Shown here in pieces: positions 1 to 64,000 of a stretch of DNA of 64,000 bases. The first letter of the stretch is position 1. Every line of letters begins with the position of its first letter. The notes under the pieces were generated by a model. The model searched no databases, was not told the origin of the DNA, and worked only from the letters and a program-made list of their open reading frames with translations. The stretch covers positions 186,001 to 250,000 of the forward strand of contig NZ_REGA01000002.1 in NCBI RefSeq assembly GCF_003841505.1. Direction: 5' to 3'. Position numbers and translations under genes: made by a program. Source of the DNA: Natrarchaeobius chitinivorans. Its GTDB lineage: Archaea; Halobacteriota; Halobacteria; Halobacteriales; Natrialbaceae.

Positions 1-1
1 C

Positions 2-196
2 GAGAGAGGGCTGCCGGACATCCTCGGAATCGAGGCGTCAGCAGTCGCCGACGACGGCGACAGCGACGGAGTCGAACCCACGGACGATTCGGGGTTCGAC
101 CTCTGGCTGAACACGGTTCCGGATCAAGGGAGCGAGGTGGTTCGAACGGAGGAGGCTCTGTTCGCCACGCTCGCTCCCCTCTCACTGAGAGCGTGA
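2..196 (+). CDS. SPOUT-family RNA methyltransferase, C-terminal end (partial)
   Basis: The reading frame is open from the window edge to a TGA at 194, giving the last 64 residues of a protein that starts upstream. The end reads FDLWLNTVPDQGSEVVRTEE, which matches the conserved C-terminus of the archaeal DUF171/SPOUT putative RNA uridine methyltransferase that usually precedes rpl3 in haloarchaea. The NxxPxQG and VRTEE elements belong to the knotted SAM-binding half. An acidic insert (residues about 17-32 of this fragment) is a haloarchaeal trait. It lies 4 bases before rpl3 and is probably cotranscribed with the ribosomal operon. The substrate RNA cannot be told from this fragment. Confidence 0.75.
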   Translation, partial: ERGLPDILGIEASAVADDGDSDGVEPTDDSGFDLWLNTVPDQGSEVVRTEEALFATLAPLSLRA

Positions 197-200
197 TAGA

Positions 201-1223
201 ATGCCACAGAAAAACGCACCACGCAAAGGCTCACTCGGGTTCGGCCCACGAACGCGTGCGACCAGCGAGGTCCCACGCTTTAACTCGTGGCCGGACGACG
301 AAGGACAGCCGACGCTTCAGGGTTTTGCAGGCTACAAGGCCGGCATGACCCACGCCGTCATGGTCGACGACGCAGCGAACTCGCCGACCGAGGGGATGGA
401 AGAGACCGTCCCCGTGACGATCGTGGAGACGCCGCCAATGCGCGCGGTCGCCCTGCGAGCGTACGAAGATACACCGTACGGGAAAAAGCCGATAACCGAG
501 GTCTGGACCGACGAGTTCGTTCCCGAACTCGGCCGCGTCCTCGACCTCCCCGGTGACGAGTACGACACCGACGCTGCCGAAGACGAACTTCGGGGCCTCC
601 TCGAGGAGGGACGCGTCGACGACGTTCGCGTCATCACGCACACGGTTCCCGGCGACGTTCCCTCGGTGCCCAAGAAGAAGCCGGACGTCATGGAAACTCG
701 CGTCGGCGGCGGTTCCGTCGACGAGCGCGTCGACTACGCACTCGAACTCGTCGCAGAAGACGGCGGCGAACACGTCATGAACGACGTGTTCCGCGCCGGC
801 GAGTACGTCGACGCAAGCGGCGTCACGAAAGGAAAAGGAACCCAGGGTCCCGTCAAGCGCTGGGGCGTCCAGAAGCGCAAGGGCAAACACGCCCGGCAGG
901 GATGGCGCCGCCGCATCGGGAACCTCGGTCCGTGGAACCCGTCCCGGGTTCGCTCGACGGTTCCCCAGCAGGGACAGACCGGCTACCACCAGCGAACTGA
1001 ACTGAACAAGCGCCTCGTCGACATCGGCGACGGTGCCGACGCGACGGTCGACGGCGGCTTCGTCAACTACGGCGAAGTCGACGGACCGCACGCGCTGATC
1101 AAGGGTTCGCTCCCCGGGCCCCAGAAGCGTCTCGTACGCTTCCGCCCGGCGATTCGACCCGGAGACCAGCCGCGCCTCGATCCTGAGGTCCGGTACGTCT
1201 CCACCGCATCCAACCAGGGCTGA
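201..1223 (+). CDS. rpl3: 50S ribosomal protein L3
   Basis: Large-subunit protein L3 (uL3), which binds 23S rRNA near the peptidyl transferase centre. The 340-residue length suits an archaeal/eukaryal-type L3. The basic N-terminus (PRKGSLGFGPR) and the loop rich in glycine, lysine and arginine around residues 210-245 (TKGKGTQGPVKRWGVQKRKG, then ARQGWRRRIGNLGPWNPSRV) are the rRNA-penetrating extensions of the family. The start ATG follows the methyltransferase stop by 4 bases. It is the first complete gene of the S10/spc-type operon and lies 6 bases before rpl4. Confidence 0.97.
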   Translation: MPQKNAPRKGSLGFGPRTRATSEVPRFNSWPDDEGQPTLQGFAGYKAGMTHAVMVDDAANSPTEGMEETVPVTIVETPPMRAVALRAYEDTPYGKKPITEVWTDEFVPELGRVLDLPGDEYDTDAAEDELRGLLEEGRVDDVRVITHTVPGDVPSVPKKKPDVMETRVGGGSVDERVDYALELVAEDGGEHVMNDVFRAGEYVDASGVTKGKGTQGPVKRWGVQKRKGKHARQGWRRRIGNLGPWNPSRVRSTVPQQGQTGYHQRTELNKRLVDIGDGADATVDGGFVNYGEVDGPHALIKGSLPGPQKRLVRFRPAIRPGDQPRLDPEVRYVSTASNQG

Positions 1224-1229
1224 TAGCAT

Positions 1230-1982
1230 ATGGATACAACAGTATACGACCTGGACGGCTCGGACGCGGGCTCGGTCGAGCTTCCGGCGGTCTTCGAGAC
1301 GACCTACCGCCCGGACCTGATCGCCCGCGCCGTTCGCGTCGCCCAGGCAAACAGAAAACAGGACTACGGTGCCGACGAGTTCGCCGGCAAGCGAACGCCG
1401 GCCGAGTCACTCGGTAGCGGTCGGGGGATGGCTCACGTCCCACGACAGGACGGACGCGCTCGTCGCGTTCCACAGGCCGTCAAGGGACGGAAAGCCCACC
1501 CGCCGAAAGCCGAGAAAGACTGGTCCGAATCGATCAACACGAAAGAGAAGAAACTGGCGATCCGAAGCGCGATCGCCGCGACGACCGACGCCGAACTCGT
1601 CGCCGAGCGCGGTCACGAGTTCGACGACGACGCAAACGTTCCGGTCGTCGTCGCAGACGAGTTCGAAGATCTGGAGAAGACGAAGGAAGTCGTCGAGTTC
1701 CTCGAGGCCGTCGGTCTCGAGGGCGACGTCGAACGCGCGGAGGACGGGCGAAGCGTTCGTGCCGGTCGCGGAACGACTCGCGGTCGCAAGTACAAGACGC
1801 CGGCGTCTATCCTCTTCGTTACCTCGAGCGAGTCCGGCCCGTCGCGTGCGGCCCGGAATCTCGCCGGTGCCGACGTCGCGACCGCCGCAGAGGTCAACGC
1901 GGAGGATCTCGCGCCCGGTGCACACCCGGGACGACTCACCGTCTGGACCGAAAGCGCACTCGAGGAGGTGGCCGACCGATGA
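1230..1982 (+). CDS. rpl4: 50S ribosomal protein L4
   Basis: Archaeal/eukaryal-type L4 (L1e family, uL4), 250 residues. The extended basic loop around residues 45-95 (KRTPAESLGSGRGMAHVPRQ and onward) inserts into 23S rRNA by the exit tunnel. The C-terminal half has the globular fold with the PASILFVTS strand, followed by an acidic end. The gene overlaps rpl23 by 4 bases (ATGA type), which favours translational coupling. Confidence 0.97.
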   Translation: MDTTVYDLDGSDAGSVELPAVFETTYRPDLIARAVRVAQANRKQDYGADEFAGKRTPAESLGSGRGMAHVPRQDGRARRVPQAVKGRKAHPPKAEKDWSESINTKEKKLAIRSAIAATTDAELVAERGHEFDDDANVPVVVADEFEDLEKTKEVVEFLEAVGLEGDVERAEDGRSVRAGRGTTRGRKYKTPASILFVTSSESGPSRAARNLAGADVATAAEVNAEDLAPGAHPGRLTVWTESALEEVADR

Positions 1983-2233
1983 GTTCGATCATCGAACACC
2001 CGCTCGTGACGGAGAAGGCGATGAACGACATGGACTTCGAGAACAAGCTCCAGTTCGTCGTCAATCCGGACGCGACCAAACCCGAGATTCGTGACGCGGT
2101 CGAGGACCGCTTTGCGGTTTCGGTCGACGACGTAAACACCCAGCTAACGATGAAGGGCAAGAAGAAAGCCACAGTTCGACTCTCCGAGGACGACGACGCA
2201 CAGGAAGTCGCCTCCCGAATCGGGGTGTTCTGA
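1979..2233 (+). CDS. rpl23: 50S ribosomal protein L23
   Basis: Compact 84-residue L23 (uL23), which sits at the tunnel exit and forms the docking site for signal recognition particle. It starts MSSIIEHPLVTEKAM, the standard opening of the family, and contains the NKLQFVV and KKKATVRL strands. The length is normal for archaea. It overlaps the end of rpl4 and is followed after 2 bases by rpl2. Confidence 0.97.
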   Translation: MSSIIEHPLVTEKAMNDMDFENKLQFVVNPDATKPEIRDAVEDRFAVSVDDVNTQLTMKGKKKATVRLSEDDDAQEVASRIGVF

Positions 2234-2235
2234 CG

Positions 2236-2955
2236 ATGGGACGGAGAATTCTCGGACAACGACGCGGTCGCGGTTCGTCGACGTTCCGCGCCCCGTCGCA
2301 CCGATACAAGGCGAAACTCGATCACAAGAAAGAAGCGGACGACGTCGTCCGTGGAACGGTGGTCGACATCGAACACGACCCGGCGCGGTCCGCACCGATC
2401 GCCGCCGTCGAATTCGACGACGGCGATCAGCGACTCATACTCGTTCCCGAAGGCATCACCGTCGGGGAGGAGATCCAGGTCGGCGTCTCCGCCGAGATCA
2501 AACCCGGCAACACGCTTCCGCTGGCCGAAATCCCGGAAGGGGTTCCGGTCTGTAACGTCGAATCGAGTCCGGGCGACGGCGGCAAGTTCGCCCGTGCGTC
2601 CGGGACGAACGCTGACCTGATCACCCACGACCGCAACGCGGCTGTCGTCCAGCTCCCAAGCGGTGAGGTCAAGCGTCTCGATCCGCAGTGTCGCGCCACG
2701 ATCGGCGTCGTCGCTGGCGGCGGACGGACGGAGAAGCCGATGGTCAAAGCCGGCAACAAGTATCACAAGATGAAAGCCCGCGGGACCAAGTGGCCCCGCG
2801 TCCGCGGTGTCGCGATGAACGCCGTCGACCACCCGTTCGGTGGCGGCGGCCGACAGCACCCCGGAAAGCCGAAATCCGTCTCGCGGGACGCCCCGCCGGG
2901 ACGCAAAGTCGGTGACATTTCCTCGCGCCGAACCGGCCGAGGTGGAAACAAATGA
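2236..2955 (+). CDS. rpl2: 50S ribosomal protein L2
   Basis: L2 (uL2), 239 residues, one of the proteins needed for subunit joining and peptidyl transfer. It has an OB-fold segment ([19 protein letters not shown]), the KOW-like middle, and the conserved C-terminal loop [17 protein letters not shown], whose histidine is the classic conserved L2 residue. The stop overlaps the start of rps19 by 4 bases. Confidence 0.98.
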
Positions 2956-3377
2956 GCCAGGAGTACCGAACCGGCCGCGAAGGTGAGGAGTTCACCTATC
3001 GCGGTCACACGCTCGAGGAGTTGCAGGAACTGGATCTCGAGGACGTCGCGGAACTGTTGCCCGCACGCAAGCGGCGAAGTATCGAACGCGGTCTCTCCGT
3101 CGAGAAGCAGAAGCTTCTCGAGAAGGCCCGCGAGAAAGGCGAGGAAGAGACGGCGAACGCGCCGATCCGAACGCACCTGCGGGATATGCCGATCCTGCCG
3201 GAGTTCGTCGGACTGACGTTCGAAGTGTACAACGGTCAGGCCTTCGAGCGCGTTCGCGTCGAACCCGAGATGATCGGACACTATCTCGGCGAGTTCCAGC
3301 TGACCCGCACGTCCGTCGAACACGGACAGGCCGGGATCGGTGCGACTCGATCCTCGAAGTTCGTCCCACTGAAGTGA
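2952..3377 (+). CDS. rps19: 30S ribosomal protein S19
   Basis: S19 (uS19), 141 residues, in the small-subunit head near the decoding A site. The C-terminal family core is plain: [20 protein letters not shown], then MIGHYLGEF and the basic end. An N-terminal extension of about 60 residues (including [14 protein letters not shown]) is the archaeal/eukaryal S15-like form. It overlaps rpl2 by 4 bases and precedes rpl22 by 7. Confidence 0.97.
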
Positions 3378-3384
3378 TCCACGC

Positions 3385-3876
3385 ATGGGAATCAACTACT
3401 CAGTCGACGCGGATCCCGATTCCACCGCGAAAGCGATGCTTCGGGAGCGTCACATGAGCCACAAGCACAGCAAGGAAATCGCACGCGAACTGAAGGGACG
3501 GACCGTCGAAGATGCGCAGTCGTACCTTCAGGACGTCATCGACGGGGAGCAGTCGGTTCCGTTCAAGTCCCACAACAGCGGTGCCGGACACCGATCCGAC
3601 ATCGACGGCTGGGACGCCGGCCGCTACCCCGAGAAGGTCTCGGGTGAGTTCCTCGAACTGCTCGAGAACGTCGCGGCGAACGCGGACCATCAGGGGTTCG
3701 ACGGTGCGTCGATGGAGATCGTCCACGTCGCCGCCCACAAGGTCGGCGAGTCGGTCGGTCGCAAACCCCGCGCGATGGGACGGGCATCGGCCTGGAACAC
3801 GCCGGAGGTCGACGTCGAGATCGTCGTCAGCGAGGAGTCCGGCTCCTCGGACGAATCTACGGAGGATGATAGCTAA
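3385..3876 (+). CDS. rpl22: 50S ribosomal protein L22
   Basis: L22 (uL22, the L17e type of archaea and eukaryotes), 163 residues. Its beta-hairpin reaches into the exit tunnel. The sequence begins MGINYSVDADPDSTAKAMLR and carries the family signature around KPRAMGRASAW, followed by an acidic tail of about 20 residues. The last base of the stop is the first base of the rps3 start. Confidence 0.97.
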   Translation: MGINYSVDADPDSTAKAMLRERHMSHKHSKEIARELKGRTVEDAQSYLQDVIDGEQSVPFKSHNSGAGHRSDIDGWDAGRYPEKVSGEFLELLENVAANADHQGFDGASMEIVHVAAHKVGESVGRKPRAMGRASAWNTPEVDVEIVVSEESGSSDESTEDDS

Positions 3877-4868
3877 TGGCTGACGAACACCAGTTCATCG
3901 AAAACGGCCTGCAACGGTCCCAGATAGACGAGTTCTTCAGCGAAGAACTCGGCCGTGCGGGCTACGGTGGTATGGACGTCGCCAAGACGCCGATGGGAAC
4001 CCAGATCGTTCTCAAGGCCGAGAAGCCGGGGATGGTCATCGGCAAAGGTGGCGAGAACATCCGGAAGGTGACGACCGCACTCGAAGAGCGGTTCAACCTC
4101 GAGGATCCCCAGATCGACGTCCAGGAGGTCGACGAGCCTGATCTGAACGCACGGATCGTCGCCGACCGACTGGCCAACGCGTTAGAGCGCGGCTGGTACT
4201 TCCGGAAGGCCGGTCACACCACGATCGACCGGATCATGGAAGCCGGCGCACTCGGTGCGGAGATCGTCCTCTCGGGGAAGGTCACGGGTGCACGCTCGCG
4301 CGTCGAGAAGTTCAACCGCGGCTACATCAAGCACAACGGTGAACCTGCGGAGGAAATCGTCGACCACGGACAGGGCGTCGCCGTCATGAAACTCGGAACG
4401 ATCGGCGTCACGGTGAAGATCATTCCGCCGAACGCCGAACTCCCCGACGACTTCCGCATCCACGAGGATCTCGATCCCGAGGAAGTCGTTCCGGACGCAG
4501 TCGAGGCCAACGAGGCCGAGGGCGTCGAGGAACTGCTCGAGGGAGAGCCCGAGGAAGCCGAGGCCGCCGCGGAGGGGCTCGAGGCACCGGCTGACGAAGC
4601 CGTCGAGACAGCCGCCGACGAGGGCGAGGAGCTCGACGAAGAGGTCGTCGAAGAGGTCATCGAGGAAGAACTCGAGGGCGACGAAGAGGTCATCGAGGAA
4701 GAACTCGAGGGCGACGAAGATGAAGACGAAGAGTTCGACGACGTCGACGTCCCGACCGACGAGGACGTCGAGGAAGACCTCGAGGAACTCGAGGAGGACG
4801 TCGAAGCCGAGGCGGAAGAACTCGTCGAAGAGATGGAAGCCGAGGAAGACGAGGGAGGTGACGCCTGA
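3876..4868 (+). CDS. rps3: 30S ribosomal protein S3 with a long acidic tail
   Basis: S3 (uS3), 330 residues, at the mRNA entry channel. An N-terminal KH domain has the GxxG loop in [13 protein letters not shown] (about residues 49-61), and the C-terminal S3 domain ends near residue 205. The remaining 120 or so residues are almost entirely glutamate, aspartate, valine and alanine. This tail contains an exact 33-bp tandem duplication (4650-4682 and 4683-4715) encoding the repeated [11 protein letters not shown]. Haloarchaeal S3 usually has an acidic tail, but this one is long. It overlaps rpl29 by one base. Confidence 0.97.
4650..4715 (+). repeat. Exact 33-bp tandem duplication inside rps3
   Basis: Two identical adjacent 33-base units, 4650-4682 and 4683-4715, encode eleven residues twice in the acidic tail of S3. 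The unit keeps the frame. Perfect identity, including third codon positions, points to a recent duplication. Confidence 0.9.
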
Positions 4869-5080
4869 TGGCGATCATCCACGTCGAGGAGATCCGTGAC
4901 ATGACGGCTGCCGAGCGCGAGGAAGAACTCGAGGAACTCGAGACGGAGCTGCTGAACGCAAAATCCGTCCTCGCAGCCGGTGGTGCCCCGGAGAATCCGG
5001 GTCGCATCGGCGAACTCGGTCGGACCATCGCGCGGATCAAGACGATTCAGCAAGAAGAAGGCGATTTCGACGACGAATAA
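4868..5080 (+). CDS. rpl29: 50S ribosomal protein L29
   Basis: Small helical L29 (uL29) near the tunnel exit, 70 residues. The opening [20 protein letters not shown] is the family's two-helix hairpin, and the second helix contains [16 protein letters not shown]. It starts on the last base of rps3 and is followed by the RNase P protein gene 7 bases later. Confidence 0.96.
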
Positions 5081-5087
5081 GAGAACG

Positions 5088-5495
5088 ATGGCACTGACAC
5101 CCGAGACGCTCCCGCGACACGAACTCAACGGCCTGCCCGTGCGAGTCGTCGACAGCGACGACGAGACGCGCGTGGGTCTCGAGGGACGCGTCGTCATCGA
5201 GACGACGAACACGCTCTCGATAGAAATTCGAGTCGACGGCGACTCTCGGGTCGTCATGGTGCCGAAATCGGGCTCGGTGTTCGAATTCGCGATCACAGAT
5301 GACGCCGCCGGGGACGAGAAGTCACCGGGGACCGCGTCCAAACTGGCCGACACTCAACCTGATGCGACCGGCGACGTGCCGTTCGAATCAGAATGTGCTG
5401 GCGAGGACGTGGCCTACGTTACGGTCGATGGATCGCGGCTGCTCTCACGACCCGCCCGACGCACGGAAACGAATGGTGATTCACCATGGCAATAG
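5088..5495 (+). CDS. rnp1: RNase P protein component 1 (Rpp29/Pop4 homologue)
   Basis: Archaeal Rpp29 is a protein subunit of RNase P, which trims tRNA 5' leaders. The Sm-like core is visible at residues 1-65: [14 protein letters not shown], then [18 protein letters not shown] and [13 protein letters not shown]. The last 40 or so residues ([20 protein letters not shown]) complete the beta barrel, after an acidic linker. The ATG at 5088 was chosen because upstream codons lie inside rpl29 and do not resemble the family. It overlaps rps17 by 10 bases. A place between rpl29 and rps17 is the standard archaeal one. Confidence 0.92.
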
Positions 5496-5920
5496 GACTA
5501 GACGTTGAAACCCCTCCGGAACCAGAGAACCCGGAGGAATACGACTACGAGAAGTGTCCGTTCTACGGCGAGCTTCCCGTCCGAGGTCAGATCCTCGAGG
5601 GAACCGTCGTCTCGACGGACATGGACAAGACCGTAGTCGTCGAACGAGAGTACGACGTAGCGGTCCCGAAGTACGACCGCTACATGAAACGTCGCTCGCG
5701 TATCCCGGCACACGTACCGGGCGTACTCGAGGGGCTCTCGCTCGGCGATACGGTCAAGATCGCAGAGACCCGACCACTGTCGAAGACGAAATCGCACGTG
5801 GTCGTCGAAGTAACCGAAGAAGCGACCGCAGAGGACATCGCCGAACTCACCGGCCAGGCCGAACCCGAGCCGGAGCTTTCGGACGAGGACCTCACAGCGG
5901 CGACCGAGGGTGAGCAGTGA
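5486..5920 (+). CDS. rps17: 30S ribosomal protein S17
   Basis: S17 (uS17), 144 residues, an OB-fold 16S rRNA binder. The core is residues about 30-110: [35 protein letters not shown] and [20 protein letters not shown], all family hallmarks. The N-terminal 30 residues and the acidic C-terminal 30 are archaeal/haloarchaeal additions. The stop overlaps the rpl14 start. Confidence 0.97.
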
Positions 5921-6318
5921 TGGAGGCGATGAAAGCCGACGTCACCCAGGGACTCAAGAAAGGGTCGCTGGTCACGTGTGCCGACAACACCGGTGCGCGC
6001 GAACTCAAGGTCATCAGCGTCTCGGGCTACCACGGCACCAAGAACCGCCAGCCGAAGGCGGGACTCGGTGACAAGGTGACCGTCTCGGTCACCAAAGGGA
6101 CCCCGGAGATGCGCCGTCAGGTTCTCGAGGCCGTCGTCGTCCGCCAGCGGAAGTCGATCCGCCGACCGGACGGGACGCGACTCAAGTTCGAGGACAACGC
6201 GGCGGTCATCATCGACGAGAACGAAGAGCCCCGCGGAACGGAGATCAAGGGGCCGATCGCCCGCGAAGTCGCAGAACGCTTCGGAGCAATCGCAAGTACC
6301 GCGACGATGATCGTATAG
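5920..6318 (+). CDS. rpl14: 50S ribosomal protein L14
   Basis: L14 (uL14), 132 residues, at the subunit interface. It has the family pattern [20 protein letters not shown] and the conserved end [16 protein letters not shown]. The ATG at 5920 overlaps the TGA of rps17. A GTG directly before it (5917) would add one residue and is less likely. Confidence 0.96.
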
Positions 6319-6321
6319 ACA

Positions 6322-6678
6322 ATGAGTAAACAACCACACAAACAGCGAACGCAGACGGAGCGTGCACCGCTGCACCAGCGAGGCAAGCAGCTTCACGCGA
6401 CGCTCTCCGACGATCTCCGCGAGGAGTACGACATGCGTCGAACCCGCGTCAACGCGGGCGACACCGTCGAAGTCATGCGTGGCGACCACGCCGGCGACGA
6501 AGGCGAGGTCCTGCGTGTGATCCTCGAAGATGGCGTAATTCACGTCGAGGACGTGACGGTCGAGACGGCCGACGGCGAAGAAGTGCCACGACCCCTCGAC
6601 GCATCGAACGTTCGAATCACGGAACTCGACCTCTCGGACGAGCGTCGCGAGACACGACTCGAAGGTGATAGCGAATGA
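6322..6678 (+). CDS. rpl24: 50S ribosomal protein L24
   Basis: L24 (uL24, L26e type), 118 residues, an assembly-initiating protein. It opens with a basic stretch ([18 protein letters not shown]). The KOW motif is clear at residues about 45-70: [20 protein letters not shown]. The C-terminus is acidic. It overlaps rps4e by 4 bases. Confidence 0.96.
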
Positions 6679-7424
6679 CGAAACACCAGAAACGACTCTC
6701 AGTTCCGAAGTCCTGGCCGGTCGAACGCAAGACCGAGGTCTTCACGGTAAAGGCCGGAGCCGGCCCCCACGGCGAAGACGGCGTCCCGCTCGTCGTCTTG
6801 CTGCGGGACGTGCTCGGCTACGTCGACTCGAAAAAGGAAGCGCGATACGCCCTCTCCGAGGATTCGATCCTCGTCAACGGGCAACCGATCAACGACGAAC
6901 AGCGTCCGATCGGTATCTTCGACATCCTCGCGTTCCCCGGTCGTGAGGAGTACTACCGCGTCTTCCCCGACGAGGGCGGTCGGCTCGCGCTGACTGAGAT
7001 CGACGAAGACGCTGCCGGCAGTCGCCTCGGAAAGATCGACGGCAAACAGCAGGTTCCGGGTGGCGACACGCAGTTGACGCTTCACGACGGGACGAACGTC
7101 CTCATAGACGAAGACGAGTACAGCGCCAACGACTCGATCGTCGTCGACAACGACGACAAATCGATCGTCGCACACTTCCCCTACGAGGAGGGTGCACTCG
7201 TCACCGCCATCCGTGGAAACCACGGCGGCAAGATCGGCGAGGTCGAGACGATCGACGTCACACCCGGCAGCGGCTCGAACACCGTCACCGTCTCTACGGA
7301 CGACGACGAGTTCGAAACCGTCGAAGAGTACGTCGTCGTCATCGACGAGAACTTCACTGACGACGACTCGTCGTCGGAAGATGCGAGCGGTGAAACCGCG
7401 AGCGACGGAGGTGACGACGAATGA
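6675..7424 (+). CDS. rps4e: 30S ribosomal protein S4e
   Basis: S4e (eS4), 249 residues, found in archaea and eukaryotes but not bacteria. It starts [20 protein letters not shown] as expected. An S4 RNA-binding domain at residues about 40-100 includes [24 protein letters not shown] motif follows near residue 175 ([15 protein letters not shown]), and the tail is acidic. It overlaps rpl24 and rpl5 by 4 bases on each side. Confidence 0.97.
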
Positions 7425-7960
7425 GCGAAGCAGAGGCCGGCGAGTTCCACGAGATGCGGGAACCGCGCGTCGAGAAGGTCGTCGTCCACATGGGCGTCGG
7501 TCAGGGTGGTCGCGAACTCGGCAAAGCCGAGGACATCATCGAGGAGATCACCGAACAGCAGAGCGTCCGTACCCAGGCGAAAAAGACCGAACCCGACTTC
7601 GGTATTCGCCAGGGCGATCCGATCGGGACGAAAGTCACCCTGCGCGGGGATGACGCTCACGAATTCCTCGAGACGGCCCTGCCACTGGCGGACATCTCGT
7701 CGAAGCAGTTCGACGATACGGGGAACTTCAGTTTCGGCGTCGCCGAACACACCGCGTTCCCGAGCCAGGAGTACGACCCGAACGTCGGGATCTACGGACT
7801 GGACGTCACCGTGAACCTGGTTCGTCCGGGCTATCGCATCGCCAAACGCGACAAGGCGACGCGGTCGATTCCGTCCAATCACCGACTCTCCCCCGAGGAC
7901 GCCATCGCGTTCCTCGAGGCGAACTTCGACGTCACTGTAGAGGAGTCCGAGGATGAGTGA
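7421..7960 (+). CDS. rpl5: 50S ribosomal protein L5
   Basis: L5 (uL5), 179 residues, the 5S rRNA-binding protein of the central protuberance. The family sequence is clear in [38 protein letters not shown] and [20 protein letters not shown]. The start overlaps rps4e by 4 bases and the end overlaps rps14 by 8. Confidence 0.97.
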
Positions 7961-8135
7961 AAGCGAACACGAAAACGACAGTACGGGCGAGCACGCGGCA
8001 AAGCGCACCGGGCAGGAAGCGACCTGCCAGCGCTGTGGCCGTAAACAGGGGCTGGTCGGCAAGTACGACATCAACCTCTGTCGACAGTGTTTCCGCGAGA
8101 TCGCCCGCGACATGGGATTCAAGAAGTACCGATAA
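7953..8135 (+). CDS. rps14: 30S ribosomal protein S14, zinc-binding type
   Basis: S14 (uS14), 60 residues. The four zinc cysteines are present as CQRCGRKQ and LCRQCFRE, and the end [10 protein letters not shown] is the standard archaeal S14 terminus. The first 22 residues are a hydrophilic, acidic extension. It overlaps rpl5 by 8 bases. Confidence 0.96.
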
Positions 8136-8136
8136 C

Positions 8137-8529
8137 ATGACCGGAAACGATCCACTCAGCAACGCGCTCTCGGGGCTCGACAACGCCGAGAGCGTCGGCC
8201 ATTTGAGCCACGAGGTAACGCCCGCCTCGAACGAGATCGGCAGCGTACTCGAGGTCTTCTACGACCGCGGGTACATCGACGGCTTCGAGTACGTCGACGA
8301 CGGTAAAGCCGGTCTCTTCGAGATCGAACTGAAAGGAGCGATCAACGCCTGTGGCCCCGTCAAACCCCGCTACAGCGCCGGTGCCGACGACTTCGAGAAG
8401 TGGGAGAAGCGATTTCTCCCGGCTCGAGACTTCGGTACGCTCGTCGTCACGACGAGCAGTGGCATCATGAGCCACTACGAGGCGCGAGAGCAGGGTATCG
8501 GGGGTCAGGTGATCGCATACGTCTACTAA
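8137..8529 (+). CDS. rps8: 30S ribosomal protein S8
   Basis: S8 (uS8), 130 residues, a primary 16S rRNA binder. The ATG at 8137 directly follows the rps14 stop and opens with [18 protein letters not shown], the canonical start of archaeal S8. The end [20 protein letters not shown] with GGQVIAYVY matches the family. The open frame extends upstream into rps14, but that part is not S8. Confidence 0.96.
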
Positions 8530-8531
8530 CC

Positions 8532-9065
8532 ATGCGAGTCGAACTGGAAATCCCCGACAACGTAACCGTCGAGATCGATCACCTCGACGTGACCGTCGAC
8601 GGACCCGAAGGCACCGTTTCGCGGCGTCTCTGGTACCCCGACGTGACCGTCGACGTGGAAGACGACACCGTGGTCATCGAAAGCGACGCCGAGGACGCGA
8701 AGACGAACGCGACCGTCGGCACGTTCGAGAGCCACGTCGAGAACGCCTTCCGCGGCGTGACCGAGGGGTGGGAGTACAAGATGGAAGTCTTCTACTCTCA
8801 CTTCCCGATGCAGGTCCGCGCCGAAGGCGACGAGGTCGTCATCGAGAACTTCCTCGGCGAGAAGGCACCGCGACGTACGACTATCCACGGTGACACCGAC
8901 GTCTCCGTCGACGGCGAAGTCGTCGTCCTCTCCGGACCGAACAAAGAGGACGTCGGCCAGACGGCGGCGGACATCGAACAGCTGACGCGAGTCAGCGGCA
9001 AGGACACCCGCGTCTTCCAGGACGGGGTCTACATCACCGAAAAGCCCGCCAAAGGAGGTGCCTGA
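8532..9065 (+). CDS. rpl6: 50S ribosomal protein L6
   Basis: L6 (uL6), 177 residues, near the factor-binding centre. Two tandem L6 folds can be seen, with VTVDGPEGTVSR in the first and FLGEKAPRRT in the second, then the GPNKEDVGQTAADIEQLTRV helix. The ATG at 8532 follows the rps8 stop by 2 bases and gives the classic opening MRVELEIPDNVTVEIDHLDV. Confidence 0.96.
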   Translation: MRVELEIPDNVTVEIDHLDVTVDGPEGTVSRRLWYPDVTVDVEDDTVVIESDAEDAKTNATVGTFESHVENAFRGVTEGWEYKMEVFYSHFPMQVRAEGDEVVIENFLGEKAPRRTTIHGDTDVSVDGEVVVLSGPNKEDVGQTAADIEQLTRVSGKDTRVFQDGVYITEKPAKGGA

Positions 9066-9068
9066 TAG

Positions 9069-9815
9069 ATGGCAGACGACGAACCAGAGACTGAAGAGTC
9101 GGCGGCCGACGACGGCCCACAGGAACTCGAGGACATAAGCGGCGTCGGCGCGAGCAAAGCCGACGCGCTGCGCGATGCAGGCTTCGAGTCCATCGAGGAC
9201 GTCAAGGAAGCCGATCAGGACGACCTGGCCGAAGCCGACGGTATCGGTAACGCACTCGCGGCCCGTATCAAAGCCGACGTCGGCGATCTCGAGGTCTCAG
9301 AAGAGACCGAAGCCGAGATCGAAGACGAGGGTGCAGAGCCCGAAGAAGCGGTCGACGAGGACGTCGAGACCGAACTGCAGCCGCGCGGACTGGTCGAGAA
9401 GACGCCGGAACTCTCCGACGAGGAACAGCGTCTCCTCGACCGCCGCAAGAGCGAGGGCAAGCCGCAGTTCAACCGTCAGGACTACCACATGAAAAAGCGG
9501 ACGCCCGAATCGTGGCGTCGGCCCCGCGGACAACTCTCGAAACAGCGTAAAGGCGTCAAGGGCAAGGGCCCGAAAGTCGGTGCCGGATACCGTACCCCCG
9601 AAGCCGTTCGCGGCCGTCATCCAAGCGGCTTCGAGGAAGTCTACGTCGAGAACACGGACGACCTCGAGGGCGTCGACGGCGACCACGAGGCGGTTCGAAT
9701 CGCCTCCTCGGTCGGCGCGCGAAAGCGCGAACGCATCGAGGAACTCGCAGAAGATCAGGGCGTTCGCGTCCTGAATCCGACGTACGAAGAAGTGGAGGTG
9801 GAATCAGATGACTGA
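9069..9815 (+). CDS. rpl32e: 50S ribosomal protein L32e with N-terminal helix-hairpin-helix domain
   Basis: L32e (eL32), 248 residues, about twice the eukaryotic length because of an N-terminal extension. Residues about 18-75 form a helix-hairpin-helix unit ([20 protein letters not shown], then [13 protein letters not shown]), followed by an acidic linker. The eL32 domain occupies residues about 115-245, with [19 protein letters not shown] and [19 protein letters not shown]. The extra HhH domain is typical of haloarchaeal L32e. It overlaps rpl19e by 8 bases. Confidence 0.96.
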
Positions 9816-10257
9816 TCTCTCCGCACAGAAGCGACTCGCAGCCGACGTGCTAGACGTCGGGAAAAATCGCATCTGGCTCGACCCCAACGCCCAGGCGGAC
9901 ATCGCCGAGGCCATCACGCGCGACGAGATCCGCGAACTCGTCGACGAGGGCCTCATTCAGGCCGAAGACGCCTCGGGCAACTCTCGGGGCCGTGCACGCG
10001 AACGGAACAAAAAGCGTGCCTACGGTCACCAGAAGGGACCGGGCAAGCGCCGCGGGAAGAAAGGCGCACGCCAGAACGAGAAAGAGGAGTGGCAGAGCAA
10101 GATTCGTGCACAGCGACGGAAGCTGCGTGAACTCCGAGACAAGGGCGAACTCACGCCCACGCAGTACCGCGAGCTCTACAAGAAAGCTGGCGGTGGGGAG
10201 TTCCGGAGCGTCCGGTACCTGTTGAACTATATCGACGACACCTACGGTGACCAATAA
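9808..10257 (+). CDS. rpl19e: 50S ribosomal protein L19e
   Basis: L19e (eL19), 149 residues, which makes an intersubunit bridge through its long helix. The N-terminal globular part is [20 protein letters not shown] with WLDPN; the basic middle contains [20 protein letters not shown]; the long C-terminal helix runs [20 protein letters not shown]. It shares one base with rpl18. Confidence 0.97.
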
Positions 10258-10805
10258 TGGCGACAGGACCACGATACAAGGTACCGATGCGTCGTCGCCG
10301 TGAGGTCCGGACGGACTACCACCAGAGGTTGCGCCTGCTGAAATCGGGTAAGCCCCGCCTCGTTGCTCGCAAGAGCAACAAGCACACTACGGCGCAGCTG
10401 ATCTCCCCCGGCCCACAGGGCGATGAGACACTTGCAAGCGCACACTCGGGCGACCTCGAGGAGTACGGCTGGGATGCCCCCACGGGCAACATCTCCGCCG
10501 CCTATCTCACGGGGCTGCTCGCCGGAACGCGAGCCGTCGAGGCCGGCATCGAGGAGGCGGTCCTCGACATCGGCCTCAACACGGCGACGCCCGGAAACAA
10601 AGTGTTCGCAGTACAGGAAGGAGCGATCGACGCCGGCCTCGAGATTCCGCACAACGACAGCGTGCTCGCAGACTGGTCGCGTACCCGCGGCGAACACATC
10701 GCCGAGTACGCAGAACAGTTAGACGAGCCGCTGTACAGCGGCGAGTTCGACGCGGCTGACCTTCCAGAACACTTCGACGACGTACGAGAGGCGATCCTAG
10801 AATGA
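10257..10805 (+). CDS. rpl18: 50S ribosomal protein L18
   Basis: L18 (uL18, archaeal/eukaryal L5e type), 182 residues, a 5S rRNA-binding protein. It opens [20 protein letters not shown] and continues [20 protein letters not shown], both standard. The C-terminal half has the [20 protein letters not shown] segment. The stop overlaps rps5 by 4 bases. Confidence 0.97.
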
Positions 10806-11464
10806 GCGCAAACGATTACAACGACGACGGCTGGCAGCCGGTCACCCGTCTCGGCCGGAAGGTCCAGGAGGGCGAAATCGACACGATGGAGGCCGCCCTC
10901 AACTCGGGACTCCCGCTCAAGGAACCCGAACTCGTCGACCAGCTCCTTCCCGGACTGGACGACGAAGTGCTGGACATCAACATGGTCCAGCGTATGACCG
11001 ACTCCGGACGCCGCGTGAAGTTCCGATGTGTGGTCGTGGTGGGCAACCGCGACGGCTACGTCGGCTACGCGGAAGGCCGAGACGACCAGGTCGGCTCCGC
11101 CATCCAGAAGGCGATCGGTATCGCGAAGCTAAACATGATTCAGGTGCCCCGCGGGTCGGGCTCCTGGGAGGACCGATCGGACCGGCCACACTCCCTGACC
11201 CGCCGAACGAAGGGGAAAGCCGGCTCCGTCGAGGTCGAAGTCATCCCCGCACCCGAGGGTCTCGGACTCGCAGCCAGCGACACCGTCCGGGCCGTCCTCG
11301 AACTCGCCGGCCTCGAGAACGCCTGGACCAAGAGCCACGGCAACACCCGAACGACCGTCAACCTCGCGAAGGCGACGTTCAACGCACTCGAGAACGCCTC
11401 GCAGTCGCGACACCCACAGTCTCGCGGCTCGAGCCGTGACGAAGCCGAGGTGGCCGATCAATGA
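10802..11464 (+). CDS. rps5: 30S ribosomal protein S5
   Basis: S5 (uS5), 220 residues, involved in decoding accuracy and mRNA unwinding at entry. The double-stranded-RNA-binding-like N-domain contains [19 protein letters not shown], and the C-terminal domain contains [20 protein letters not shown]. The last 15 residues form a short hydrophilic tail. It overlaps rpl30 by 4 bases. Confidence 0.97.
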
Positions 11465-11928
11465 AGGCCGTCGTACAGGTTCGTGGCGAGGTGAACCGTC
11501 AACAGGACGTACAGGACACCCTGAAGATGCTCAACATCCACAGTGTCAATCACTGTGCGCTCGTCCCGGAGACAGACACCTACGCCGGGATGGTCGACAA
11601 GGTCAACGACTACGTCGCCCACGGCGAACCCGACGCCGACGTACTCGAGACGCTGCTTGCAAAGCGTGCAGAGCCTCTCGAGGGCGACCAGTCCGACGTC
11701 GACGAGGAGTGGCTCGGGGAGAACACCGAGTACGACGACTTCGCCGAACTCGCCGAGGCGCTGCTCGCCGAGGAGACGACGCTTCGCGAGGAGGGGCTGT
11801 CGCCGACGCTTCGACTGCACCCGCCTCGAGGCGGCCACAGAGGTATCAAGAAGCCGACCGTCGAGGGAGGCCAACTCGGAAAGCATACAACAGCGCAGAT
11901 TAACGACCTGCTAGAATCGATGCGATAA
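11461..11928 (+). CDS. rpl30: 50S ribosomal protein L30
   Basis: L30 (uL30, archaeal/eukaryal L7-type), 155 residues. The ferredoxin-like fold starts [20 protein letters not shown] and continues with [20 protein letters not shown]. The end [15 protein letters not shown] is basic and conserved. It is much longer than bacterial L30, as expected in archaea. Rpl15 follows 2 bases later. Confidence 0.97.
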
Positions 11929-11930
11929 CC

Positions 11931-12413
11931 ATGACGAGCAAAAAACGACGCCAGCGTGGATCGCGGACGCACGGCGGTGGTACCCACAAGAACCGACGAG
12001 GTGCGGGCCATCGCGGTGGCCGTGGCCGTGCCGGGCGCAGCAAACACGAGTTTCACAACTACGAACCGAAGGGCAAACACGGCTTCAAACGACCGCACGA
12101 CATTCGCGACGAGGTACTGGAGATCGACGTCCAGAAGCTCGACGAGGACGCCATCCTCTACGTCGCCGACGACCTCGCCGACGAGACCGACGGCGGCTAC
12201 GAACTCGACGCTCGAGACGTCGTCGAGGACGGACACGAAGCGGACGTCGTCAAGGTCCTCGGCTCCGGTCAGGTCCGCAATCAGCTTGCGGTGACGGCCG
12301 ACGCCTTCTCCGACGCTGCCCGCGAGAAACTCGAGGCGGCTGGCGGCGAGGCGGTGCTCTCGGAGCGAGCCCAGGAGGAAGCCGACGACGAAGCCGAACA
12401 GGACGAGGAGTAA
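11931..12413 (+). CDS. rpl15: 50S ribosomal protein L15
   Basis: L15 (uL15), 160 residues. The N-terminal third is extremely basic and glycine/histidine rich (RQRGSRTHGGGTHKNRRGAG), matching the rRNA-binding tail. The globular C-domain ends with the conserved VLGSGQVRNQLAVTADAFSD, followed by an acidic tail. It is the last ribosomal gene here and is followed by secY after 4 bases. Confidence 0.97.
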   Translation: MTSKKRRQRGSRTHGGGTHKNRRGAGHRGGRGRAGRSKHEFHNYEPKGKHGFKRPHDIRDEVLEIDVQKLDEDAILYVADDLADETDGGYELDARDVVEDGHEADVVKVLGSGQVRNQLAVTADAFSDAAREKLEAAGGEAVLSERAQEEADDEAEQDEE

Positions 12414-12417
12414 AAAG

Positions 12418-13908
12418 ATGGGATGGAAGGAAGCCGCCGAACCGGTCTTGACGCGGATACCGGCAGTCCAGCGTCCGGAGGGACACGTTCCCTTCAAGCG
12501 CAAGCTGGCCTGGACGGCCGGTATCCTCGTGTTGTACTTCTTCCTGACGAACATCGCCCTGCTGGGAGGTGCCGAAGGCGCGACCGACCTCTTCGGCGAG
12601 TTCCGTGCGATCCTCGCCGGTGAGCACGGCTCGCTGTTGCAGGTCGGTATCGGTCCGATCGTCACGGCCAGCATCGTCATGCAGTTGCTCGGCGGTGCGA
12701 ACCTGCTCGGACTCGACACGGACGACCCTCGGGACCAGGTGCTCTACCAGGGTCTGCAGAAGCTGCTCGTCATCGTCATGACGGCGTTGACCGCGCTTCC
12801 AATGGTGTTCGCCGGCGGCTTCCTGCCAGCCCAGCAGTCGCTCACGCTGGGCGGATTCACCTTCGACCAGACGCAGGTCCAGGTGTTGATGTTCACCCAG
12901 ATCTTCATCGGCGGCGTCCTCATCCTGTATATGGACGAGGTCGTCAGTAAATGGGGGGTCGGTAGCGGTATCGGCCTGTTCATCATCGCCGGCGTGAGCC
13001 AGCGTCTCGTGACCGGATTCATCCAGCCAGCGGAGGGTGGGTTCTTCTACAACTGGTATCTCATCCTCACGGGCGAGATGGAAATCGGTTCACTGGTCGC
13101 TGGAGACGGGTTATCGACGTTGCTCATGAGCGACGGTGGGCAGATCATCGCGCTCCTGACGACGCTTTTGATCTTCGGGATCGTCGTCTACGCGGAGTCC
13201 GTCCGCGTGGAGATCCCGCTCAGTCACGCCCGCGTCAAGGGTGCTCGCGGTCGCTTCCCGGTGAAGCTCATCTACGCGAGCGTCCTGCCGATGATCCTCG
13301 TTCGCGCGCTGCAGGCGAACATTCAGTTCATCGGTCAGATCCTGAACCGCCAGACTGGAGATGCGTCGACGATCGCGATCTTCGGGAACGAACTCCCGTG
13401 GCTCGGCGTCTACGACAGTCAGGGCCAGCCCGTCAGCGGCTTTTTCTACTACACCGCGCCCATCTACTCGCCGGGCGACTGGATGTGGTGGACGGGTGAA
13501 GTCGCCCAGCAAGCGTGGATGGTGATGATCCGCGTCTCCGTCGACCTCACGTTCATGGTGATCGGCGGTGCGATCTTCGCTATCTTCTGGGTCGAAACGA
13601 CGAACATGGGTCCGGAGGCGACCGCCCAGCAGATCCAGAACTCCGGCATGCAGATCCCCGGCTTCCGCCAGAACGTCGGCGTCATCGAGAAGGTCATGGA
13701 GCGGTACATTCCGCAAGTGACCGTCATCGGCGGCGCGCTCGTCGGGTTGCTCGCCGTCTGGGCGAACATGCTCGGCACCGTCGGCGGCGTTACCGGGACC
13801 GGTCTGCTGCTGGCCGTCTCCATTACGTACAAGCTGTACGAGGAGATCGCAGAAGAGCAGATGATGGAGATGCATCCGATGATGCGCCAGATGTTCGGTA
13901 AGGAGTAA
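12418..13908 (+). CDS. secY: Preprotein translocase subunit SecY
   Basis: SecY is the central channel of the Sec translocon in the cytoplasmic membrane and works with SecE and SecG/Sbh. At 496 residues it has about ten hydrophobic segments, the first at residues about 27-50 (WTAGILVLYFFLTNIALLGG). Family features include the plug region near ILAGEHGSLLQVGIGPIVTA, YAESVRVEIPLSHARVKGAR before TM6, and the cytoplasmic end LYEEIAEEQMMEMHPMMRQM. An extended external loop (residues about 320-365) follows TM7. It closes the ribosomal operon, as is usual in archaea. Confidence 0.97.
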   Translation: MGWKEAAEPVLTRIPAVQRPEGHVPFKRKLAWTAGILVLYFFLTNIALLGGAEGATDLFGEFRAILAGEHGSLLQVGIGPIVTASIVMQLLGGANLLGLDTDDPRDQVLYQGLQKLLVIVMTALTALPMVFAGGFLPAQQSLTLGGFTFDQTQVQVLMFTQIFIGGVLILYMDEVVSKWGVGSGIGLFIIAGVSQRLVTGFIQPAEGGFFYNWYLILTGEMEIGSLVAGDGLSTLLMSDGGQIIALLTTLLIFGIVVYAESVRVEIPLSHARVKGARGRFPVKLIYASVLPMILVRALQANIQFIGQILNRQTGDASTIAIFGNELPWLGVYDSQGQPVSGFFYYTAPIYSPGDWMWWTGEVAQQAWMVMIRVSVDLTFMVIGGAIFAIFWVETTNMGPEATAQQIQNSGMQIPGFRQNVGVIEKVMERYIPQVTVIGGALVGLLAVWANMLGTVGGVTGTGLLLAVSITYKLYEEIAEEQMMEMHPMMRQMFGKE

Positions 13909-13934
13909 CTCCTCCTTTCGTTTTTGCGTTTTCT
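13901..13934 (+). terminator. Probable terminator of the ribosomal/secY operon
   Basis: A 5-bp inverted repeat (AGGAG/CTCCT) wraps the secY stop codon, and runs of T follow at 13914-13933 (CTTTCG, TTTTTG, GTTTTC). Archaeal terminators are mainly T-rich tracts on the coding strand. No other + strand gene starts downstream for 8 kb. Confidence 0.5.
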
Positions 13935-13990
13935 CGCGCCTGATACGGTCTGCTGTCCGTCCGAGTTATCGGACCGGCGCGGTGGCGGCG

Positions 13991-14449
13991 TCACCCGCCC
14001 GTGCCTTTCAGTCCCGTTATGTCGTCGATTGAGAAGGCGAACATCGTCGAGTCGACGTCGTCGTCCTCGGAGACGTCGAACGAGGGGAACCACGCATTGT
14101 CCTGCATTCGCTTACCTGCCACGTACTTCTCGGTTAATTCACTCGGGGTCAAGGTCTCGAACTCGCTCAACGTTCCGGTGACGACGACGCTTCCCCAGCT
14201 CTCTCGAGATTCGGTATCGATGACCGTCAGAGAGGCTTTCGACGTCCGTTCGATGAACTCGTGTTTCGTGCTCTCTTCATCGAACCGATGCAGACAGAGA
14301 AACAGCCCTTCGTCTTCATGGTATCCGAACGAAACTGGCACGCCGTGTGCAACCGATTCGTCCGCGAGCGAAAGGACACCGTATCCGTGGTCTTTCATGA
14401 ATTCGTGGATTTCCGTCTCGTCCATGCGATGGGGTTCGAGTGCCGTCAT
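13991..14449 (-). CDS. Pyridoxamine 5'-phosphate oxidase-like flavin-binding protein
   Basis: A 152-residue split-barrel protein of the haloarchaeal PNPOx-like family. The pattern GYGVLSLADESVAHGVPVSF near residue 22 and the following GLFLCLH strand are typical of FMN- or F420-binding members. VVVTGTLSEFE is the later strand, and WFPSFDVS precedes the closing strand MFAFSIDDITGLKG. Function beyond flavin or F420 binding cannot be assigned. It converges on the secY terminator and stands alone. Four downstream in-frame residues before MDETEIHEF might be extra, since M9 is an alternative start. Confidence 0.75.
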   Translation of the reverse strand: MTALEPHRMDETEIHEFMKDHGYGVLSLADESVAHGVPVSFGYHEDEGLFLCLHRFDEESTKHEFIERTSKASLTVIDTESRESWGSVVVTGTLSEFETLTPSELTEKYVAGKRMQDNAWFPSFDVSEDDDVDSTMFAFSIDDITGLKGTGG

Positions 14450-14761
14450 ATGCTATGTCACAACACCACATAGGCAGTGGAGGAAAATGAATGGATAGAT
14501 ACCCTCCTCTCCGTCGGGAATAGCCGCCGTGTTTTTAAGTATTTCTCACGTCGGTCTGGGTGCGACTGACACTGTTGTATCTTCATCGAACGAGACCTCC
14601 TCTCCGGCGTCGTGAACCAGCGAATCCGCCTCTCGAGGACTCCTCGCGACGAACACCTTATACTATCGGACAGAACTATTCGACGATCGGTCGCCTCCTT
14701 CGACCGTCACCGATGGCGACGGCCGTGAATTCGAGACCCCACTGACTTCTGCCCGACAGTA
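14450..14761. other. Intergenic stretch without a gene
   Basis: No convincing gene lies between the two minus-strand genes. The 14704-14760 part, directly after the MaoC gene stop, closely matches 63446-63507 (shared core CGATGGCGACGGCCG and shared end CGACAGTA) and is listed as a repeat. The remaining part is AT-richer near 14530-14545 and 14655-14670. Confidence 0.6.
14704..14760. repeat. Short dispersed repeat, copy 1
   Basis: This stretch shares CCGTCNCCGATGGCGACGGCC, then GAAWTCG, and the end YCGACAGTA with 63446-63507. Both copies sit just past the stop codon of a minus-strand gene. The shared block is short and its nature is unknown. Confidence 0.5.
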
Positions 14762-15400
14762 TTACTCCTCGAGTTCCTCGATGATGACGACGGCTTCGCC
14801 GTCGATCAGTTTCCGGTCCTCGTCGTGGTCGGCGTACACCGTGGTTTCGAGTCGGTAGCGGTCCTCGCCGACCTGCTCGACGATTCGGCAGTCGGCGGTT
14901 ACGGTGTCGCCGATTTCGACCGGCGCGTGGAACTCGAGGTCCTGTGAGAGGTAGATCGTCAGGCCGGGGAATCGGGCGAGTGCGGCGCTTATCGTTCCCG
15001 CAACGAGCGTGCCGTGGGCGATCCGGCCGCCGAAACGCGTGTCGGCGGCGAACTCCTCGTCGAGGTGAAGCCGATTGGTGTCGCCGGTCGCTGTCGCGAA
15101 CGCCGAAACGTCCGATTGGTCGATCGATTTGGTAAAACGGACGTAATCGCCGACGCCGAGGTCGTCGTACACGTCGGTCGACCGCTGCATCTGCCAGTCC
15201 TCGTCGCCGACGGAGAGTTCCGCGACCGACGGATCGTCCGCGGTCGAACTATCACCGTCAGGTTCGTCTGCGAGGTCGAACCCCATCGCCGCCAGAACGG
15301 CGTTGTTCGCCTCGAGGTAGCTGTTGACGACGTGTTTCGATACGGTCGACCAGTGCGTACTCGTGTTAGCGGTCTCTGAATCGGAGGAGTTACTGCTCAT
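14762..15400 (-). CDS. MaoC-like (R)-specific enoyl-CoA hydratase/dehydratase
   Basis: A 212-residue protein with a C-terminal hot-dog MaoC domain at residues about 80-210. The segment GDYVRFTKSIDQSDVSAFAT, then ATGDTNRLHLDEEFA and FGGRIAHGTL, carries the catalytic D/H pair (NRLHLDEEFA and GRIAHGT) of MaoC hydratases. The N-terminal 75 residues, with a short hydrophobic helix and an acidic stretch, are seen in haloarchaeal homologues of PhaJ-type proteins. It probably acts on 2-enoyl-CoA, possibly feeding polyhydroxyalkanoate or beta-oxidation. No pha genes are next to it, so the pathway is open. Confidence 0.82.
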   Translation of the reverse strand: MSSNSSDSETANTSTHWSTVSKHVVNSYLEANNAVLAAMGFDLADEPDGDSSTADDPSVAELSVGDEDWQMQRSTDVYDDLGVGDYVRFTKSIDQSDVSAFATATGDTNRLHLDEEFAADTRFGGRIAHGTLVAGTISAALARFPGLTIYLSQDLEFHAPVEIGDTVTADCRIVEQVGEDRYRLETTVYADHDEDRKLIDGEAVVIIEELEE

Positions 15401-15539
15401 CGTTGTGGGGTTGACGGGGCGGCCTGTCTGTGTGTACTACCGCAGCGACGCTCTTGGTGGCAGTGCCAAAGCACGTTGGTTCGGTCGAACTGGTCGAGAC
15501 TCCCGTCTTCCCCAGCAGGGGCGACGACGTGGCCGGCGG

Positions 15540-16394
15540 CTACGTCGGGATCGAGCGATCGGTCGCGTCCGTCCCGTCGAGTTCCTCGAGGAATGCGGCT
15601 GTGGCGGCGTTGAACGCCGCTGGCCGATCCTGATTGACGAGGTGTCCCGCCTCCTCGAGGACGAGGTAGCGGCCGTCGTCGACCGCCATTGCGATCTGGT
15701 CGCCCTGCTGCCTGACCGCCGGGGCTTCCCGGTCCCCGTAAACGACGAGCGTCGGCGTCGTCACTCCCTCGAGATCGGGGGGATCGTACCGATAGAGCGC
15801 TCCGAAAACCTTTCTGAACTCCGACGTGGAGACGTCGCCGACGGCGTCGATCGTCTCCGAGCGGACGTCCGAGTCGACCGACAGCCACCGGTCGCCGGTC
15901 GTCGCCCGGACCGACTGGAGCATCGCCCGAAACGTCGCGGTCGGCCCGGCGACGGCGAGTGACGACGCCAGGGCCGGCATCGGCGAGAGGAACGGTTTCA
16001 CGCCCGGCGAGATCCACGTCGGGGGCATCGACCTGATCGCGCCGGCCAGAACTGCCCCCGCGGCACGATCCGGGTGACGGGAGAGGTACTCCTGGACTAC
16101 CATCGAACCGAGCGAGAGGCCATAGAGGACCGGGGACTCGAGTTCGAGCGAGCCACACAGCGCCTCCAGATCGTCGGCGAAGAGTTCGATCGAGTACCGG
16201 TCGCGATCGGTCTCGCCCGTTCGCCCGTGTCCGCGAACGTCGAGCGTGACGATCCGGTACTCGTCCGCGAAGTACTCGACCTGCGTCTGCCACGCTCGCC
16301 CGCTCAACCAGCCGCCGTGGACGAAGACGAGGGGGCGTCCATCGCCCGTCGTCTCGTACCAGAGCGTGCCGTCTTCGACCGCGAATTCTGCCAT
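15540..16394 (-). CDS. Alpha/beta hydrolase
   Basis: A 284-residue protein of the alpha/beta-hydrolase fold. The oxyanion motif HGG is at residue 26 (PLVFVHGGWLSGRAWQ), the nucleophile elbow GLSLG places Ser at about 94, and the catalytic His is in EEAGHLVNQDRP near the C-terminus. A lid-like insertion lies between residues about 125 and 200. The substrate is unknown; homologues are often annotated 3-oxoadipate enol-lactonase or esterase. It lies 140 bases after the MaoC gene in the same direction and may share its transcript. Confidence 0.82.
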   Translation of the reverse strand: MAEFAVEDGTLWYETTGDGRPLVFVHGGWLSGRAWQTQVEYFADEYRIVTLDVRGHGRTGETDRDRYSIELFADDLEALCGSLELESPVLYGLSLGSMVVQEYLSRHPDRAAGAVLAGAIRSMPPTWISPGVKPFLSPMPALASSLAVAGPTATFRAMLQSVRATTGDRWLSVDSDVRSETIDAVGDVSTSEFRKVFGALYRYDPPDLEGVTTPTLVVYGDREAPAVRQQGDQIAMAVDDGRYLVLEEAGHLVNQDRPAAFNAATAAFLEELDGTDATDRSIPT

Positions 16395-16448
16395 CGTCGG
16401 GTATCAGGGTCGAACACGTAAAACGGCTCTCGAAGCGGCCCGTGGCGT

Positions 16449-16532
16449 TTCATACGGTTTACTGTACGTCGTTACCGTAGACCGGGCGCAGTCCCGCGGC
16501 CTCCGGGAAACAGTGACAGCAATCCGTATGAA
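16449..16532. repeat. Palindromic intergenic repeat, family 2, copy A
   Basis: The ends are inverted repeats: TTCATACGGTTTACTGT at 16449 and, reversed, ACAGCAATCCGTATGAA ending at 16532 (14 of 17 positions pair). The same ends occur at 22877-22962 and, more degraded, at 34182-34295. The size of about 84 bp with no ORF suggests a mini-transposon or RNA hairpin element. Confidence 0.7.
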
Positions 16533-16584
16533 CTGATGAACGTATTCGATCCTGCCACACGAGCAGCCATACCGAGAAACGATA

Positions 16585-17658
16585 CTAATCGGTCCACTCG
16601 TTGGACTGGATGGCCCTATCGGTCGGCGATCCCTCGCCGACACCATCGTCGGTGTACTCGTAGTAGGTCACCTCGAGCGGTTCGCTCTCTTCGGCGTCCA
16701 TCGAAATCGCGATGCCGAGCGAGACGAACCCGAGCAGGAGCGCGACGAAAGCGACGAGCGCGCCGGTAAAGCCGTCCGAGCCCCGGACGCTTCGGCGAAG
16801 TGCCTCGAGGAGCCCGAGGGCACCGCCGGCCATTCCGGATGCCCCAGCGCCGTAGAAGACGACGCTCGGATGAAAGCCCTCGAGGACGTATCGACGCTTG
16901 AGCCGTCCCAGGAAGCTGCTGAGCAACAGCAACGAAACGTACCGGACGAACGGGACGTACTTGATGCTGCTCTCCTCGTCGCCGTAGACCGCCGACATCG
17001 AGACGTCAGCGACGCGACAGCCGTGCAGGTTCAGGTGGGTGAGGATGTGGTTGAGAAAGCCGTACTGATCCGTGATCGCCTCGAGGTCCAGCCGGTCGAT
17101 CGTTTCACGAGAGATCGCGGTGTAGCCGTTCTGGGGATCACCGATCGTCCAGTAGCCCGAGGCGAACTTCGAGAGACCGGTGAGCATCGCATTCCCGACG
17201 AAGCGAAACGTGGACATCCCCTCACGGTCCTCGGGCGAAAGCAGCCGGTTGCCCTTGGCGTAGTCGGCTTCACCGGTGGCGATGGGATCGATGATCCGGT
17301 CGAGGATATCGGGATCCATCTGCCCGTCGCCGTTCATAACCGCGACGACGTCCATCCCGTCGTCGGCAGCGTGTTCGTATCCGGTCTTGACCGCCGCGCC
17401 GTACCCGCGGTTTTCCTCGTGGCGGATCGGAACGACTCGACGACCGTCGCCACCGTCGGTTATCGCCCGCTCCGGTTCCACCGTTTCGTTGATCCGGGAG
17501 GCGACTCGCTGGATGACCTCCCAGCTCCCGTCGGGGGAGGCGTCGTCGACGGCGTAAATCCGGTCGACGAACTCCGGAACGGTCTCGATGACTCGTCCGA
17601 CGAACGCCTCCTCGTCGTAGGCCGTGACGACCACGCCGACGGTCTTTCCGTTATACAT
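16585..17658 (-). CDS. Family 2 glycosyltransferase with C-terminal membrane helices
   Basis: A 357-residue polyprenyl-phosphate sugar transferase-like GT2. The nucleotide-sugar fold starts VGVVVTAYDEEAFVGRVIET, has the acidic pair in VDDASPDGS and the DxD-like VMNGDGQMDPD (residues about 108-118). At the C-terminus a hydrophobic stretch (FVRYVSLLLLSSFLG) and two further membrane segments at residues about 275-330 anchor it to the membrane. This resembles dolichol-phosphate hexose synthases. It is the last gene of a five-gene operon, overlapping the sugar dehydrogenase by 8 bases, so it probably handles the sugar the operon makes. Confidence 0.85.
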   Translation of the reverse strand: MYNGKTVGVVVTAYDEEAFVGRVIETVPEFVDRIYAVDDASPDGSWEVIQRVASRINETVEPERAITDGGDGRRVVPIRHEENRGYGAAVKTGYEHAADDGMDVVAVMNGDGQMDPDILDRIIDPIATGEADYAKGNRLLSPEDREGMSTFRFVGNAMLTGLSKFASGYWTIGDPQNGYTAISRETIDRLDLEAITDQYGFLNHILTHLNLHGCRVADVSMSAVYGDEESSIKYVPFVRYVSLLLLSSFLGRLKRRYVLEGFHPSVVFYGAGASGMAGGALGLLEALRRSVRGSDGFTGALVAFVALLLGFVSLGIAISMDAEESEPLEVTYYEYTDDGVGEGSPTDRAIQSNEWTD

Positions 17659-19129
17659 CGTTCCCTCCGTCCGTCTTTCGGACGTCGGCCGATCCGGACG
17701 CGTTCATCGTCGATTCCGGCCCTTCAGGCCCGACGGCAACCCCGGTTTCGGCCGCGAGATCTGCGTTCGGCCGACGTCCGGTACGGGAGCCGGCAAGCGT
17801 GTAGACGCGGTGGTGGGTCTCCTCGAGGTCCAGCGTGTCCCGGGTGTCGACGACGACGGTCGGCTCGAGGGCGTCCCACTGGATCCCCTCGAACTCCTCG
17901 TGTGCCGTCACGAGGACGGCGGCATCGAACGACTCCTCGTCGATCGCTTCGATGTCGACGGCCCGAACGCCGTACTCCCCCGGATCGACGAGGGGGTCGA
18001 CACCTGCGACCGCTATCTCTCGCTCCTCGAGTTCGTCGACGAGGTCGAGAGCGGGCGACGCTCTGGTTTCCTCGACGCCGGCTCGATAGGTGAGCCCGAG
18101 AACCAGAACTGACGCGTCCGAACGGTCGCGGCCGGTCGCCTCGAGTTCGTCTTCGACTCTCCCGGCGACGGCCCCGGGCATACCGTCGTTGACCTCGCGA
18201 GCGGTTCGAACTACGTCCATCGGCGTCTCCACTCCCGCGAGGACGAAGTGTGGGTAGTACGGGATACAGTGTCCGCCGACGCCCGGACCGGGGTCGTGAA
18301 GCTGGCACATCGGCAGGTCGTTCGCCGTCTCGATCGCTTCGCGGACCGAGACGCCGAGTTCGTCGGCGAGCAATCCGAGTTCGTTCGCCAGTGCGATGTT
18401 GACGTCCCGGTAGATCCCTTCGAACACCTTGACCGCCTCCGCGGTGGTCGCGTCCGAGACGGGGTGAACCTCGTTCGCCGAGAGTTCGTCGTAGACGACG
18501 GCCGCGGCTCGCGTACTCTCGTCGTCGACGCCGCCGACGACCTTGGGATACTGACCACGGATGTCCCGCAGCGCGGTTCCGGAGGACGTCCGCTCGGGAC
18601 AAAACGCCAGCCCGAACTCGTCGGGCTCGAGGTCGCTTTCGGCCGCCAGATGGGGCTCGAGGACGTCTCGACACGTTCCCGGCGGCAGCGTCGACTCGGC
18701 GATCACCAGATCGCCGGGGCTCAGACCGGCCGCCACGTCGTCGGCCACCGCACCGATCGTCGAGAGATCGGGTTCGAAGTCGTCCGTGAGCAGCGTCGGG
18801 ACGATCACGACGTGGATCCGAGCCCGATCGGCTGCCGCGGGACCGTCGGTGGTCGCCTCGAGGCGTCCGCTTTCGACCTGTTCGGCGACGAGTTCGTCGA
18901 GTCCCGGTTCGCCGACGACGTGACTTCGGCCGCTCGATACCGTCTCGACGACGACCGGATCGACGTCGACGCCGATCACGTTCCCCGTCGTCTCGGCGTA
19001 GACGCCGGCCAGCGGGAGCCCCATCTTTCCGAGTCCGTAGACGGCGACGGGGATCTCCCCGCCGGTCAGCAACTCTCGCTGTCGGCGTTCGGAACGCTCG
19101 GCGCCGTACAGTCCGAGGGAGTCGGTCAT
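17651..19129 (-). CDS. UDP-N-acetyl-sugar 6-dehydrogenase (WecC/WbpA type)
   Basis: A 492-residue NAD-dependent dehydrogenase that oxidises C6 of a UDP-HexNAc to the uronic acid. The Rossmann motif AVYGLGKMGLPLAG is at residues 29-42, ESTLPPGTC at 145-153, the central LAFCPER at 174, and the catalytic cysteine in GVGGHCIP at about 288. The C-terminal UDP-binding domain contains GLTYRAGVEETRASP. The ATG at 19129 overlaps the upstream gene by 4 bases and directly precedes the family N-terminus; the frame is open far upstream but that part is antisense-like. Neighbours suggest UDP-GlcNAc as substrate. Confidence 0.88.
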   Translation of the reverse strand: MTDSLGLYGAERSERRQRELLTGGEIPVAVYGLGKMGLPLAGVYAETTGNVIGVDVDPVVVETVSSGRSHVVGEPGLDELVAEQVESGRLEATTDGPAAADRARIHVVIVPTLLTDDFEPDLSTIGAVADDVAAGLSPGDLVIAESTLPPGTCRDVLEPHLAAESDLEPDEFGLAFCPERTSSGTALRDIRGQYPKVVGGVDDESTRAAAVVYDELSANEVHPVSDATTAEAVKVFEGIYRDVNIALANELGLLADELGVSVREAIETANDLPMCQLHDPGPGVGGHCIPYYPHFVLAGVETPMDVVRTAREVNDGMPGAVAGRVEDELEATGRDRSDASVLVLGLTYRAGVEETRASPALDLVDELEEREIAVAGVDPLVDPGEYGVRAVDIEAIDEESFDAAVLVTAHEEFEGIQWDALEPTVVVDTRDTLDLEETHHRVYTLAGSRTGRRPNADLAAETGVAVGPEGPESTMNASGSADVRKTDGGNDV

Positions 19130-20130
19130 CGAATCTCCACCTCCCGTCCTCGACGGGGTTTCTCGCCGGAGACGAGCGCGTCGATTCGCTTTACAGTCTC
19201 GAGCGCGTCGATCGCGTCTTCGGCCGTCACGGTCGGCTCCGAGCCGGTTCTGACGGCCTCGACGAACGACTCGAGTTCGTGGCGCAACGGCTCGCCGTTG
19301 TCGACCCGTGGGCGCTCGACGACGCTCTCGTGGCGGTATCGGCGCTGTCCGTCGTCGACGAGGTACTCCGGATACGAGTCGCGGTGGATCAGGACCGACT
19401 GTTCGAGGTAATCGACCTCGACGAGACACTCTCGAGCCGTAACGGTTAGCTTTCTCACTTTCTTTTGCGTGACACGGCTCGCCGTCACCGTCGCGACGAC
19501 GTCTCCAAAGCTCATCGTCGTGGTGGCGTACCGTCCGTCGTCGGTCCCCATCGCCGATATCGATTCGGGATCGTCGTCGAGCAACGAGGCGACGATGTCG
19601 ACGTCGTGGACCATCAGGTCGAAGACGACGTTTCCCGGTGCCGTCCGATCGATCGGCGGGCCGAGTCGTTCGGCCTCGAGACTGATCACGTCCAGATCGT
19701 CGATCAACTCGCTTACGGTCTGGACCGCCGGGTTGAACCGCTCGATGTGGCCGACCTGAAGGACGAGACCGGCGGTTCGAGCCAGTGTCGCCATCTTTCG
19801 GCCCTGCTCGACCGTCTCTGCGATCGGTTTCTCGACCAGGACGTGAACCCCGCTCTCGAGACACCGAGAGACGGTCTCGTAGTGGGCGTGAGTCGGGACG
19901 GCGACCGTCACGGCGTCACAGCGCTCGAGCAGTCGTTCCATCTCGAGCGCTTCCGTTCCGTATTCGGTGGCGACGCGTCTCGCGACGTCCGGATCGTGAT
20001 CGGCCACGCCGACCAGATCGACGTCGCGGAGTTCGCTGTAGACGCGCGCGTGGTTCTCTCCCATCGCTCCGACGCCGACGACGCCGACGCGAATCGGCCT
20101 CGACGTCGTCATCGTACGTTCCGGACTCAT
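19126..20130 (-). CDS. Gfo/Idh/MocA-family NAD-dependent sugar oxidoreductase (WbpB/WlbA-like)
   Basis: A 334-residue oxidoreductase. The N-terminal Rossmann domain has RVGVVGVGAMGENHARVYSE, and the family lysine is in VLVEKPIAE near residue 100. The C-terminal sheet contains LMVHDVDIVASLL, where the histidine is the usual catalytic base. In the WbpB/WlbA branch such enzymes oxidise C3 of UDP-GlcNAcA to a keto group. Its overlap with the dehydrogenase and the aminotransferase genes supports that role, but the sequence alone does not fix it. M7 (MTTSRPIR) is an alternative start. Confidence 0.85.
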   Translation of the reverse strand: MSPERTMTTSRPIRVGVVGVGAMGENHARVYSELRDVDLVGVADHDPDVARRVATEYGTEALEMERLLERCDAVTVAVPTHAHYETVSRCLESGVHVLVEKPIAETVEQGRKMATLARTAGLVLQVGHIERFNPAVQTVSELIDDLDVISLEAERLGPPIDRTAPGNVVFDLMVHDVDIVASLLDDDPESISAMGTDDGRYATTTMSFGDVVATVTASRVTQKKVRKLTVTARECLVEVDYLEQSVLIHRDSYPEYLVDDGQRRYRHESVVERPRVDNGEPLRHELESFVEAVRTGSEPTVTAEDAIDALETVKRIDALVSGEKPRRGREVEIR

Positions 20131-21263
20131 TGGGACTCGATTGAATCGGCGACTGCTTCGACGACGGTACGTCGTTTCCGTTCCGTGAGGTTCGGATGGA
20201 CGGGCAACGAGAGCACGGTTTCGGCGGCACGCTCCGCTCGTGGAAGCTGTGCCGCGGCCGTGCTGACCGTCTCATAGGCCGGCTGTCGGTGAATCGGTGT
20301 TTCGTAGTAGACGGCGGTGTCGACGTTCCGGGCGTCGAGATCGTCGGCGAGGGCGTCCCGGTCGTCGGTCCGAACCGTATACTGGTGGTAGACGTGTCGA
20401 TAGCCGCTCGGTTCGGCCGGCGTCTCGAGCGCCAACGGTTCGAGCCGGTCGTCGTAGTAGGCCGCGTTTTCCCGACGTCTCTCGTTGAACTCGGGCAGCC
20501 GCTCGATCTGTGTCCGTCCGATGGCTGCGGCGAGACTCGTCATCCGGTAGTTGTGCCCGAGACGAACGTGTTCGTAATCGCCCGTTCCGTTCTCGGCTCT
20601 GCCGTGGTTGACGTAGCTCGCGGCCCGTTCGGCGACGTCCTCACGGTCCGTGGTTACGATGCCGCCTTCTCCCGTCGTCATGTTTTTCGTCGGATAAAAC
20701 GAGAAGCAGGCGGCGTCGCCGAGGCTACCGACACGCTCTCCCTGGATCTCCGCCCCGTGTGCCTGACAGGCGTCCTCGAGGACGAAGAGGTCGTGGTCGT
20801 CGGCGAGGTCACACAGGGCCGGCATGTCGGCTGCTAGCCCGTAGAGGTGAACCGGCAGAATCCCGACGACGTCGTCACGTTCCTCGAGAACCCGTTCGAC
20901 GGCGTTCGGGTCGAGCGTGTACGTCTCGAGGTCGACGTCGGCAAACACCGGCGTCGCTCCCGCGAGGCGAATCGCGTTGGCGCTCGCGACGAACGAGAAC
21001 GGCGAGGTGACGACAGCGTCACCGTCTTCGACGCCGAACGCCTCGAGTGCGGCGTGAAGGGCCGTCGTCCCGTTCGAGGTCGCGACGGCGTCGTCGGCCC
21101 GGCAGTAGGCGGCGAATTCCGATTCGAACGCCCTGACTTCGGGACCGTCGGCGAGCATACCGTGCTCGAGTGTCGATTCGATCCGGTCCAGCGCGTCGGA
21201 GCTGATCTCCGGATCAGCGATCGAGATGTCGATGTCGTGTTCGGTGTCGATCGTGTTGCTCAT
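20127..21263 (-). CDS. DegT/DnrJ/EryC1/StrS sugar aminotransferase (WbpE-like)
   Basis: A 378-residue PLP-dependent aminotransferase that transfers an amino group to a keto sugar nucleotide. Motifs: SNGTTALHAAL near residue 63, VTSPFSFVASANAI at 85, VLEDACQAHGAEIQG at 161, and the PLP lysine in SFYPTKNMTTGEGG at about 193. The length fits the family. In operon context it would aminate the 3-keto intermediate to the 3-amino sugar. It overlaps both neighbours by 4 bases. Confidence 0.9.
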   Translation of the reverse strand: MSNTIDTEHDIDISIADPEISSDALDRIESTLEHGMLADGPEVRAFESEFAAYCRADDAVATSNGTTALHAALEAFGVEDGDAVVTSPFSFVASANAIRLAGATPVFADVDLETYTLDPNAVERVLEERDDVVGILPVHLYGLAADMPALCDLADDHDLFVLEDACQAHGAEIQGERVGSLGDAACFSFYPTKNMTTGEGGIVTTDREDVAERAASYVNHGRAENGTGDYEHVRLGHNYRMTSLAAAIGRTQIERLPEFNERRRENAAYYDDRLEPLALETPAEPSGYRHVYHQYTVRTDDRDALADDLDARNVDTAVYYETPIHRQPAYETVSTAAAQLPRAERAAETVLSLPVHPNLTERKRRTVVEAVADSIESQ

Positions 21264-21841
21264 GCGATTTCGTTCGGCCCGTCGAGGGGCTCCGGTAACG
21301 GCTGTGTTCTCGCAGGCGATCCGAGCGCGAGGGTGTCGGCGGGGACGTCCTCGGTAACGAGGGCACCGGCGGCGACGAACGCGTTTTCGCCGACAGTAAC
21401 GCCGGGCAACAGCGTGGCGTTTGCCCCGATCGACGCCCCGTCTTCGATCGTCGGTCCGTCAAGATCCGCGTCGCTCCGGACGGGATATTCGTCGTTCGTC
21501 AGGACTGCACCGGGGCCGACGAAGACGTTACTCCCGATCGTCGTCTCGGTCGGGACGTAGACGTTCGTCTGGAGGCTCACGTGTGAGCCGATCGTCGTCT
21601 GTCCGTCGATAACCGTCTTGGTCCCGACGAGTACGTCGTCGCCGATTCGGGTTCCCTCTCGAACCAGGACGTCGTGGCCCGTCGAGAAGTCGTTCCCGAT
21701 CGTCACGTCGGCGTAGACGATCGATCCGGACCTGATCGTTGCGTTCCGCCCGATCCGGGCCGGCTCGTCGAACTCGCCGTAGCCGACCGTCGCCCCGTCG
21801 TCGATCGTACAGTCGTCGCCCTGGACGAGTTCGCCAGTCAC
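21260..21841 (-). CDS. Left-handed beta-helix N-acyltransferase (WbpD-like)
   Basis: A 193-residue hexapeptide-repeat acetyltransferase. Repeated six-residue turns such as ARIGRNATIRSGS, VTIGNDF and ASIGANATLLPGVTVGENAF build the beta-helix that binds acetyl-CoA, and the loop MTGELVQGDDCTIDDGATVG opens it. Homologous WbpD enzymes N-acetylate the 3-amino group of UDP-GlcNAc3NA. It is the first gene of the five-gene operon, so the promoter should lie in the 21842-22269 gap. Confidence 0.87.
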   Translation of the reverse strand: MTGELVQGDDCTIDDGATVGYGEFDEPARIGRNATIRSGSIVYADVTIGNDFSTGHDVLVREGTRIGDDVLVGTKTVIDGQTTIGSHVSLQTNVYVPTETTIGSNVFVGPGAVLTNDEYPVRSDADLDGPTIEDGASIGANATLLPGVTVGENAFVAAGALVTEDVPADTLALGSPARTQPLPEPLDGPNEIA

Positions 21842-22269
21842 GGTTCACCTCCGTCGTCTACCGAGTGACTCGAGGGAGGGGTAACCGCCCGTAGTTGGAC
21901 TCGTAGTCGTCGTGGTCGGTGTCGCTGTGTCATCGGATACTCGATACCCGGGTGGGAATCGTACTGATACAGCCGGTAACGAGGTTTTGTTATCCCCGCC
22001 TTGACGGGTTCGTAGCCACGAACTACAGCGTCGATGACCGACATGACCCGTATCGATACTGGCGGCGGTCCTCCCGTTCGGGCACGCGTGTTTCCGACGT
22101 TCACGGTCAGAGAAACGTTGGATTAGTCGTCTTTCACGCCCGCTAACCGGTACATTTCGATTTCGACCGGGTAGTCGTGCGATAGTAAAGGGTGAGGGTG
22201 TGGCACAACACGCTGTGAGGTATCCGACTACACCCGATCGGTATCCAACTCGGGAACGCGAGGGCATCC
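21842..22269. other. Divergent intergenic region
   Basis: A 428-base gap lies between the sugar operon (leftwards) and a DUF7344 gene (rightwards). Open frames seen here have no conserved features. It should contain promoters for both directions; no TATA box is clear enough to place. Confidence 0.5.
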
Positions 22270-22800
22270 ATGTCTAAACACGAACTCTCTCAGGCAGAGT
22301 TGTTCGACGTGTTCAGTAACGCTCGACGGAGACGGACGGTCCAGTTCCTGAAACGCCAGGGCGGCACCTGCGACCTCACGGCACTCGTCGAACGAGTCGC
22401 AGCGTGGGAAAACGACGTCCCCCCGGATGAAGTCACCCGAACCCAGCGCCGGCGAGTGTACATCTCGCTGTACCAGACGCACCTGCCGATGCTCGAGGAC
22501 CACGGAATCGTCGACTGGGATCCGGACGCTCACACGATCAAACTGCTTCCAAGCGAGGACGTGTTCGAACCGTATCTCGATCGAAACCTGGGGAGTGAGA
22601 AACCGTGGCACCGTCTGTACCTCGCTGTATCGACGGTCGGAGTGGCTGCGTTTGCGATGGCGTGGCTCGCGATCGGTCAGTCGGCGGCGGCCGCGCTGAT
22701 CGTCGCACTCACCGTATCCGTCGTCGTCTTCGCGATTGCGTTCGTACAGCACGTCTCGCGTCGGCCCGACCTCGACTTTCCACTCGGGCGTACGAGCTGA
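22270..22800 (+). CDS. DUF7344 winged-helix protein with two membrane helices
   Basis: A 176-residue haloarchaeal protein. The N-terminal winged helix begins LFDVFSNARRRRTVQFLKRQ, and the pattern RVYISLYQTHLPMLEDHGIV (residues about 62-84) is the signature of DUF7344 regulators. Two hydrophobic helices at residues about 120-160 (VSTVGVAAFAMAWLAIG, then LIVALTVSVVVFAIAF) anchor it to the membrane. It is likely a membrane-bound transcription regulator; the target is unknown. A paralogue lies at 26578-27084. Confidence 0.8.
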   Translation: MSKHELSQAELFDVFSNARRRRTVQFLKRQGGTCDLTALVERVAAWENDVPPDEVTRTQRRRVYISLYQTHLPMLEDHGIVDWDPDAHTIKLLPSEDVFEPYLDRNLGSEKPWHRLYLAVSTVGVAAFAMAWLAIGQSAAAALIVALTVSVVVFAIAFVQHVSRRPDLDFPLGRTS

Positions 22801-22876
22801 CAGTATTCACCGGTTCCCCTCATCGTCGACTCTCTCGGAGTTCAGACTGCCGCTTTCTTCTCTCCGAACTGGTCGG

Positions 22877-22962
22877 TTCATACGGTGGACTGTCCGTCAT
22901 TTCCGGCGCACCTGCAACCCGGGTCGCGGGTGTACTGGTACATCGGTACAGCAATCCGTATC
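22877..22962. repeat. Palindromic intergenic repeat, family 2, copy B
   Basis: It begins TTCATACGGTGGACTGT and ends ACAGCAATCCGTATCA, giving inverted ends like those at 16449-16532. The interior contains the near-palindromic CAACCCGGGTCGCGGG. It lies in the 22801-23184 gap, which otherwise shows no gene. Confidence 0.7.
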
Positions 22963-23184
22963 ACAGTTCGTCGAGAGTAGAATCGTCGAGTCCGACCACT
23001 GCCTTCCGTACACAATCAGCTCGCGGCCGCCGCCGTCACAGCATTCGGTACCGCCACAACGAAACGTCGTCTGAACCTGGCTACTGCCCACCCGATCACA
23101 CGGCCGTCGTGAGCGAGTGCACACTGACCAACAGTGGCTGTGGCAACACCTGCAACGAGTCACACACTGATAGTTTATCCGAGG

Positions 23185-24192
23185 TCACCCCTCCTCGGGT
23201 GTCTCGTCGGCAGTCGTCGTGACCCAGAAGTAGACGTCCTCGTCGGCGTTCTCGTTCGTCGGCGATACCGGCGCATCACCCTCGTAGAGGAGAACGCTGA
23301 TCCGAACCGTCTCCCCCGGTCCGGTAGTTGGCGTAATCTGTTGGTCACTGGTGACGGTTCCGCCGTCCGAGACGTCCGCTTCTATCTCCTGTAAGTCGGT
23401 CCTGTCGACGACTACGTCGTCTTCGAGTACCTGCTGTTGGACAACGACCGTATACTCCATCCGCTCTCCTTCCTGGTTCTCGAGCGAGATCGTTACCGGA
23501 ACCGACTCGCCGGGCCCGACCTCGTTCGGAATGTCGCCGGCGACCAGATCGCCGTCTTCGTTCTCCGAGTAGAGGGCGAGTTCGGTGAATCCACCCGCCG
23601 ACGCGGGCAGGAGAAACGCGACGAGCAACGCCGCGATAGCCGTCCCGATCGCGACGACGAGTAACGTCGACGACGCCGTCGCCAGCGCACCGTCTTCTCT
23701 CTGTAACCCGACGATCGTTGCGACCGGCGAAACGGTAAACCGTTCCGACTCCGGCGTCCGAAGTCGTCGAATCGCCCCCAGTTGCGCGAGGGCGACGATG
23801 ATCAGGCCCAGTCCGGCCGCGATCGACTGGGTTCCCAGCCCCCACTCGGTCACCGACAGGCTGAGGACGACGAGCGGAACGATCACGATCGACAGCGCAA
23901 ACGACAGCCCGAGTCGTTCGGCGACGTCGATTCCTCCCGGGCGAGTCTCCATCTCGCTTCGTGCCGTTTCGCGAGCCGTTCGCTCGGTTGCCGGAAACAG
24001 CACCGACACGAGGGCGTAGCCGGGCAAGAACAGCGCGAACGGAACGGTCAGAAATAGCCCAGGAAGGCTCCCTTCCGGCAACGTCGTGACGACGACGTAA
24101 GCCAGTACCGTGACGATCGAGACGACTGCGAGATCGAACGGGTACGACAGCAGGTATCCGAGTCGAGTTCGCGTCCGTGTTCGAAAACTCAT
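23185..24192 (-). CDS. DUF1616 membrane protein
   Basis: A 335-residue protein with an N-terminal block of four hydrophobic segments (LAVVSIVTVLAYVVVTTLPE and FALFLPGYALVSVLFPA), then SFALSIVIVPLVVLSL and a further pair near residues 125-210. This LFLPGYALV pattern is the DUF1616 signature. After the last membrane segment (about residue 200) comes an extracytoplasmic beta-rich domain of about 130 residues (VGPGESVPVTISLENQEGER, YTVVVQQQVLEDD). It is probably a surface-glycan or envelope protein; biochemical function is unknown. A paralogue is at 51585-52637. Confidence 0.8.
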   Translation of the reverse strand: MSFRTRTRTRLGYLLSYPFDLAVVSIVTVLAYVVVTTLPEGSLPGLFLTVPFALFLPGYALVSVLFPATERTARETARSEMETRPGGIDVAERLGLSFALSIVIVPLVVLSLSVTEWGLGTQSIAAGLGLIIVALAQLGAIRRLRTPESERFTVSPVATIVGLQREDGALATASSTLLVVAIGTAIAALLVAFLLPASAGGFTELALYSENEDGDLVAGDIPNEVGPGESVPVTISLENQEGERMEYTVVVQQQVLEDDVVVDRTDLQEIEADVSDGGTVTSDQQITPTTGPGETVRISVLLYEGDAPVSPTNENADEDVYFWVTTTADETPEEG

Positions 24193-24401
24193 CGACGAGT
24201 CACCACGGTCTTTCTCACTGCAATCTGGCCATCAGCGAACAATCTCCGTACCATTCTCGGTAGCGCACTTTCACCCACCGCGGCTTTGTTATGACCGAGT
24301 TATCGAGTCGTTCCGACGGCTCTGTGCGGACGGACGGCTCTGCGTCGGATCTGACGTAGGACCCACGTTCGATATCTCGACTCGTCAGGACGGAACAGCC
24401 G

Positions 24402-24700
24402 ATAGTAACGGCTGCAACTATTTATACACTGGTCGCACAGCTCACAGGTCACTGCGTTCCCCGTTCGCATCATCGCGGTTCTCACTCGTGTCCACTCGCT
24501 CACGGCTCCCAACGGTCGCCGATCGGCGTTCCGCGGTTCTCGCTCACTTCGTTCGCTCACTGGTCGTTCCTCCCCGTTCGCCGTTCCGCGGTTCTCGCTC
24601 ACTTCGTTCGCTCCGAACCGCGTACGCTCCGAACCGCGTACGCTCCGAACCGAACCCCCCTCGTGCGATCGGGTGTGCAGTGACTTGCAGTGGCTACTAT
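24402..24700. mobile_element. MITE-like element, family 1, copy 1
   Basis: It starts ATAGTAACGGCTGCAACTAT, has a GGTCGCAC core nearby, and ends with TGCGATCGGGTGTGCAGTGA and GGCTACTAT. The outer 37 bases are imperfect inverted repeats, as in the copy at 31351-31618. Between the ends are C/T-rich units (GCGGTTCTCGCTCACTTCGT) and two 16-bp repeats. Open frames inside are repeat artefacts. No transposase is encoded. Confidence 0.7.
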
Positions 24701-24731
24701 AGAACGGGTGTCGATTCGTACTGGATGCCGA

Positions 24732-25007
24732 TCAGAACTCGACGTACTGTTCTTCCCACTCGCGGCGTTCGTCGATCCGCTGTCTGCCTGTGTCCGTAAT
24801 CGCGTAGTAGTTCGTCCGTCTGTCGAGTTGGCCCTTCTCGACTAACTCCTTGTTGACGAGCGTATCCAGGTTCGGATACAGCCGTCCGTGATTTATCTCG
24901 GAGCTGTAGTACTTCTCGACTTCGTCTTTGACAGTTTGGCCCGACGGTCGATCTGCGCCCGCGATAACGTACAGCAGGTCTCGCTGGAAGCCGGTCAGAT
25001 CGTGCAT
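24732..25007 (-). CDS. PadR-family transcriptional regulator
   Basis: A 91-residue winged-helix protein that fits the PadR family: MHDLTGFQRDLLYVIAGADR, then SSEINHGRLYPNLDTLVNKE (recognition helix and start of the wing, residues about 34-53) and the wing LVEKGQLDRRTNYYAIT. Such short haloarchaeal PadR proteins bind as dimers. An inverted repeat CAGTG-N7-CACTG lies just upstream of its start at 25018-25034, a natural site for autoregulation. No target gene is adjacent on the same strand. Confidence 0.85.
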   Translation of the reverse strand: MHDLTGFQRDLLYVIAGADRPSGQTVKDEVEKYYSSEINHGRLYPNLDTLVNKELVEKGQLDRRTNYYAITDTGRQRIDERREWEEQYVEF

Positions 25008-25017
25008 TGCTCAATCA

Positions 25018-25034
25018 CAGTGACCGTTCCACTG
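25018..25034. promoter_or_regulatory. Possible PadR operator
   Basis: The perfect inverted repeat CAGTG and CACTG, separated by 7 bases, falls between the putative TATA box and the start codon of the PadR gene. Position and symmetry suggest an operator; binding is inferred. Confidence 0.4.
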
Positions 25035-25037
25035 AGT

Positions 25038-25050
25038 AGATATTTGTTAT
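25038..25050 (-). promoter_or_regulatory. Putative TATA box of the PadR gene
   Basis: Read on the minus strand, ACAAATATC lies 31-38 bases upstream of the ATG at 25007, the distance expected for a leaderless haloarchaeal transcript. Confidence 0.35.
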
Positions 25051-25346
25051 CCGTATCATACAGACCTGTTAGGACTTCTTTCAGGGATTGTTTTGAGAAC
25101 GAAATTGACCGTTCTCGAGACACTCACGGTTCGGCGAACGTCGATATCGAGACTCGAGTGAGACGTCGTCAGCGCCCCACACACCATCAGGACGCCCCGA
25201 TTCTCGCCACGTTAGACGGCAGTCGCCGAAATCGACGTTGCGTTTCCGTCGGCGACCTGTAACCCACTGGATCGGGTGGTCGGATTTTGCCCGTCGCCAT
25301 CGGCGGATACCCCAAAGTGGAGTTTGGGCAGCGATCTCGAGAGATA
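25051..25346. other. Gene-free stretch
   Basis: No supported gene is seen between the PadR gene and the next regulator. Open frames here are short, overlap on both strands and lack family motifs. Confidence 0.5.
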
Positions 25347-25679
25347 TCAATCGTCGGTACGGGACAGCGAAACGCGTATCCCTCCCGAATCGATTCGGAC
25401 GGCGAGCTGTTCGACCGTCGCCTCGTAGGCAGTCGTGTGAGAGCCGTCGTCTTCGAACCGAATACACTCGGCCAGGAGATCGCTCTCGAGTAAATTGTTG
25501 ATTCGTCGATAGACGGTCGCCGACGAACTTTCGGTTCGTTCGGTGAGTTCTTTTGCAGTTTTCGGTCCGTTACTCGTCGCGACGAGTATCGTCCGAGCAC
25601 ACGTGTCTCCGAGCACGTCGAGTTGAGCTGCTGGGTCGGCGGTCGTTTCTGGCTGTGTATTACTCGCTTTCGTAGACAT
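25347..25679 (-). CDS. Winged helix-turn-helix regulator
   Basis: A 110-residue protein from the ATG at 25679; the ORF extends 16 codons upstream. The recognition part is GPKTAKELTERTESSSATVYRRINNLLES in its centre (residues about 40-68), typical of the ArsR/TrmB-like HTH group of haloarchaea, with DVLGDTCARTILVATSN leading into it. The C-terminus has a beta-rich segment (TTAYEATVEQLAVRI). Function and target are unknown. A second N-terminus (25727) is less likely because it carries non-family residues. Confidence 0.72.
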   Translation of the reverse strand: MSTKASNTQPETTADPAAQLDVLGDTCARTILVATSNGPKTAKELTERTESSSATVYRRINNLLESDLLAECIRFEDDGSHTTAYEATVEQLAVRIDSGGIRVSLSRTDD

Positions 25680-26203
25680 TGTTGTTGTTGTATCCTCTCT
25701 CGGATGGATGACTCGATTCGCCCTCAACTACGAGAGGTTCCAGTGCGAGATGAGCGGGTCGTGGGGTCGCGATCGTTGTTGACACCATTGCGTTCCAGCG
25801 ACACGTTCGGTAAGCGATGATGGTATTTTATAACGATGGACCTATCTATTCGAAGGATCCTCATTATCTCGTGAAACTTCGCGTTTGACCGACGAAATTC
25901 CAGATTTCGCTCGGCAAATTGCGTGGGCAATCTTCCCTTTTGAGACCGAATACGAACCAACTTATCTGAACTCGCGTTGAGATCCGTCGAGCGCCGATCT
26001 CCGAAACCGCCGCCAAACCGCTTCAAACGGCTGTGACGCTGGGAGAAATTGGACGTTTCTCACCGATTCCGGGGGTTCGACGGGTGAACGGTCTATGTCC
26101 TTTATCCACATCTGACCCCCTCGGTCGTACTGAGGTCGGACGACACCCGGAAAACACTCGCGTCGTTCCGGGGCCGTCCGAGAACTTCGCCACCCCCAGA
26201 ATC
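25680..26203. other. Long gene-free region, AT-richer than its surroundings
   Basis: A stretch of about 520 bases without a supported gene. AT-rich segments near 25822-25860 (TATTTTATAACGATGG) suggest a promoter. Read on the minus strand TTATAAAATAC is a good TATA candidate, but it is 150 bases from the 25679 start. Confidence 0.5.
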
Positions 26204-26404
26204 ATGAGATCCTCACAGCAAAACTGGCGCCCGATGGAATCGTCGACTGCAGGTGCACGCTGTCGGAACTGCGGTACGCACGTAACCCAACAGTTCGCCC
26301 GAGTGTTCGGTGACAACGGCGATATCGTTCACGGTTGCCCGTCCTGTACGACGTATCGGGAGATGCAATCCGGTGGACACCTCCCGGGCGAGGAACCGCG
26401 CTAA
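26204..26404 (+). CDS. DUF7563-like small zinc-finger protein
   Basis: A 66-residue protein with CRNCGTHVTQQFARVF and CPSC, i.e. two CxxC pairs that probably bind zinc. The spacing and the VTQQFARVFGD strand match small haloarchaeal DUF7563 proteins. The ATG at 26204 gives a hydrophilic N-terminus; ATG 26234 (MESSTAGARCRNCG) would give 56 residues, nearer the usual length. It stands alone in the strand. Function unknown. Confidence 0.65.
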   Translation: MRSSQQNWRPMESSTAGARCRNCGTHVTQQFARVFGDNGDIVHGCPSCTTYREMQSGGHLPGEEPR

Positions 26405-26577
26405 CTTCGACGCTTTTTGGTAACCGGTACGTGCGTAGAACGAACGCCGAGTATTATTTCTCCTGCAAGTGTCAGCAAAAATGCCAGAGCTTAAAGTCGG
26501 TGGTTGGTGAAACGACAGACGTGTATGAAGGTCGATGATGGACAGCCCCCCGATAACGGTCTTTCACTCTCCTCTTG

Positions 26578-27084
26578 ATGATGTCCGTCCAGACGAGCCG
26601 ATCAGATTCGCTTGCAGAAAGCGAGGTCTTTCACATCCTCGGTAACGATCGACGCAGGGCGATCGTCCAGTTACTCGCACAGGAGACGGGTCAAGTCGAC
26701 GTCTCGGACGTTGCCACCGAGATCGCAACGAACGAATCGGACTCGTCGTCCGTCCCGAACAATCTCTACAAGAGCGTGTACGTCTCCTTACAACAGACAC
26801 ATCTCCCACAGCTCGAAGAAGACGCCGTCATCGAATACGATTCGGAAGCAAAAACGATCGAACCGGGTGCGAATTTCGAGGACGTCCTCACGTACACCGA
26901 CGGTCACAGTACCGATCGCTCGAAAAGCCTTCAGCTTCACCTCGTCATCTCCGTCCTGGGCCTCTCCGTCATCGCGCTTTCTGGCATCCAGTTACCCCTT
27001 CTCTCGGCTCTGGATCCCGTCCTCTCGAGTGTCATCGTGTTGCTCGTAATTGCTGCGAGCAGTCTCTATCGACTGTTGAGTTGA
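26578..27084 (+). CDS. DUF7344 winged-helix protein with two membrane helices (paralogue)
   Basis: A 168-residue protein with the same plan as 22270-22800: a winged helix with VFHILGNDRRRAIVQLLAQE and the DUF7344 signature NLYKSVYVSLQQTHLPQLEE, then two membrane helices at residues about 123-168. The ATG codons at 26578 and 26581 are adjacent and either could start it. It lies convergent with the acidic surface protein gene (37 bases between the ends). Role: likely membrane-bound regulator, target unknown. Confidence 0.78.
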   Translation: MMSVQTSRSDSLAESEVFHILGNDRRRAIVQLLAQETGQVDVSDVATEIATNESDSSSVPNNLYKSVYVSLQQTHLPQLEEDAVIEYDSEAKTIEPGANFEDVLTYTDGHSTDRSKSLQLHLVISVLGLSVIALSGIQLPLLSALDPVLSSVIVLLVIAASSLYRLLS

Positions 27085-27120
27085 CCGCGAAAAGGGATCC
27101 GTCCGTTGGACGTAGTAGCG

Positions 27121-29757
27121 TTAGGCGGCTGAGCCGATCATCGGCTCTGCCGCATCACCGTTTTCGTCGTCAGCAGCGTCGGTGTCGTCTTCAGTGGGTT
27201 CCTCCTCTTGTTCCGGTTCGTCAGCCGCTTCGAGGGTTACGACCGCCTCGTCAGTGATCGGTTCACCAGCGAATTCGTACGGGCCGTCGGCTTCACCCTC
27301 GCTTTCGACGAAGTCGAACTCCTGATTGTCGTTGGTGTCGCGGTGTGGCATCGCGATCAGCGTCTCGTCTTCCTCGAGCGGTTCGTCGAGCGTTATCTCG
27401 ACGTTCTCGTGGGTACCTGCCTCGAGGTACTCGGATGAGCCGATAACGCTTCCGAGAACGTTGCCCACGAGGAGACTGCTGTCGTGGATCGCGACGAATC
27501 CACCGCTGGCCATCGTGACTTCGTCGACCACGACGGTCTGGCCGTCAGTGGTCTGGTCGCTGAAGGTCACGTGTGCCGGCTGTGGTTCGTCGGCCTCGTC
27601 AGGCTCTTCCTCGTCGACTGGTTCGTCATCGATGGGTTCTTCCTCTTCAACCGGTTCCTCATCGACCGGTTCCTCGTCAACCGGTTCCTCATCGACCGGT
27701 TCCTCATCGACCGGTTCCTCGTCAACCGGTTCCTCGTCAACCGGTTCTTCCTCTTCAACCGGTTCCTCGTCAACCGGTTCGTCGGTCAATTCGAGGATCG
27801 CGACCTCTCCGAACTCGTCGGTGAGCACCATGTGGATGTACTCACCGGCTTCGAGTCCGTCTGTCTCGACGTCGAATACGACGTCGTCGGTTTCACCCGC
27901 ATCGAGCGTTACTTCCTGTGACGCGAGGAGGTCACCTTCCAGTCGGAACTGGACGTCCTGGGTGTCTTCAGTCTCGCCAGGATTCGTTACCGTGGCCGTC
28001 ACGGTAATCGTCTCACCGACCTCCGCGGTCTGAGGTGCCTCGAGAGCGTCCACAGTGAACGACATCGGTTCTTCCTCATCGACCGGTTCCTCTTCAACCG
28101 GTTCTTCATCGTCGACCGGTTCCTCTTCAACCGGTTCTTCATCGTCGACCGGTTCCTCTTCAACCGGTTCGTCGGGTGATTCTTCCAGGACGAAGATGTT
28201 AGCCTGTTCGATGGTGACTTCGATTCGTTCCGCGTCGGTCACCGATTCGTCGTCTTCCCCAACGTCCTCATCGTCGAGGGCATCGTCGTCAGCGTCGTCG
28301 ACGCCGTTGTCGTCGTCGAGGGCATCGTCGTCAGCGTCGTCGACACCGTTGTCGTCGTCGAGTTCGTCGTCATCCTCTGGGATCTCTTCCTCGTGAACGT
28401 CTTCGAGTTGGTGGACGACGAAGATCGTTGCCTGGTCGATCGTAACCTGACTGTGTTCATCGTCAACGCCGTTTTCGTCTATGGCGTCGTCGTCGGCGTC
28501 GTCGACACCGTTCTCGTCGTCGAGTCCGTCATCAGCGTCGTCGACACCGTTTTCGTCATCGTCGAGGGCGTCGTCGTCAGCGTCGTCGACACCGTTCTCA
28601 TCATCGTCTAGACCGTCGTCGGCGTCGTCGACACCGTTGTCGTCGTCGAGTTCGTCGTCGTCCTCGAGTTCGTCGTCTATTCCATCGACGAGGACGAAGA
28701 TCGTCGCCTGACCGAAGGCGACGTCCATCTCATCCTCCATGTCGTCGTCGACACCGTTGTCGTCGAGTTCGTCATCGTCGGCATCGTCGACACCGTTCTC
28801 ATCATCGTCGAGGACGTCGTCGTCAGCGTCGTCGACGCCGTTGTCGTCGTCGAGTTCGTCGTCGTCGGCATCGTCGACACCGTTCTCATCATCGTCTAGG
28901 GCGTCGTCGTCGGCATCGTCGACGCCGTTCTCGTCATCGTCTAGGGCGTCGTCAACGTCGTCCTCGAGTTCGTCGTCGTCCTCGAGTTCGTCGTCGTCCT
29001 CGAGTACGACGAAGATCGTTGCCTGGTCTATCGTGACCTCCGTATGATCGTTTTCATCGACGCCGTCGTCCTCGAGTTCTTCATCGTCGACACCGTTCTC
29101 GTCATCGTCGAGTTCGTCGTCGTCAGCATCGTCGACACCGTTTTCGTCGTCAACGGCGTCGTCGTCAGCGTCGTCAACGCCGTCATCCTCGAGTTCGTGG
29201 TCGTCGAGGTTCATGACGGTCGCCTGATCGATGGTAACGTCGAGACTGACGTCCTCCATCTCTATTACGGTCCAGTCATCGTCGACGGCGTCATCGTCGA
29301 GTTCGTCGTCGTCAGCGTCGTCAACGCCGTTTTCGTCGTCGTCGGCGTCGTCGACACCGTTCTCGTCATCGTCAACGGCGTCGTCAGCATCGTCGACACC
29401 GTTTTCGTCGTCATCAACGGCGTCGTCAGCGTCGTCAACACCGTTCTCGTCGTCGAGTTCGTCGTCGTCAGCGTCGTCAACGCCGTTCTCGTCGTCGTCA
29501 ACGGCATCGTCCTCGAGATCATCGTCCTCCTCGAGTTCGTCAGCGTCGTCCGGGACGTCATCCACGTCGTGGACGACGTAAATCGTCGCGTGTTCGATTG
29601 TAACGGTTAGCGATTCTTCATCGCCGAGTTCGTCACTGGCGTCAGCATCGTGCTCGTCGACGGCTGTCGCCGGTGCTGCACCGACAGCCATCGCCCCGCC
29701 CGAGCTCACCATCATCAGCGCAGTGAGTACTACGAGTAGCTTCTTGCGTGCGTTCAT
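27121..29757 (-). CDS. Secreted hyper-acidic repeat protein with CARDB-like and DUF7282 domains
   Basis: An 878-residue exported protein. A Sec signal peptide (MNARKKLLVVLTALMMVSSG with cleavage near AVGAAPATA) opens it. Residues about 45-560 consist of six short hydrophobic strands resembling VTIDQATIFVV, spaced by linkers of repeated DDENGVDDADD and DELDDD. Residues about 565-655 form a CARDB-like beta domain (AEVGETITVTATVTNPGETE), followed by a run of PVDEE repeats, then a DUF7282 domain (residues about 720-845; VTFSDQTTDGQTVVVDEVTM and GFVAIHDSSLL). It is probably surface-attached or secreted. The function is unknown; extreme acidity suggests ion or water binding or matrix formation. ATG 29757 was chosen over 29775 because it starts the signal peptide. 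Confidence 0.8.
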   Translation of the reverse strand: MNARKKLLVVLTALMMVSSGGAMAVGAAPATAVDEHDADASDELGDEESLTVTIEHATIYVVHDVDDVPDDADELEEDDDLEDDAVDDDENGVDDADDDELDDENGVDDADDAVDDDENGVDDADDAVDDDENGVDDADDDENGVDDADDDELDDDAVDDDWTVIEMEDVSLDVTIDQATVMNLDDHELEDDGVDDADDDAVDDENGVDDADDDELDDDENGVDDEELEDDGVDENDHTEVTIDQATIFVVLEDDDELEDDDELEDDVDDALDDDENGVDDADDDALDDDENGVDDADDDELDDDNGVDDADDDVLDDDENGVDDADDDELDDNGVDDDMEDEMDVAFGQATIFVLVDGIDDELEDDDELDDDNGVDDADDGLDDDENGVDDADDDALDDDENGVDDADDGLDDENGVDDADDDAIDENGVDDEHSQVTIDQATIFVVHQLEDVHEEEIPEDDDELDDDNGVDDADDDALDDDNGVDDADDDALDDEDVGEDDESVTDAERIEVTIEQANIFVLEESPDEPVEEEPVDDEEPVEEEPVDDEEPVEEEPVDEEEPMSFTVDALEAPQTAEVGETITVTATVTNPGETEDTQDVQFRLEGDLLASQEVTLDAGETDDVVFDVETDGLEAGEYIHMVLTDEFGEVAILELTDEPVDEEPVEEEEPVDEEPVDEEPVDEEPVDEEPVDEEPVDEEPVEEEEPIDDEPVDEEEPDEADEPQPAHVTFSDQTTDGQTVVVDEVTMASGGFVAIHDSSLLVGNVLGSVIGSSEYLEAGTHENVEITLDEPLEEDETLIAMPHRDTNDNQEFDFVESEGEADGPYEFAGEPITDEAVVTLEAADEPEQEEEPTEDDTDAADDENGDAAEPMIGSAA
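27600..27790 (-). repeat. Tandem repeat coding for PVDEE pentapeptides
   Basis: 15-bp units of the type CGACCGGTTCCTC or CAACCGGTTCCTC recur about ten times within the gene of the acidic surface protein, coding for PVDEE/PVEEE. A second short run lies at 28070-28165. Confidence 0.85.
28200..29530 (-). repeat. Internal acidic repeat array
   Basis: On the + strand this part is dominated by CGTCGTC-type triplet runs and repeated ACACCGTTCTCGTCATCGTC blocks. They encode many copies of the DDENGVDDAD unit. Six conserved beta-strand motifs interrupt it at intervals of about 25 to 100 residues. Confidence 0.8.
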
Positions 29758-29901
29758 GTGTTGCCGTGAAGGCATTGGGTCAACGCCGTTTTAGCGCATA
29801 AACCGGCGCAACGATTTCGGGGAGAAAGGAAATACTATGGACCGCCCCGCAGTCTCTATGAGGTATTAGCGCCGAGCAAAGCTTCATTACGGCCGTCGCA
29901 C

Positions 29902-30396
29902 CTACTCGCTTTTCGGCTGTTCCGGCGACTTTGAGGCCGTCGGCTCGTGATCCGGCAAACAGACGAGATTCTCTCGACCGAGGCGGAGCTTCGTGATCTG
30001 CTCGTCTTCCTCGAGTTCGGCCAACAGTCGACTGACCTTCGCTTTCGACCAGTCGACGGAGTCGACGATCTTCGACTGTTTCATTCGGCCGCCGTTTTCG
30101 CTGACGAGTTTCTGTACTCTCTCTCGATCGGTCATGAACTCGTCGCGAGATGTCTCGCCGATGTTTCCGAGCGATCGGCGTTCCTCGAGTCGATTTCGGA
30201 TTACGAGGCCGCAGCCGAGTAAAACGAGCCCGACGATCCCGGCGATCGCTGCGAGATGAGAACGCCCTCCAGCAACCAGGGGGGCCCACGTACCGTGAAC
30301 GAGCCACTGACCGCTCTCGAGGGCGGGTACGACCGGGCGGCCCGCCGATATTGCGACCGCAGCCGTGTACATTTGCGCTCTGGAGTGGATGTTCAT
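29902..30396 (-). CDS. Membrane-anchored winged-helix protein (DUF7343-like)
   Basis: A 164-residue protein. A hydrophobic N-terminal half has one clear membrane segment (LAAIAGIVGLVLLGCGLVI, residues about 48-66) and a weaker one at residues 8-20. A linker (RNRLEERRSLG) follows, then a winged helix with TDRERVQKLVSENGGRMKQS and KAKVSRLLAELEEDEQITK. This is the layout of haloarchaeal membrane-bound HTH proteins. M9 (MYTAAVAISAG) is an alternative start. It is divergent from nothing nearby. Target unknown. Confidence 0.75.
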   Translation of the reverse strand: MNIHSRAQMYTAAVAISAGRPVVPALESGQWLVHGTWAPLVAGGRSHLAAIAGIVGLVLLGCGLVIRNRLEERRSLGNIGETSRDEFMTDRERVQKLVSENGGRMKQSKIVDSVDWSKAKVSRLLAELEEDEQITKLRLGRENLVCLPDHEPTASKSPEQPKSE

Positions 30397-30749
30397 AGCA
30401 TCTACGTGAATCCGACTCGATCAGTCGATACTGTGCGAACGATGGCCATCACCTAAGCATTTTTTATTGATCATGTACTGTTTTGGTTCATCTGTATATC
30501 AGTTATTATTGATAGTCCGGGAATCCGACGAACCGCGCCCGGTTGGAGAGCGTCAGCACTCCGATCCCATCGTGGCGAAAAAGAGTTCTCGAACGAGTCG
30601 AATAAACTCGTCCAGACGTTCGATACAACTAGCCCGGATTCTATCCGGGTTTACGCAGTAAGACTGTATTAGACGGTGAACGTCTACCAGTGACTGCTTC
30701 AGTCAGGGGCATCCGTCCGGCGGCGGGCGACACCACTGGTGTCGGCCCG
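30397..30749. other. Gene-free region with AT-rich stretch and a small hairpin
   Basis: AT-rich sequence at 30458-30505 (including CATTTTTTATTGATCATG). A small hairpin with 6-bp arms CCCGGA and TCCGGG lies at 30633-30649. No gene is supported. Confidence 0.5.
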
Positions 30750-31103
30750 TTAGATGCCAGGGACCCCGACGGCGTCGAATCCTGTCACGCCCAGGAACGC
30801 GAGGACGTACAGGACGACGAGAACGGACAGCCAGGCGACGATAGTGATCGCTGCCGCGTCGACCCATCCGCCGGGATATCGAGCGTTGATCACCGCCAAA
30901 TACGCGACGAAGACGAGAAGCGGCCCGAGCAGCGGGATCCAGCCGAAGAAGAATCCGACGACCCCCCAGACGATCGCACCGATCAGCGCGGTGATGATCG
31001 CGTACGTGTAATCTTCGGCGTCGACGATCACTTTCGCGCCGGCGTAGATGCCGATCGCGCCGATCAGAAGGCTGATGGCGAATACGATGAGGCTGTCGAT
31101 CAT
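30750..31103 (-). CDS. Small integral membrane protein
   Basis: A 117-residue protein that is almost wholly hydrophobic. Four membrane helices can be drawn: SLIVFAISLLIGAIGIYAGA, YAIITALIGAIVWGVVGF with WIPLLGPLLVFVAYLAVI, and ITIVAWLSVLVVLYVLAF. The ATG at 31103 (MIDSLIVF) is preferred to 31115. It resembles conserved haloarchaeal small membrane proteins of unknown function. Confidence 0.75.
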   Translation of the reverse strand: MIDSLIVFAISLLIGAIGIYAGAKVIVDAEDYTYAIITALIGAIVWGVVGFFFGWIPLLGPLLVFVAYLAVINARYPGGWVDAAAITIVAWLSVLVVLYVLAFLGVTGFDAVGVPGI

Positions 31104-31350
31104 ACCAGTGAACAAAACGCCGGACGCCGATAGTTATCTTTCACCTACAAAAACCTGTCTCGCATTTCAACAGAAGGTTCGCGGGCTATTGACGGGAGTA
31201 AGGTGAGTATCCGTTCAGTTGAAACGAGGTGGTTCCCCCGGGATGGTTGCCGGACTTTATCCGGAGATGTGGGTGCGCGTTGGACCGCCACGTCACTGAA
31301 ATCCGATGTCACATCGGGCGATTCTGCCGGAGAGCTTTTATCAGAGGAAT
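31104..31350. other. Gene-free stretch before the MITE-like element
   Basis: No supported gene; short open frames overlap with the repeat that follows. Confidence 0.4.
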
Positions 31351-31618
31351 ATAGTAACAACTGGAACTATTTACACACCGATCGCACAGCTCAGGGGTCA
31401 CTGCGTTCCCCGTTCGCTATATCGCGGTTCTCGTTCGTTACACTTGCTCACGGGTCACGTCGTTCCCCGCTCGCCATTCCGCGGTTCTCGCTCGTTCCAC
31501 TCGTTCACGGGTCACTGCGTTCCCCGTTCGCCATTCCGCGGTTCTCGCTCGTTCCACTCGCTCCGAACCGCGTACACCTCGTGCGATCAGGTGTGCAGTG
31601 ACTTCCAGTGGCTACTAT
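31351..31618. mobile_element. MITE-like element, family 1, copy 2
   Basis: It starts ATAGTAACAACTGGAACTAT, TTACACACCGATCGCAC and ends, on the same strand, GTGCGATCAGGTGTGCAGTG and ACTTCCAGTGGCTACTAT. Read in reverse the end is ATAGTAGCCACTGGAAGTCA, so about 29 of 37 outer positions are inverted repeats. The interior holds near-repeats of a unit of about 55 bp with GTTCCCCGTTCGC and GCGGTTCTCGCTCGTTCC. No transposase. Confidence 0.75.
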
Positions 31619-31669
31619 AGATGCTGGGTCTCATTTCCGGCGGAGACTTCGTTTCGGTCTGAAACCCGG

Positions 31670-32644
31670 TCAGGCCCCTTCCGAGTGTGACTCGACGATC
31701 GAACTGACCCTTCGAGACGAGAGATCTGCCCCGTCGACGAGCGCTTCGATCCCGGTCTCGAGCCCGATGCGGGACTCGAAACCGAGTTCGCGCTCGGCTT
31801 TCGAGACGTCTGCACCGCTGTGTCTGATGTCGCCGGGCCGCGGGTCCCGGTGGACGATCGACGACGACGAACCGACGGCATCGCGGACGGTTTCGGCGAG
31901 CGATTGAATCGACGTTCGATCGCCAGTTCCGACGTTGTACGCGCTGCCCACCGAATCCGTCGTAGCCGCCCGCAGGTTCGCCCGAACGACGTCACTCACG
32001 TGGACGAAGTCGCGCGTCTGTTCTCCGTCGCCTTCGATCGTAATCGGCTCGTCTGCCCGGGCCTGCTCGAGGAACGTCGAAATGACCCCGCTGTAGGGCC
32101 CGCGCTGCCGTGGGCCGTAGACGTTGAAATACCGCAAGGCGACGGTGGGAAGCCCGTACAGGTCCGCGTAGAGACGGGTGTACTGGTCGAGTGCGAGTTT
32201 CTGGACGCCGTACGGTGACGTCGGATTCGTCGACGCCGACTCCGTCACCGGGAGTTCGTCGGGATGGCCGTAGATCGCTGCACTCGAGGCGACGACGACC
32301 CGGGCGTCCTCCACGCGCGCCCGTTCGAGCAATCGAAGGCTCGCCTCGAGATTGGTTTCGTGGCTCCGTCGCGGGTCGTCGACGCTTTCGGTGACGCTGA
32401 CGATCGCGGCCTGATGAAAGACGAGGTCGACGCCGGCCATCGCTCGCTCGAGCGTCTCCGGATCGGCGAGGTCTCCCTCGATCAGCGTCGCCCCGTCCGG
32501 GACCCGATCCCGATCGCCGGTCGAGAAGTCGTCGAGCACCCGGACGTCGTTGTCCGAAACGAGCGCGTCGACGAGATGGCTTCCGATGAATCCTGCACCG
32601 CCGGTGACGAGCACCGTCCTGTCGCGAATCGCTGGCGAGTCCAT
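31670..32644 (-). CDS. NAD-dependent epimerase/dehydratase (UDP-glucose 4-epimerase-like)
   Basis: A 324-residue extended SDR enzyme. GGAGFIGSH (residues about 15-23) binds NAD, the active-site serines are in VVASSAAIYGHP, and the catalytic YxxxK is in SPYGVQKLALDQY. PRQRGPYSGVISTF is the substrate loop typical of GalE-like epimerases, and the C-terminal end contains GYNVGTG-like AYNVGTGDRTS. The ATG at 32644 gives the family N-terminus MDSPAIRDRTVLVTGGAGF; upstream in-frame codons are not part of it. It probably supplies a nucleotide sugar for surface glycans. Confidence 0.87.
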   Translation of the reverse strand: MDSPAIRDRTVLVTGGAGFIGSHLVDALVSDNDVRVLDDFSTGDRDRVPDGATLIEGDLADPETLERAMAGVDLVFHQAAIVSVTESVDDPRRSHETNLEASLRLLERARVEDARVVVASSAAIYGHPDELPVTESASTNPTSPYGVQKLALDQYTRLYADLYGLPTVALRYFNVYGPRQRGPYSGVISTFLEQARADEPITIEGDGEQTRDFVHVSDVVRANLRAATTDSVGSAYNVGTGDRTSIQSLAETVRDAVGSSSSIVHRDPRPGDIRHSGADVSKAERELGFESRIGLETGIEALVDGADLSSRRVSSIVESHSEGA

Positions 32645-32782
32645 CACCGACCACAACACACTCCATCCGTTTAGTATGAGATGTCTATTGCCGTGTAGCG
32701 TGTACCTGTGGAGAGTGCAAACGGATGGATAGCACGCGACCGAACCTGGGCGGGTGAAATCGAACGGAATGGTGTCAACAGA

Positions 32783-32792
32783 AGGTATATGC
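32783..32792 (+). promoter_or_regulatory. Putative TATA box of the dihydroorotase-like gene
   Basis: GGTATATGC is 25-33 bases upstream of the ATG at 32817, the expected distance for a leaderless transcript. It lies inside the longer open frame, which argues for the internal ATG as true start. Confidence 0.45.
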
Positions 32793-32816
32793 ACGCCCCT
32801 CGGCAACGCAACGGCA

Positions 32817-34184
32817 ATGACCGTCGATCTCGTCGTGCAAAACTGTACCGTCGTCACACCCGAGGGCCGTTCACCCGATTCGGGGGTTGCAGTCGAGGAC
32901 GGAACGATCGTCGCCATCGGTCGAAGCGACCGACTCCCCGACGCGGATCGCGCGTTCGACGCGAACGGAGGGGTTCTCGTTCCCGGGATCGTCGACTGTC
33001 ACATCCACAATCGCGAACCCGGACTCGAGTACAAAGAAGACTGGGAGTCGGCCACGCGGGCCGCGGCGGCCGGCGGGGTGACCACCGTCGTCGGGATGCC
33101 GAACACGGATCCCGTCATCGATCGGCCCGAGCACCTCGAGACGAAGTTCGAGCGCGGCGAGGCGTCGGCTCACGTGGACTTCCAGAGCTATGCCGTCGTC
33201 ACGAGCGAGAATCTCGATCTTATTCCCGATATCGACGACGCAGGCGCACTGGGGTACAAGATCTTCCTCGGCTCGACGGTCGGGGACGTCCCGCCGCCGA
33301 ACGACGGTGAAATCCTGGAGGCGATGGGGAAAATCCGCGAGACGGGCAAACGGCTCGGGTTTCACGAGGAAAACGGCGAGATCATCGATCAGTACACCAA
33401 GCGGTTCCAGTCTGAGGGACGAAACGATCCAATCGATCACTCCCACTCGAGGCCGGTTATCGCCGAACGGGAGGCCGTCGAGCGGATGGTCACCTTCGCG
33501 GAGGAGACCGGGGTGAAGATCCACATGTTTCACGTTTCCTCGGGATCGGCCGCGGAAGCCGTCGCTCGGGGGAAAGAACGCGGCGTCGACGTGACGGCCG
33601 AGACGACACCCCACTACCTGTGGTTTACCGAGGACGTCGTACGCGAGAAGGGCAACGTCGCCCGAATCCAACCGCCGATCCGCGACGCCGACGAACGGGA
33701 GAAACTCTGGCAAGTCGGCATCGACGACGGCGCGATCGACTGCATCGCGACCGACCACGCACCGCACACCGACGAGGAGAAGAAAGTCGACGACCCGTTC
33801 GGGAACACCTGGGAGGCGATTTCGGGGTTCGTCGGCCTCGAGACCGAAGTTCCCGCGATGCTCTCGTTCGTCGATCAGGGACGACTAACCCTCGAGGAGT
33901 GGGTTCGACGTCACTCACGGCGGCCGGCCCAGATCTGGGGGATGTATCCTCAGAAGGGGTCGCTTCGGATCGGGACGGACGCCGACTTCACGATCGTCGA
34001 CCCATCCGAAGCGTGGACCCTCAAGGACCGCCACGATCTCCACTCGAAGAGTCGAGTCACTCCGTTCGAAGGGGAATCGTTTACCGGCAAAGCGAAGACG
34101 ACGGTCGTCAGAGGCGAGATCGTCTACGACGACGGCGAACTCGTCGGCGAATCGGGATACGGAACTCGAGTCGACGTCGACTGA
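32817..34184 (+). CDS. Cyclic amidohydrolase, dihydroorotase/allantoinase type
   Basis: A 455-residue amidohydrolase with the binuclear metal site: DCHIHNREPG (His 62, His 64), the carboxylated lysine in LGYKIFLGST (about 148), histidines in DHSHSRP and MFHVSSG, and the aspartate in ATDHAPHTD. It may be PyrC for pyrimidine synthesis, or an allantoinase/dihydropyrimidinase, since these families are close; haloarchaeal homologues are annotated as both. PyrD lies 3 kb away on the other strand. It diverges from the epimerase gene, with 172 bases between. Confidence 0.78.
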   Translation: MTVDLVVQNCTVVTPEGRSPDSGVAVEDGTIVAIGRSDRLPDADRAFDANGGVLVPGIVDCHIHNREPGLEYKEDWESATRAAAAGGVTTVVGMPNTDPVIDRPEHLETKFERGEASAHVDFQSYAVVTSENLDLIPDIDDAGALGYKIFLGSTVGDVPPPNDGEILEAMGKIRETGKRLGFHEENGEIIDQYTKRFQSEGRNDPIDHSHSRPVIAEREAVERMVTFAEETGVKIHMFHVSSGSAAEAVARGKERGVDVTAETTPHYLWFTEDVVREKGNVARIQPPIRDADEREKLWQVGIDDGAIDCIATDHAPHTDEEKKVDDPFGNTWEAISGFVGLETEVPAMLSFVDQGRLTLEEWVRRHSRRPAQIWGMYPQKGSLRIGTDADFTIVDPSEAWTLKDRHDLHSKSRVTPFEGESFTGKAKTTVVRGEIVYDDGELVGESGYGTRVDVD

Positions 34185-34295
34185 TACGGCTACTGTCAGT
34201 CATTTACGTGGGTCTGGTGTCGACCGTCAGTCATTTCTGGGGGCCGAGTGCCGCCCGGCGGTCGCTCCGATAACCGGTGATAGCAATCCGCACGA
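34182..34295. repeat. Palindromic intergenic repeat, family 2, copy C (degraded)
   Basis: It starts TGATACGGCTACTGTCAGTC, directly at the stop codon of the amidohydrolase, and ends GATAGCAATCCGCACGA. The ends match copies A and B less closely, and the interior has the related CAGTCATTT twice. Confidence 0.5.
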
Positions 34296-34371
34296 GACGC
34301 CGACCGTCCGTTTTCGTCAGTGTCGGATAACCAAACATTAGTGTGGGGTGACCTCGAACTCGATACGTACG

Positions 34372-35142
34372 ATGCCCTCCCCGACACTCGCGATCGACGC
34401 CGATGGCCTGACGAAACGCTTCGGTACGTCCGTCGCCGTCGACGGCGTCGATCTCGCCGTGAAATCCGGTACCGTTTACGGCTTTCTCGGTCCGAACGGG
34501 GCCGGAAAGACGACGACGATGCGCATGCTCACGACGCTCACGCGGCCGACTTCGGGCGAGGCGTGGATCGCGGGCAACCCCGTACGCAACCGCGACGCCG
34601 TTCGGGGCTCGATCGGCTATCTCCCCGAAGATCCCCCCGTCTTCGACGAACTCACCGGCCGAGAACAACTCGAGTACGTCGCTCGGTTACGTGACATCCC
34701 CGCCGAGCGAGCGAACGGGCGGATCGAGTCGTGGCTCGACCGCTTCGGGCTGACCGGAGATGCGGGCAAACGAATCGACGACTACTCGAAAGGGATGCGC
34801 CAGAAGGTCGGACTGATTCAGGCGTTGTTGCACGAACCCGAGGTCGTCTTTCTCGACGAACCGACGAGCGGTCTCGATCCACGGGCCGCCCGCACGGTCA
34901 CGGACGCGATCGCAGAGATGGCCGATCGAGGACACACGATATTCCTCTCGACACACATCCTCCCCGTCGTCGAGGAACTCGCCGACACCGTCGGCGTTCT
35001 CTCCGACGGCCGCGTCGTGACCGAAGGCGATCCCGACGAACTGACCCGCCAGATCGAAAGCGAGGCGGACTCGACGCTCGAGGACGTTTTCCTCGCGGTC
35101 ACGACCGATCACGGGACCCACAACGCGCGGCCCGCGGAGTGA
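34372..35142 (+). CDS. ABC transporter ATP-binding protein
   Basis: A 256-residue ATPase of the ABC-2 type exporters. Walker A is GPNGAGKTT at residues 40-48, Q-loop region near LPEDPPVF, signature variant YSKGMRQKVGLIQALL, Walker B VVFLDEPTSGLDP, and the switch histidine in STHILP. The ATG at 34372 starts MPSPTLAIDADGL. Two bases separate it from the permease gene, so the pair forms a complete exporter. Substrate unknown. Confidence 0.92.
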   Translation: MPSPTLAIDADGLTKRFGTSVAVDGVDLAVKSGTVYGFLGPNGAGKTTTMRMLTTLTRPTSGEAWIAGNPVRNRDAVRGSIGYLPEDPPVFDELTGREQLEYVARLRDIPAERANGRIESWLDRFGLTGDAGKRIDDYSKGMRQKVGLIQALLHEPEVVFLDEPTSGLDPRAARTVTDAIAEMADRGHTIFLSTHILPVVEELADTVGVLSDGRVVTEGDPDELTRQIESEADSTLEDVFLAVTTDHGTHNARPAE

Positions 35143-35144
35143 CC

Positions 35145-36761
35145 ATGACGGAGTGGCGACGCGTCGACGCGATCGGTCGGACCGAATTTCGACGCCAGTG
35201 GCGAGCCGTCCAGGAGGACACGACGCAACTGATCACGTTCGTCATCCTCGCGATATTCCTCGTTCCGATGGCGTTTGCCGGACTGATCGGGGCGTTTTTC
35301 TTCGGCTCGCAACTCGCGTCCGGACACCTCGAGACGCCGATCACGTGGGGGCGTCTCGTCCTGATTTACGCATGGGTACTCGTCGCGGGGTTCGGTGGGT
35401 ACCGCGCGTACTCGACGACGTTACGTCCCGACCGCCTCGATGGGATGCTCACGACCGTCTCTCACCGTGAGTTGCTCGGCGGGATCGTCTACTCGGATCT
35501 TCTGCTCTGGGGTGGGCCGGCAGCGGCGTTTAGCGTCCTCGCATCGCTTGCGTTCGCCGCGGGTGCCCGGTCACTTCTGGCAGCGCCGCTGTCGTTTCTC
35601 GCACTCGCGCTTGCGTTCGCAACCGCACTGACGACGGGGTATCTGCTCGCACTCGCGGTCAGAAACACGGGCGTCCGTTCGAAGCTGTTGACCAGGTTGC
35701 GAACCCTCTTCGTCGTTCTTCTCGGGGTCGCGTACTTCGGAGTGATCGTCACGCAGAACTTCGTCGCCGTTCTCGAGCCGATTTTCTGGCTTCTCGAATC
35801 CACGCCGGTCGGCTGGTACGGCGATCTGGCGTTGATCGGGACGACCGCAGAGGTGTCGGTCGCTCGAGCGGGCGGTGCCGTTCTCGCCAGCGCAGCGTTC
35901 CTCGTAGTTGGCCCGGCCGCGCTCGTTCGACTCGTCGAATGGCTGTGGTACGCGGATGGCGTGTCCGTCGAACACGAGGTGAGTTCCACCGCTGAATCGA
36001 CCGGAACCGGTGAGTCGCGTCTCGAAACCGTATTTCCCCGTTCGGTCGTCGGCGTCGTGGTGGCGGACTGGAAGCGAGCGAAACGCGCACCGATCGCGCT
36101 GTCGTTCGTACTCTACCCGCTTATCTTCCTCCTCAACCCGGTCCTGTCCGTGATTCAAACCGGGACGGTCGGCAGTTCGTTCCCGCTGTGGATCGCACTC
36201 ACTAGCGCCTGGATCACAGGCGTTCTCTTCACGCTCAACGTGATCGGGAACGAGGGCGCAGTCCTCCCGGCGACGCTCACCTGTCCGGCCCCCGGTCGCG
36301 CACTCGTGGCGGGTCACGCCCTCGCCGGCGCGTTACTGATCGGCCCGGTCGCCGTCCCGCTTACAGTGGGGCTTGGCGTGCTCAGCCCGCATGGTCTCGC
36401 AACGACCGGATCACTCGCGGTCGGCGTCTTCGTTCTGATCGTCTGTGCCGGCCCGATCGCAACCGGCATCGGTGCCCTTTTCCCCAGGTTCGAAGCTATC
36501 AGCGTCTCCCGAAGCACCAAGGCGATCGTTCCGAGTACGCTCGCCTTCGGCGTTTACTCGGTGCTTATCGCGCTCGTATCGATACCGCTGCTTCTCGGAC
36601 ACAGTTCGCTCGTCGGCGGCGCGATCGCATCGACACTCGAGCAGCCACGGCTCGTCGTCGCCGTCACCGGAACGATCGTGACCGGTCTTCTCGCGGTTCC
36701 GATCGCGTTACTCTCGGCTCGCTACGCGATCCGATCCGTCGATACGTACCATCTCGAGTGA
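35145..36761 (+). CDS. ABC-2 type permease
   Basis: A 538-residue multi-spanning membrane protein. Hydrophobic segments include QLITFVILAIFLVPMAFAGL (residues about 24-43), two blocks of three helices at about 120-200, and a set of four at about 350-530 with GVLSPHGLATT. A soluble stretch lies around residues 275-300. The start ATG at 35145 follows the ATPase stop directly. It forms the membrane part of the exporter coded with the ATPase. Confidence 0.85.
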   Translation: MTEWRRVDAIGRTEFRRQWRAVQEDTTQLITFVILAIFLVPMAFAGLIGAFFFGSQLASGHLETPITWGRLVLIYAWVLVAGFGGYRAYSTTLRPDRLDGMLTTVSHRELLGGIVYSDLLLWGGPAAAFSVLASLAFAAGARSLLAAPLSFLALALAFATALTTGYLLALAVRNTGVRSKLLTRLRTLFVVLLGVAYFGVIVTQNFVAVLEPIFWLLESTPVGWYGDLALIGTTAEVSVARAGGAVLASAAFLVVGPAALVRLVEWLWYADGVSVEHEVSSTAESTGTGESRLETVFPRSVVGVVVADWKRAKRAPIALSFVLYPLIFLLNPVLSVIQTGTVGSSFPLWIALTSAWITGVLFTLNVIGNEGAVLPATLTCPAPGRALVAGHALAGALLIGPVAVPLTVGLGVLSPHGLATTGSLAVGVFVLIVCAGPIATGIGALFPRFEAISVSRSTKAIVPSTLAFGVYSVLIALVSIPLLLGHSSLVGGAIASTLEQPRLVVAVTGTIVTGLLAVPIALLSARYAIRSVDTYHLE

Positions 36762-36904
36762 TGCCGTCGTCGATACTCACCGTCTCGAGTAACACGTTCA
36801 TCGACACCCACTGCCTCGAGTGGTACCGCCGCCAATGCTCACCGTCTCGAGTGACCGACCCGTCCCGAATCGTCTGCCACAGTGGGCCGTACGATCGATC
36901 GAAC

Positions 36905-37975
36905 TCACTCGAGGTCCGCACCGACCGCGTCCTCGACTGACGAAAACCCGTCTCGCTCGAGCAGGTCGACCAACCCTCGATTGATTTGCTTTGCAGTCGA
37001 CGGCCCCTCGTAGACGAAGCCGGTGTACAACTGGACGAGCGACGCACCCGCGCGGATCTTCTCGTAAGCGCGCTCGGCCGAGTCGACGCCGCCGACGCCG
37101 ACGATCGGCAACTCCCCGTCGGTGTACTCGGCGAGCGTTCGGACGAGCGCGGTCGAACGATCCGCGAGCGGTTCGCCGCTCAGCCCTCCCCACTCCTCCC
37201 GATTTGGTGACTCGAGACCGTCGCGTTCGGTCGTCGTGTTCGTCGCGACGATGCCGTCGACGTCGAACTCGGTGACGATATCGACGAGGTCGAGGATCGA
37301 CTCCTCGGGCGAGTCCGGTCCGATCTTCACCAGGATTGGTCTCCCGGTGTCGTTTTCCTCTTCCAGGGTTTCGAAGATCGCTCTGAGGTGGTCGGGTGAG
37401 GATTCGTCGAACTTCTCCGGCGTGTTCGGACAGGAGACGTTCACGACGACGTAATCCGCGAACGGCGAGAGACGGTCGAAGACGCGTCGGTAGTCTTCGA
37501 TCGCCTCGCCCTCGGTCGAGGTGTTCATCTTGCCGACGTTGACGCCGAGTGGGAATCCGGGAACGCCATCGCGCTCGAGGCGGGACTTGACGCGATCCAT
37601 TCCGTGGCCGTTGAATCCCATTCGGTTGACCATCGCCCGATCCTCACGGAGCCTGAACAGTCGGGGACGGTCGTTTCCCGTCTGTGAGTACGGCGTCACC
37701 GTCCCGATTTCGACGAAGCCGAAACCGAGCGCCTCGAGCGCGTGGGTCACTTCCGCGTTCTTGTCGAAGCCGGCCGCGACGCCGACAGGGTTCGGGAAGG
37801 TCGTACCGAACAGGTCGACCTCGAGGGCGGGATGGTCGTACTGGTAGGCATAGGAAACGAGCGCGCGCGTCGGATACGTCGCCTGAACCCCTCTGAGCGC
37901 TTGCTTCCCGAGGGTGTGAGCCCGTTCGGGCGGGAGTTTGAACGCGAGCGGCCGGACCCGCGAGTAAAGCGTCAT
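36905..37975 (-). CDS. pyrD: Dihydroorotate dehydrogenase, class 2 type
   Basis: A 356-residue FMN enzyme that oxidises dihydroorotate to orotate in pyrimidine synthesis. The class 2 layout is present: the N-terminal membrane-associated helices (LAFKLPPERAHTLGKQAL), FMN contacts AGFDKNAEV, TVTPYSQTGN, and the C-terminal phosphate loop GVGGVDSAERAYEK. The catalytic base position in VNVSCPNTP is Cys (residue 182), where bacterial class 2 enzymes usually carry Ser. The ATG at 37975 was chosen over a GTG one codon upstream. It stands alone on the minus strand. Confidence 0.9.
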   Translation of the reverse strand: MTLYSRVRPLAFKLPPERAHTLGKQALRGVQATYPTRALVSYAYQYDHPALEVDLFGTTFPNPVGVAAGFDKNAEVTHALEALGFGFVEIGTVTPYSQTGNDRPRLFRLREDRAMVNRMGFNGHGMDRVKSRLERDGVPGFPLGVNVGKMNTSTEGEAIEDYRRVFDRLSPFADYVVVNVSCPNTPEKFDESSPDHLRAIFETLEEENDTGRPILVKIGPDSPEESILDLVDIVTEFDVDGIVATNTTTERDGLESPNREEWGGLSGEPLADRSTALVRTLAEYTDGELPIVGVGGVDSAERAYEKIRAGASLVQLYTGFVYEGPSTAKQINRGLVDLLERDGFSSVEDAVGADLE

Positions 37976-38257
37976 CACGCGACGGTGAGGACGGAACGAA
38001 GGTAAACGTCTCGAAGCGAGACGGGTTTCGCCGACCGATGGTGGTGATCGATCACGACTCGACCGTTTTCACCGCCGTCTCTCCCGGTCGATTTTGACAT
38101 CCCGCAACCGTTCACCGACGTCGCGACCAAAAACTATCACCGGAATCGGGGCAGGCCGAAAAAATGCTAGCGCTGGCGGATAACGAAATCGTTTTCCTAC
38201 GGCTACCGCTTGAATCGACTATCAACCAGAGCCATGAGTAACCGACGACGCCCACCC
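37976..38257. other. Divergent intergenic region between pyrD and the Mrp operon
   Basis: About 280 bases separate two divergent starts. The stretch at 38118-38130 (GACCAAAAACTATC) is the most AT-rich and could be the TATA element of the Mrp operon, but its distance from the start is long. No gene is seen. Confidence 0.4.
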
Positions 38258-38263
38258 GGAGGG
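38258..38263 (+). promoter_or_regulatory. Shine-Dalgarno site of the mnhE gene
   Basis: GGAGGG lies 7 bases before the GTG at 38271 and supports that codon as start. This is a clear ribosome-binding site in a genome where many genes are leaderless. Confidence 0.6.
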
Positions 38264-38270
38264 ACCTTCC

Positions 38271-39308
38271 GTGGTGGCTGACCGAACGCTCGTTCCGCTG
38301 TCTGAGACGGTGACCGTCCGGCAGACTGTCGGCTACGCCGTCCAGTCGGGACTCGAGGACGCGGACTCCCTCGAGGTTCACCTGGTCGTGGCGTTGCCCT
38401 ACGACGCCGAGGTACCGGAGGGTAAACAACAAGTCGAAGAAGCGAAACAGCTCCTCTCGAAAGCCAGACGCTGGGTCACGGAAGACGCCGGGAGCGCGGA
38501 CGTAACGGTCGAAACGGCCGTTCTCGGCACCGAGAGATACCTGTTCGGCCCGCGGGATTACGCCGACATCTTCGAGGAGTACACCGACGATCACGACCTC
38601 GACCGGGTCGTTCTCGACCCGGAGTATCACCCCGGTGTGACGTCGTCGATCCTGCAACCGCTCGAGCACGAACTCGAGTCGGCGGGGATTCCCTACGACG
38701 AGGCGGCGGTCGAGCGCCCGGCCCGACACGAGCGACTCGTCGGGGAAGGAACCGAACGGTTCGATCGATACTTCGCGCTGTTCTGGATCTCCTTTGGCTT
38801 CTATCTCGTACTGGGCGATCCGACCTACTGGTTCGACCTCGTTACCGGCGTTGCTGTTGCTGGAATCGTCTCGTTCTCGCTTGCGAACGTCACATTTTCG
38901 TTCCCGCTACACCGGATCGGTTCGCCGGTGCGAACGATTCGCTTCGCGTTCTACGTTCCCTACCTGATCTGGGAGATCGTCAAAGCGAACGTCGCGATTT
39001 CGTTCGTCATCTTGCGCCCGTCGATGCCGATCGAACCCGTCGTGACGCGAGTAAACGCCCGCGTCAGGAGCGGACTGCCCCTACTCGCGCTCGCAAATAG
39101 CATCACGCTCACGCCCGGGACGCTCACCGTCAGGGCTAACGACCAGCGGCTGATCGTTCACACGCTGATCCCGTCGGCCCGCGAGGACCTCTTCGACGGC
39201 GCACTCGAGCGCGCTGTCCGCTTCGTCTTCCACGGGCGCACGTCTGCCAGAATTCCGTCGCCGCGCGAACGCGGTGACGCCGAGATCGTCGGAGGTGACG
39301 AACTGTGA
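38271..39308 (+). CDS. mnhE: Mrp Na+/H+ antiporter subunit E with N-terminal universal-stress-like domain
   Basis: A 345-residue fusion. Residues about 1-155 resemble a universal stress protein fold (TLVPLSETVTVRQTVGYAVQ, then VVLDPEYHPGVT). Residues about 165-320 form MnhE: two membrane helices (YFALFWISFGFYLVLGDPTY and VAVAGIVSFSLANVTF), a third YVPYLIWEIVKANVAI, and the family motif ITLTPGTLTV. Bacterial MnhE is about 160 residues, so the N-terminal half is an addition common in haloarchaea. It starts with GTG, supported by a Shine-Dalgarno. It overlaps mnhF by 4 bases. Confidence 0.9.
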   Translation: MVADRTLVPLSETVTVRQTVGYAVQSGLEDADSLEVHLVVALPYDAEVPEGKQQVEEAKQLLSKARRWVTEDAGSADVTVETAVLGTERYLFGPRDYADIFEEYTDDHDLDRVVLDPEYHPGVTSSILQPLEHELESAGIPYDEAAVERPARHERLVGEGTERFDRYFALFWISFGFYLVLGDPTYWFDLVTGVAVAGIVSFSLANVTFSFPLHRIGSPVRTIRFAFYVPYLIWEIVKANVAISFVILRPSMPIEPVVTRVNARVRSGLPLLALANSITLTPGTLTVRANDQRLIVHTLIPSAREDLFDGALERAVRFVFHGRTSARIPSPRERGDAEIVGGDEL

Positions 39309-39592
39309 TTCCGTCGAGCGTCTCGATCGAAGAGATCTTCCTGCTCGCGGCCGCGCTGTTCGTCGTCCTCGCGATCATGATGTTCTACCGGGCAGTCGCC
39401 GGCCCGACGACCCAGGATCGACTGCTCGCGGTGAACGTCCTCGGCACGAACACGGTCGTCATTCTCGCATTGCTCGCGGCAGGACTCGACGAGCCGTGGT
39501 TTCTCGACGTCGCGTTGATCTACGCCCTGCTCAACTTCCTGATGGCCGTCGCCATCTCGAAGTTCACCGTCGAACGGGGTGGTGTGCTGTGA
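39305..39592 (+). CDS. mnhF: Mrp antiporter subunit F
   Basis: A 95-residue membrane protein with three helices and the family core FYRAVAGPTTQDRLLAVNVL near residue 30. It belongs to the Mrp Na+/H+ antiporter. It begins with ATG just inside mnhE and overlaps mnhG by 4 bases. Confidence 0.9.
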   Translation: MIPSSVSIEEIFLLAAALFVVLAIMMFYRAVAGPTTQDRLLAVNVLGTNTVVILALLAAGLDEPWFLDVALIYALLNFLMAVAISKFTVERGGVL

Positions 39593-39999
39593 TCGAGGCC
39601 GCGCGCTTCTGGGCGATCGTCGTCCTCGTCGTCGCCGGGCTGTTCTTCACGTTCGTCTCGGCGGTCGGCGTGATCCGCCTGCCGGACATCTACGCCCGCG
39701 CTCACACCGCCTCCCAGACGGACACGCTGGGAGCGGGCCTCGCGCTCGCGGCCGTCGCGCTGGCGCTCGGCTGGCAGCAAGCTTCGGTCTACACCGTATT
39801 GCTGCTGTTTTTCGTGTTCATCACGAACCCGACGGCTGCACACGCGATCGCCCGCTCGGCAGCCGAAACCGGGATCGAACCGGTGACCGCCGATTCGGCG
39901 GCGGACGGCGACACCCGAGAGCCGAGCACCGCGTCGACCGACCGGAACTCGAGCGACGACGACGGCGGTTCCGACGTCGACGGGGGTGAGACCGCGTGA
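39589..39999 (+). CDS. mnhG: Mrp antiporter subunit G
   Basis: A 136-residue subunit starting with GTG at 39589, which overlaps the mnhF stop. It has the family pattern FTFVSAVGVIRLPDIYARAH and TLGAGLALAAVAL. The last 45 residues form an acidic cytoplasmic tail not found in bacterial MnhG (about 110 residues). It overlaps the next gene by 4 bases. Confidence 0.9.
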   Translation: MIEAARFWAIVVLVVAGLFFTFVSAVGVIRLPDIYARAHTASQTDTLGAGLALAAVALALGWQQASVYTVLLLFFVFITNPTAAHAIARSAAETGIEPVTADSAADGDTREPSTASTDRNSSDDDGGSDVDGGETA

Positions 40000-40544
40000 G
40001 CGCGTTCGCCTACGCCCTCGTGGTGTTCATCCTGCTCGCGGCGCTGGCGACGGCGCTGTTCAGGGACGTCCTCTCGGCGATCGTCGTCTTCGGCGCGTAC
40101 AGTCTGGGAATGGCGATTCTCTACACGTTCTTGCTCGCACCTGACGTGGCGATGACCGAGGCGGCCATCGGAGCCGGCGTCACCACCATCCTGTTGCTGT
40201 TGACCATCGCGCGCACGTCTCGGCCGCCGACCGACCGACTCTTCGAGCGGATTCACCTGCCGGCGGTCGTCGCCGTCGGCGCGTTCGTGCTCGTCCTCTT
40301 TACCCTGCTCGGGGACATGTACGCCGTCGGCGATCCGAACGCGCCGGTCTGGGGCTGGGAGGCACTCGAGACGACGCCGTCGGTCTACTACGTCCAGGAA
40401 ACGTACGCGGACACCGGCGCGCAGAACGCCGTCTCGGCCGTGCTGGCGTCCTACCGAGGGTTCGACACCTTCGGCGAGGCGGTCGTGGTCTTCGCCGCCG
40501 GCATCGCGGTCTTACTCGTGTTGAAACGGGAGGTGTTCACGTAA
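39996..40544 (+). CDS. Mrp antiporter DUF4040/MbhD-like subunit
   Basis: A 182-residue membrane protein starting with GTG. Its first part (SAIVVFGAYSLGMAILYTFL, then APDVAMTEAAIGAGVTTILL) is the DUF4040/MbhD domain that makes the C-terminal part of MrpA in bacteria. The second half (VSAVLASYRGFDTFGEAVVV) is the MbhE/MnhB-linked part. In haloarchaea these are separate genes. It lies directly upstream of mnhB. Confidence 0.87.
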   Translation: MSAFAYALVVFILLAALATALFRDVLSAIVVFGAYSLGMAILYTFLLAPDVAMTEAAIGAGVTTILLLLTIARTSRPPTDRLFERIHLPAVVAVGAFVLVLFTLLGDMYAVGDPNAPVWGWEALETTPSVYYVQETYADTGAQNAVSAVLASYRGFDTFGEAVVVFAAGIAVLLVLKREVFT

Positions 40545-41044
40545 TGTCCCGCACCGATACGTACGACGACACCTACACCGAGAGTCAGGTGATCATGACG
40601 TCGGTCAGGATCATCGCGCCGTTTACGCTCACCTACGGCATGTTCATGAGTCTCCACGGAGCCGACACCCCCGGCGGGAGCTTTCAGGGCGGCGCGATCA
40701 TCGGCGTCACCGTCCTGATGCTCGCGTTCGCGTTCGGCATCGAACCCACTCGCCGGTGGCTGAAGAACTCGTTCGTCGTCGGGCTGGTCACCGCCGGCGT
40801 CGCCATTTTCATCGGCACCGGTCTCGCGACGATCGCACTCGGCGGGAACTTCCTCGAGTACGACGCGTTCGTCGAGACGTTCGGCATCGCCCACTACTGG
40901 GGGATGGAGGCGATCGAGGTCGGCGGCGTCGCGCTGATCGTCGCCGGCGTTGTCATCACGCTCTTTTTCGCGACGGCCGCGGGCTTTACGCCCGACGGCC
41001 GCGGCGAAGAGAGTTATCAGACGGAGGTGACCGAGGATGATTGA
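40544..41044 (+). CDS. mnhB: Mrp antiporter subunit B
   Basis: A 166-residue protein with four membrane segments. The family core is TLTYGMFMSLHGADTPGGSF with GGAIIGVTVLMLAFAF, followed by the paired helices. The first base is the last of the previous gene's stop, and its end overlaps mnhC by 8 bases. Confidence 0.9.
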   Translation: MSRTDTYDDTYTESQVIMTSVRIIAPFTLTYGMFMSLHGADTPGGSFQGGAIIGVTVLMLAFAFGIEPTRRWLKNSFVVGLVTAGVAIFIGTGLATIALGGNFLEYDAFVETFGIAHYWGMEAIEVGGVALIVAGVVITLFFATAAGFTPDGRGEESYQTEVTEDD

Positions 41045-41408
41045 ACTGCTGGCGTCCCGGTACGCCTACGCGCTCATGTTCGTCCTGCTCGGGATCGGGC
41101 TGTACATGATGATCGCCAACGAGAACCTCGTAAAGAAGCTGATCGGTGTCAACCTCTTCCAGACCGCGATCTTCCTGTTTTTCGTCGCGGTCGCCTTCGT
41201 CGAGGGTGGGCGGGCACCGATCGTCCCGGCCGACCCGAACCCCGGCGAGATTGCGATGGCCAGCCCGCTCCCACACGTCATCGTGCTGACCGCCATCGTC
41301 GTCGGGATCGCGCTGACCGCCGTGGGGCTCGCGCTCATCGTCCGCATCTACGCGGAGTACGGAACCCTCCGCGAGGACACTCTTCGGGAGGTGCGTGCCG
41401 ATGAGTAG
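41037..41408 (+). CDS. mnhC: Mrp antiporter subunit C (NuoK-like)
   Basis: A 123-residue NuoK-like membrane subunit with three helices. LVKKLIGVNLFQTAIFLFFV (residues about 28-47) and MASPLPHVIVLTAIVVGIAL near residue 75 are family marks. It overlaps mnhB and mnhD. Confidence 0.92.
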   Translation: MIELLASRYAYALMFVLLGIGLYMMIANENLVKKLIGVNLFQTAIFLFFVAVAFVEGGRAPIVPADPNPGEIAMASPLPHVIVLTAIVVGIALTAVGLALIVRIYAEYGTLREDTLREVRADE

Positions 41409-42990
41409 CGTCGAGTTGCTGCCGGCGCTGTTGATCGCCGTGCCGATCCTCATGGCGACCGTCCCGATCGTCCTTGGACTCCGATTCGACCGGACTGGGT
41501 GGTCGGTCACGGCGATCACGACCGCCGGGATGTTCGCGGCGACGGCGTACCTCGCGGCCGACGTCTACGCGACTGGCCCCGTCGTTCACGTCCTCGGCGG
41601 CTGGGGGGAGCCCCAGGGTATCGGCATCGAACTCGTCGCCGACGAGTTCTCCGCGCTGATCGCCCTGCTCGTCGCCGCCACCGCGGCCGGGCTGCTCGCG
41701 TACACCCGCGTCGGCGGCCCCCGCGGGAACACGTTCTACGCGGGGTACCTGCTGTTGACCGGCGGATTGCTCGGGCTCACGATGACCGGAGACGTCTTCA
41801 ACATGTTCGTCTTCCTCGAGATCGTCGGGCTGGGAACCTATGCGATGATCTCGAGCGGCGACGGCCCCGAGTCCGCGGTCGCGGCCCTGAAGTACCTCAT
41901 CTTGGGCACCGTCGGCGCGTCGCTTTACCTGATCGGCGTCGGCTTCCTGTTCATGGCGACCGGCGCGTTGAACATGGTGGTTCTCGGCGATCTCGTTCCG
42001 GAGCTGATGGCCGCCGAGGGCGAACCGACGCTGCTTCGGGCCGCGTTCGCGTTCATGTTCGTCGGCTTCGCGCTGAAGGTCGCCCAGTGGCCGCTGCACA
42101 CCTGGCAGCCCGACGCCTACCAGCACGCACCGGACGGCGTGACGCCGCTGATCGCCGCCCTCGTCTCGACCGTCTCCGCGTACGCGCTCGGGCGCGTGAT
42201 GTTCACCGTCTTCGGCCCCGAGTTCCTGACGGCCACGCCGTACCTGACCGAGATCGTCGTGACGGTGGGTGCCGTAAGCGTCGTTGCGGGCAGCACGCTC
42301 GCCGTGATCCAGCTCGACGTCAAACGGATGCTCGCGTACTCGTCGGTCTCGCAGTTCGGCCTCATCGTCGCAGCCTACGGCCTCGTCACGGAGGTCGCGC
42401 TCCTCGGTGCGATCGTCCACCTGATCGGTCACGGGATGATGAAAGCCGGGCTGTTCGTCGCGGCCGGTATCGTCGCGCTCGGCTACGGTGCGCGGACCGT
42501 CGACCAGTACGCCGGCCTCGCCGGTGAGCGACCGGTTACCGCCGCCGGAATGGCCGTTCTCCTGATCGCGCTGGTCGGCATCCCGCCGTCGATCGGCTTC
42601 ATCGGCAAGTGGTACATCGCCGTCGGCGCCGTCCAGGCCGAGTCCTGGCTCGTCGCCGGCGTCATCTTCCTCAGCACAATGCTCACCCTGGCGTACGCCG
42701 CCAGATTGCTCGAGAAGATGTACTTCACACCGGCGTCGACGCTCGAGTCGCCCCACGCGCCGGACGCGGTCGCGACCGATGGCGGTGACGGCGACGCCGA
42801 CGAAACTCCCGCGGTCGCCGGAGACGGCGGGCGACTCGCGGACGCTGACCGCCGTGGATCGCCCGGTGCGGTCTCGTTCGGAATGCTCGCCGTCCTCGTC
42901 ACCGTCGCGGTCACTGCGGTCGTTCTCGGCTTCGCCGGCGGTGCGTTCGGCGACCTGCTCAAGCCGTTCGTCTCGGAGGTGTTCAACTGA
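41401..42990 (+). CDS. mnhD: Mrp antiporter subunit D, first copy
   Basis: A 529-residue antiporter-like subunit of the NuoL/M/N family, with about 14 membrane helices. The conserved glutamate is in FVFLEIVGLGTYAMI, the membrane lysine in FALKVAQWPLHTW, a second charged site in LDVKRMLAYSSVSQFG, and a GHGMMKAGLF helix follows. A hydrophilic stretch of about 40 residues (residues about 455-495) precedes the last helix. The ATG at 41401 gives MSSVELLPALL; the GTG six bases earlier is an alternative. Confidence 0.92.
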   Translation: MSSVELLPALLIAVPILMATVPIVLGLRFDRTGWSVTAITTAGMFAATAYLAADVYATGPVVHVLGGWGEPQGIGIELVADEFSALIALLVAATAAGLLAYTRVGGPRGNTFYAGYLLLTGGLLGLTMTGDVFNMFVFLEIVGLGTYAMISSGDGPESAVAALKYLILGTVGASLYLIGVGFLFMATGALNMVVLGDLVPELMAAEGEPTLLRAAFAFMFVGFALKVAQWPLHTWQPDAYQHAPDGVTPLIAALVSTVSAYALGRVMFTVFGPEFLTATPYLTEIVVTVGAVSVVAGSTLAVIQLDVKRMLAYSSVSQFGLIVAAYGLVTEVALLGAIVHLIGHGMMKAGLFVAAGIVALGYGARTVDQYAGLAGERPVTAAGMAVLLIALVGIPPSIGFIGKWYIAVGAVQAESWLVAGVIFLSTMLTLAYAARLLEKMYFTPASTLESPHAPDAVATDGGDGDADETPAVAGDGGRLADADRRGSPGAVSFGMLAVLVTVAVTAVVLGFAGGAFGDLLKPFVSEVFN

Positions 42991-44969
42991 TGGCAGAAGA
43001 ATCCGTCCTGCCGCTGGCCGCCGTTCTCGTCTCGGCCGTCGCGGTGTTTCTGATCGTCGCGTCGTATCGCTACCCGAACGTCCGCGAAGGCTGGTCGGTG
43101 CTGGCCGCGCTGGTCAAGTTCGGAATCGTCGCGAGCATGCTGCCCGGCGTCATGGACGGCACCGTCTACGAGTGGAGTCTCGCCGACTCGCTGGGCGTCG
43201 AGTTCCTCGCGGGGGTCGACTTCGTCCTGCGCGCCGATCCGCTCGGGATGCTCTTTGCGATGCTCGCGAGCTTCCTCTGGATCTTCACCTCGTTTTACGC
43301 CGCGGGCTACATGCGCGGGCTGGACGAACACGCCCAGACCCGATTTTTCGCCTCGTTCGCCGCCAGCCTCTCGACGGCGCTGGGAATCGCCTTCGCGGGC
43401 AACCTGGTGACGATCTTCATCTTCTACGAACTGCTGTCGCTGGTCACCTACCCGCTGGTCGCCCACAACGAAGACGACGAGGCGCGCATCGCCGGCCGGA
43501 AGTACCTCGCCTACACGTTCTTCGGCGGCGGAGTCTTCCTGCTCGCCGGCACCGTTCTCGTCTACTGGCTCACCAGCGGCGTCGATCCCGCGGGCGAGGG
43601 CACCCTCGCGTTCGAAACCGGCGGCATCGAACTGCTCGCGGAGGCGGCCGCGGCCGAGCCGGTCTTCGCACAGGCCGCCTTCTTCCTCCTGATCGCCGGC
43701 TTCGGCGTCAAAGCCGCCGTGATGCCGCTTCACTCCTGGCTTGCCGACGCGATGGTCGCGCCGACGCCCGTCTCCGGGCTGCTCCACGCCGTGGCCGTCG
43801 TCAAGTCCGGCGCGTTCGGCGTCGCGCGGGTGATACTCGAGGTGTTCGGACCCGGGCTCATCCACGACCTGCCGCTGTCGGTGCCGGGCGTCGGCGAGGT
43901 CGGGCTGAACGTTCCGGTGGCGATACTCGCTGCGTTCACCCTCACCGCGGCGAGCATTATCGCGTTGCGAAAGGACCACCTCAAGCGTCGGCTCGCGTTC
44001 TCGACGACTGCACAGCTGTCGTACATCGTGCTCGGGCTGTCGCTGCTTCACCCCTACGCCATCCTCGGGGCGCTGTTTCACATCCCCGCACACGCGTTCG
44101 GCAAGCTCACCCTGTTCTTCTGTGCGGGGGCGGTCCACGTCGAGACACACACCGACTACGTCAGCGAGATGGCCGGCATCGGAAAGCGGATGCCGCTGAC
44201 GATGTCGGCGTTCGCCATCGGCGCGGCCGGGATGGCGGGGATGCCGCTGATCGCCGGCTTCGTCAGCAAGTTCTACATGCTGATCGGTTCCGGCACCGTC
44301 GGCGGCGGCTACTGGATCTTCGCCGCCGCGTTGATCGTTTCCGGCGTTCTCAACATCGCCTACCTCTGGCCGGTCGTCTACACCGCGTTCTTCGAGAGCG
44401 AGGAGCGCCACGACGCCAAGCCGCTACTCGAGTTCCCGCCGGGCGGAAAGCGGGAGTCGTACGTCGCTGACGACGGCGCGGTCGCGACCGACGGCGGGAA
44501 TCCCGCCGACGATGACGACGAACACGCCCCCGGCGGACAGCCCCGTCCGGTCGACGACGACGAGGGAGACACGGAAGCGAAGGGGGCCGGCACGCCTCTC
44601 GAGGACGAAACGGACGACGAGGGGTACGAGTACGCCGTCGATCAGTATCCGAGCGATGCTGACGTTCCGGGCGGTCACGACGGCCACGGGGATCACGCCG
44701 ACGGACACCACGATCACGGCGACCACCACCACGGCGGGCCGCCTGCCGGCGGCTGGGAGCGCCGATCGCCGTTTTCCGAGAGCACCTGGCTCATGATCGT
44801 TCCGATCGCCGTCATCGCGACGGGCGCGGTTACGCTCGGCGTCGTCCCCGACTACGCCGTCTTCCTCGAACTCGTGATCTACATCGTCGAGAGTGTCTTC
44901 GGCGTCGACTCCTTCGACGAACTGGGCGGCCTCTCGCTGGCCGAGGCTATGGAGGTGATCGACGAATGA
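42990..44969 (+). CDS. Proton-conducting antiporter-like subunit with a histidine-rich loop
   Basis: A 659-residue NuoL/MnhA/D-type subunit. The glutamate is in IFIFYELLSLVTYPL, the membrane lysine in FGVKAAVMPLHSWLADAM and the second site in RKDHLKRRLAFSTTAQLS. After the core of about 490 residues, a hydrophilic acidic linker leads to a His-Asp-Gly-rich loop (DHHDHG-type, residues about 565-585), then two helices. The histidine loop could bind metal ions or sense pH. It lies between mnhD and the third subunit, overlapping by one and four bases. Confidence 0.88.
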   Translation: MAEESVLPLAAVLVSAVAVFLIVASYRYPNVREGWSVLAALVKFGIVASMLPGVMDGTVYEWSLADSLGVEFLAGVDFVLRADPLGMLFAMLASFLWIFTSFYAAGYMRGLDEHAQTRFFASFAASLSTALGIAFAGNLVTIFIFYELLSLVTYPLVAHNEDDEARIAGRKYLAYTFFGGGVFLLAGTVLVYWLTSGVDPAGEGTLAFETGGIELLAEAAAAEPVFAQAAFFLLIAGFGVKAAVMPLHSWLADAMVAPTPVSGLLHAVAVVKSGAFGVARVILEVFGPGLIHDLPLSVPGVGEVGLNVPVAILAAFTLTAASIIALRKDHLKRRLAFSTTAQLSYIVLGLSLLHPYAILGALFHIPAHAFGKLTLFFCAGAVHVETHTDYVSEMAGIGKRMPLTMSAFAIGAAGMAGMPLIAGFVSKFYMLIGSGTVGGGYWIFAAALIVSGVLNIAYLWPVVYTAFFESEERHDAKPLLEFPPGGKRESYVADDGAVATDGGNPADDDDEHAPGGQPRPVDDDEGDTEAKGAGTPLEDETDDEGYEYAVDQYPSDADVPGGHDGHGDHADGHHDHGDHHHGGPPAGGWERRSPFSESTWLMIVPIAVIATGAVTLGVVPDYAVFLELVIYIVESVFGVDSFDELGGLSLAEAMEVIDE

Positions 44970-46798
44970 TCGAACCTGACCTGCTAACGTACGCCTACCC
45001 GCCGCTGCTCGTCTTCGCGGCGGCGCTGCTCGTGCTCGTGTTACCGAGGGCGCTCGGCTACGCGGCCGGAGCGCTCTCGCTCGCGTCCGTCGTCGCCGTC
45101 GCGCTGTTCGCGCCCGAGGGCGCACACCTCACGACGACGTTCCTCGGATTTGCCGACATCCAGCCGTTCTACGTCGACGAGTTCACCCGAATGGTCGGCG
45201 GCGGGCTTGCGTTCCTCGGCACATTCGGCGTGATCTACGCCTACTCGAGCGACGCGCCGCGGGTGATGGCGGCGTTCGCGCTGGCGTACGTCGCGTCGGC
45301 GCTCGGCGCGGCCTTCGCGGGCGACTGGCTCGTCCTCGTGTTCATGTGGGAGATCATGGCGCTGACGAGCACGCTGCTGGTCTGGCACCACGGCGGCGAC
45401 GCGGTGCGGGCGGGCTACCGGTACGCCATCGCCCACGGCATCGGCGGCAGCCTGGTGCTGTTCGCGGTGATCGCCCAGTACGCCGTCACCGGCTCGTTCG
45501 CGATGGTGACGGAGGCGGGCGAGACGGTCGGCATGGCCGACGGCCTGCCGCTGTTGCTGGCCGTGCTCGGTATCGGCGTCAACGTCGCGTTCGTCGGCTT
45601 CCACACCTGGCTTCCCGACACCTACCCGCGACCGCACTTCGCCGCGTCGGTGTTCCTCGCGGCCTTCACGACGAAGACGAGCGCGTACGTGCTCTTTCGC
45701 GCGATTCCGGACGGTCACCTGTACCTGGCGTACATGGGCGGCGCGATGGCCGTCTACGGCGTGATCTTCGCGCTGCTCCAGCACGACATGCGCGCGCTGC
45801 TGTCCTACCACATCCAGGCCCAGCTCGGCTACATGGTCGCCGGGATCGGAATCGGCACGGCGATCGGCGTCGCCGGCGCGATGGGACACCTCTTCAACAA
45901 CGTGCTGTACAAGAGCCTGCTGTTCATGGCCGTCGGGGTCGTCATCTACCGCACGGGCGAAAACGACCTCTACAAGCTCGGCGGGCTCTGGCGCGAGATG
46001 CCGCTGACGGCGATCGCGTTCGCCATCGGCGCGCTCTCGATCACCGCCGTTCCCGGCTTCAGCGGCTTCATCAGCAAGGGAATGGTGTTAGACGCGGCGG
46101 ATCCGGGCTACTACGGCGGGCCCGAGTACCAGGCGCTTTACTGGCTGCTGTTCATCGGCGCGATCGGAACCTTCCTCTCGTTCATCAAGCTCGGCTACTA
46201 CGTGTTCCTGCACGGTCCCGCCGAGTACACGGTCACGGACGCGACGACCGGACAGACGGTGGCGATGCTCTCCGTCGGCGGAGCCTGCGTCGTCCTCGGC
46301 CTGCCGGCGATCGGGTGGCCGGTGTTCGCGGACCTGTTGCCACTGGTCGACGGCGTCACGGTAACCGAGATGGACACGGCGCTCAATCCCTACAGCGCCG
46401 GTCACCTGACCGACGCCGCGATCTTGATCGCCGTCTCCGCCGTCGGCTTCAAACTCATCCGCAAACCGCTCTCGAAGATCGACTACTCCGACCCCGCGCT
46501 GATCGTCAACCCGGCGACGTACTACGTCGGTCGCATCTCGATGCTGTCGGTCACCGAACTGTACGCCGCCGTCGACAGCGCCGTCGTCGGCTTCGTCAAA
46601 CGCTGCTACTGGATCGGAAACAACCCGGCGATCGCGGCCGACGAAGCCGCACGCCGGCTCCCGATCGTCGACGTCGAGGAGCGCCAGCCCGCAGATGGCG
46701 GCCGCCCCTCGAGGATTCATCTGCGGATGAGCATCGGCACCACCGTCCTCGTGTTGACGATCGTACTGACGGTGATCCTCTGGCTGCTCGTCGGCTGA
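44966..46798 (+). CDS. Third Mrp antiporter-like subunit, lacking the conserved TM lysine
   Basis: A 610-residue NuoL-like subunit. The conserved glutamate is kept in VFMWEIMALTSTLL, but the segment that holds the pumping lysine in relatives reads GIGVNVAFVGFHTWLPDTY here, with Asn where the lysine normally stands. The next region, LQHDMRALLSYHIQAQLGYM, keeps one histidine and arginine. A C-terminal cytoplasmic part (residues about 505-585) precedes a final helix. It is probably part of the Mrp complex, but proton translocation by it is doubtful. It ends the operon. Confidence 0.85.
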   Translation: MIEPDLLTYAYPPLLVFAAALLVLVLPRALGYAAGALSLASVVAVALFAPEGAHLTTTFLGFADIQPFYVDEFTRMVGGGLAFLGTFGVIYAYSSDAPRVMAAFALAYVASALGAAFAGDWLVLVFMWEIMALTSTLLVWHHGGDAVRAGYRYAIAHGIGGSLVLFAVIAQYAVTGSFAMVTEAGETVGMADGLPLLLAVLGIGVNVAFVGFHTWLPDTYPRPHFAASVFLAAFTTKTSAYVLFRAIPDGHLYLAYMGGAMAVYGVIFALLQHDMRALLSYHIQAQLGYMVAGIGIGTAIGVAGAMGHLFNNVLYKSLLFMAVGVVIYRTGENDLYKLGGLWREMPLTAIAFAIGALSITAVPGFSGFISKGMVLDAADPGYYGGPEYQALYWLLFIGAIGTFLSFIKLGYYVFLHGPAEYTVTDATTGQTVAMLSVGGACVVLGLPAIGWPVFADLLPLVDGVTVTEMDTALNPYSAGHLTDAAILIAVSAVGFKLIRKPLSKIDYSDPALIVNPATYYVGRISMLSVTELYAAVDSAVVGFVKRCYWIGNNPAIAADEAARRLPIVDVEERQPADGGRPSRIHLRMSIGTTVLVLTIVLTVILWLLVG

Positions 46799-46841
46799 TC
46801 CGGACTGGCGTCGATACTTATGGGGAAAAGCTCGTCGGCGA

Positions 46842-48032
46842 TCAGTTCGTCTCGGAACCCGTATCGGATCCGCCCGGGTCACTCGAGTCCACGACGATCG
46901 GTCGATTCACCGGAACGGCGAGAGCCCGTTCGCCAGGCGTTCGCAGGGCTGGCTGGGAGCCGGTCGCCTCCCGTCGGAATCGATCACCGTCTGTCGGACC
47001 GTCCCGCGAACTCAGGTAGACGCCGTCGACGTCGATGCCCGCGTCGGCACAGAGGCGCTTGAGAACGGACCGTGCTCCTTCTGTCGTGATCGCCGGCGGC
47101 GCGATCGCTCGGTCGCGGGCGAGTTCGGTCGCCGTTCGCCCGTCGAGGAGCGTATCGATTTCGTCGTCGTCGTGGCCGCGCTCGCCGAGACGTTCGCGAA
47201 CGTGGCGGGCGATCGACGGGGCGTGACGGGTCGGGAACAGCGGCCAGTCGTTCGTCGGCGGATCGAGGACGACTCGATACCGTCGGAGCGGCGTTCTGGC
47301 CCGCGCGAACATTGTGACGTCCTCGAGACGCTGGGACTTTCCGAGCACTCGAATCGTTCCCGTGTAGAAATCGACGTCGTCCCACGTCGCGCCCGTTCGC
47401 CGGTCGTCCTCCGGGACGCGAAACAGTTCGGCCCCGCGTGCGCCAGAGTGTGCGAGGACGGCGACGAGCGCGTACTCGCGAAGGCGACGGAGACGTTCGT
47501 CTTCGTCGGCCGAACCGAGCGTCGCCTCGAGGGCGCGTTCCCGGACGTAGGTCTCGAGACGGCGGCGCTGGTCTACCGACCAGCCGGCGTCGTCGGTTTC
47601 CGAGTTGCCGGACGGTAGTGCGGACTCGGCAGTCTTCGTTGCTGCCGGATTGTCGGCGATGATCCCGCCCCTGACACACCAGGAGAGAAACGCCCGAACG
47701 ACGGCGAAGTAGGTCCGTGCAGTCGACGGGGTGTACTCTCCGCGGCTGGTTCGCTCGCGAAGTTCTACGGCGTACGAACGGAGATGTCGGGGCTGGAGGG
47801 CGAACAGGGAAACGATCCCGTGTTCGCGCTCGATCCACCCGGTAAACCGACGGAGAATCGACTCGGCGTTCGCCGCGTACGCTCCAGCGCCGGAGCCGGT
47901 GGGATCGCCGACGGCTTTCCGCTGGAGATACGCGGCGACTGCATCCTCGATTGCGACGTCGGTCACGGCAGCGTCACCTCGTCCCGTAACCCGCGCTCGA
48001 TCGGTGACGGTGAGAAAGGTCCCCGTGGACAA
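46842..48032 (-). CDS. Tyrosine-recombinase-like protein lacking the usual C-terminal catalytic residues
   Basis: A 396-residue protein of the phage integrase superfamily. An N-terminal SAM-like core-binding domain spans residues about 25-135 (ESILRRFTGWIEREHG, TYFAVVRAFLSWCV), and the catalytic domain starts at about 150. Arg I is visible in AHSGARGAELFR (about 199), and Lys in VLGKSQRLEDV (about 232). The expected HxxR and Tyr boxes are not recognisable after VDGVYLSSRDGP; the last 60 residues are proline- and acid-rich. The GTG at 47966 (MTDVAIEDAV) is an alternative start that gives the standard N-terminus. It is convergent with the Mrp operon. Confidence 0.72.
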   Translation of the reverse strand: MSTGTFLTVTDRARVTGRGDAAVTDVAIEDAVAAYLQRKAVGDPTGSGAGAYAANAESILRRFTGWIEREHGIVSLFALQPRHLRSYAVELRERTSRGEYTPSTARTYFAVVRAFLSWCVRGGIIADNPAATKTAESALPSGNSETDDAGWSVDQRRRLETYVRERALEATLGSADEDERLRRLREYALVAVLAHSGARGAELFRVPEDDRRTGATWDDVDFYTGTIRVLGKSQRLEDVTMFARARTPLRRYRVVLDPPTNDWPLFPTRHAPSIARHVRERLGERGHDDDEIDTLLDGRTATELARDRAIAPPAITTEGARSVLKRLCADAGIDVDGVYLSSRDGPTDGDRFRREATGSQPALRTPGERALAVPVNRPIVVDSSDPGGSDTGSETN

Positions 48033-48150
48033 GCAGTCCGGGTCCCTCCGTCAGCGAACGGATCGGACCGGTGCCCGTGGTCGACACACAGGAGCATCCA
48101 CCCCATACTGTTTCGCGACCGTAAATCTGTGTTTCGGTCTGACACCCTCG

Positions 48151-49764
48151 TCACTCGAGGTAGCCCAGATCCGCCAGTCGCCGTTCTACTCCCTCGTCGG
48201 CCGTATCGGTCGACGAGATCCCGTCGAACCGCGGGTACGATTGCGTTCCGGGCGATTCGACGCACGGAAGCGGGGAGCCGTCCATCCGCTCGTCGACGGG
48301 CACGCCGAACGTAGCCAGGACCGTGGGTGTGACGTCGAAGAGGTGTGCATCGCCGAGGCCGGCAGCGTGATCGACGTCCGTGCCGCAGGCCGCGAACGTC
48401 CCCTGGAGTTTGTGGTTCCACGGCTCCGACGGAGGGCCAAACCGTTCGCCTCGAAGCGTCGCCGACAGAAAGTGATCGAAATCCGCGGGAACCGTCACGA
48501 CGTCGACGGCGCGGTCGCTTTCGGGGCCGTGGAAGTACTCCTCACGTGGTCGAACCTCCTCGAAAACGGGGTCGCCGTCGGGCGTTCTGACCGACCGAAG
48601 TGCGTCGATGAGTTGCACGCGGACGGTCTCGTATTCCGCAGCCGGAACGACGCCATCGGGATCGCGCCCCTCGAGGTTGATGCGGACCCCGAGTTCGATC
48701 CGGGAACGGACGTACACCGCGGAGTTCGGAAAATCGACCTGGTCGGATCCAGCACCGACGACGCTCGCCGGCGCACGCGTTGCGACGAACTCGTCGAGTC
48801 CGAGGCGTTCGAGGACGGCACCGATTCGCTGGCTCGTGAGGCCGACTTTCGCAGCACTCGCCATCGTTCGCTCGGCGAGCCCCGGCTCGTACTCGTCGGC
48901 ATCGATACCCCGTTTCAGGTTGTCGTCCCGGACCGTCGCCCACGTCGGCATGCCCTCGCCGCCGCGTTTGGTTTCGACGTGGCCCTCTCCGCGAAGGAAC
49001 TCGTTGACGCGAAACTCCGTTCCGTCGTACGGTCCCATTCCGTGATCGCTGACGACGATGACGTTTTCCGGCTCGTGTGCTTCGAGGATCGAATCGAGTT
49101 GGCGGTCGAGTTCGCGGTAGATCGTCCGAATCGCGGCGTCGTTTTCCGGCTCTTCGTGAAAGATCGAGTCGGTCGCCTGAAACTCGAGAAAGCCGAAGTC
49201 CGGATCGAACCGATCTGCGAGGTACTGGAAGCTTTCCCCGCGCATGCGCACGCAATCAGAGTAAGCTTGGCCGAGATCGCCGGCGTCTTTGTCCGGGTAC
49301 ACGCGGTACTCTCCGATCGCATCTCGAACGTCCGCGAGCAATCCGTCGGGGTGGCAGTCGGGATTTTCGGGTGCGGTGTAGCCGGGGATCACCGCTCCGT
49401 CGAACTCCCGTGGGGGATGGGTCACCGGCACGTTGACGACGACACTCGTGAATCCGTGGTCGTCGAGTAACTCCCACAGCGTTCGCTCGTGGACGTCACT
49501 CGAGTTCACGACGTCCCAGTCGTATCCGTCGAACGAGAGAAATCCGAACACGCCGTGTTTCCCGGGGTTCATGCCGGTGTAGAGCGAGGGCCACGCCGAT
49601 GCGGTCCACGGCGGGATCTGCGATTCGAGTGATCCGCTCGTTCCGTTCCGGTAGATCGACTCGAGCGTCGGGACCTCGTCGTCTTCGAACAGGGGTGCGA
49701 GGACCCGGTCGCACGCGGCGTCGATACCGACGAGCAGCGTCCGGAGGGAAGATCCGTCGTTCAT
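48151..49764 (-). CDS. Alkaline phosphatase-superfamily phosphodiesterase
   Basis: A 537-residue type I phosphodiesterase/nucleotide pyrophosphatase-like enzyme. The fold begins LRTLLVGIDAACDRVLAPLF with the metal aspartate; the nucleophile region is PPWTASAWPSLYTGMNPGKH; the later metal site is VVSDHGMGPYDG and HLFDVTPTVLATFG completes it. It lies in the family often found beside polysaccharide and surface-glycan genes in haloarchaea. Function could be phosphodiester or sulfate hydrolysis. ATG 49764 (MNDGSSLRT) is preferred, with 49779 possible. 49779-50098 between it and the next gene is gene-free. Confidence 0.82.
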   Translation of the reverse strand: MNDGSSLRTLLVGIDAACDRVLAPLFEDDEVPTLESIYRNGTSGSLESQIPPWTASAWPSLYTGMNPGKHGVFGFLSFDGYDWDVVNSSDVHERTLWELLDDHGFTSVVVNVPVTHPPREFDGAVIPGYTAPENPDCHPDGLLADVRDAIGEYRVYPDKDAGDLGQAYSDCVRMRGESFQYLADRFDPDFGFLEFQATDSIFHEEPENDAAIRTIYRELDRQLDSILEAHEPENVIVVSDHGMGPYDGTEFRVNEFLRGEGHVETKRGGEGMPTWATVRDDNLKRGIDADEYEPGLAERTMASAAKVGLTSQRIGAVLERLGLDEFVATRAPASVVGAGSDQVDFPNSAVYVRSRIELGVRINLEGRDPDGVVPAAEYETVRVQLIDALRSVRTPDGDPVFEEVRPREEYFHGPESDRAVDVVTVPADFDHFLSATLRGERFGPPSEPWNHKLQGTFAACGTDVDHAAGLGDAHLFDVTPTVLATFGVPVDERMDGSPLPCVESPGTQSYPRFDGISSTDTADEGVERRLADLGYLE

Positions 49765-49826
49765 CGACGACGACTGCACCGTCCCGTCCCTTGGTTATGG
49801 ACGCTGTTAATACAGGGAATCCGATG

Positions 49827-49921
49827 CCTTCGGACCGGCTGGTCGTCCCTTCGGACCGGATAGTCGTCCCTTCGAACCGCCCGGTGGTCTTTTCGAGCCA
49901 GCTTCCGTTCCCTTCGAAACG
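49827..49921. repeat. 21-bp tandem repeat, four and a half units
   Basis: Units start at 49827, 49848, 49869, 49890 and 49911 and have the form CCTTCGGACCGGNTNGTCGTC, drifting in the later units. It lies in the gene-free stretch 49780-50098 upstream of the phosphodiesterase gene. It has no ORF or fixed palindrome. Confidence 0.8.
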
Positions 49922-50098
49922 TTCGTTGAACCCTATCCACTCCGCGAGAGGTCAAAGCAGGTGGTGTGTCGAACGGGTTAGCCCATAGGGAGTATCGGAG
50001 GAGTTCATCGGTTCCGCACGAAAACGGGACACACCGTGGAAGGCCGGCTTTGGAATTTCCGATCGGCTACGATACACCCTATCAAAACGCGGCAGGTG

Positions 50099-51109
50099 TT
50101 ATTTCACGCTATCGTACACCGATGCGGCTGTACGCATTCCCCACGAGCCGTACTCGAGGCTGTAGTAGGTTCGCAGGTCGGGGTTGAACTTCGCCTTGTA
50201 CCGGTTGATTCGGCGGGTGTCGGCACCGACCAGATCGTACGTCTCGAGGCCGGATTCGATCCCGTCTTTCATGATCGCCCAGTCGAGCAAATCGTTCGTC
50301 GGCACGTCGACGTCGGCGTCGGTTCGGACGCCGCCCATCCACCGGCCGGTCCGCCCGCCGTACTCGAGCGCGAGGATGCCGCCGACGAACTCGTCGTCGA
50401 CGCACAGCGTGTACGGGCGGACGTGTCCGTTCTCGGATCGGTCGGCGAGGTCGAGGACGAACTCGAGGGGAACGTCGAATCCGATCCCCTGGGACTCGTA
50501 TCGGTTCGAGACCTGTTCGTGGATCAGCCGGATCTCCTCCGATCCGCCGACGCCGACCTCGTAGGCCTCTTCGTCGGTGTTTCGAACGTTACTCCGTGCG
50601 TCGCTGCTGAAGGTCATCAGGAGATCGTCTTCCGGGAGGGTGAGATCGACCGTGTAGGTGTACTCCGGGTTCGCATCGTATCCGTGCCACGTGAACGGGC
50701 GCGCGTCATCGAACGCCGTCGCCGTTCGGACGTGACCGTACTTCGGGTTCAACTCGTCGTCGATCCACTCGAAACAGCCGTCCATGAACCGTTGGCGTCG
50801 CCGTTCGCGCTTGCGTCGTTTTGGAGACTGATGATCCAGTAACGCCGGGCCGAGATACGGCACGCGAAGGTGTGGCGGCGGCGAGAACACGGTCGTCACG
50901 AACTGCTTTCTGATCTCGAAGACGGGAAAGATTCCGACCGGTTCCTGGCCTTTGAATCCGACCAATGGGTGAAGAGTCGCGTTCGCGTGCTCGGCCTGGA
51001 CCCGAAGCGCTTCGATTTCGTGACACATCGTGCCCTGAGCCGAGCGTCTGACGTACTCGTTCCACTCCGCTAAGTCGTCCTCGGTCGCGCGTCGAACGTC
51101 GATGCTCAT
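50099..51109 (-). CDS. GNAT/FemAB-like peptidyl or aminoacyl transferase
   Basis: A 336-residue protein with the double-GNAT layout seen in FemAB and in haloarchaeal surface-glycan loci. N-terminal domain: VRRATEDDLAEWNEYVRRSA and GIFPVFEIRKQF with LRVPYLGPALLD. The C-terminal domain has YTLCVDDEFVGGILALEYGG, WMGGVRTDADVDVPTNDLLD and the end DLVGADTRRINRYKAKF. In relatives it adds amino acids or acyl groups to lipid-linked sugars. The donor and acceptor cannot be told. It begins 475 bases from the next gene to the right. Confidence 0.77.
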   Translation of the reverse strand: MSIDVRRATEDDLAEWNEYVRRSAQGTMCHEIEALRVQAEHANATLHPLVGFKGQEPVGIFPVFEIRKQFVTTVFSPPPHLRVPYLGPALLDHQSPKRRKRERRRQRFMDGCFEWIDDELNPKYGHVRTATAFDDARPFTWHGYDANPEYTYTVDLTLPEDDLLMTFSSDARSNVRNTDEEAYEVGVGGSEEIRLIHEQVSNRYESQGIGFDVPLEFVLDLADRSENGHVRPYTLCVDDEFVGGILALEYGGRTGRWMGGVRTDADVDVPTNDLLDWAIMKDGIESGLETYDLVGADTRRINRYKAKFNPDLRTYYSLEYGSWGMRTAASVYDSVK

Positions 51110-51375
51110 CGTCGCGCCCCCTCACCCGTCGACCGCTGTCGGTCGGTGTCGGTCTGTTGTACGGTCGTCTGTGGGGGACGTTCGATGGGGCGAACTATCG
51201 TCTCCCGGTCGATGCTTCCGACAGTGTCGGTCGCTCGGCGGCTCATACTGGTCGAGTCGGTTTGGAGCCCCTTTGTAAGCGCCCAGTTTCCGCCGGGTCG
51301 GGCGGACGGCTCCTGCTGGTTACTCTCTCCAACGGTTCGGAACGCACGCAGTCGGCGGCTCGAGCAGATCAGCAA

Positions 51376-51478
51376 GCGGTCACTAGTACCGTTCCAACCG
51401 CCGGCTGACGAGCGAGATCGGCCCACACCGCAGGATTTCGCTCGTCAGTTCGGGTTTGGGATGGCACTGGTGGTCACC
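51376..51478. ncRNA. Long hairpin, possible structured RNA (strand not decided)
   Basis: One extended foldback can be drawn. The inner stem CTGACGAGCGA (51405-51415) pairs with TCGCTCGTCAG (51438-51448) around a 22-base loop. The middle stem AGTACCGTTCCAACC (51385-51399) pairs with GGTTTGGGATGGCACT (51453-51468) with G-U pairs and one bulge. The outer stem GGTCACT pairs with GGTGGTC. The compensating base pairs suggest RNA, not chance. It lies between divergent genes at 51109 and 51585. The minus strand faintly resembles part of 5S rRNA (CCATCCC-AACNCG), but the fold differs. Confidence 0.5.
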
Positions 51479-51584
51479 CTAAACCGGAGATTCCGGTGTC
51501 GACCCCCGCTTCTACCCCAACGTGTGAGTTATGCGATGAGTAACTATGTCCTGAACGATCGAGGAATCGATACCTAGCGTATAG

Positions 51585-52637
51585 ATGAAAGATCGCTCGA
51601 CCCAACCGTTTCAGCCGTTGACGACTGTCCGACAGGGAAGCAAACAGCTCGCCGCTCAAGTGCCGACCGATCTGGGCGGGGTCGCCGCGTTCGTCACCGT
51701 TTCTTTCCTCGTTTTGACCGTGTTAGACACGGGTTCCCCGTTCGTTCGGGTAATCGTCGGCTTTCCCCTCTTACTGTTCGTTCCGGGATATGCGACCGTC
51801 TCCGCACTGTTTCCACGCGCGCCGCCGAACCGAAATCACAGTCCGACTCAGAATGGATCCTTACGTCTCAGCCGGAACAGCGTGACCGTCCTCGAGCGCG
51901 TGGCGCTCGCGTTCGGTCTCAGTCTGGCGGTGCTCCCGCTTCTCGGACTGGTGATCGCCGCTTTCTCCTGGGAGTTTTCGACGCCGGTCGCCGTCACCGT
52001 AGTGTGCGTGTACGCGCTTTCGACCGTCTCGATCGCCGCGATACGGCGATCGCGCGTCCCGGTCGAAGACCGATACCAGTTCAGTCTTACCCGAAGCGCG
52101 AGTACGGTCTACGCGGCAATCTTCGACACCAGAACCACGTTTCACACCGCCATCAACGTAGTGTTGGTGGTCAGTATGCTTCTCGCGCTGACGACGGTCG
52201 GATACGCCCTGGTCTCTCCACAGGACGGCGAGCAGTACTCGAGCCTTCAGGTTCTAACCGAAGACGACTCGGGTGATCTCGTCGCAGACGGCCCCTCACA
52301 GGTCGAACCCGACGAATCGATGGAGTTCGTGATCGGTATCGAAAATCAGGAGGGTGAGGAGACCGAGTACACGGCAGTCGTCCAGGAGCAGTGGATCAAC
52401 GACGGGGAAATCGTCGAACGCCACGAGTTAGACCGAATCGAAACAACCGTAAGCGATGGCGAGACGGTTCACGGCGACCAGAGCGTCACCCCGGTCGCCT
52501 CCGACGGCGACGTTCGAATCGTCGTCCTGTTGTACGAGGGTGAGGTCCCCGACGCGCCGACGACCGCCGACGCGTATCGGTACACCTACTTCTGGACGGA
52601 GATCACCGACGATGACGCAACGACCGACGGTGAGTAA
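51585..52637 (+). CDS. DUF1616 membrane protein (paralogue)
   Basis: A 350-residue relative of the protein at 23185-24192, with the same two parts. Membrane segments include FVTVSFLVLTVLDTG, FPLLLFVPGYATVSALF (the DUF1616 mark) and ALAFGLSLAVLPLLGLVIAA, then a last one near residue 190. The C-terminal beta-rich domain (VEPDESMEFVIGIENQEGEE, VVLLYEGEVPDAP) mirrors the paralogue. Start is the ATG at 51585. It is followed on the same strand by the GT-C-like gene after repeat DNA. Likely part of the envelope polysaccharide cluster. Confidence 0.8.
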   Translation: MKDRSTQPFQPLTTVRQGSKQLAAQVPTDLGGVAAFVTVSFLVLTVLDTGSPFVRVIVGFPLLLFVPGYATVSALFPRAPPNRNHSPTQNGSLRLSRNSVTVLERVALAFGLSLAVLPLLGLVIAAFSWEFSTPVAVTVVCVYALSTVSIAAIRRSRVPVEDRYQFSLTRSASTVYAAIFDTRTTFHTAINVVLVVSMLLALTTVGYALVSPQDGEQYSSLQVLTEDDSGDLVADGPSQVEPDESMEFVIGIENQEGEETEYTAVVQEQWINDGEIVERHELDRIETTVSDGETVHGDQSVTPVASDGDVRIVVLLYEGEVPDAPTTADAYRYTYFWTEITDDDATTDGE

Positions 52638-52702
52638 CGCCTGAAATAGCGTTTCACAGGAAAGCGGTCGCTTCCGTTCTATCGGTCCCACGGACACGTC
52701 GA

Positions 52703-52719
52703 GACAGCAATCCGTATCA
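52703..52719. repeat. Family 2 repeat end (half copy)
   Basis: GACAGCAATCCGTATCA matches the right end of the palindromic family at 16449 and 22877. The left partner cannot be seen. Confidence 0.4.
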
Positions 52720-52750
52720 GCCGTCTCTGTCGTCGCCATTGACGTCGGTT

Positions 52751-53137
52751 TAGAGCTGGCCACACGGAGGTAGCGCGGTTCGGAGCGTACGCGGTTCGGA
52801 GCGTACGCGGTTCGGAGCGTACGCGGTTCGGAGCGTACGCGGTTCGGAACGAACGAAGTGAGCGAGAACCGCGGAACAGCGAACGGGGAGGAACGACCCG
52901 TGAGCGGAACGAAGTGAGCGAGAACCGCGCAACAGCGAACGGGGAGGAACGACCCGTGAGCGGAACGAAGTGAGCGAGAACCGCGCAACAGCGAACGGGG
53001 AGGAACGACCCGTGAGCGAACGAAGTGAGCGAGAACCGCGGAACGGCGAACGGGGAACGCAGTGACCCGTGAGCGAGTGAAACAAGCGACAACCGCGGAC
53101 GGTGCAATCGGTGTGCAATCGTTTCAGTCGTGACTAT
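52751..53137. mobile_element. MITE-like element, family 1, copy 3, with an internal tandem array
   Basis: On the minus strand it starts ATAGTCACGACTGAAACGAT then TGCACACCGATTGCAC at 53137, matching the ends of the copies at 24402 and 31351. The left end (TTTAGAGCTGGCCACACGG) is badly degraded. Inside lie four to five copies of the 16-bp unit GCGGTTCGGAGCGTAC (52778-52858) and then three to four copies of a 55-56-bp unit (52859-53060) containing GAACGACCCGTGAGC. Confidence 0.65.
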
Positions 53138-53311
53138 CGAATCTCGGCCCGGACGAAACGGGAACTCGAGAGTGCATCTCGGTTCGGCCGTCTCTCAGCG
53201 TGTTACCGAATAGCAAAAAGGTTGGGATCGGATGGAAGTATTATCGTACTTACCTTCGGCAACTGGTGAATAACAAGGACCGATATCGGACAACCGACGC
53301 GATAGCTTCGA

Positions 53312-55129
53312 ATGGCCTCTCACGCTGCGGCTTCCGACGAACCGTACCGTAAACTGGCGCTCTCGGTTGGATTCTTGTCGATTACCGTCAGCGCGCTGGT
53401 TGCACACGCCTCGCCCGCGACCGGGTACGAACTGTCGATTTACACGATGACTCCGTCACTGGTCTGGGTGGGACTGGCGCTCGCGATGAGCGTCTCGCTT
53501 TCGGTGGCGTTTGCCCCCACGTCCGACGATGGATCGTGGTCACGCTCGAGTGCTCTCGTTCTGGGTGGGACCGCAATGACGGTCCTCGCAGGCTTGCCGA
53601 TCATCCGTGGCTATCACTTCTTTGGCCACCACGATGCGATGACCCACCTCGGGTGGGCACGGGGTATCGCCGACGGATCGATTTCGCCATTTAGCCTCCT
53701 CTATCCGGGTATTCACACCCTCTCGGTGTTTATCAACTCGATCGTCGGCATCCCGATCAGGCACGCGCTGTTGCTCGTCGTGCTCCTCTCGACGCTCGCG
53801 TTCGTTGTCTTCGTCCCGCTCAGCGTCGCCACGCTCGTCCCGGATTCGCTCGCTGTCGCGATCGCGACGTTCGGTGCGTTCTTGCTCCTTCCGGTGACGT
53901 CGGTGTCGACGTTCATGCATCCACACGCGATGACGCAGACGATCCTGCTGTTCGCGCTGTTCGTCTTCGTGCTCCTGAAATACGTGACGGCCGAGGAGGG
54001 ACGGTCGATGGGGATTCCGTTTCTCGTGGCGATCGTGGCCGTCGCGGCCGTCGTCTACCATCCTCAGTACGTCGCACACATGCTCGTGGTCTGTCTCGCT
54101 ATCTGCGCCTTGCAGTTTTTCGTCCCCCGCATTCCGCTCGTCTCCCGAAGGACGACGGTTCGCCGGATCGCCGATCACCAGCGACTCTACGGGCTGACTC
54201 TGTTCGTATTCGGGATCTTCCTGCTCTGGTCGGCAAATCACGGATTCTTCTCCGGATTCGCCGGCCGGGCGGTCTCGTCGGCGGTCGAGTACCTCCTCAC
54301 CGGATCGGGCGAGGCTGGAACGTCGATCGCCGCACAGGGCGGGTCGCTCTCGGCGATCGGTGCGAGTCTGACCGAGGCGTTTCTCAAGCTCTTCTTCCCG
54401 CATCTGGTCGTAACGTTGCTCGCGATGGCCGTAATCACCACCGCGTTTTTGGCGGGTCGACCGGCGCGGTTTCCGGACGTAGCGGCGACGACCGTTTATC
54501 TCGCGACGGGGCTGGCCGGCCTCACCGGGCTGTTCGTCGTCTACTTCGTCAGCGTGACGAGCGAGATGTACTTCCGAGTGTTCGGGTTGATGATGGTGTT
54601 CGCGGTGATCCTCGCCTCGATCGCACTCCACGAATCGATCCGTTCGCTCTCTGCAGTGATCTCTCCGAGTGCGGTTCGGACCGTCGCCGTCGCCTTCTTT
54701 GCCATCTTGATCGTTACCTCGACGGCGGCGTTGTTCGCTTCGCCGTACACCTACGGCCAATCCCACCACGTCTCCGAAACGCAGATGCACGGCTACGAGA
54801 CGGCATTCGCGAACGCGGACGACGGTATCGAGTTCGCCGGCTTCGGACGCGCCCCTGACCGGTTTTCGGATGCCATTTTTGCAGCTGAGACGCGTACGAG
54901 CACTCACGCGACCGTCACACCGGAGACGTTCGAAGACGGGCCGGCTGACTACTACGGCACAGATCGGTACCTGGTCGTCTCACAGGTCGATCGTGATCGA
55001 GAACTCGTCGCATATCAGGGGCTGCATTACTCCGAGCACGACTTCGACTCCCTCGACAACCACCGCAACCTCGATCGAGTTCACTCGAACGGAGAGGTGA
55101 CCACGTACCGCGTGACGACCGACGCTTGA
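53312..55129 (+). CDS. Multi-spanning membrane protein, GT-C-like
   Basis: A 605-residue protein with about twelve to thirteen membrane helices, e.g. LALSVGFLSITVSALVAHAS, MTVLAGLPIIRGYHFFG, LLLVVLLSTLAFVVFVPL and FVFGIFLLWSANHGFF. An external loop early in the chain reads GHHDAMTHLGWARG, a plausible catalytic His/Asp loop of GT-C glycosyltransferases. A soluble C-terminal domain (residues about 470-605) ends DRVHSNGEVTTYRV, as in other haloarchaeal membrane glycosyltransferases. Specificity unknown. Its TGA is followed at once by an IS200/IS605-type end. Confidence 0.75.
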   Translation: MASHAAASDEPYRKLALSVGFLSITVSALVAHASPATGYELSIYTMTPSLVWVGLALAMSVSLSVAFAPTSDDGSWSRSSALVLGGTAMTVLAGLPIIRGYHFFGHHDAMTHLGWARGIADGSISPFSLLYPGIHTLSVFINSIVGIPIRHALLLVVLLSTLAFVVFVPLSVATLVPDSLAVAIATFGAFLLLPVTSVSTFMHPHAMTQTILLFALFVFVLLKYVTAEEGRSMGIPFLVAIVAVAAVVYHPQYVAHMLVVCLAICALQFFVPRIPLVSRRTTVRRIADHQRLYGLTLFVFGIFLLWSANHGFFSGFAGRAVSSAVEYLLTGSGEAGTSIAAQGGSLSAIGASLTEAFLKLFFPHLVVTLLAMAVITTAFLAGRPARFPDVAATTVYLATGLAGLTGLFVVYFVSVTSEMYFRVFGLMMVFAVILASIALHESIRSLSAVISPSAVRTVAVAFFAILIVTSTAALFASPYTYGQSHHVSETQMHGYETAFANADDGIEFAGFGRAPDRFSDAIFAAETRTSTHATVTPETFEDGPADYYGTDRYLVVSQVDRDRELVAYQGLHYSEHDFDSLDNHRNLDRVHSNGEVTTYRVTTDA

Positions 55130-55130
55130 C

Positions 55131-55740
55131 ATCCTCCATACGGCTCCAGCCGTGGGCTTTCGCCTACGCTATCTGTAATCGTCCGATCCGGTTCGGAACC
55201 TGCTGTGACTGCCCGATCGATGTGTGCTACCGTTCGATGGCTGTTCAGTGGCGTTCCAACCCAGAACGGTTGAGCGAAAATCTGCGGTGGGGTCCCATTT
55301 CCCTCAACAGTCGACGCGTGGAACGGTAGTGAACTACCCTTGCCTACTCAGCCGCTGGTGCGGCTTCCTTGAGGCAGGGGTTTCCTGTTTCAACGACGTT
55401 GTCAGACTGCGTCTGACAGCCTGTCGAGGTTCCCTCGACAAACGCGACTTGCAGACACACAACGAGTGTCCACAGCGGTCGCAGTCTTCACAGGCGTGTC
55501 TTCGGAGTGAACCACTCCTAAGTTGTCGCACGATGTCACGAGTCCAGTCGAGACTCTCACGCTGCTCGATCGTGGGGAAGAGTCGGTATCGTGGACTGTA
55601 CTCCATGCGACTTGCTTTCTACTATCGGTTGGTGTTAGTTGAAAGTTCTGATCAGTGTGATAGAGACTCGTGCGGGCACTGTATCCCCGCCCTACTCGCT
55701 CACTTCGTGTTACTCCGTTCGCTCCTTGAGTACGGGGGCT
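55131..55740 (-). mobile_element. Decayed IS200/IS605-family (IS1341-like) element
   Basis: The right end is a hairpin with AGCCCACGGCTGGAGCCGTA on the minus strand near 55131-55165, the usual haloarchaeal IS200/IS605 end. A remnant of tnpB lies inside. The left end is not clear, but homology stops by about 55740, where the next gene's last codons lie. Confidence 0.65.
55344..55606 (-). pseudogene. tnpB remnant (IS200/IS605 OrfB)
   Basis: The N-terminus MEYSPRYRLFPTIEQRESLD, then WTRDIVRQL, is the standard start of haloarchaeal TnpB. After about 29 residues it jumps to the C-terminal end, which appears in other frames as EDTPVKTATAVDTRCVS and VVETGNPCLKEAAPAAE, just before the stop at 55344. 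About 300 codons of the nuclease core are missing and at least two frameshifts are present, so it is dead. Confidence 0.75.
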
Positions 55741-55758
55741 TAGCGCCCTCATCTTCAG

Positions 55759-56919
55759 CTAAACCGCCTGGAATGAGGGCAACCGCCCACTCGAGTCTCG
55801 AGCGCTCGAGTCTCGAGTCAATTTCGAGAGTTGCCTGTGGGGAACCAGTTGAATCGTCCCGTCGTCCCGGTCGGTGTTGTACGGGTTGAGGAGTACGCCT
55901 CGAGACGGGTCCGCCGCGAGAAAGACGTAGGCGTTGGCCATCGGAACGGCGGAGCCCGGATTCCAGCGATCGACTGGCGTCGTTCGCTTCCGGTACGCGG
56001 CGAGTTCGTGCCAGTCGGTGAACTCCGACGCCGAGGAGGCGGCGACAACGGCCGCTCGGTCGGAGTGGACCGTCTGGGAATCGGGGCCGGTGCTGTCGGT
56101 TCCCGCCTCCTTCGACGTCGAGAACAGCACCCAGCGGTCGCCGTCGACGCGGAGCGTCTCGGCGTAGTAGACCGAACTCGAGACCTCGTGGACCGTTTCC
56201 GGGCGCGGATCGGCGGCGTCGAACTGGTTCCGGGACAGCTTTTGGATCGGCTTGGTTGCTTCGTAGACGCTGTCGACACCCCAGAGAACCGATGACGGTG
56301 TAAACGCGAGCTCGACGGCCCGCCACGACTGATCTCCGCTACCGACCGCTTCGAACTGACCGTCTCGAAGCCGTCCGATTCGACATTCTGCGTCGGCGTC
56401 GCCGGTCGTTACCCAGATGTCGCCAGTGTACGGATCCGTCTGAACCGCGTGGACGTGGCGGACGCCATCCAGTGCGGTGACCGTCGACCACTCGGCTCCG
56501 TCATCTGACTCGAGGATTCGGGGAGTCGTCCGACCGTCGAGGGGATACTCGCCCAGGTAGATCGATCCGTCCGCGACGCAAACGGCGCTCGGAAGGACGC
56601 CCATCGGTGCTGAGGACGCTGGCAACGTCCGAACGACGGACCACGTTCGGCCGTCGTCGGTCGATCGAAACAGCCAGCGATCCGCACTGGCCAGCAGGGT
56701 CTCCCCGACCGACCAGACGTTCACCGCCGGAAAGCGCCCGGTGAGGGTAGTCACGAGCGACCGGAAGGGTGGGGTGGTCTTCAATCGAAAGTCGATGCCG
56801 CTTCCAGCGGGTGCGGGAAGACGACCGACGTTCGTGGCTCCGTCCCCTTCACCCTCGAGATAGATCGATCGGCCGGCCGTCGCGAGGACCCGCCCGTTGT
56901 GAATCGTTTGGAGTTTCAT
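55759..56919 (-). CDS. BNR-repeat (sialidase-like beta-propeller) protein
   Basis: A 386-residue protein with repeated Asp-box motifs: STDDGRTWSVV (about residue 88), SDDGAEWSTV, and related VTTGDADAECRIGRL. It should fold as a beta-propeller like exo-sialidases, but no signal peptide is visible, so it may be intracellular or exported by another route. Start at the ATG 56919 gives MKLQTIHNGRVLATAG. Its C-terminus (GRLPSFQAV) lies against the IS remnant. Similar proteins occur in haloarchaeal glycan loci. Confidence 0.7.
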   Translation of the reverse strand: MKLQTIHNGRVLATAGRSIYLEGEGDGATNVGRLPAPAGSGIDFRLKTTPPFRSLVTTLTGRFPAVNVWSVGETLLASADRWLFRSTDDGRTWSVVRTLPASSAPMGVLPSAVCVADGSIYLGEYPLDGRTTPRILESDDGAEWSTVTALDGVRHVHAVQTDPYTGDIWVTTGDADAECRIGRLRDGQFEAVGSGDQSWRAVELAFTPSSVLWGVDSVYEATKPIQKLSRNQFDAADPRPETVHEVSSSVYYAETLRVDGDRWVLFSTSKEAGTDSTGPDSQTVHSDRAAVVAASSASEFTDWHELAAYRKRTTPVDRWNPGSAVPMANAYVFLAADPSRGVLLNPYNTDRDDGTIQLVPHRQLSKLTRDSSARDSSGRLPSFQAV

Positions 56920-57277
56920 GGTGGTTCGAATCCGCTGGTTCCGTTTGTACTTCCTCACGGCCGGTTCGGGTTTTGTAAACCACCGTCTGACCGTCTACGT
57001 GTTCAGAGAGTCACGATTCTCGGACGTACAGGCCGATCATTGTAATGAGACTCCCCTTTCTTTTCTTTTGATAGATAAGGTGAACTGATCTACAGGATAT
57101 CGATATCAGGGAACCTGACGATTACCTCAACGACTCGAAATCGCGAGACGGCGACCACTTCGACGATATTCATAATTTCATGAATGTATATTTTCCCTGT
57201 TGAAAATAGAATATAGTTCCACTATTTCCTCATGAAAACATTATATTCTGGATATATTAGGAGTGTTTTAACAGAAA
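56920..57277. other. AT-rich divergent intergenic region
   Basis: About 360 bases, with 57040-57280 far richer in A and T than the rest of the window (ATATTTTCCCTGTTGAAAAT and similar). No gene. It contains likely promoters for both flanking genes. Confidence 0.55.
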
Positions 57278-57286
57278 GTTTATACC
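57278..57286 (+). promoter_or_regulatory. Putative TATA box of the beta-helix gene
   Basis: GTTTATACC lies 25-33 bases before the ATG at 57311. Leaderless initiation there would exclude the upstream ATG at 57290. Confidence 0.4.
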
Positions 57287-57310
57287 GGTATGCTTGAATT
57301 ACTCGAAAGC

Positions 57311-59836
57311 ATGGCACGCGATCAACCGACGCTGGATGACGATAATATTGCCGCAACAGACGCTGACTCGGCCGAACAAGACCATAACGACACTCTACTT
57401 CGACGACGATCGTATCTCAAGTGGGCGGGGACCGCCGCGGGAGCGGCCTTCGCCACGAGCGCATCGGCTGCCGCCTCGAGCGGCGGGGCCGTATCCAACG
57501 ATCCCGAAGTCGCAGACCTCGGCCAGATGTCCGAACGACGACTTTCGATTTCCGAGGGGGAAGACCTCTCGGCGTACGTCGCGAACGCGAGCGGCGGCGA
57601 ACTACTGGTCGTTCCGGAGGGAACGTACGAGTGGAACCGAACGCTGTCGTTCTCCCGTCGCAACTGGGGAATCCGCGGCGACGGCGACGTGACGATCATG
57701 GTTCCCGGAAGGCGGGGACACGGCACGAAAAACGACTACGTACTGAACACGTCGGGCGAGAACGTCTTCTTCGCAAACCTCACGTTCGACTCGAGCGGCC
57801 GCCCGGCGACCGGGTTCCGCTGTATCGTCAACCGACGGGCGGAGTTTCGTAACATTACGGTCGCAAGCGACGGGCCACGAACGTGGAACCAGTCACAGAC
57901 GAACATGTTCAACGTCGGTGCCGAGTCCTCGAGCGGCGAGGTGTTGCTCGACGGAATCGTCGCCTACAACAACGGGAACATCTCGCAGTACAACGGCGGC
58001 CAGTCCAGGATCGGGATCTGGTGTTCGCGATCGGGCAAGCTGACCGTTAGAAACTCCGTCATTTCCGGGTTCCCCAACAACGGCATTTACACGCGTATGC
58101 CAGGGGAGATGGAGATCGACAACTGCGTGTTCGCGAACAACAACGTCAGTAGTATCCGCCTGGGCGGGAGCAACGAAGTCGTCACGAACTGTACGTTCTA
58201 TCTCGACGTCTCACGTGACGATACGACACACGCAGGCGGACGAGGAAACGCAAACGCCGGCGCGATCACCGCCGACAATCGCGGTCGGGCATCCAACGGA
58301 GGCTACGTCCGGGATTGCTCGTTCGTCGTCCAAAACATTCCGAACTCGACGGGTGCGATCAGGTTCCTCGACAACAACTGGATTCAGGTCGAGGACTGTC
58401 AGTTCCTGCTCGACCAGCGGGACGTCCCCGGCGTCGGCTGGAACAACCACGGATCGGTCCACCTTCGAAACCTCGTCTTCGACACGGAGAACGGTTCGGG
58501 TGCGACCGTCGCCGCACGGGGTGGAAACTACTCGACCGTCGAAGACGTCTGTGCCAGTTCCGACCTCTCGGACGGTGCGATCAACACGAGCAGTCGGGGT
58601 TGCAGCTTCGACTGGGACCAGGCCCACGACTATCCGAATCCGTCCTTCGAGAACCGGGATGATGGCGACTCCGGGAACGAGGACGAGGAACCACGACTCG
58701 GAAATACGATCGTTATCGACGGTAACGGCAGTTCCGAACGCGCGAACTACCAGTTCGCGGTCGACGGCGAGATCGACCACAGCGAGTACCACTCGGAGTA
58801 CGGCACCGGCGGCGAAATCGACGGCGGAACGGTCGAAGGCTTCGTTCGCGGCGGCGCGGACGGCTTCCGGTTCGACGGCGAAGTGGTCGCGCTCTCGGTC
58901 GAGGAGGGACCGGTCGTCCGCGTCAACGGTGTCGAGATCGATCCCGACGACATCGGCGACGAGGAGGACGATTCGGGAAATGAAGACGACGGTCTCGAGC
59001 ACGGACTCGAGATCGACGGCAACGGCAGTTCCGCCCGTACGGAGTATGAGTTCGCAGTCGACGGTGACGTCGACCACAGCGAGGAACTCTCGACGTACGG
59101 CATCGGTGGCGAGATCGACGGCGGTGTCGTCGAGGGATTCGTCCGTGGCGGCACGGACGGTTTCAGCTTTACCGGCGAACTGACCGATCTCGCGATCGAC
59201 GGAAGCGCGATCGTTCGCCTCGACGGCGAGGAGATCGATCCGGACGAGTTCGGCGACTCGGAAGACGACGAAAACGAAGAGACAGAGCACGGTCTCGAGA
59301 TCGACGGCAACGGCAGTTCCGCCCGCACTGAGTATGAGTTCGCAGTCGACGGCGAGGTCGACCACAGCGAGGAACTCTCGACGTACGGCATCGGCGGCGA
59401 TATCGACGGCGGTGTCGTCGAGGGATTCGTCCGTGGCGGCACGGACGGTTTCAGCTTTACCGGCGAACTGACCGATCTCGCGATCGACGGGAGCGCGACC
59501 GTTCGTCTCGACGGCGAGGAGATCGATCCGGACGAGTTCGGCGACTCGGAAGACGACGGCGAGAGTCGACTTCCCAACGTCCTGGTGATCGACGGTGAGG
59601 GTCGTTCCGAACGATCGAACTACCAGTTTAGCGTCGACGGTGACGTCGATCACAGTGAGGACTTCTCGGAGTACGGCACTGGCGGCGAGATCGACGGCGG
59701 AACGGTCGAAGGCTTCGTTCGCGGCGGTGCCGATGGCTTCCGATTCTCGGGGCAGTTGACCTCCCTCGAGGTCGAGGACGGACCGTCCGTCCGCGTCAAC
59801 GGTACCGAAGTCGATCCCGAAAGTCTCTTCGAATAA
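57311..59836 (+). CDS. Tat-exported right-handed beta-helix protein with four tandem C-terminal modules
   Basis: An 841-residue protein. A twin-arginine signal (LLRRRSYLKWAGTAAGAAFA) is at residues about 34-60. Residues about 75-440 form a right-handed parallel beta-helix of the pectate-lyase or polysaccharide-lyase kind, with repeated short Asn-rich turns (NNGIYTRMPGEMEIDNCVFA). Four modules of about 80 residues follow (nt 58696-58953, 58996-59253, 59287-59547, 59566-59833), each with IDGNGSS, DHSE, GGEIDGG and VEGFVRGG. Modules 2 and 3 are almost identical. The modules are probably carbohydrate- or surface-binding. Start ATG 57311 is supported by the TATA box spacing. Confidence 0.82.
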   Translation: MARDQPTLDDDNIAATDADSAEQDHNDTLLRRRSYLKWAGTAAGAAFATSASAAASSGGAVSNDPEVADLGQMSERRLSISEGEDLSAYVANASGGELLVVPEGTYEWNRTLSFSRRNWGIRGDGDVTIMVPGRRGHGTKNDYVLNTSGENVFFANLTFDSSGRPATGFRCIVNRRAEFRNITVASDGPRTWNQSQTNMFNVGAESSSGEVLLDGIVAYNNGNISQYNGGQSRIGIWCSRSGKLTVRNSVISGFPNNGIYTRMPGEMEIDNCVFANNNVSSIRLGGSNEVVTNCTFYLDVSRDDTTHAGGRGNANAGAITADNRGRASNGGYVRDCSFVVQNIPNSTGAIRFLDNNWIQVEDCQFLLDQRDVPGVGWNNHGSVHLRNLVFDTENGSGATVAARGGNYSTVEDVCASSDLSDGAINTSSRGCSFDWDQAHDYPNPSFENRDDGDSGNEDEEPRLGNTIVIDGNGSSERANYQFAVDGEIDHSEYHSEYGTGGEIDGGTVEGFVRGGADGFRFDGEVVALSVEEGPVVRVNGVEIDPDDIGDEEDDSGNEDDGLEHGLEIDGNGSSARTEYEFAVDGDVDHSEELSTYGIGGEIDGGVVEGFVRGGTDGFSFTGELTDLAIDGSAIVRLDGEEIDPDEFGDSEDDENEETEHGLEIDGNGSSARTEYEFAVDGEVDHSEELSTYGIGGDIDGGVVEGFVRGGTDGFSFTGELTDLAIDGSATVRLDGEEIDPDEFGDSEDDGESRLPNVLVIDGEGRSERSNYQFSVDGDVDHSEDFSEYGTGGEIDGGTVEGFVRGGADGFRFSGQLTSLEVEDGPSVRVNGTEVDPESLFE
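58696..59833 (+). repeat. Four tandem modules in the beta-helix gene
   Basis: The four modules share the pattern of about 260 bases each. The second and third (59000-59253 and 59293-59547) are nearly identical at DNA level, showing a recent duplication, while the first and fourth have diverged. Confidence 0.85.
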
Positions 59837-59884
59837 ACCCCCACATACAACCGTCTTCGAGGAGACGGAGATCGATCCCGTTCG

Positions 59885-59925
59885 CTATAGTAATCGTTGA
59901 AACGGTTACCTCACCGATGCGGTCC
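59885..59925. repeat. Possible solo end of family 1 element
   Basis: CTATAGTAATCGTTGAAACG then GGTTACCTCACCGATGC resembles the conserved outer end of the family 1 elements. No second end was found. Confidence 0.4.
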
Positions 59926-60017
59926 GAGGCGACGACCCGAGGGCTCTCGAGCGTGGTCACTCGAACGGAGATTCGTTCGGCACGAACCCGTCCGGAACTG
60001 GCCGACAGCGGTCCGTC

Positions 60018-61127
60018 TTAGACGGCTGCGTCCGTGGATCTGTCAGCCCGGTGGGCCCGAAGTTCGGGAAGCTCTCGACTGTACACCTCGAGCAGTTCGT
60101 CGGTAATCTCCTCCCATGAGTACTGTTCTTCGATCTGCGTTCGGTTTTGCCGTCCCATCTGCTCGACTCGTTCCGGTGACTCCACGAGCGACTGGAGCGC
60201 GTCGTGAAGTTCGTCGACGTCGCCCGGTTCGACCAGTCTTCCGTGCTCGTCGTCGATCACTTCGGGAATGCTCCCGACGTCCGTCGACACGATCGCGTTT
60301 CCGCCGGCCATCCCCTCTAGCATTGCGATCGGGAGGCCTTCGGCGTACGTCGGGAGGACGTAGATCGATCCCTCGCTCAGTAGTTCTCGCTTTCGCTCCT
60401 CAGAGACGTAACCGTGATAGATGACGTTTTCGTGGGCGTCGGCGAGATCCGAAACCGACGACGACAGCGGCCCCTTGCCGGCGAAGTGTACCTCGAACGG
60501 CCGGTCGACGGTCGACTCGAGTCGGTCGATCGCCTCGACGAGTTCCGCGACGCCCTTGCGCTCGATCATGTTCGAGACGAACACCAGCCGTGGGAGATCG
60601 ACTTCGAACTCGGGATCGTACGAGGACGGTTCGACGGCGTTGGGAAGGACGTGGATCGACTCCTCGTCGGTTCGCGTCGAGACCACGTCCCGCCAGTACG
60701 CCGAGAGGACGACGACGCGCTCGCTCGCGTCGAAGACGAGCGACTGGTAGCGTGCGAGAACGCGGGATTCGGTCGTGACGAACTCGTCGAACGACGAGCC
60801 GTGGACGTGAACGACGACCGGCCGATTCCAGACGTACGCGGCGAACAGCACGTAAAACGACGATCGGTAGAACGAGAACCGATGTGAAGTGTGAACGTGG
60901 ACGAGGTCCGGTCGCCTTCGAAACGGGAACCTTATCGCCGCCCACAGGGCGAGCAGTACCGAGTAGACGAACCAGCCGACGCCGCTTCCGGCCGGCGCCA
61001 TTTCCATGTCGTAACTCGAGACCGATACCCGATCGCTCAGCCGCCGGTGTTGTTCCTCGACGTACTGGTGGACGCCGCCGCCGCCGTAGGTGCCTACGAT
61101 GAGCACCCGTGTCGAATCCGCGGACAT
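60018..61127 (-). CDS. Family 4 glycosyltransferase
   Basis: A 369-residue GT-B enzyme. The N-terminal domain starts RVLIVGTYGGGGVHQYVEEQ, with LVHVHTSHRFSFY and VVHVHGSSFDEF. The C-terminal domain has LVFVSNMIERKGVAELVEAI and the sugar-nucleotide EX7E motif in TYAEGLPIAMLEGMAGG. It acts in the cytoplasm on a lipid-linked acceptor. It is the first (leftmost) of a minus-strand set with the epimerase and nucleotidyltransferase, 113 bases from the epimerase. Confidence 0.9.
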   Translation of the reverse strand: MSADSTRVLIVGTYGGGGVHQYVEEQHRRLSDRVSVSSYDMEMAPAGSGVGWFVYSVLLALWAAIRFPFRRRPDLVHVHTSHRFSFYRSSFYVLFAAYVWNRPVVVHVHGSSFDEFVTTESRVLARYQSLVFDASERVVVLSAYWRDVVSTRTDEESIHVLPNAVEPSSYDPEFEVDLPRLVFVSNMIERKGVAELVEAIDRLESTVDRPFEVHFAGKGPLSSSVSDLADAHENVIYHGYVSEERKRELLSEGSIYVLPTYAEGLPIAMLEGMAGGNAIVSTDVGSIPEVIDDEHGRLVEPGDVDELHDALQSLVESPERVEQMGRQNRTQIEEQYSWEEITDELLEVYSRELPELRAHRADRSTDAAV

Positions 61128-61240
61128 ACCCGTCCGAACGCGTCTCGAGGTGTTTGTTATGCCGCGGTTGCGCTCGGATCACCACGCGCGACCGGACGAC
61201 AGGCGACGGCTACGTATTCCCCGGCTGATCGCAGGTCGTC

Positions 61241-62206
61241 TCATCGGGCGGTCGTCGTCCGCCGGGGCATCTCCGCGAGCAACTGTCCGGTCGCCGCCTC
61301 GACGGCGGCTTCGCTCGACCGCTCGGGCTCCCAGCCCAGCGCTGCGAGTTTCTCGATCGACAGACGCATCTTCGGGACGTCACCGGTCCAGCCCCGCTCG
61401 CCGCCAGTGTACTCGTAGTCGGGGTCGAGGCCCATCGCGTCGCTGACGACGTCCGCGATCCGGGTGACGGACGTCGTCGTCCGCGTCCCGAGGTTGAACG
61501 TCGCCACCGGCCCCTCGGCGTGTTCGAGCACGTAACACATCGCGTCGACGCAGTCGTCGACGTGGAGGTAGGACTTCTCCTGACGGCCGTCGCCGAGGAT
61601 CCGCAACGACGTCGGATCCGCGCGCAGTTTGTCGATGAAATCCGGGATCACGGCGCCGCGCAACCGCGGCCCGACGACGTTCGCAAATCGGACGATCCTG
61701 GCGGTTACGTCGTAGGAGTTCGCGTACACCGAGAGGAGCGCCTCGTCGGCGAGCTTGCTCGCCCCGTAGGCGCTGATCGGCTCGAGGGGCGCGTAGTCCT
61801 CCGGCGTCGGACGGGGCGCTTCGCCGTAGACGGTCGACGACGACGTAAAGAGGATCTCGGGGACGTCGACGGCACGCATGCGCTCGAGTACGTTGTGAGT
61901 CATCGCGGCGTTCGACTCGAACTGTTCGCGCGGTCGATCGGTGTCGACGGACTTGCTCGCCGCGAGGTGGAACACGACGTCGACGTCGCCCGTAATCACG
62001 TCGGCCACGTCCTCGGCGTCCGTCAGGTCAGCGTGGACGAACTCGGCTTCGGGCGGAACCCACTCGCGGCGACCGTTCGAGAGATCGTCTGCGACGACGA
62101 CCGCACAGTCCTCGAGCAGTGTCCGGACCAGGTGTGACCCGACGAACCCGGCGCCGCCCGTTACCACGACACGTGATCCCGACAGGGGTGACTCGTTCCG
62201 GTTCAT
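61241..62206 (-). CDS. NAD-dependent nucleotide-sugar epimerase/dehydratase
   Basis: A 321-residue extended SDR. NAD motif GGAGFVGSH (residues about 17-25), serine site LFTSSSTVYGEAPRP, catalytic YGASK near residue 147, and substrate loop GPRLRGAVIPDFI. It resembles UDP-glucose 4-epimerases and GDP-mannose dehydratases; the substrate cannot be fixed. It overlaps the nucleotidyltransferase gene by 4 bases. Confidence 0.9.
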   Translation of the reverse strand: MNRNESPLSGSRVVVTGGAGFVGSHLVRTLLEDCAVVVADDLSNGRREWVPPEAEFVHADLTDAEDVADVITGDVDVVFHLAASKSVDTDRPREQFESNAAMTHNVLERMRAVDVPEILFTSSSTVYGEAPRPTPEDYAPLEPISAYGASKLADEALLSVYANSYDVTARIVRFANVVGPRLRGAVIPDFIDKLRADPTSLRILGDGRQEKSYLHVDDCVDAMCYVLEHAEGPVATFNLGTRTTTSVTRIADVVSDAMGLDPDYEYTGGERGWTGDVPKMRLSIEKLAALGWEPERSSEAAVEAATGQLLAEMPRRTTTAR

Positions 62207-63171
62207 GGTCCGTTAGAAATCTGCGTATGAGCGCCGACCAGCGCGCCGTTGAACTGGAGCCCGTCGAGATCGGTGTCCCGGTCGATGATCGACGACCGGA
62301 CCTCGCAGTCGTCGATCGTCGCGTTCGGAAAGACGATCGACTCCGTGAGGTAGGCGTCGGTCACCTCCGCACCGCTCATCACGTGGACGTTCTCGCCCAT
62401 CGTCGTCCCTTCGACGGTCGCACTCTCGGCCACGCGAGTCTCCCCCTCGAGGTGCCAGGCGACCGCGTCGAGATAACTCTCCGGCGTCCCGATGTCGAAC
62501 CACGCCTCGTCGAAGGTGAACGCTCGGATCGCCTCCCGTTCGAGGAGCCACTGGACGAACCAGCCGGGTTCGTCCGGATTGTTTCCGTCCTCGAGATACG
62601 TCGAGAGCAACGAGAGCGCCTCCGCTGGAAAGCCATAGCAGGCGATGGAGACGAGCGAACTCTCCGGGTTCGCTGGTTTCTCAGTAAAGTCGGCTACCTC
62701 GCCGTCGTCGACGGCGACGACGCCGTAGGAGCTGGCACGGTCGACCGACCCGACGTCGTAGACGGCAAGCAGTGGCGACGTCCCGCTCTGGAACGCATCG
62801 ACGAACTCCGAGACGTCGAAACTGAGCAGGTTGTCACCGGCGATCACGACCGTATCCTCTTCGATCCCCTCGCGCTCGACGAGCTGGGAGAGCGCTCCGA
62901 CGACGCCGAGTTTCTCGGTTTCGGCGGTCGTCTCCTCGACCGTGAGCGTGAGCTTTTCGTACCGACTCGAGGAGAGGTGCTCACGGAAGTGATCTGCGAA
63001 TCGTCGGTTCGTACTCACGAAGACCTCGGAGATGCGGTCGTCAGCCTCGAGTTCGGTGAATATTCGATCGATGACCGTCGCGTCACCGACCGGGAGGAAC
63101 ATCTTCGGCCGGTGTCTCGTGATCGGCCACAGCCGCGTCGCGTAGCCGCCAGCGAGGACGATTGCTTTCAT
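62203..63171 (-). CDS. Sugar-phosphate nucleotidyltransferase
   Basis: A 322-residue enzyme that makes an NDP-sugar from a sugar 1-phosphate and NTP. The signature AIVLAGGYATRLWPIT with HRPKMFLPVGD is at the start; metal site VIAGDNLLSF, and substrate motif DFTEKPANPESS. A left-handed beta-helix end (SATVEGTTMGENVHVMSGAE) follows. It is like archaeal glucose-1-phosphate uridylyl/thymidylyltransferases or mannose-1-phosphate guanylyltransferase. It is transcribed before the epimerase, with which it overlaps by 4 bases. Confidence 0.9.
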   Translation of the reverse strand: MKAIVLAGGYATRLWPITRHRPKMFLPVGDATVIDRIFTELEADDRISEVFVSTNRRFADHFREHLSSSRYEKLTLTVEETTAETEKLGVVGALSQLVEREGIEEDTVVIAGDNLLSFDVSEFVDAFQSGTSPLLAVYDVGSVDRASSYGVVAVDDGEVADFTEKPANPESSLVSIACYGFPAEALSLLSTYLEDGNNPDEPGWFVQWLLEREAIRAFTFDEAWFDIGTPESYLDAVAWHLEGETRVAESATVEGTTMGENVHVMSGAEVTDAYLTESIVFPNATIDDCEVRSSIIDRDTDLDGLQFNGALVGAHTQISNGP

Positions 63172-63355
63172 ATCCCTGTTCAGTCACGCACTCCGTTCAG
63201 TCATTGTTATGAATCTGGTAACGAATCGTATCCGATCGCTGACTCCGGAGGGACGTAATTTCGCCGTCGAACGGTCCGGTTTCCGGCCGGGAATCGGTCC
63301 GCTACGCTCGAGGCGTTACTGTCGAACAGAACGGTGTGACGATCGGTTGCCTTCT

Positions 63356-63442
63356 TCTATAGTCGCCACTGCACGTCACTGCACACCTGATCGACAGACC
63401 GATCGGCGATGGGTGTCTAAACCGTTGTAATTGTTTCTATAG
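63356..63442. mobile_element. MITE-like element, family 1, internally deleted copy
   Basis: Both outer ends are present: CTATAGTCGCCACTGCACGT with CACTGCACACCTGATCG on the left and, reversed, a weaker end closing with CTATAG on the right. Only about ten bases separate the two ends, so the core of other copies is missing. Confidence 0.55.
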
Positions 63443-63445
63443 AGC

Positions 63446-63507
63446 CGTCTCCGATGGCGACGGCCGCGAAATCGCGACCGACGCCTCACCGACTGCTGTC
63501 CGACAGT
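63446..63507. repeat. Short dispersed repeat, copy 2
   Basis: It shares CGATGGCGACGGCCG, GAAATCG and the end CGACAGTA with 14704-14760. It is next to the internally deleted element at 63356 and beyond the stop of the flippase gene. Confidence 0.5.
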
Positions 63508-63543
63508 AGTGACGGAGGTGTGCGTGAGCACGGGAGCGTTCGC

Positions 63544-64000
63544 TCACGCTGGCTCCGGAAGATACCGCCGCACGAACGGGATCGTGACGTCGAGTCGTTG
63601 CTCGAGCAGCGAGATCGGGATCCGATCTGCCGGCTGGAGACACCCCGTAACTGAGACGATCACTACCGAAGCGAGGCCGATGCCGACGAGAAAGACCGGA
63701 AACGTCAGGACCGTCAGCGTAAGCATCCCCTTCAGGACGAACGCGATCGGGAACAGGATCGCCGGGAGGACGACGAACGTCCGTGCGGACCACCTGGAAA
63801 ACGGGCTGATGCCGTATTTCAGCCGCAAGATGGCGTACACCACCAGATTGAGTGTCACGAACGAGAGCATCGACGTCACGGCAGCACCCATATATCCGTA
63901 CCGCGGAATGAGGATCAGGTTCAGGACGATGTTGACGAGAAAGGCGAGGCCGTTTGCGGCCATGATCGCGGCTGTAAAGCCGAGTGCGGAGAGCGTCTCG
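63544..64000 (-). CDS. Polysaccharide flippase (Wzx/MATE-like), C-terminal part
   Basis: The last 151 residues of a gene that begins beyond the window. It is a multi-spanning protein: AANGLAFLVNIVLNLILIPRYGYMG matches the TM helix and RYG loop seen in Wzx flippases, with GAAVTSMLSFVTLNLVVYAI following. The frame stays open to the window edge, with GFTAAIMAANG upstream of the internal Met, so the ATG at 63963 is not the start. It likely exports lipid-linked oligosaccharides across the membrane. Confidence 0.85.
   Translation of the reverse strand, partial: ETLSALGFTAAIMAANGLAFLVNIVLNLILIPRYGYMGAAVTSMLSFVTLNLVVYAILRLKYGISPFSRWSARTFVVLPAILFPIAFVLKGMLTLTVLTFPVFLVGIGLASVVIVSVTGCLQPADRIPISLLEQRLDVTIPFVRRYLPEPA

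Follow-up and report, generated by a model that had tools for sequence, protein, structure and literature searches.

The window analysed here, the whole 64,000-nucleotide stretch of Natrarchaeobius chitinivorans DNA, holds a long hairpin at positions 51376-51478. As the first-pass annotation had proposed, it lies in a gap between two divergent genes, and Pfam confirmed both neighbours; the gene on the minus strand (50099-51109) is GNAT/FemAB-like (PF13480), and the gene on the plus strand (51585-52637) carries DUF1616 (PF07760). We also observed tandem arrays (52765-53097) in the interval separating the DUF1616 gene from the gene that follows it; they consist of a 16-bp unit repeated 5.2 times (CGGAGCGTACGCGGTT) followed by a 56-bp unit repeated 3.7 times at 97% match.

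The hairpin forms a long rod on the plus strand, and the three stems originally described for it, an outer stem, a middle stem with G-U pairs and an inner stem of 11 bp, are all present. For the plus strand of 51366-51490 the folding energy is -60.6 kcal/mol, compared with -40.4 +/- 3.3 in shuffled sequences (z -6.2); none of 200 dinucleotide shuffles folds equally well, and the minus strand of the same segment folds too (z -3.0 against shuffles). The extent of about 100 nt was upheld only in part: the conserved unit covers 51383-51470, and the extra outer pairs are made by flanking bases that are not common to other copies.

These other copies are numerous. In a blastn search with a 161-base query, the same genome gave at least 12 more copies, and other genera had copies as well; when aligned the copies share 88 columns, CTAGTACC...GCCACTAG, with nothing in common outside them. 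With a covariance model trained on 24 copies we detected the element, which is short and non-coding, at 63 distinct places in its own genome at a threshold of E<0.005; many matches appear twice as the palindrome matches both strands, and the 63 refers to distinct places. A scan of the same family (Natrialbaceae) with the model found it in 59 of 125 genomes and 20 of 29 genera, several genomes carrying 30-35 copies or more. The element is nearly confined to this one family, as 43 of the 46 positive genomes in a class-wide scan of 391 belong to it. Hosts found by an exact-pattern scan include Natrarchaeobius chitinivorans, Natronolimnohabitans, Salinadaptatus, Natrialba, Halobiforma, Natrinema and Halostagnicola.

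The edges of the element could be fixed because one genome, G017, carries copies that are 100% identical inside and stand at unrelated sites with differing flanks (CTA...TAG, TTA...TAA, TTA...TTA, TAA...TAA and TCA...TCA). From these and from 152 aligned copies, the element is 82 bp long, begins with G and ends with C. The window copy, recognised by blastn and covariance-model matches to the dispersed copies, is palindromic and occupies 51386-51467 on the plus strand. To its left, as with most copies, lies CTA (51383-51385), with the TA of the target duplication, and to its right lies TGG (51468-51470), a decayed form of the TAG found in most copies. The left terminal repeat (GTACCGTTCCAACCGCCGGCTG, 51386-51407, plus strand) resembles the ends of IS630-type insertion sequences, sharing 15-16 of its 22 bases with the left end of the IS at L170 and with the IS ends at L165/L166 described below, and the right terminal repeat (GTGCCATCCCAAACCCGAACTG, 51446-51467, minus strand) is identical to IS ends at 13-14 of 22. 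The arms of the inner stem, as given by the covariation of helix 2, lie at 51404-51419 and 51434-51449, and the loop region at 51420-51433 is unpaired in the family structure (all plus strand). A second copy lies on the minus strand at 55245-55332, its 3-base flanks included (G000:C2:241245-241332; covariance-model score 81 bits, E 1e-16, and blastn). By eye, this second copy (window 55130-55400) appears nested in a remnant resembling IS200/IS605-type ends, with agccgtgggctttcgcc on one side and ggtgcggcttccttgaggcaggggtttc on the other.

The flanks of the 152 unique copies reveal the target site. TA stands on both sides in 121 of them. In a further 12 the two sides carry identical TNA triplets, and a single TNA pair is discordant (permutation p 5e-5 for the concordance). 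Most TA copies have C and G as their outer bases, which makes CTAG or CTNAG the usual target. A 4-bp duplication of CTAG was considered and rejected, since identical copies in G017 are flanked as TTA-G..C-TAA and as TNA-G..C-TNA; the G and the C thus belong to the element, and it is TA or TNA that is duplicated.

Sites lacking the element were found in relatives. At the window locus three congeners (G001, G002 and G003) have kept both flanking genes and have no hairpin between them, and divergence within this gap prevents the empty site from being placed to the base. When one TA is taken out, the joined flanks of a G016 copy (L117) align free of gaps with the relative G124. At the best-scoring copy (L051), the orthologous sites of congeners are empty; their alignment on the side of the gene extends to the insertion point, at which that gene's stop codon appears to be located. 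The queries made of joined flanks covered 5,763 of 7,920 and 3,847 of 4,480 bases, the last sites of each being left out.

In the own genome, a partial transposase gene forms the end of several contigs and stands immediately beside a hairpin, with only CTAG or CTGAG in between. A complete insertion sequence of about 1.2 kb is present in G001 (L170, 821-2047). Its transposase is encoded in two reading frames whose overlap falls on a stretch of seven A, and carries HTH_32/HTH_23 and DDE_3 (PF13358) domains above the Pfam cutoffs, which assigns the IS to the IS630 family. The hairpin has its ends and its target in common with this IS. Over about 22 bp, the ends of L170 and of the related L165/L166 match those of the hairpin; GTACCTTCCCAAGCGTCGAGTG of the L166 IS and GTACCCTCCCAAGCGTCGACTG of the hairpin consensus are identical at 20 of 22 positions. 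The consensus left end agrees with the L165/L166 ends at 17-20 of 22 and the right end more weakly at 13-16 of 22, the background fractions for such matches being inflated as the sampled loci contain the element itself. The own genome has six left ends of the IS, each of them preceded by CTA or CTGA, and four adjoin a hairpin. Within the family the hairpin occurs in 22 of 28 genomes with this transposase clade versus 37 of 97 without it (Fisher p 2e-4, a statistic that ignores the relatedness of the genomes).

The clade was not found at the cutoff in G016, G017, G023 and G133, all of which have many near-identical hairpins, hence a different or since lost transposase must serve there. The IS630 copies examined in G016 and G017 (L156, L174 and L159 groups) were rejected as parent on account of their other ends, CTATAG.. 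or ATACTC... Some further repeats were observed around these elements. A different IS630-type IS with the ends CTATAGTAGGCGTTAGAAG is seen at L156, L162, L168 (G017), L157 and L158, and hairpins in several genomes also adjoin other repeats ending in CTATAG. A much smaller relative of about 40 bp (GTACTCCGACAAGCGTCGACTGCAGGCTTGCCAAAGCAC, L166 441-489) lies between CTAG sites and adjoins an IS630 right end. Another dispersed palindromic repeat of the genus, TACTGTCAGTCCTTACCGGCGCA...GCGCCGGTAAACAGTGACAGTAATCCGTATCA, occurs in the hairpin flanks at L053, L065 and L066 of the own genome and has dozens of matches in G003 and others in further congeners, often near or adjoining the hairpin.

The first-pass annotation had read the mixed pairing of the stems as selection for RNA structure. 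Compensating pairs are indeed present: in the alignment of 24 copies, pairing holds in 88.5% of cells and drops to 27-39% with the partners slid; 15 of 31 pairs have changed on both sides against 7.2 in shuffles. The structure is thus maintained, but the sequences compared are mobile copies at unrelated places and not orthologues of an RNA gene. Conservation extends to two mismatched stretches in the interior (TACC against TGGC, and GTCG against CTGA, as read on the two arms), which makes the two ends of the element distinguishable. Recognition of the ends by a transposase does not by itself account for the covariation of the inner stem, which lies outside the ends presumably bound; possible causes are template switching within the palindrome or a requirement for cruciform DNA.

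The strong fold and the compensatory pairs are what a structured RNA at the window locus would display, either a non-coding RNA gene or a cis-regulatory RNA with a length of about 100 nt, yet we consider this very improbable, as the hairpin is missing from the orthologous gap in all three congeners, copies stand at unrelated sites with base-exact target duplications, and their orientation relative to adjoining genes is unbiased (34 same, 28 opposite). The suspicion that no standard RNA family accounts for the hairpin proved right, Rfam yielding no family at the gathering threshold and only meaningless miRNA matches at E<=10; the likeness to 5S rRNA was not borne out, with no match to a 5S covariance model up to E 10. 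An RNA function of the hairpin is therefore unsupported, and the RNA-gene reading fails; the ends of the hairpin match those of a transposon, the outcome which the first-pass annotation had itself named as refuting. Somewhat less improbable, though still unlikely, is that a mobile element was also recruited as a transcription or mRNA-end signal which shapes the 3' ends of adjoining genes. At 58 of 114 copies an edge coincides exactly with the end of an open frame that is 100 codons or longer, and the in-stop frame is found at 65 sides versus 29 and 40 for the other two frames. However, the T(N)A target includes stop codons, where an insertion is harmless, and this explains the excess; the unbiased orientation speaks against a terminator role, and the window copy sits between divergent genes with no T-run after it. 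The hairpin form and the high copy number also recall REP/BIME- or PATE-like elements, the latter known in Haloquadratum, which would be moved through single-stranded hairpins by an HUH (Y1) transposase of IS200/IS605 type. This we regard as the least probable of the three, since insertion of IS605-type elements and PATEs duplicates no target bases (PMC3119063) while TA or TNA is duplicated here, and the ends of the element match those of an IS630-type DDE insertion sequence.

We are thus quite confident that the hairpin is a non-autonomous MITE of 82 bp, nearly one asymmetric palindrome, which would be cross-mobilised by an IS630-type transposase made elsewhere in the cell. That the window copy is diverged, with TGG rather than TAG on its right, counts against this, as does the covariation of the inner stem. 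The mobilising enzyme would be the transposase of the insertion sequence described above or a close relative of it, and its cut-and-paste chemistry is suggested by analogy with IS630 transposases such as that of ISY100, which cut and paste into TA (PMC2170065). In the cycle that we propose, the IS630-family (Tc1/mariner-like, DDE) transposase would bind both ends of about 22 bp, excise the element and paste it at C-T(N)A-G, and repair would duplicate mostly TA and at times TNA. G being the first base of the element and C the last, CT(N)AG would be rebuilt at each edge and be open to further insertion, which would account for tandem or nested hairpins and for junctions between hairpin and IS; tandem hairpins are present among the copies of the family. 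An insertion in a stop codon would leave a stop in place. TNA duplications are unusual for the IS630 family, and we lean, by a narrow preference, towards an IS630/Tc1-mariner-type system in haloarchaea with a flexible stagger, in which one transposase would give either TA or TNA duplications within C-T(N)A-G and elements ending in G...C would restore both target sites and stop codons.

The closest known case is RUP of Streptococcus pneumoniae, an element of about 107 bp with TA target, ends like those of IS630-Spn1 and about 100 copies, for which a structured transcript has been predicted and a preference for sites in or near IS elements reported (PMC3049150, PMC2229807). Like RUP, the present element is non-coding and about 100 bp long, has IS630-like terminal repeats and a TA target, and is associated with an IS; unlike RUP, it is found in haloarchaea, is a nearly complete palindrome, is GC-rich and also uses 3-bp TNA targets, and we claim no sequence homology between the two. 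The putative parent IS resembles ISY100 and other IS630/Tc1-mariner elements in its DDE_3 and N-terminal HTH domains, its TA target and its split frames. In vitro, ISY100 gave the normal TA duplication at its TA target in 34 of 39 products, and TNA was not reported there (PMC2170065), whereas the hairpin, which lacks a transposase, has TNA on both sides in 12 of 152 copies. Transposase-free mobile repeats are known in haloarchaea as the MITEs, PATEs and SMRs of Haloquadratum walsbyi. The MITEs have their ends and the length of their duplication in common with an IS that serves them in trans, and nesting in other mobile elements is frequent; PATEs have neither terminal inverted repeats nor target duplications, and IS630 is unmentioned in the text of that paper (PMC3119063). 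Correia/NEMIS and ERIC are likewise short palindromic repeats with TA at their termini and a target duplication (PMC2229807), but these are bacterial, and we claim no sequence relation to them. A description of haloarchaeal IS630 MITEs was not found in our literature search, which reached few subscription journals.

The element thereby joins a known kind, the IS630 MITE; less usual are its T(N)A duplications of 2 or 3 bp, the restoration of CTAG at both edges and the frequency of insertions exactly in stop codons. The analysis removes a false non-coding RNA candidate, and it illustrates how misleading covariation can be as the sole evidence if the alignment consists of copies of a palindromic mobile element. 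Where copies go unrecognised, annotation could mistake them for RNA genes or terminators. The 152 unique copies constitute a natural set of insertions on which the target choice of IS630 in archaea could be studied, including the unusual TNA duplications and the frequent harmless insertions in stop codons.
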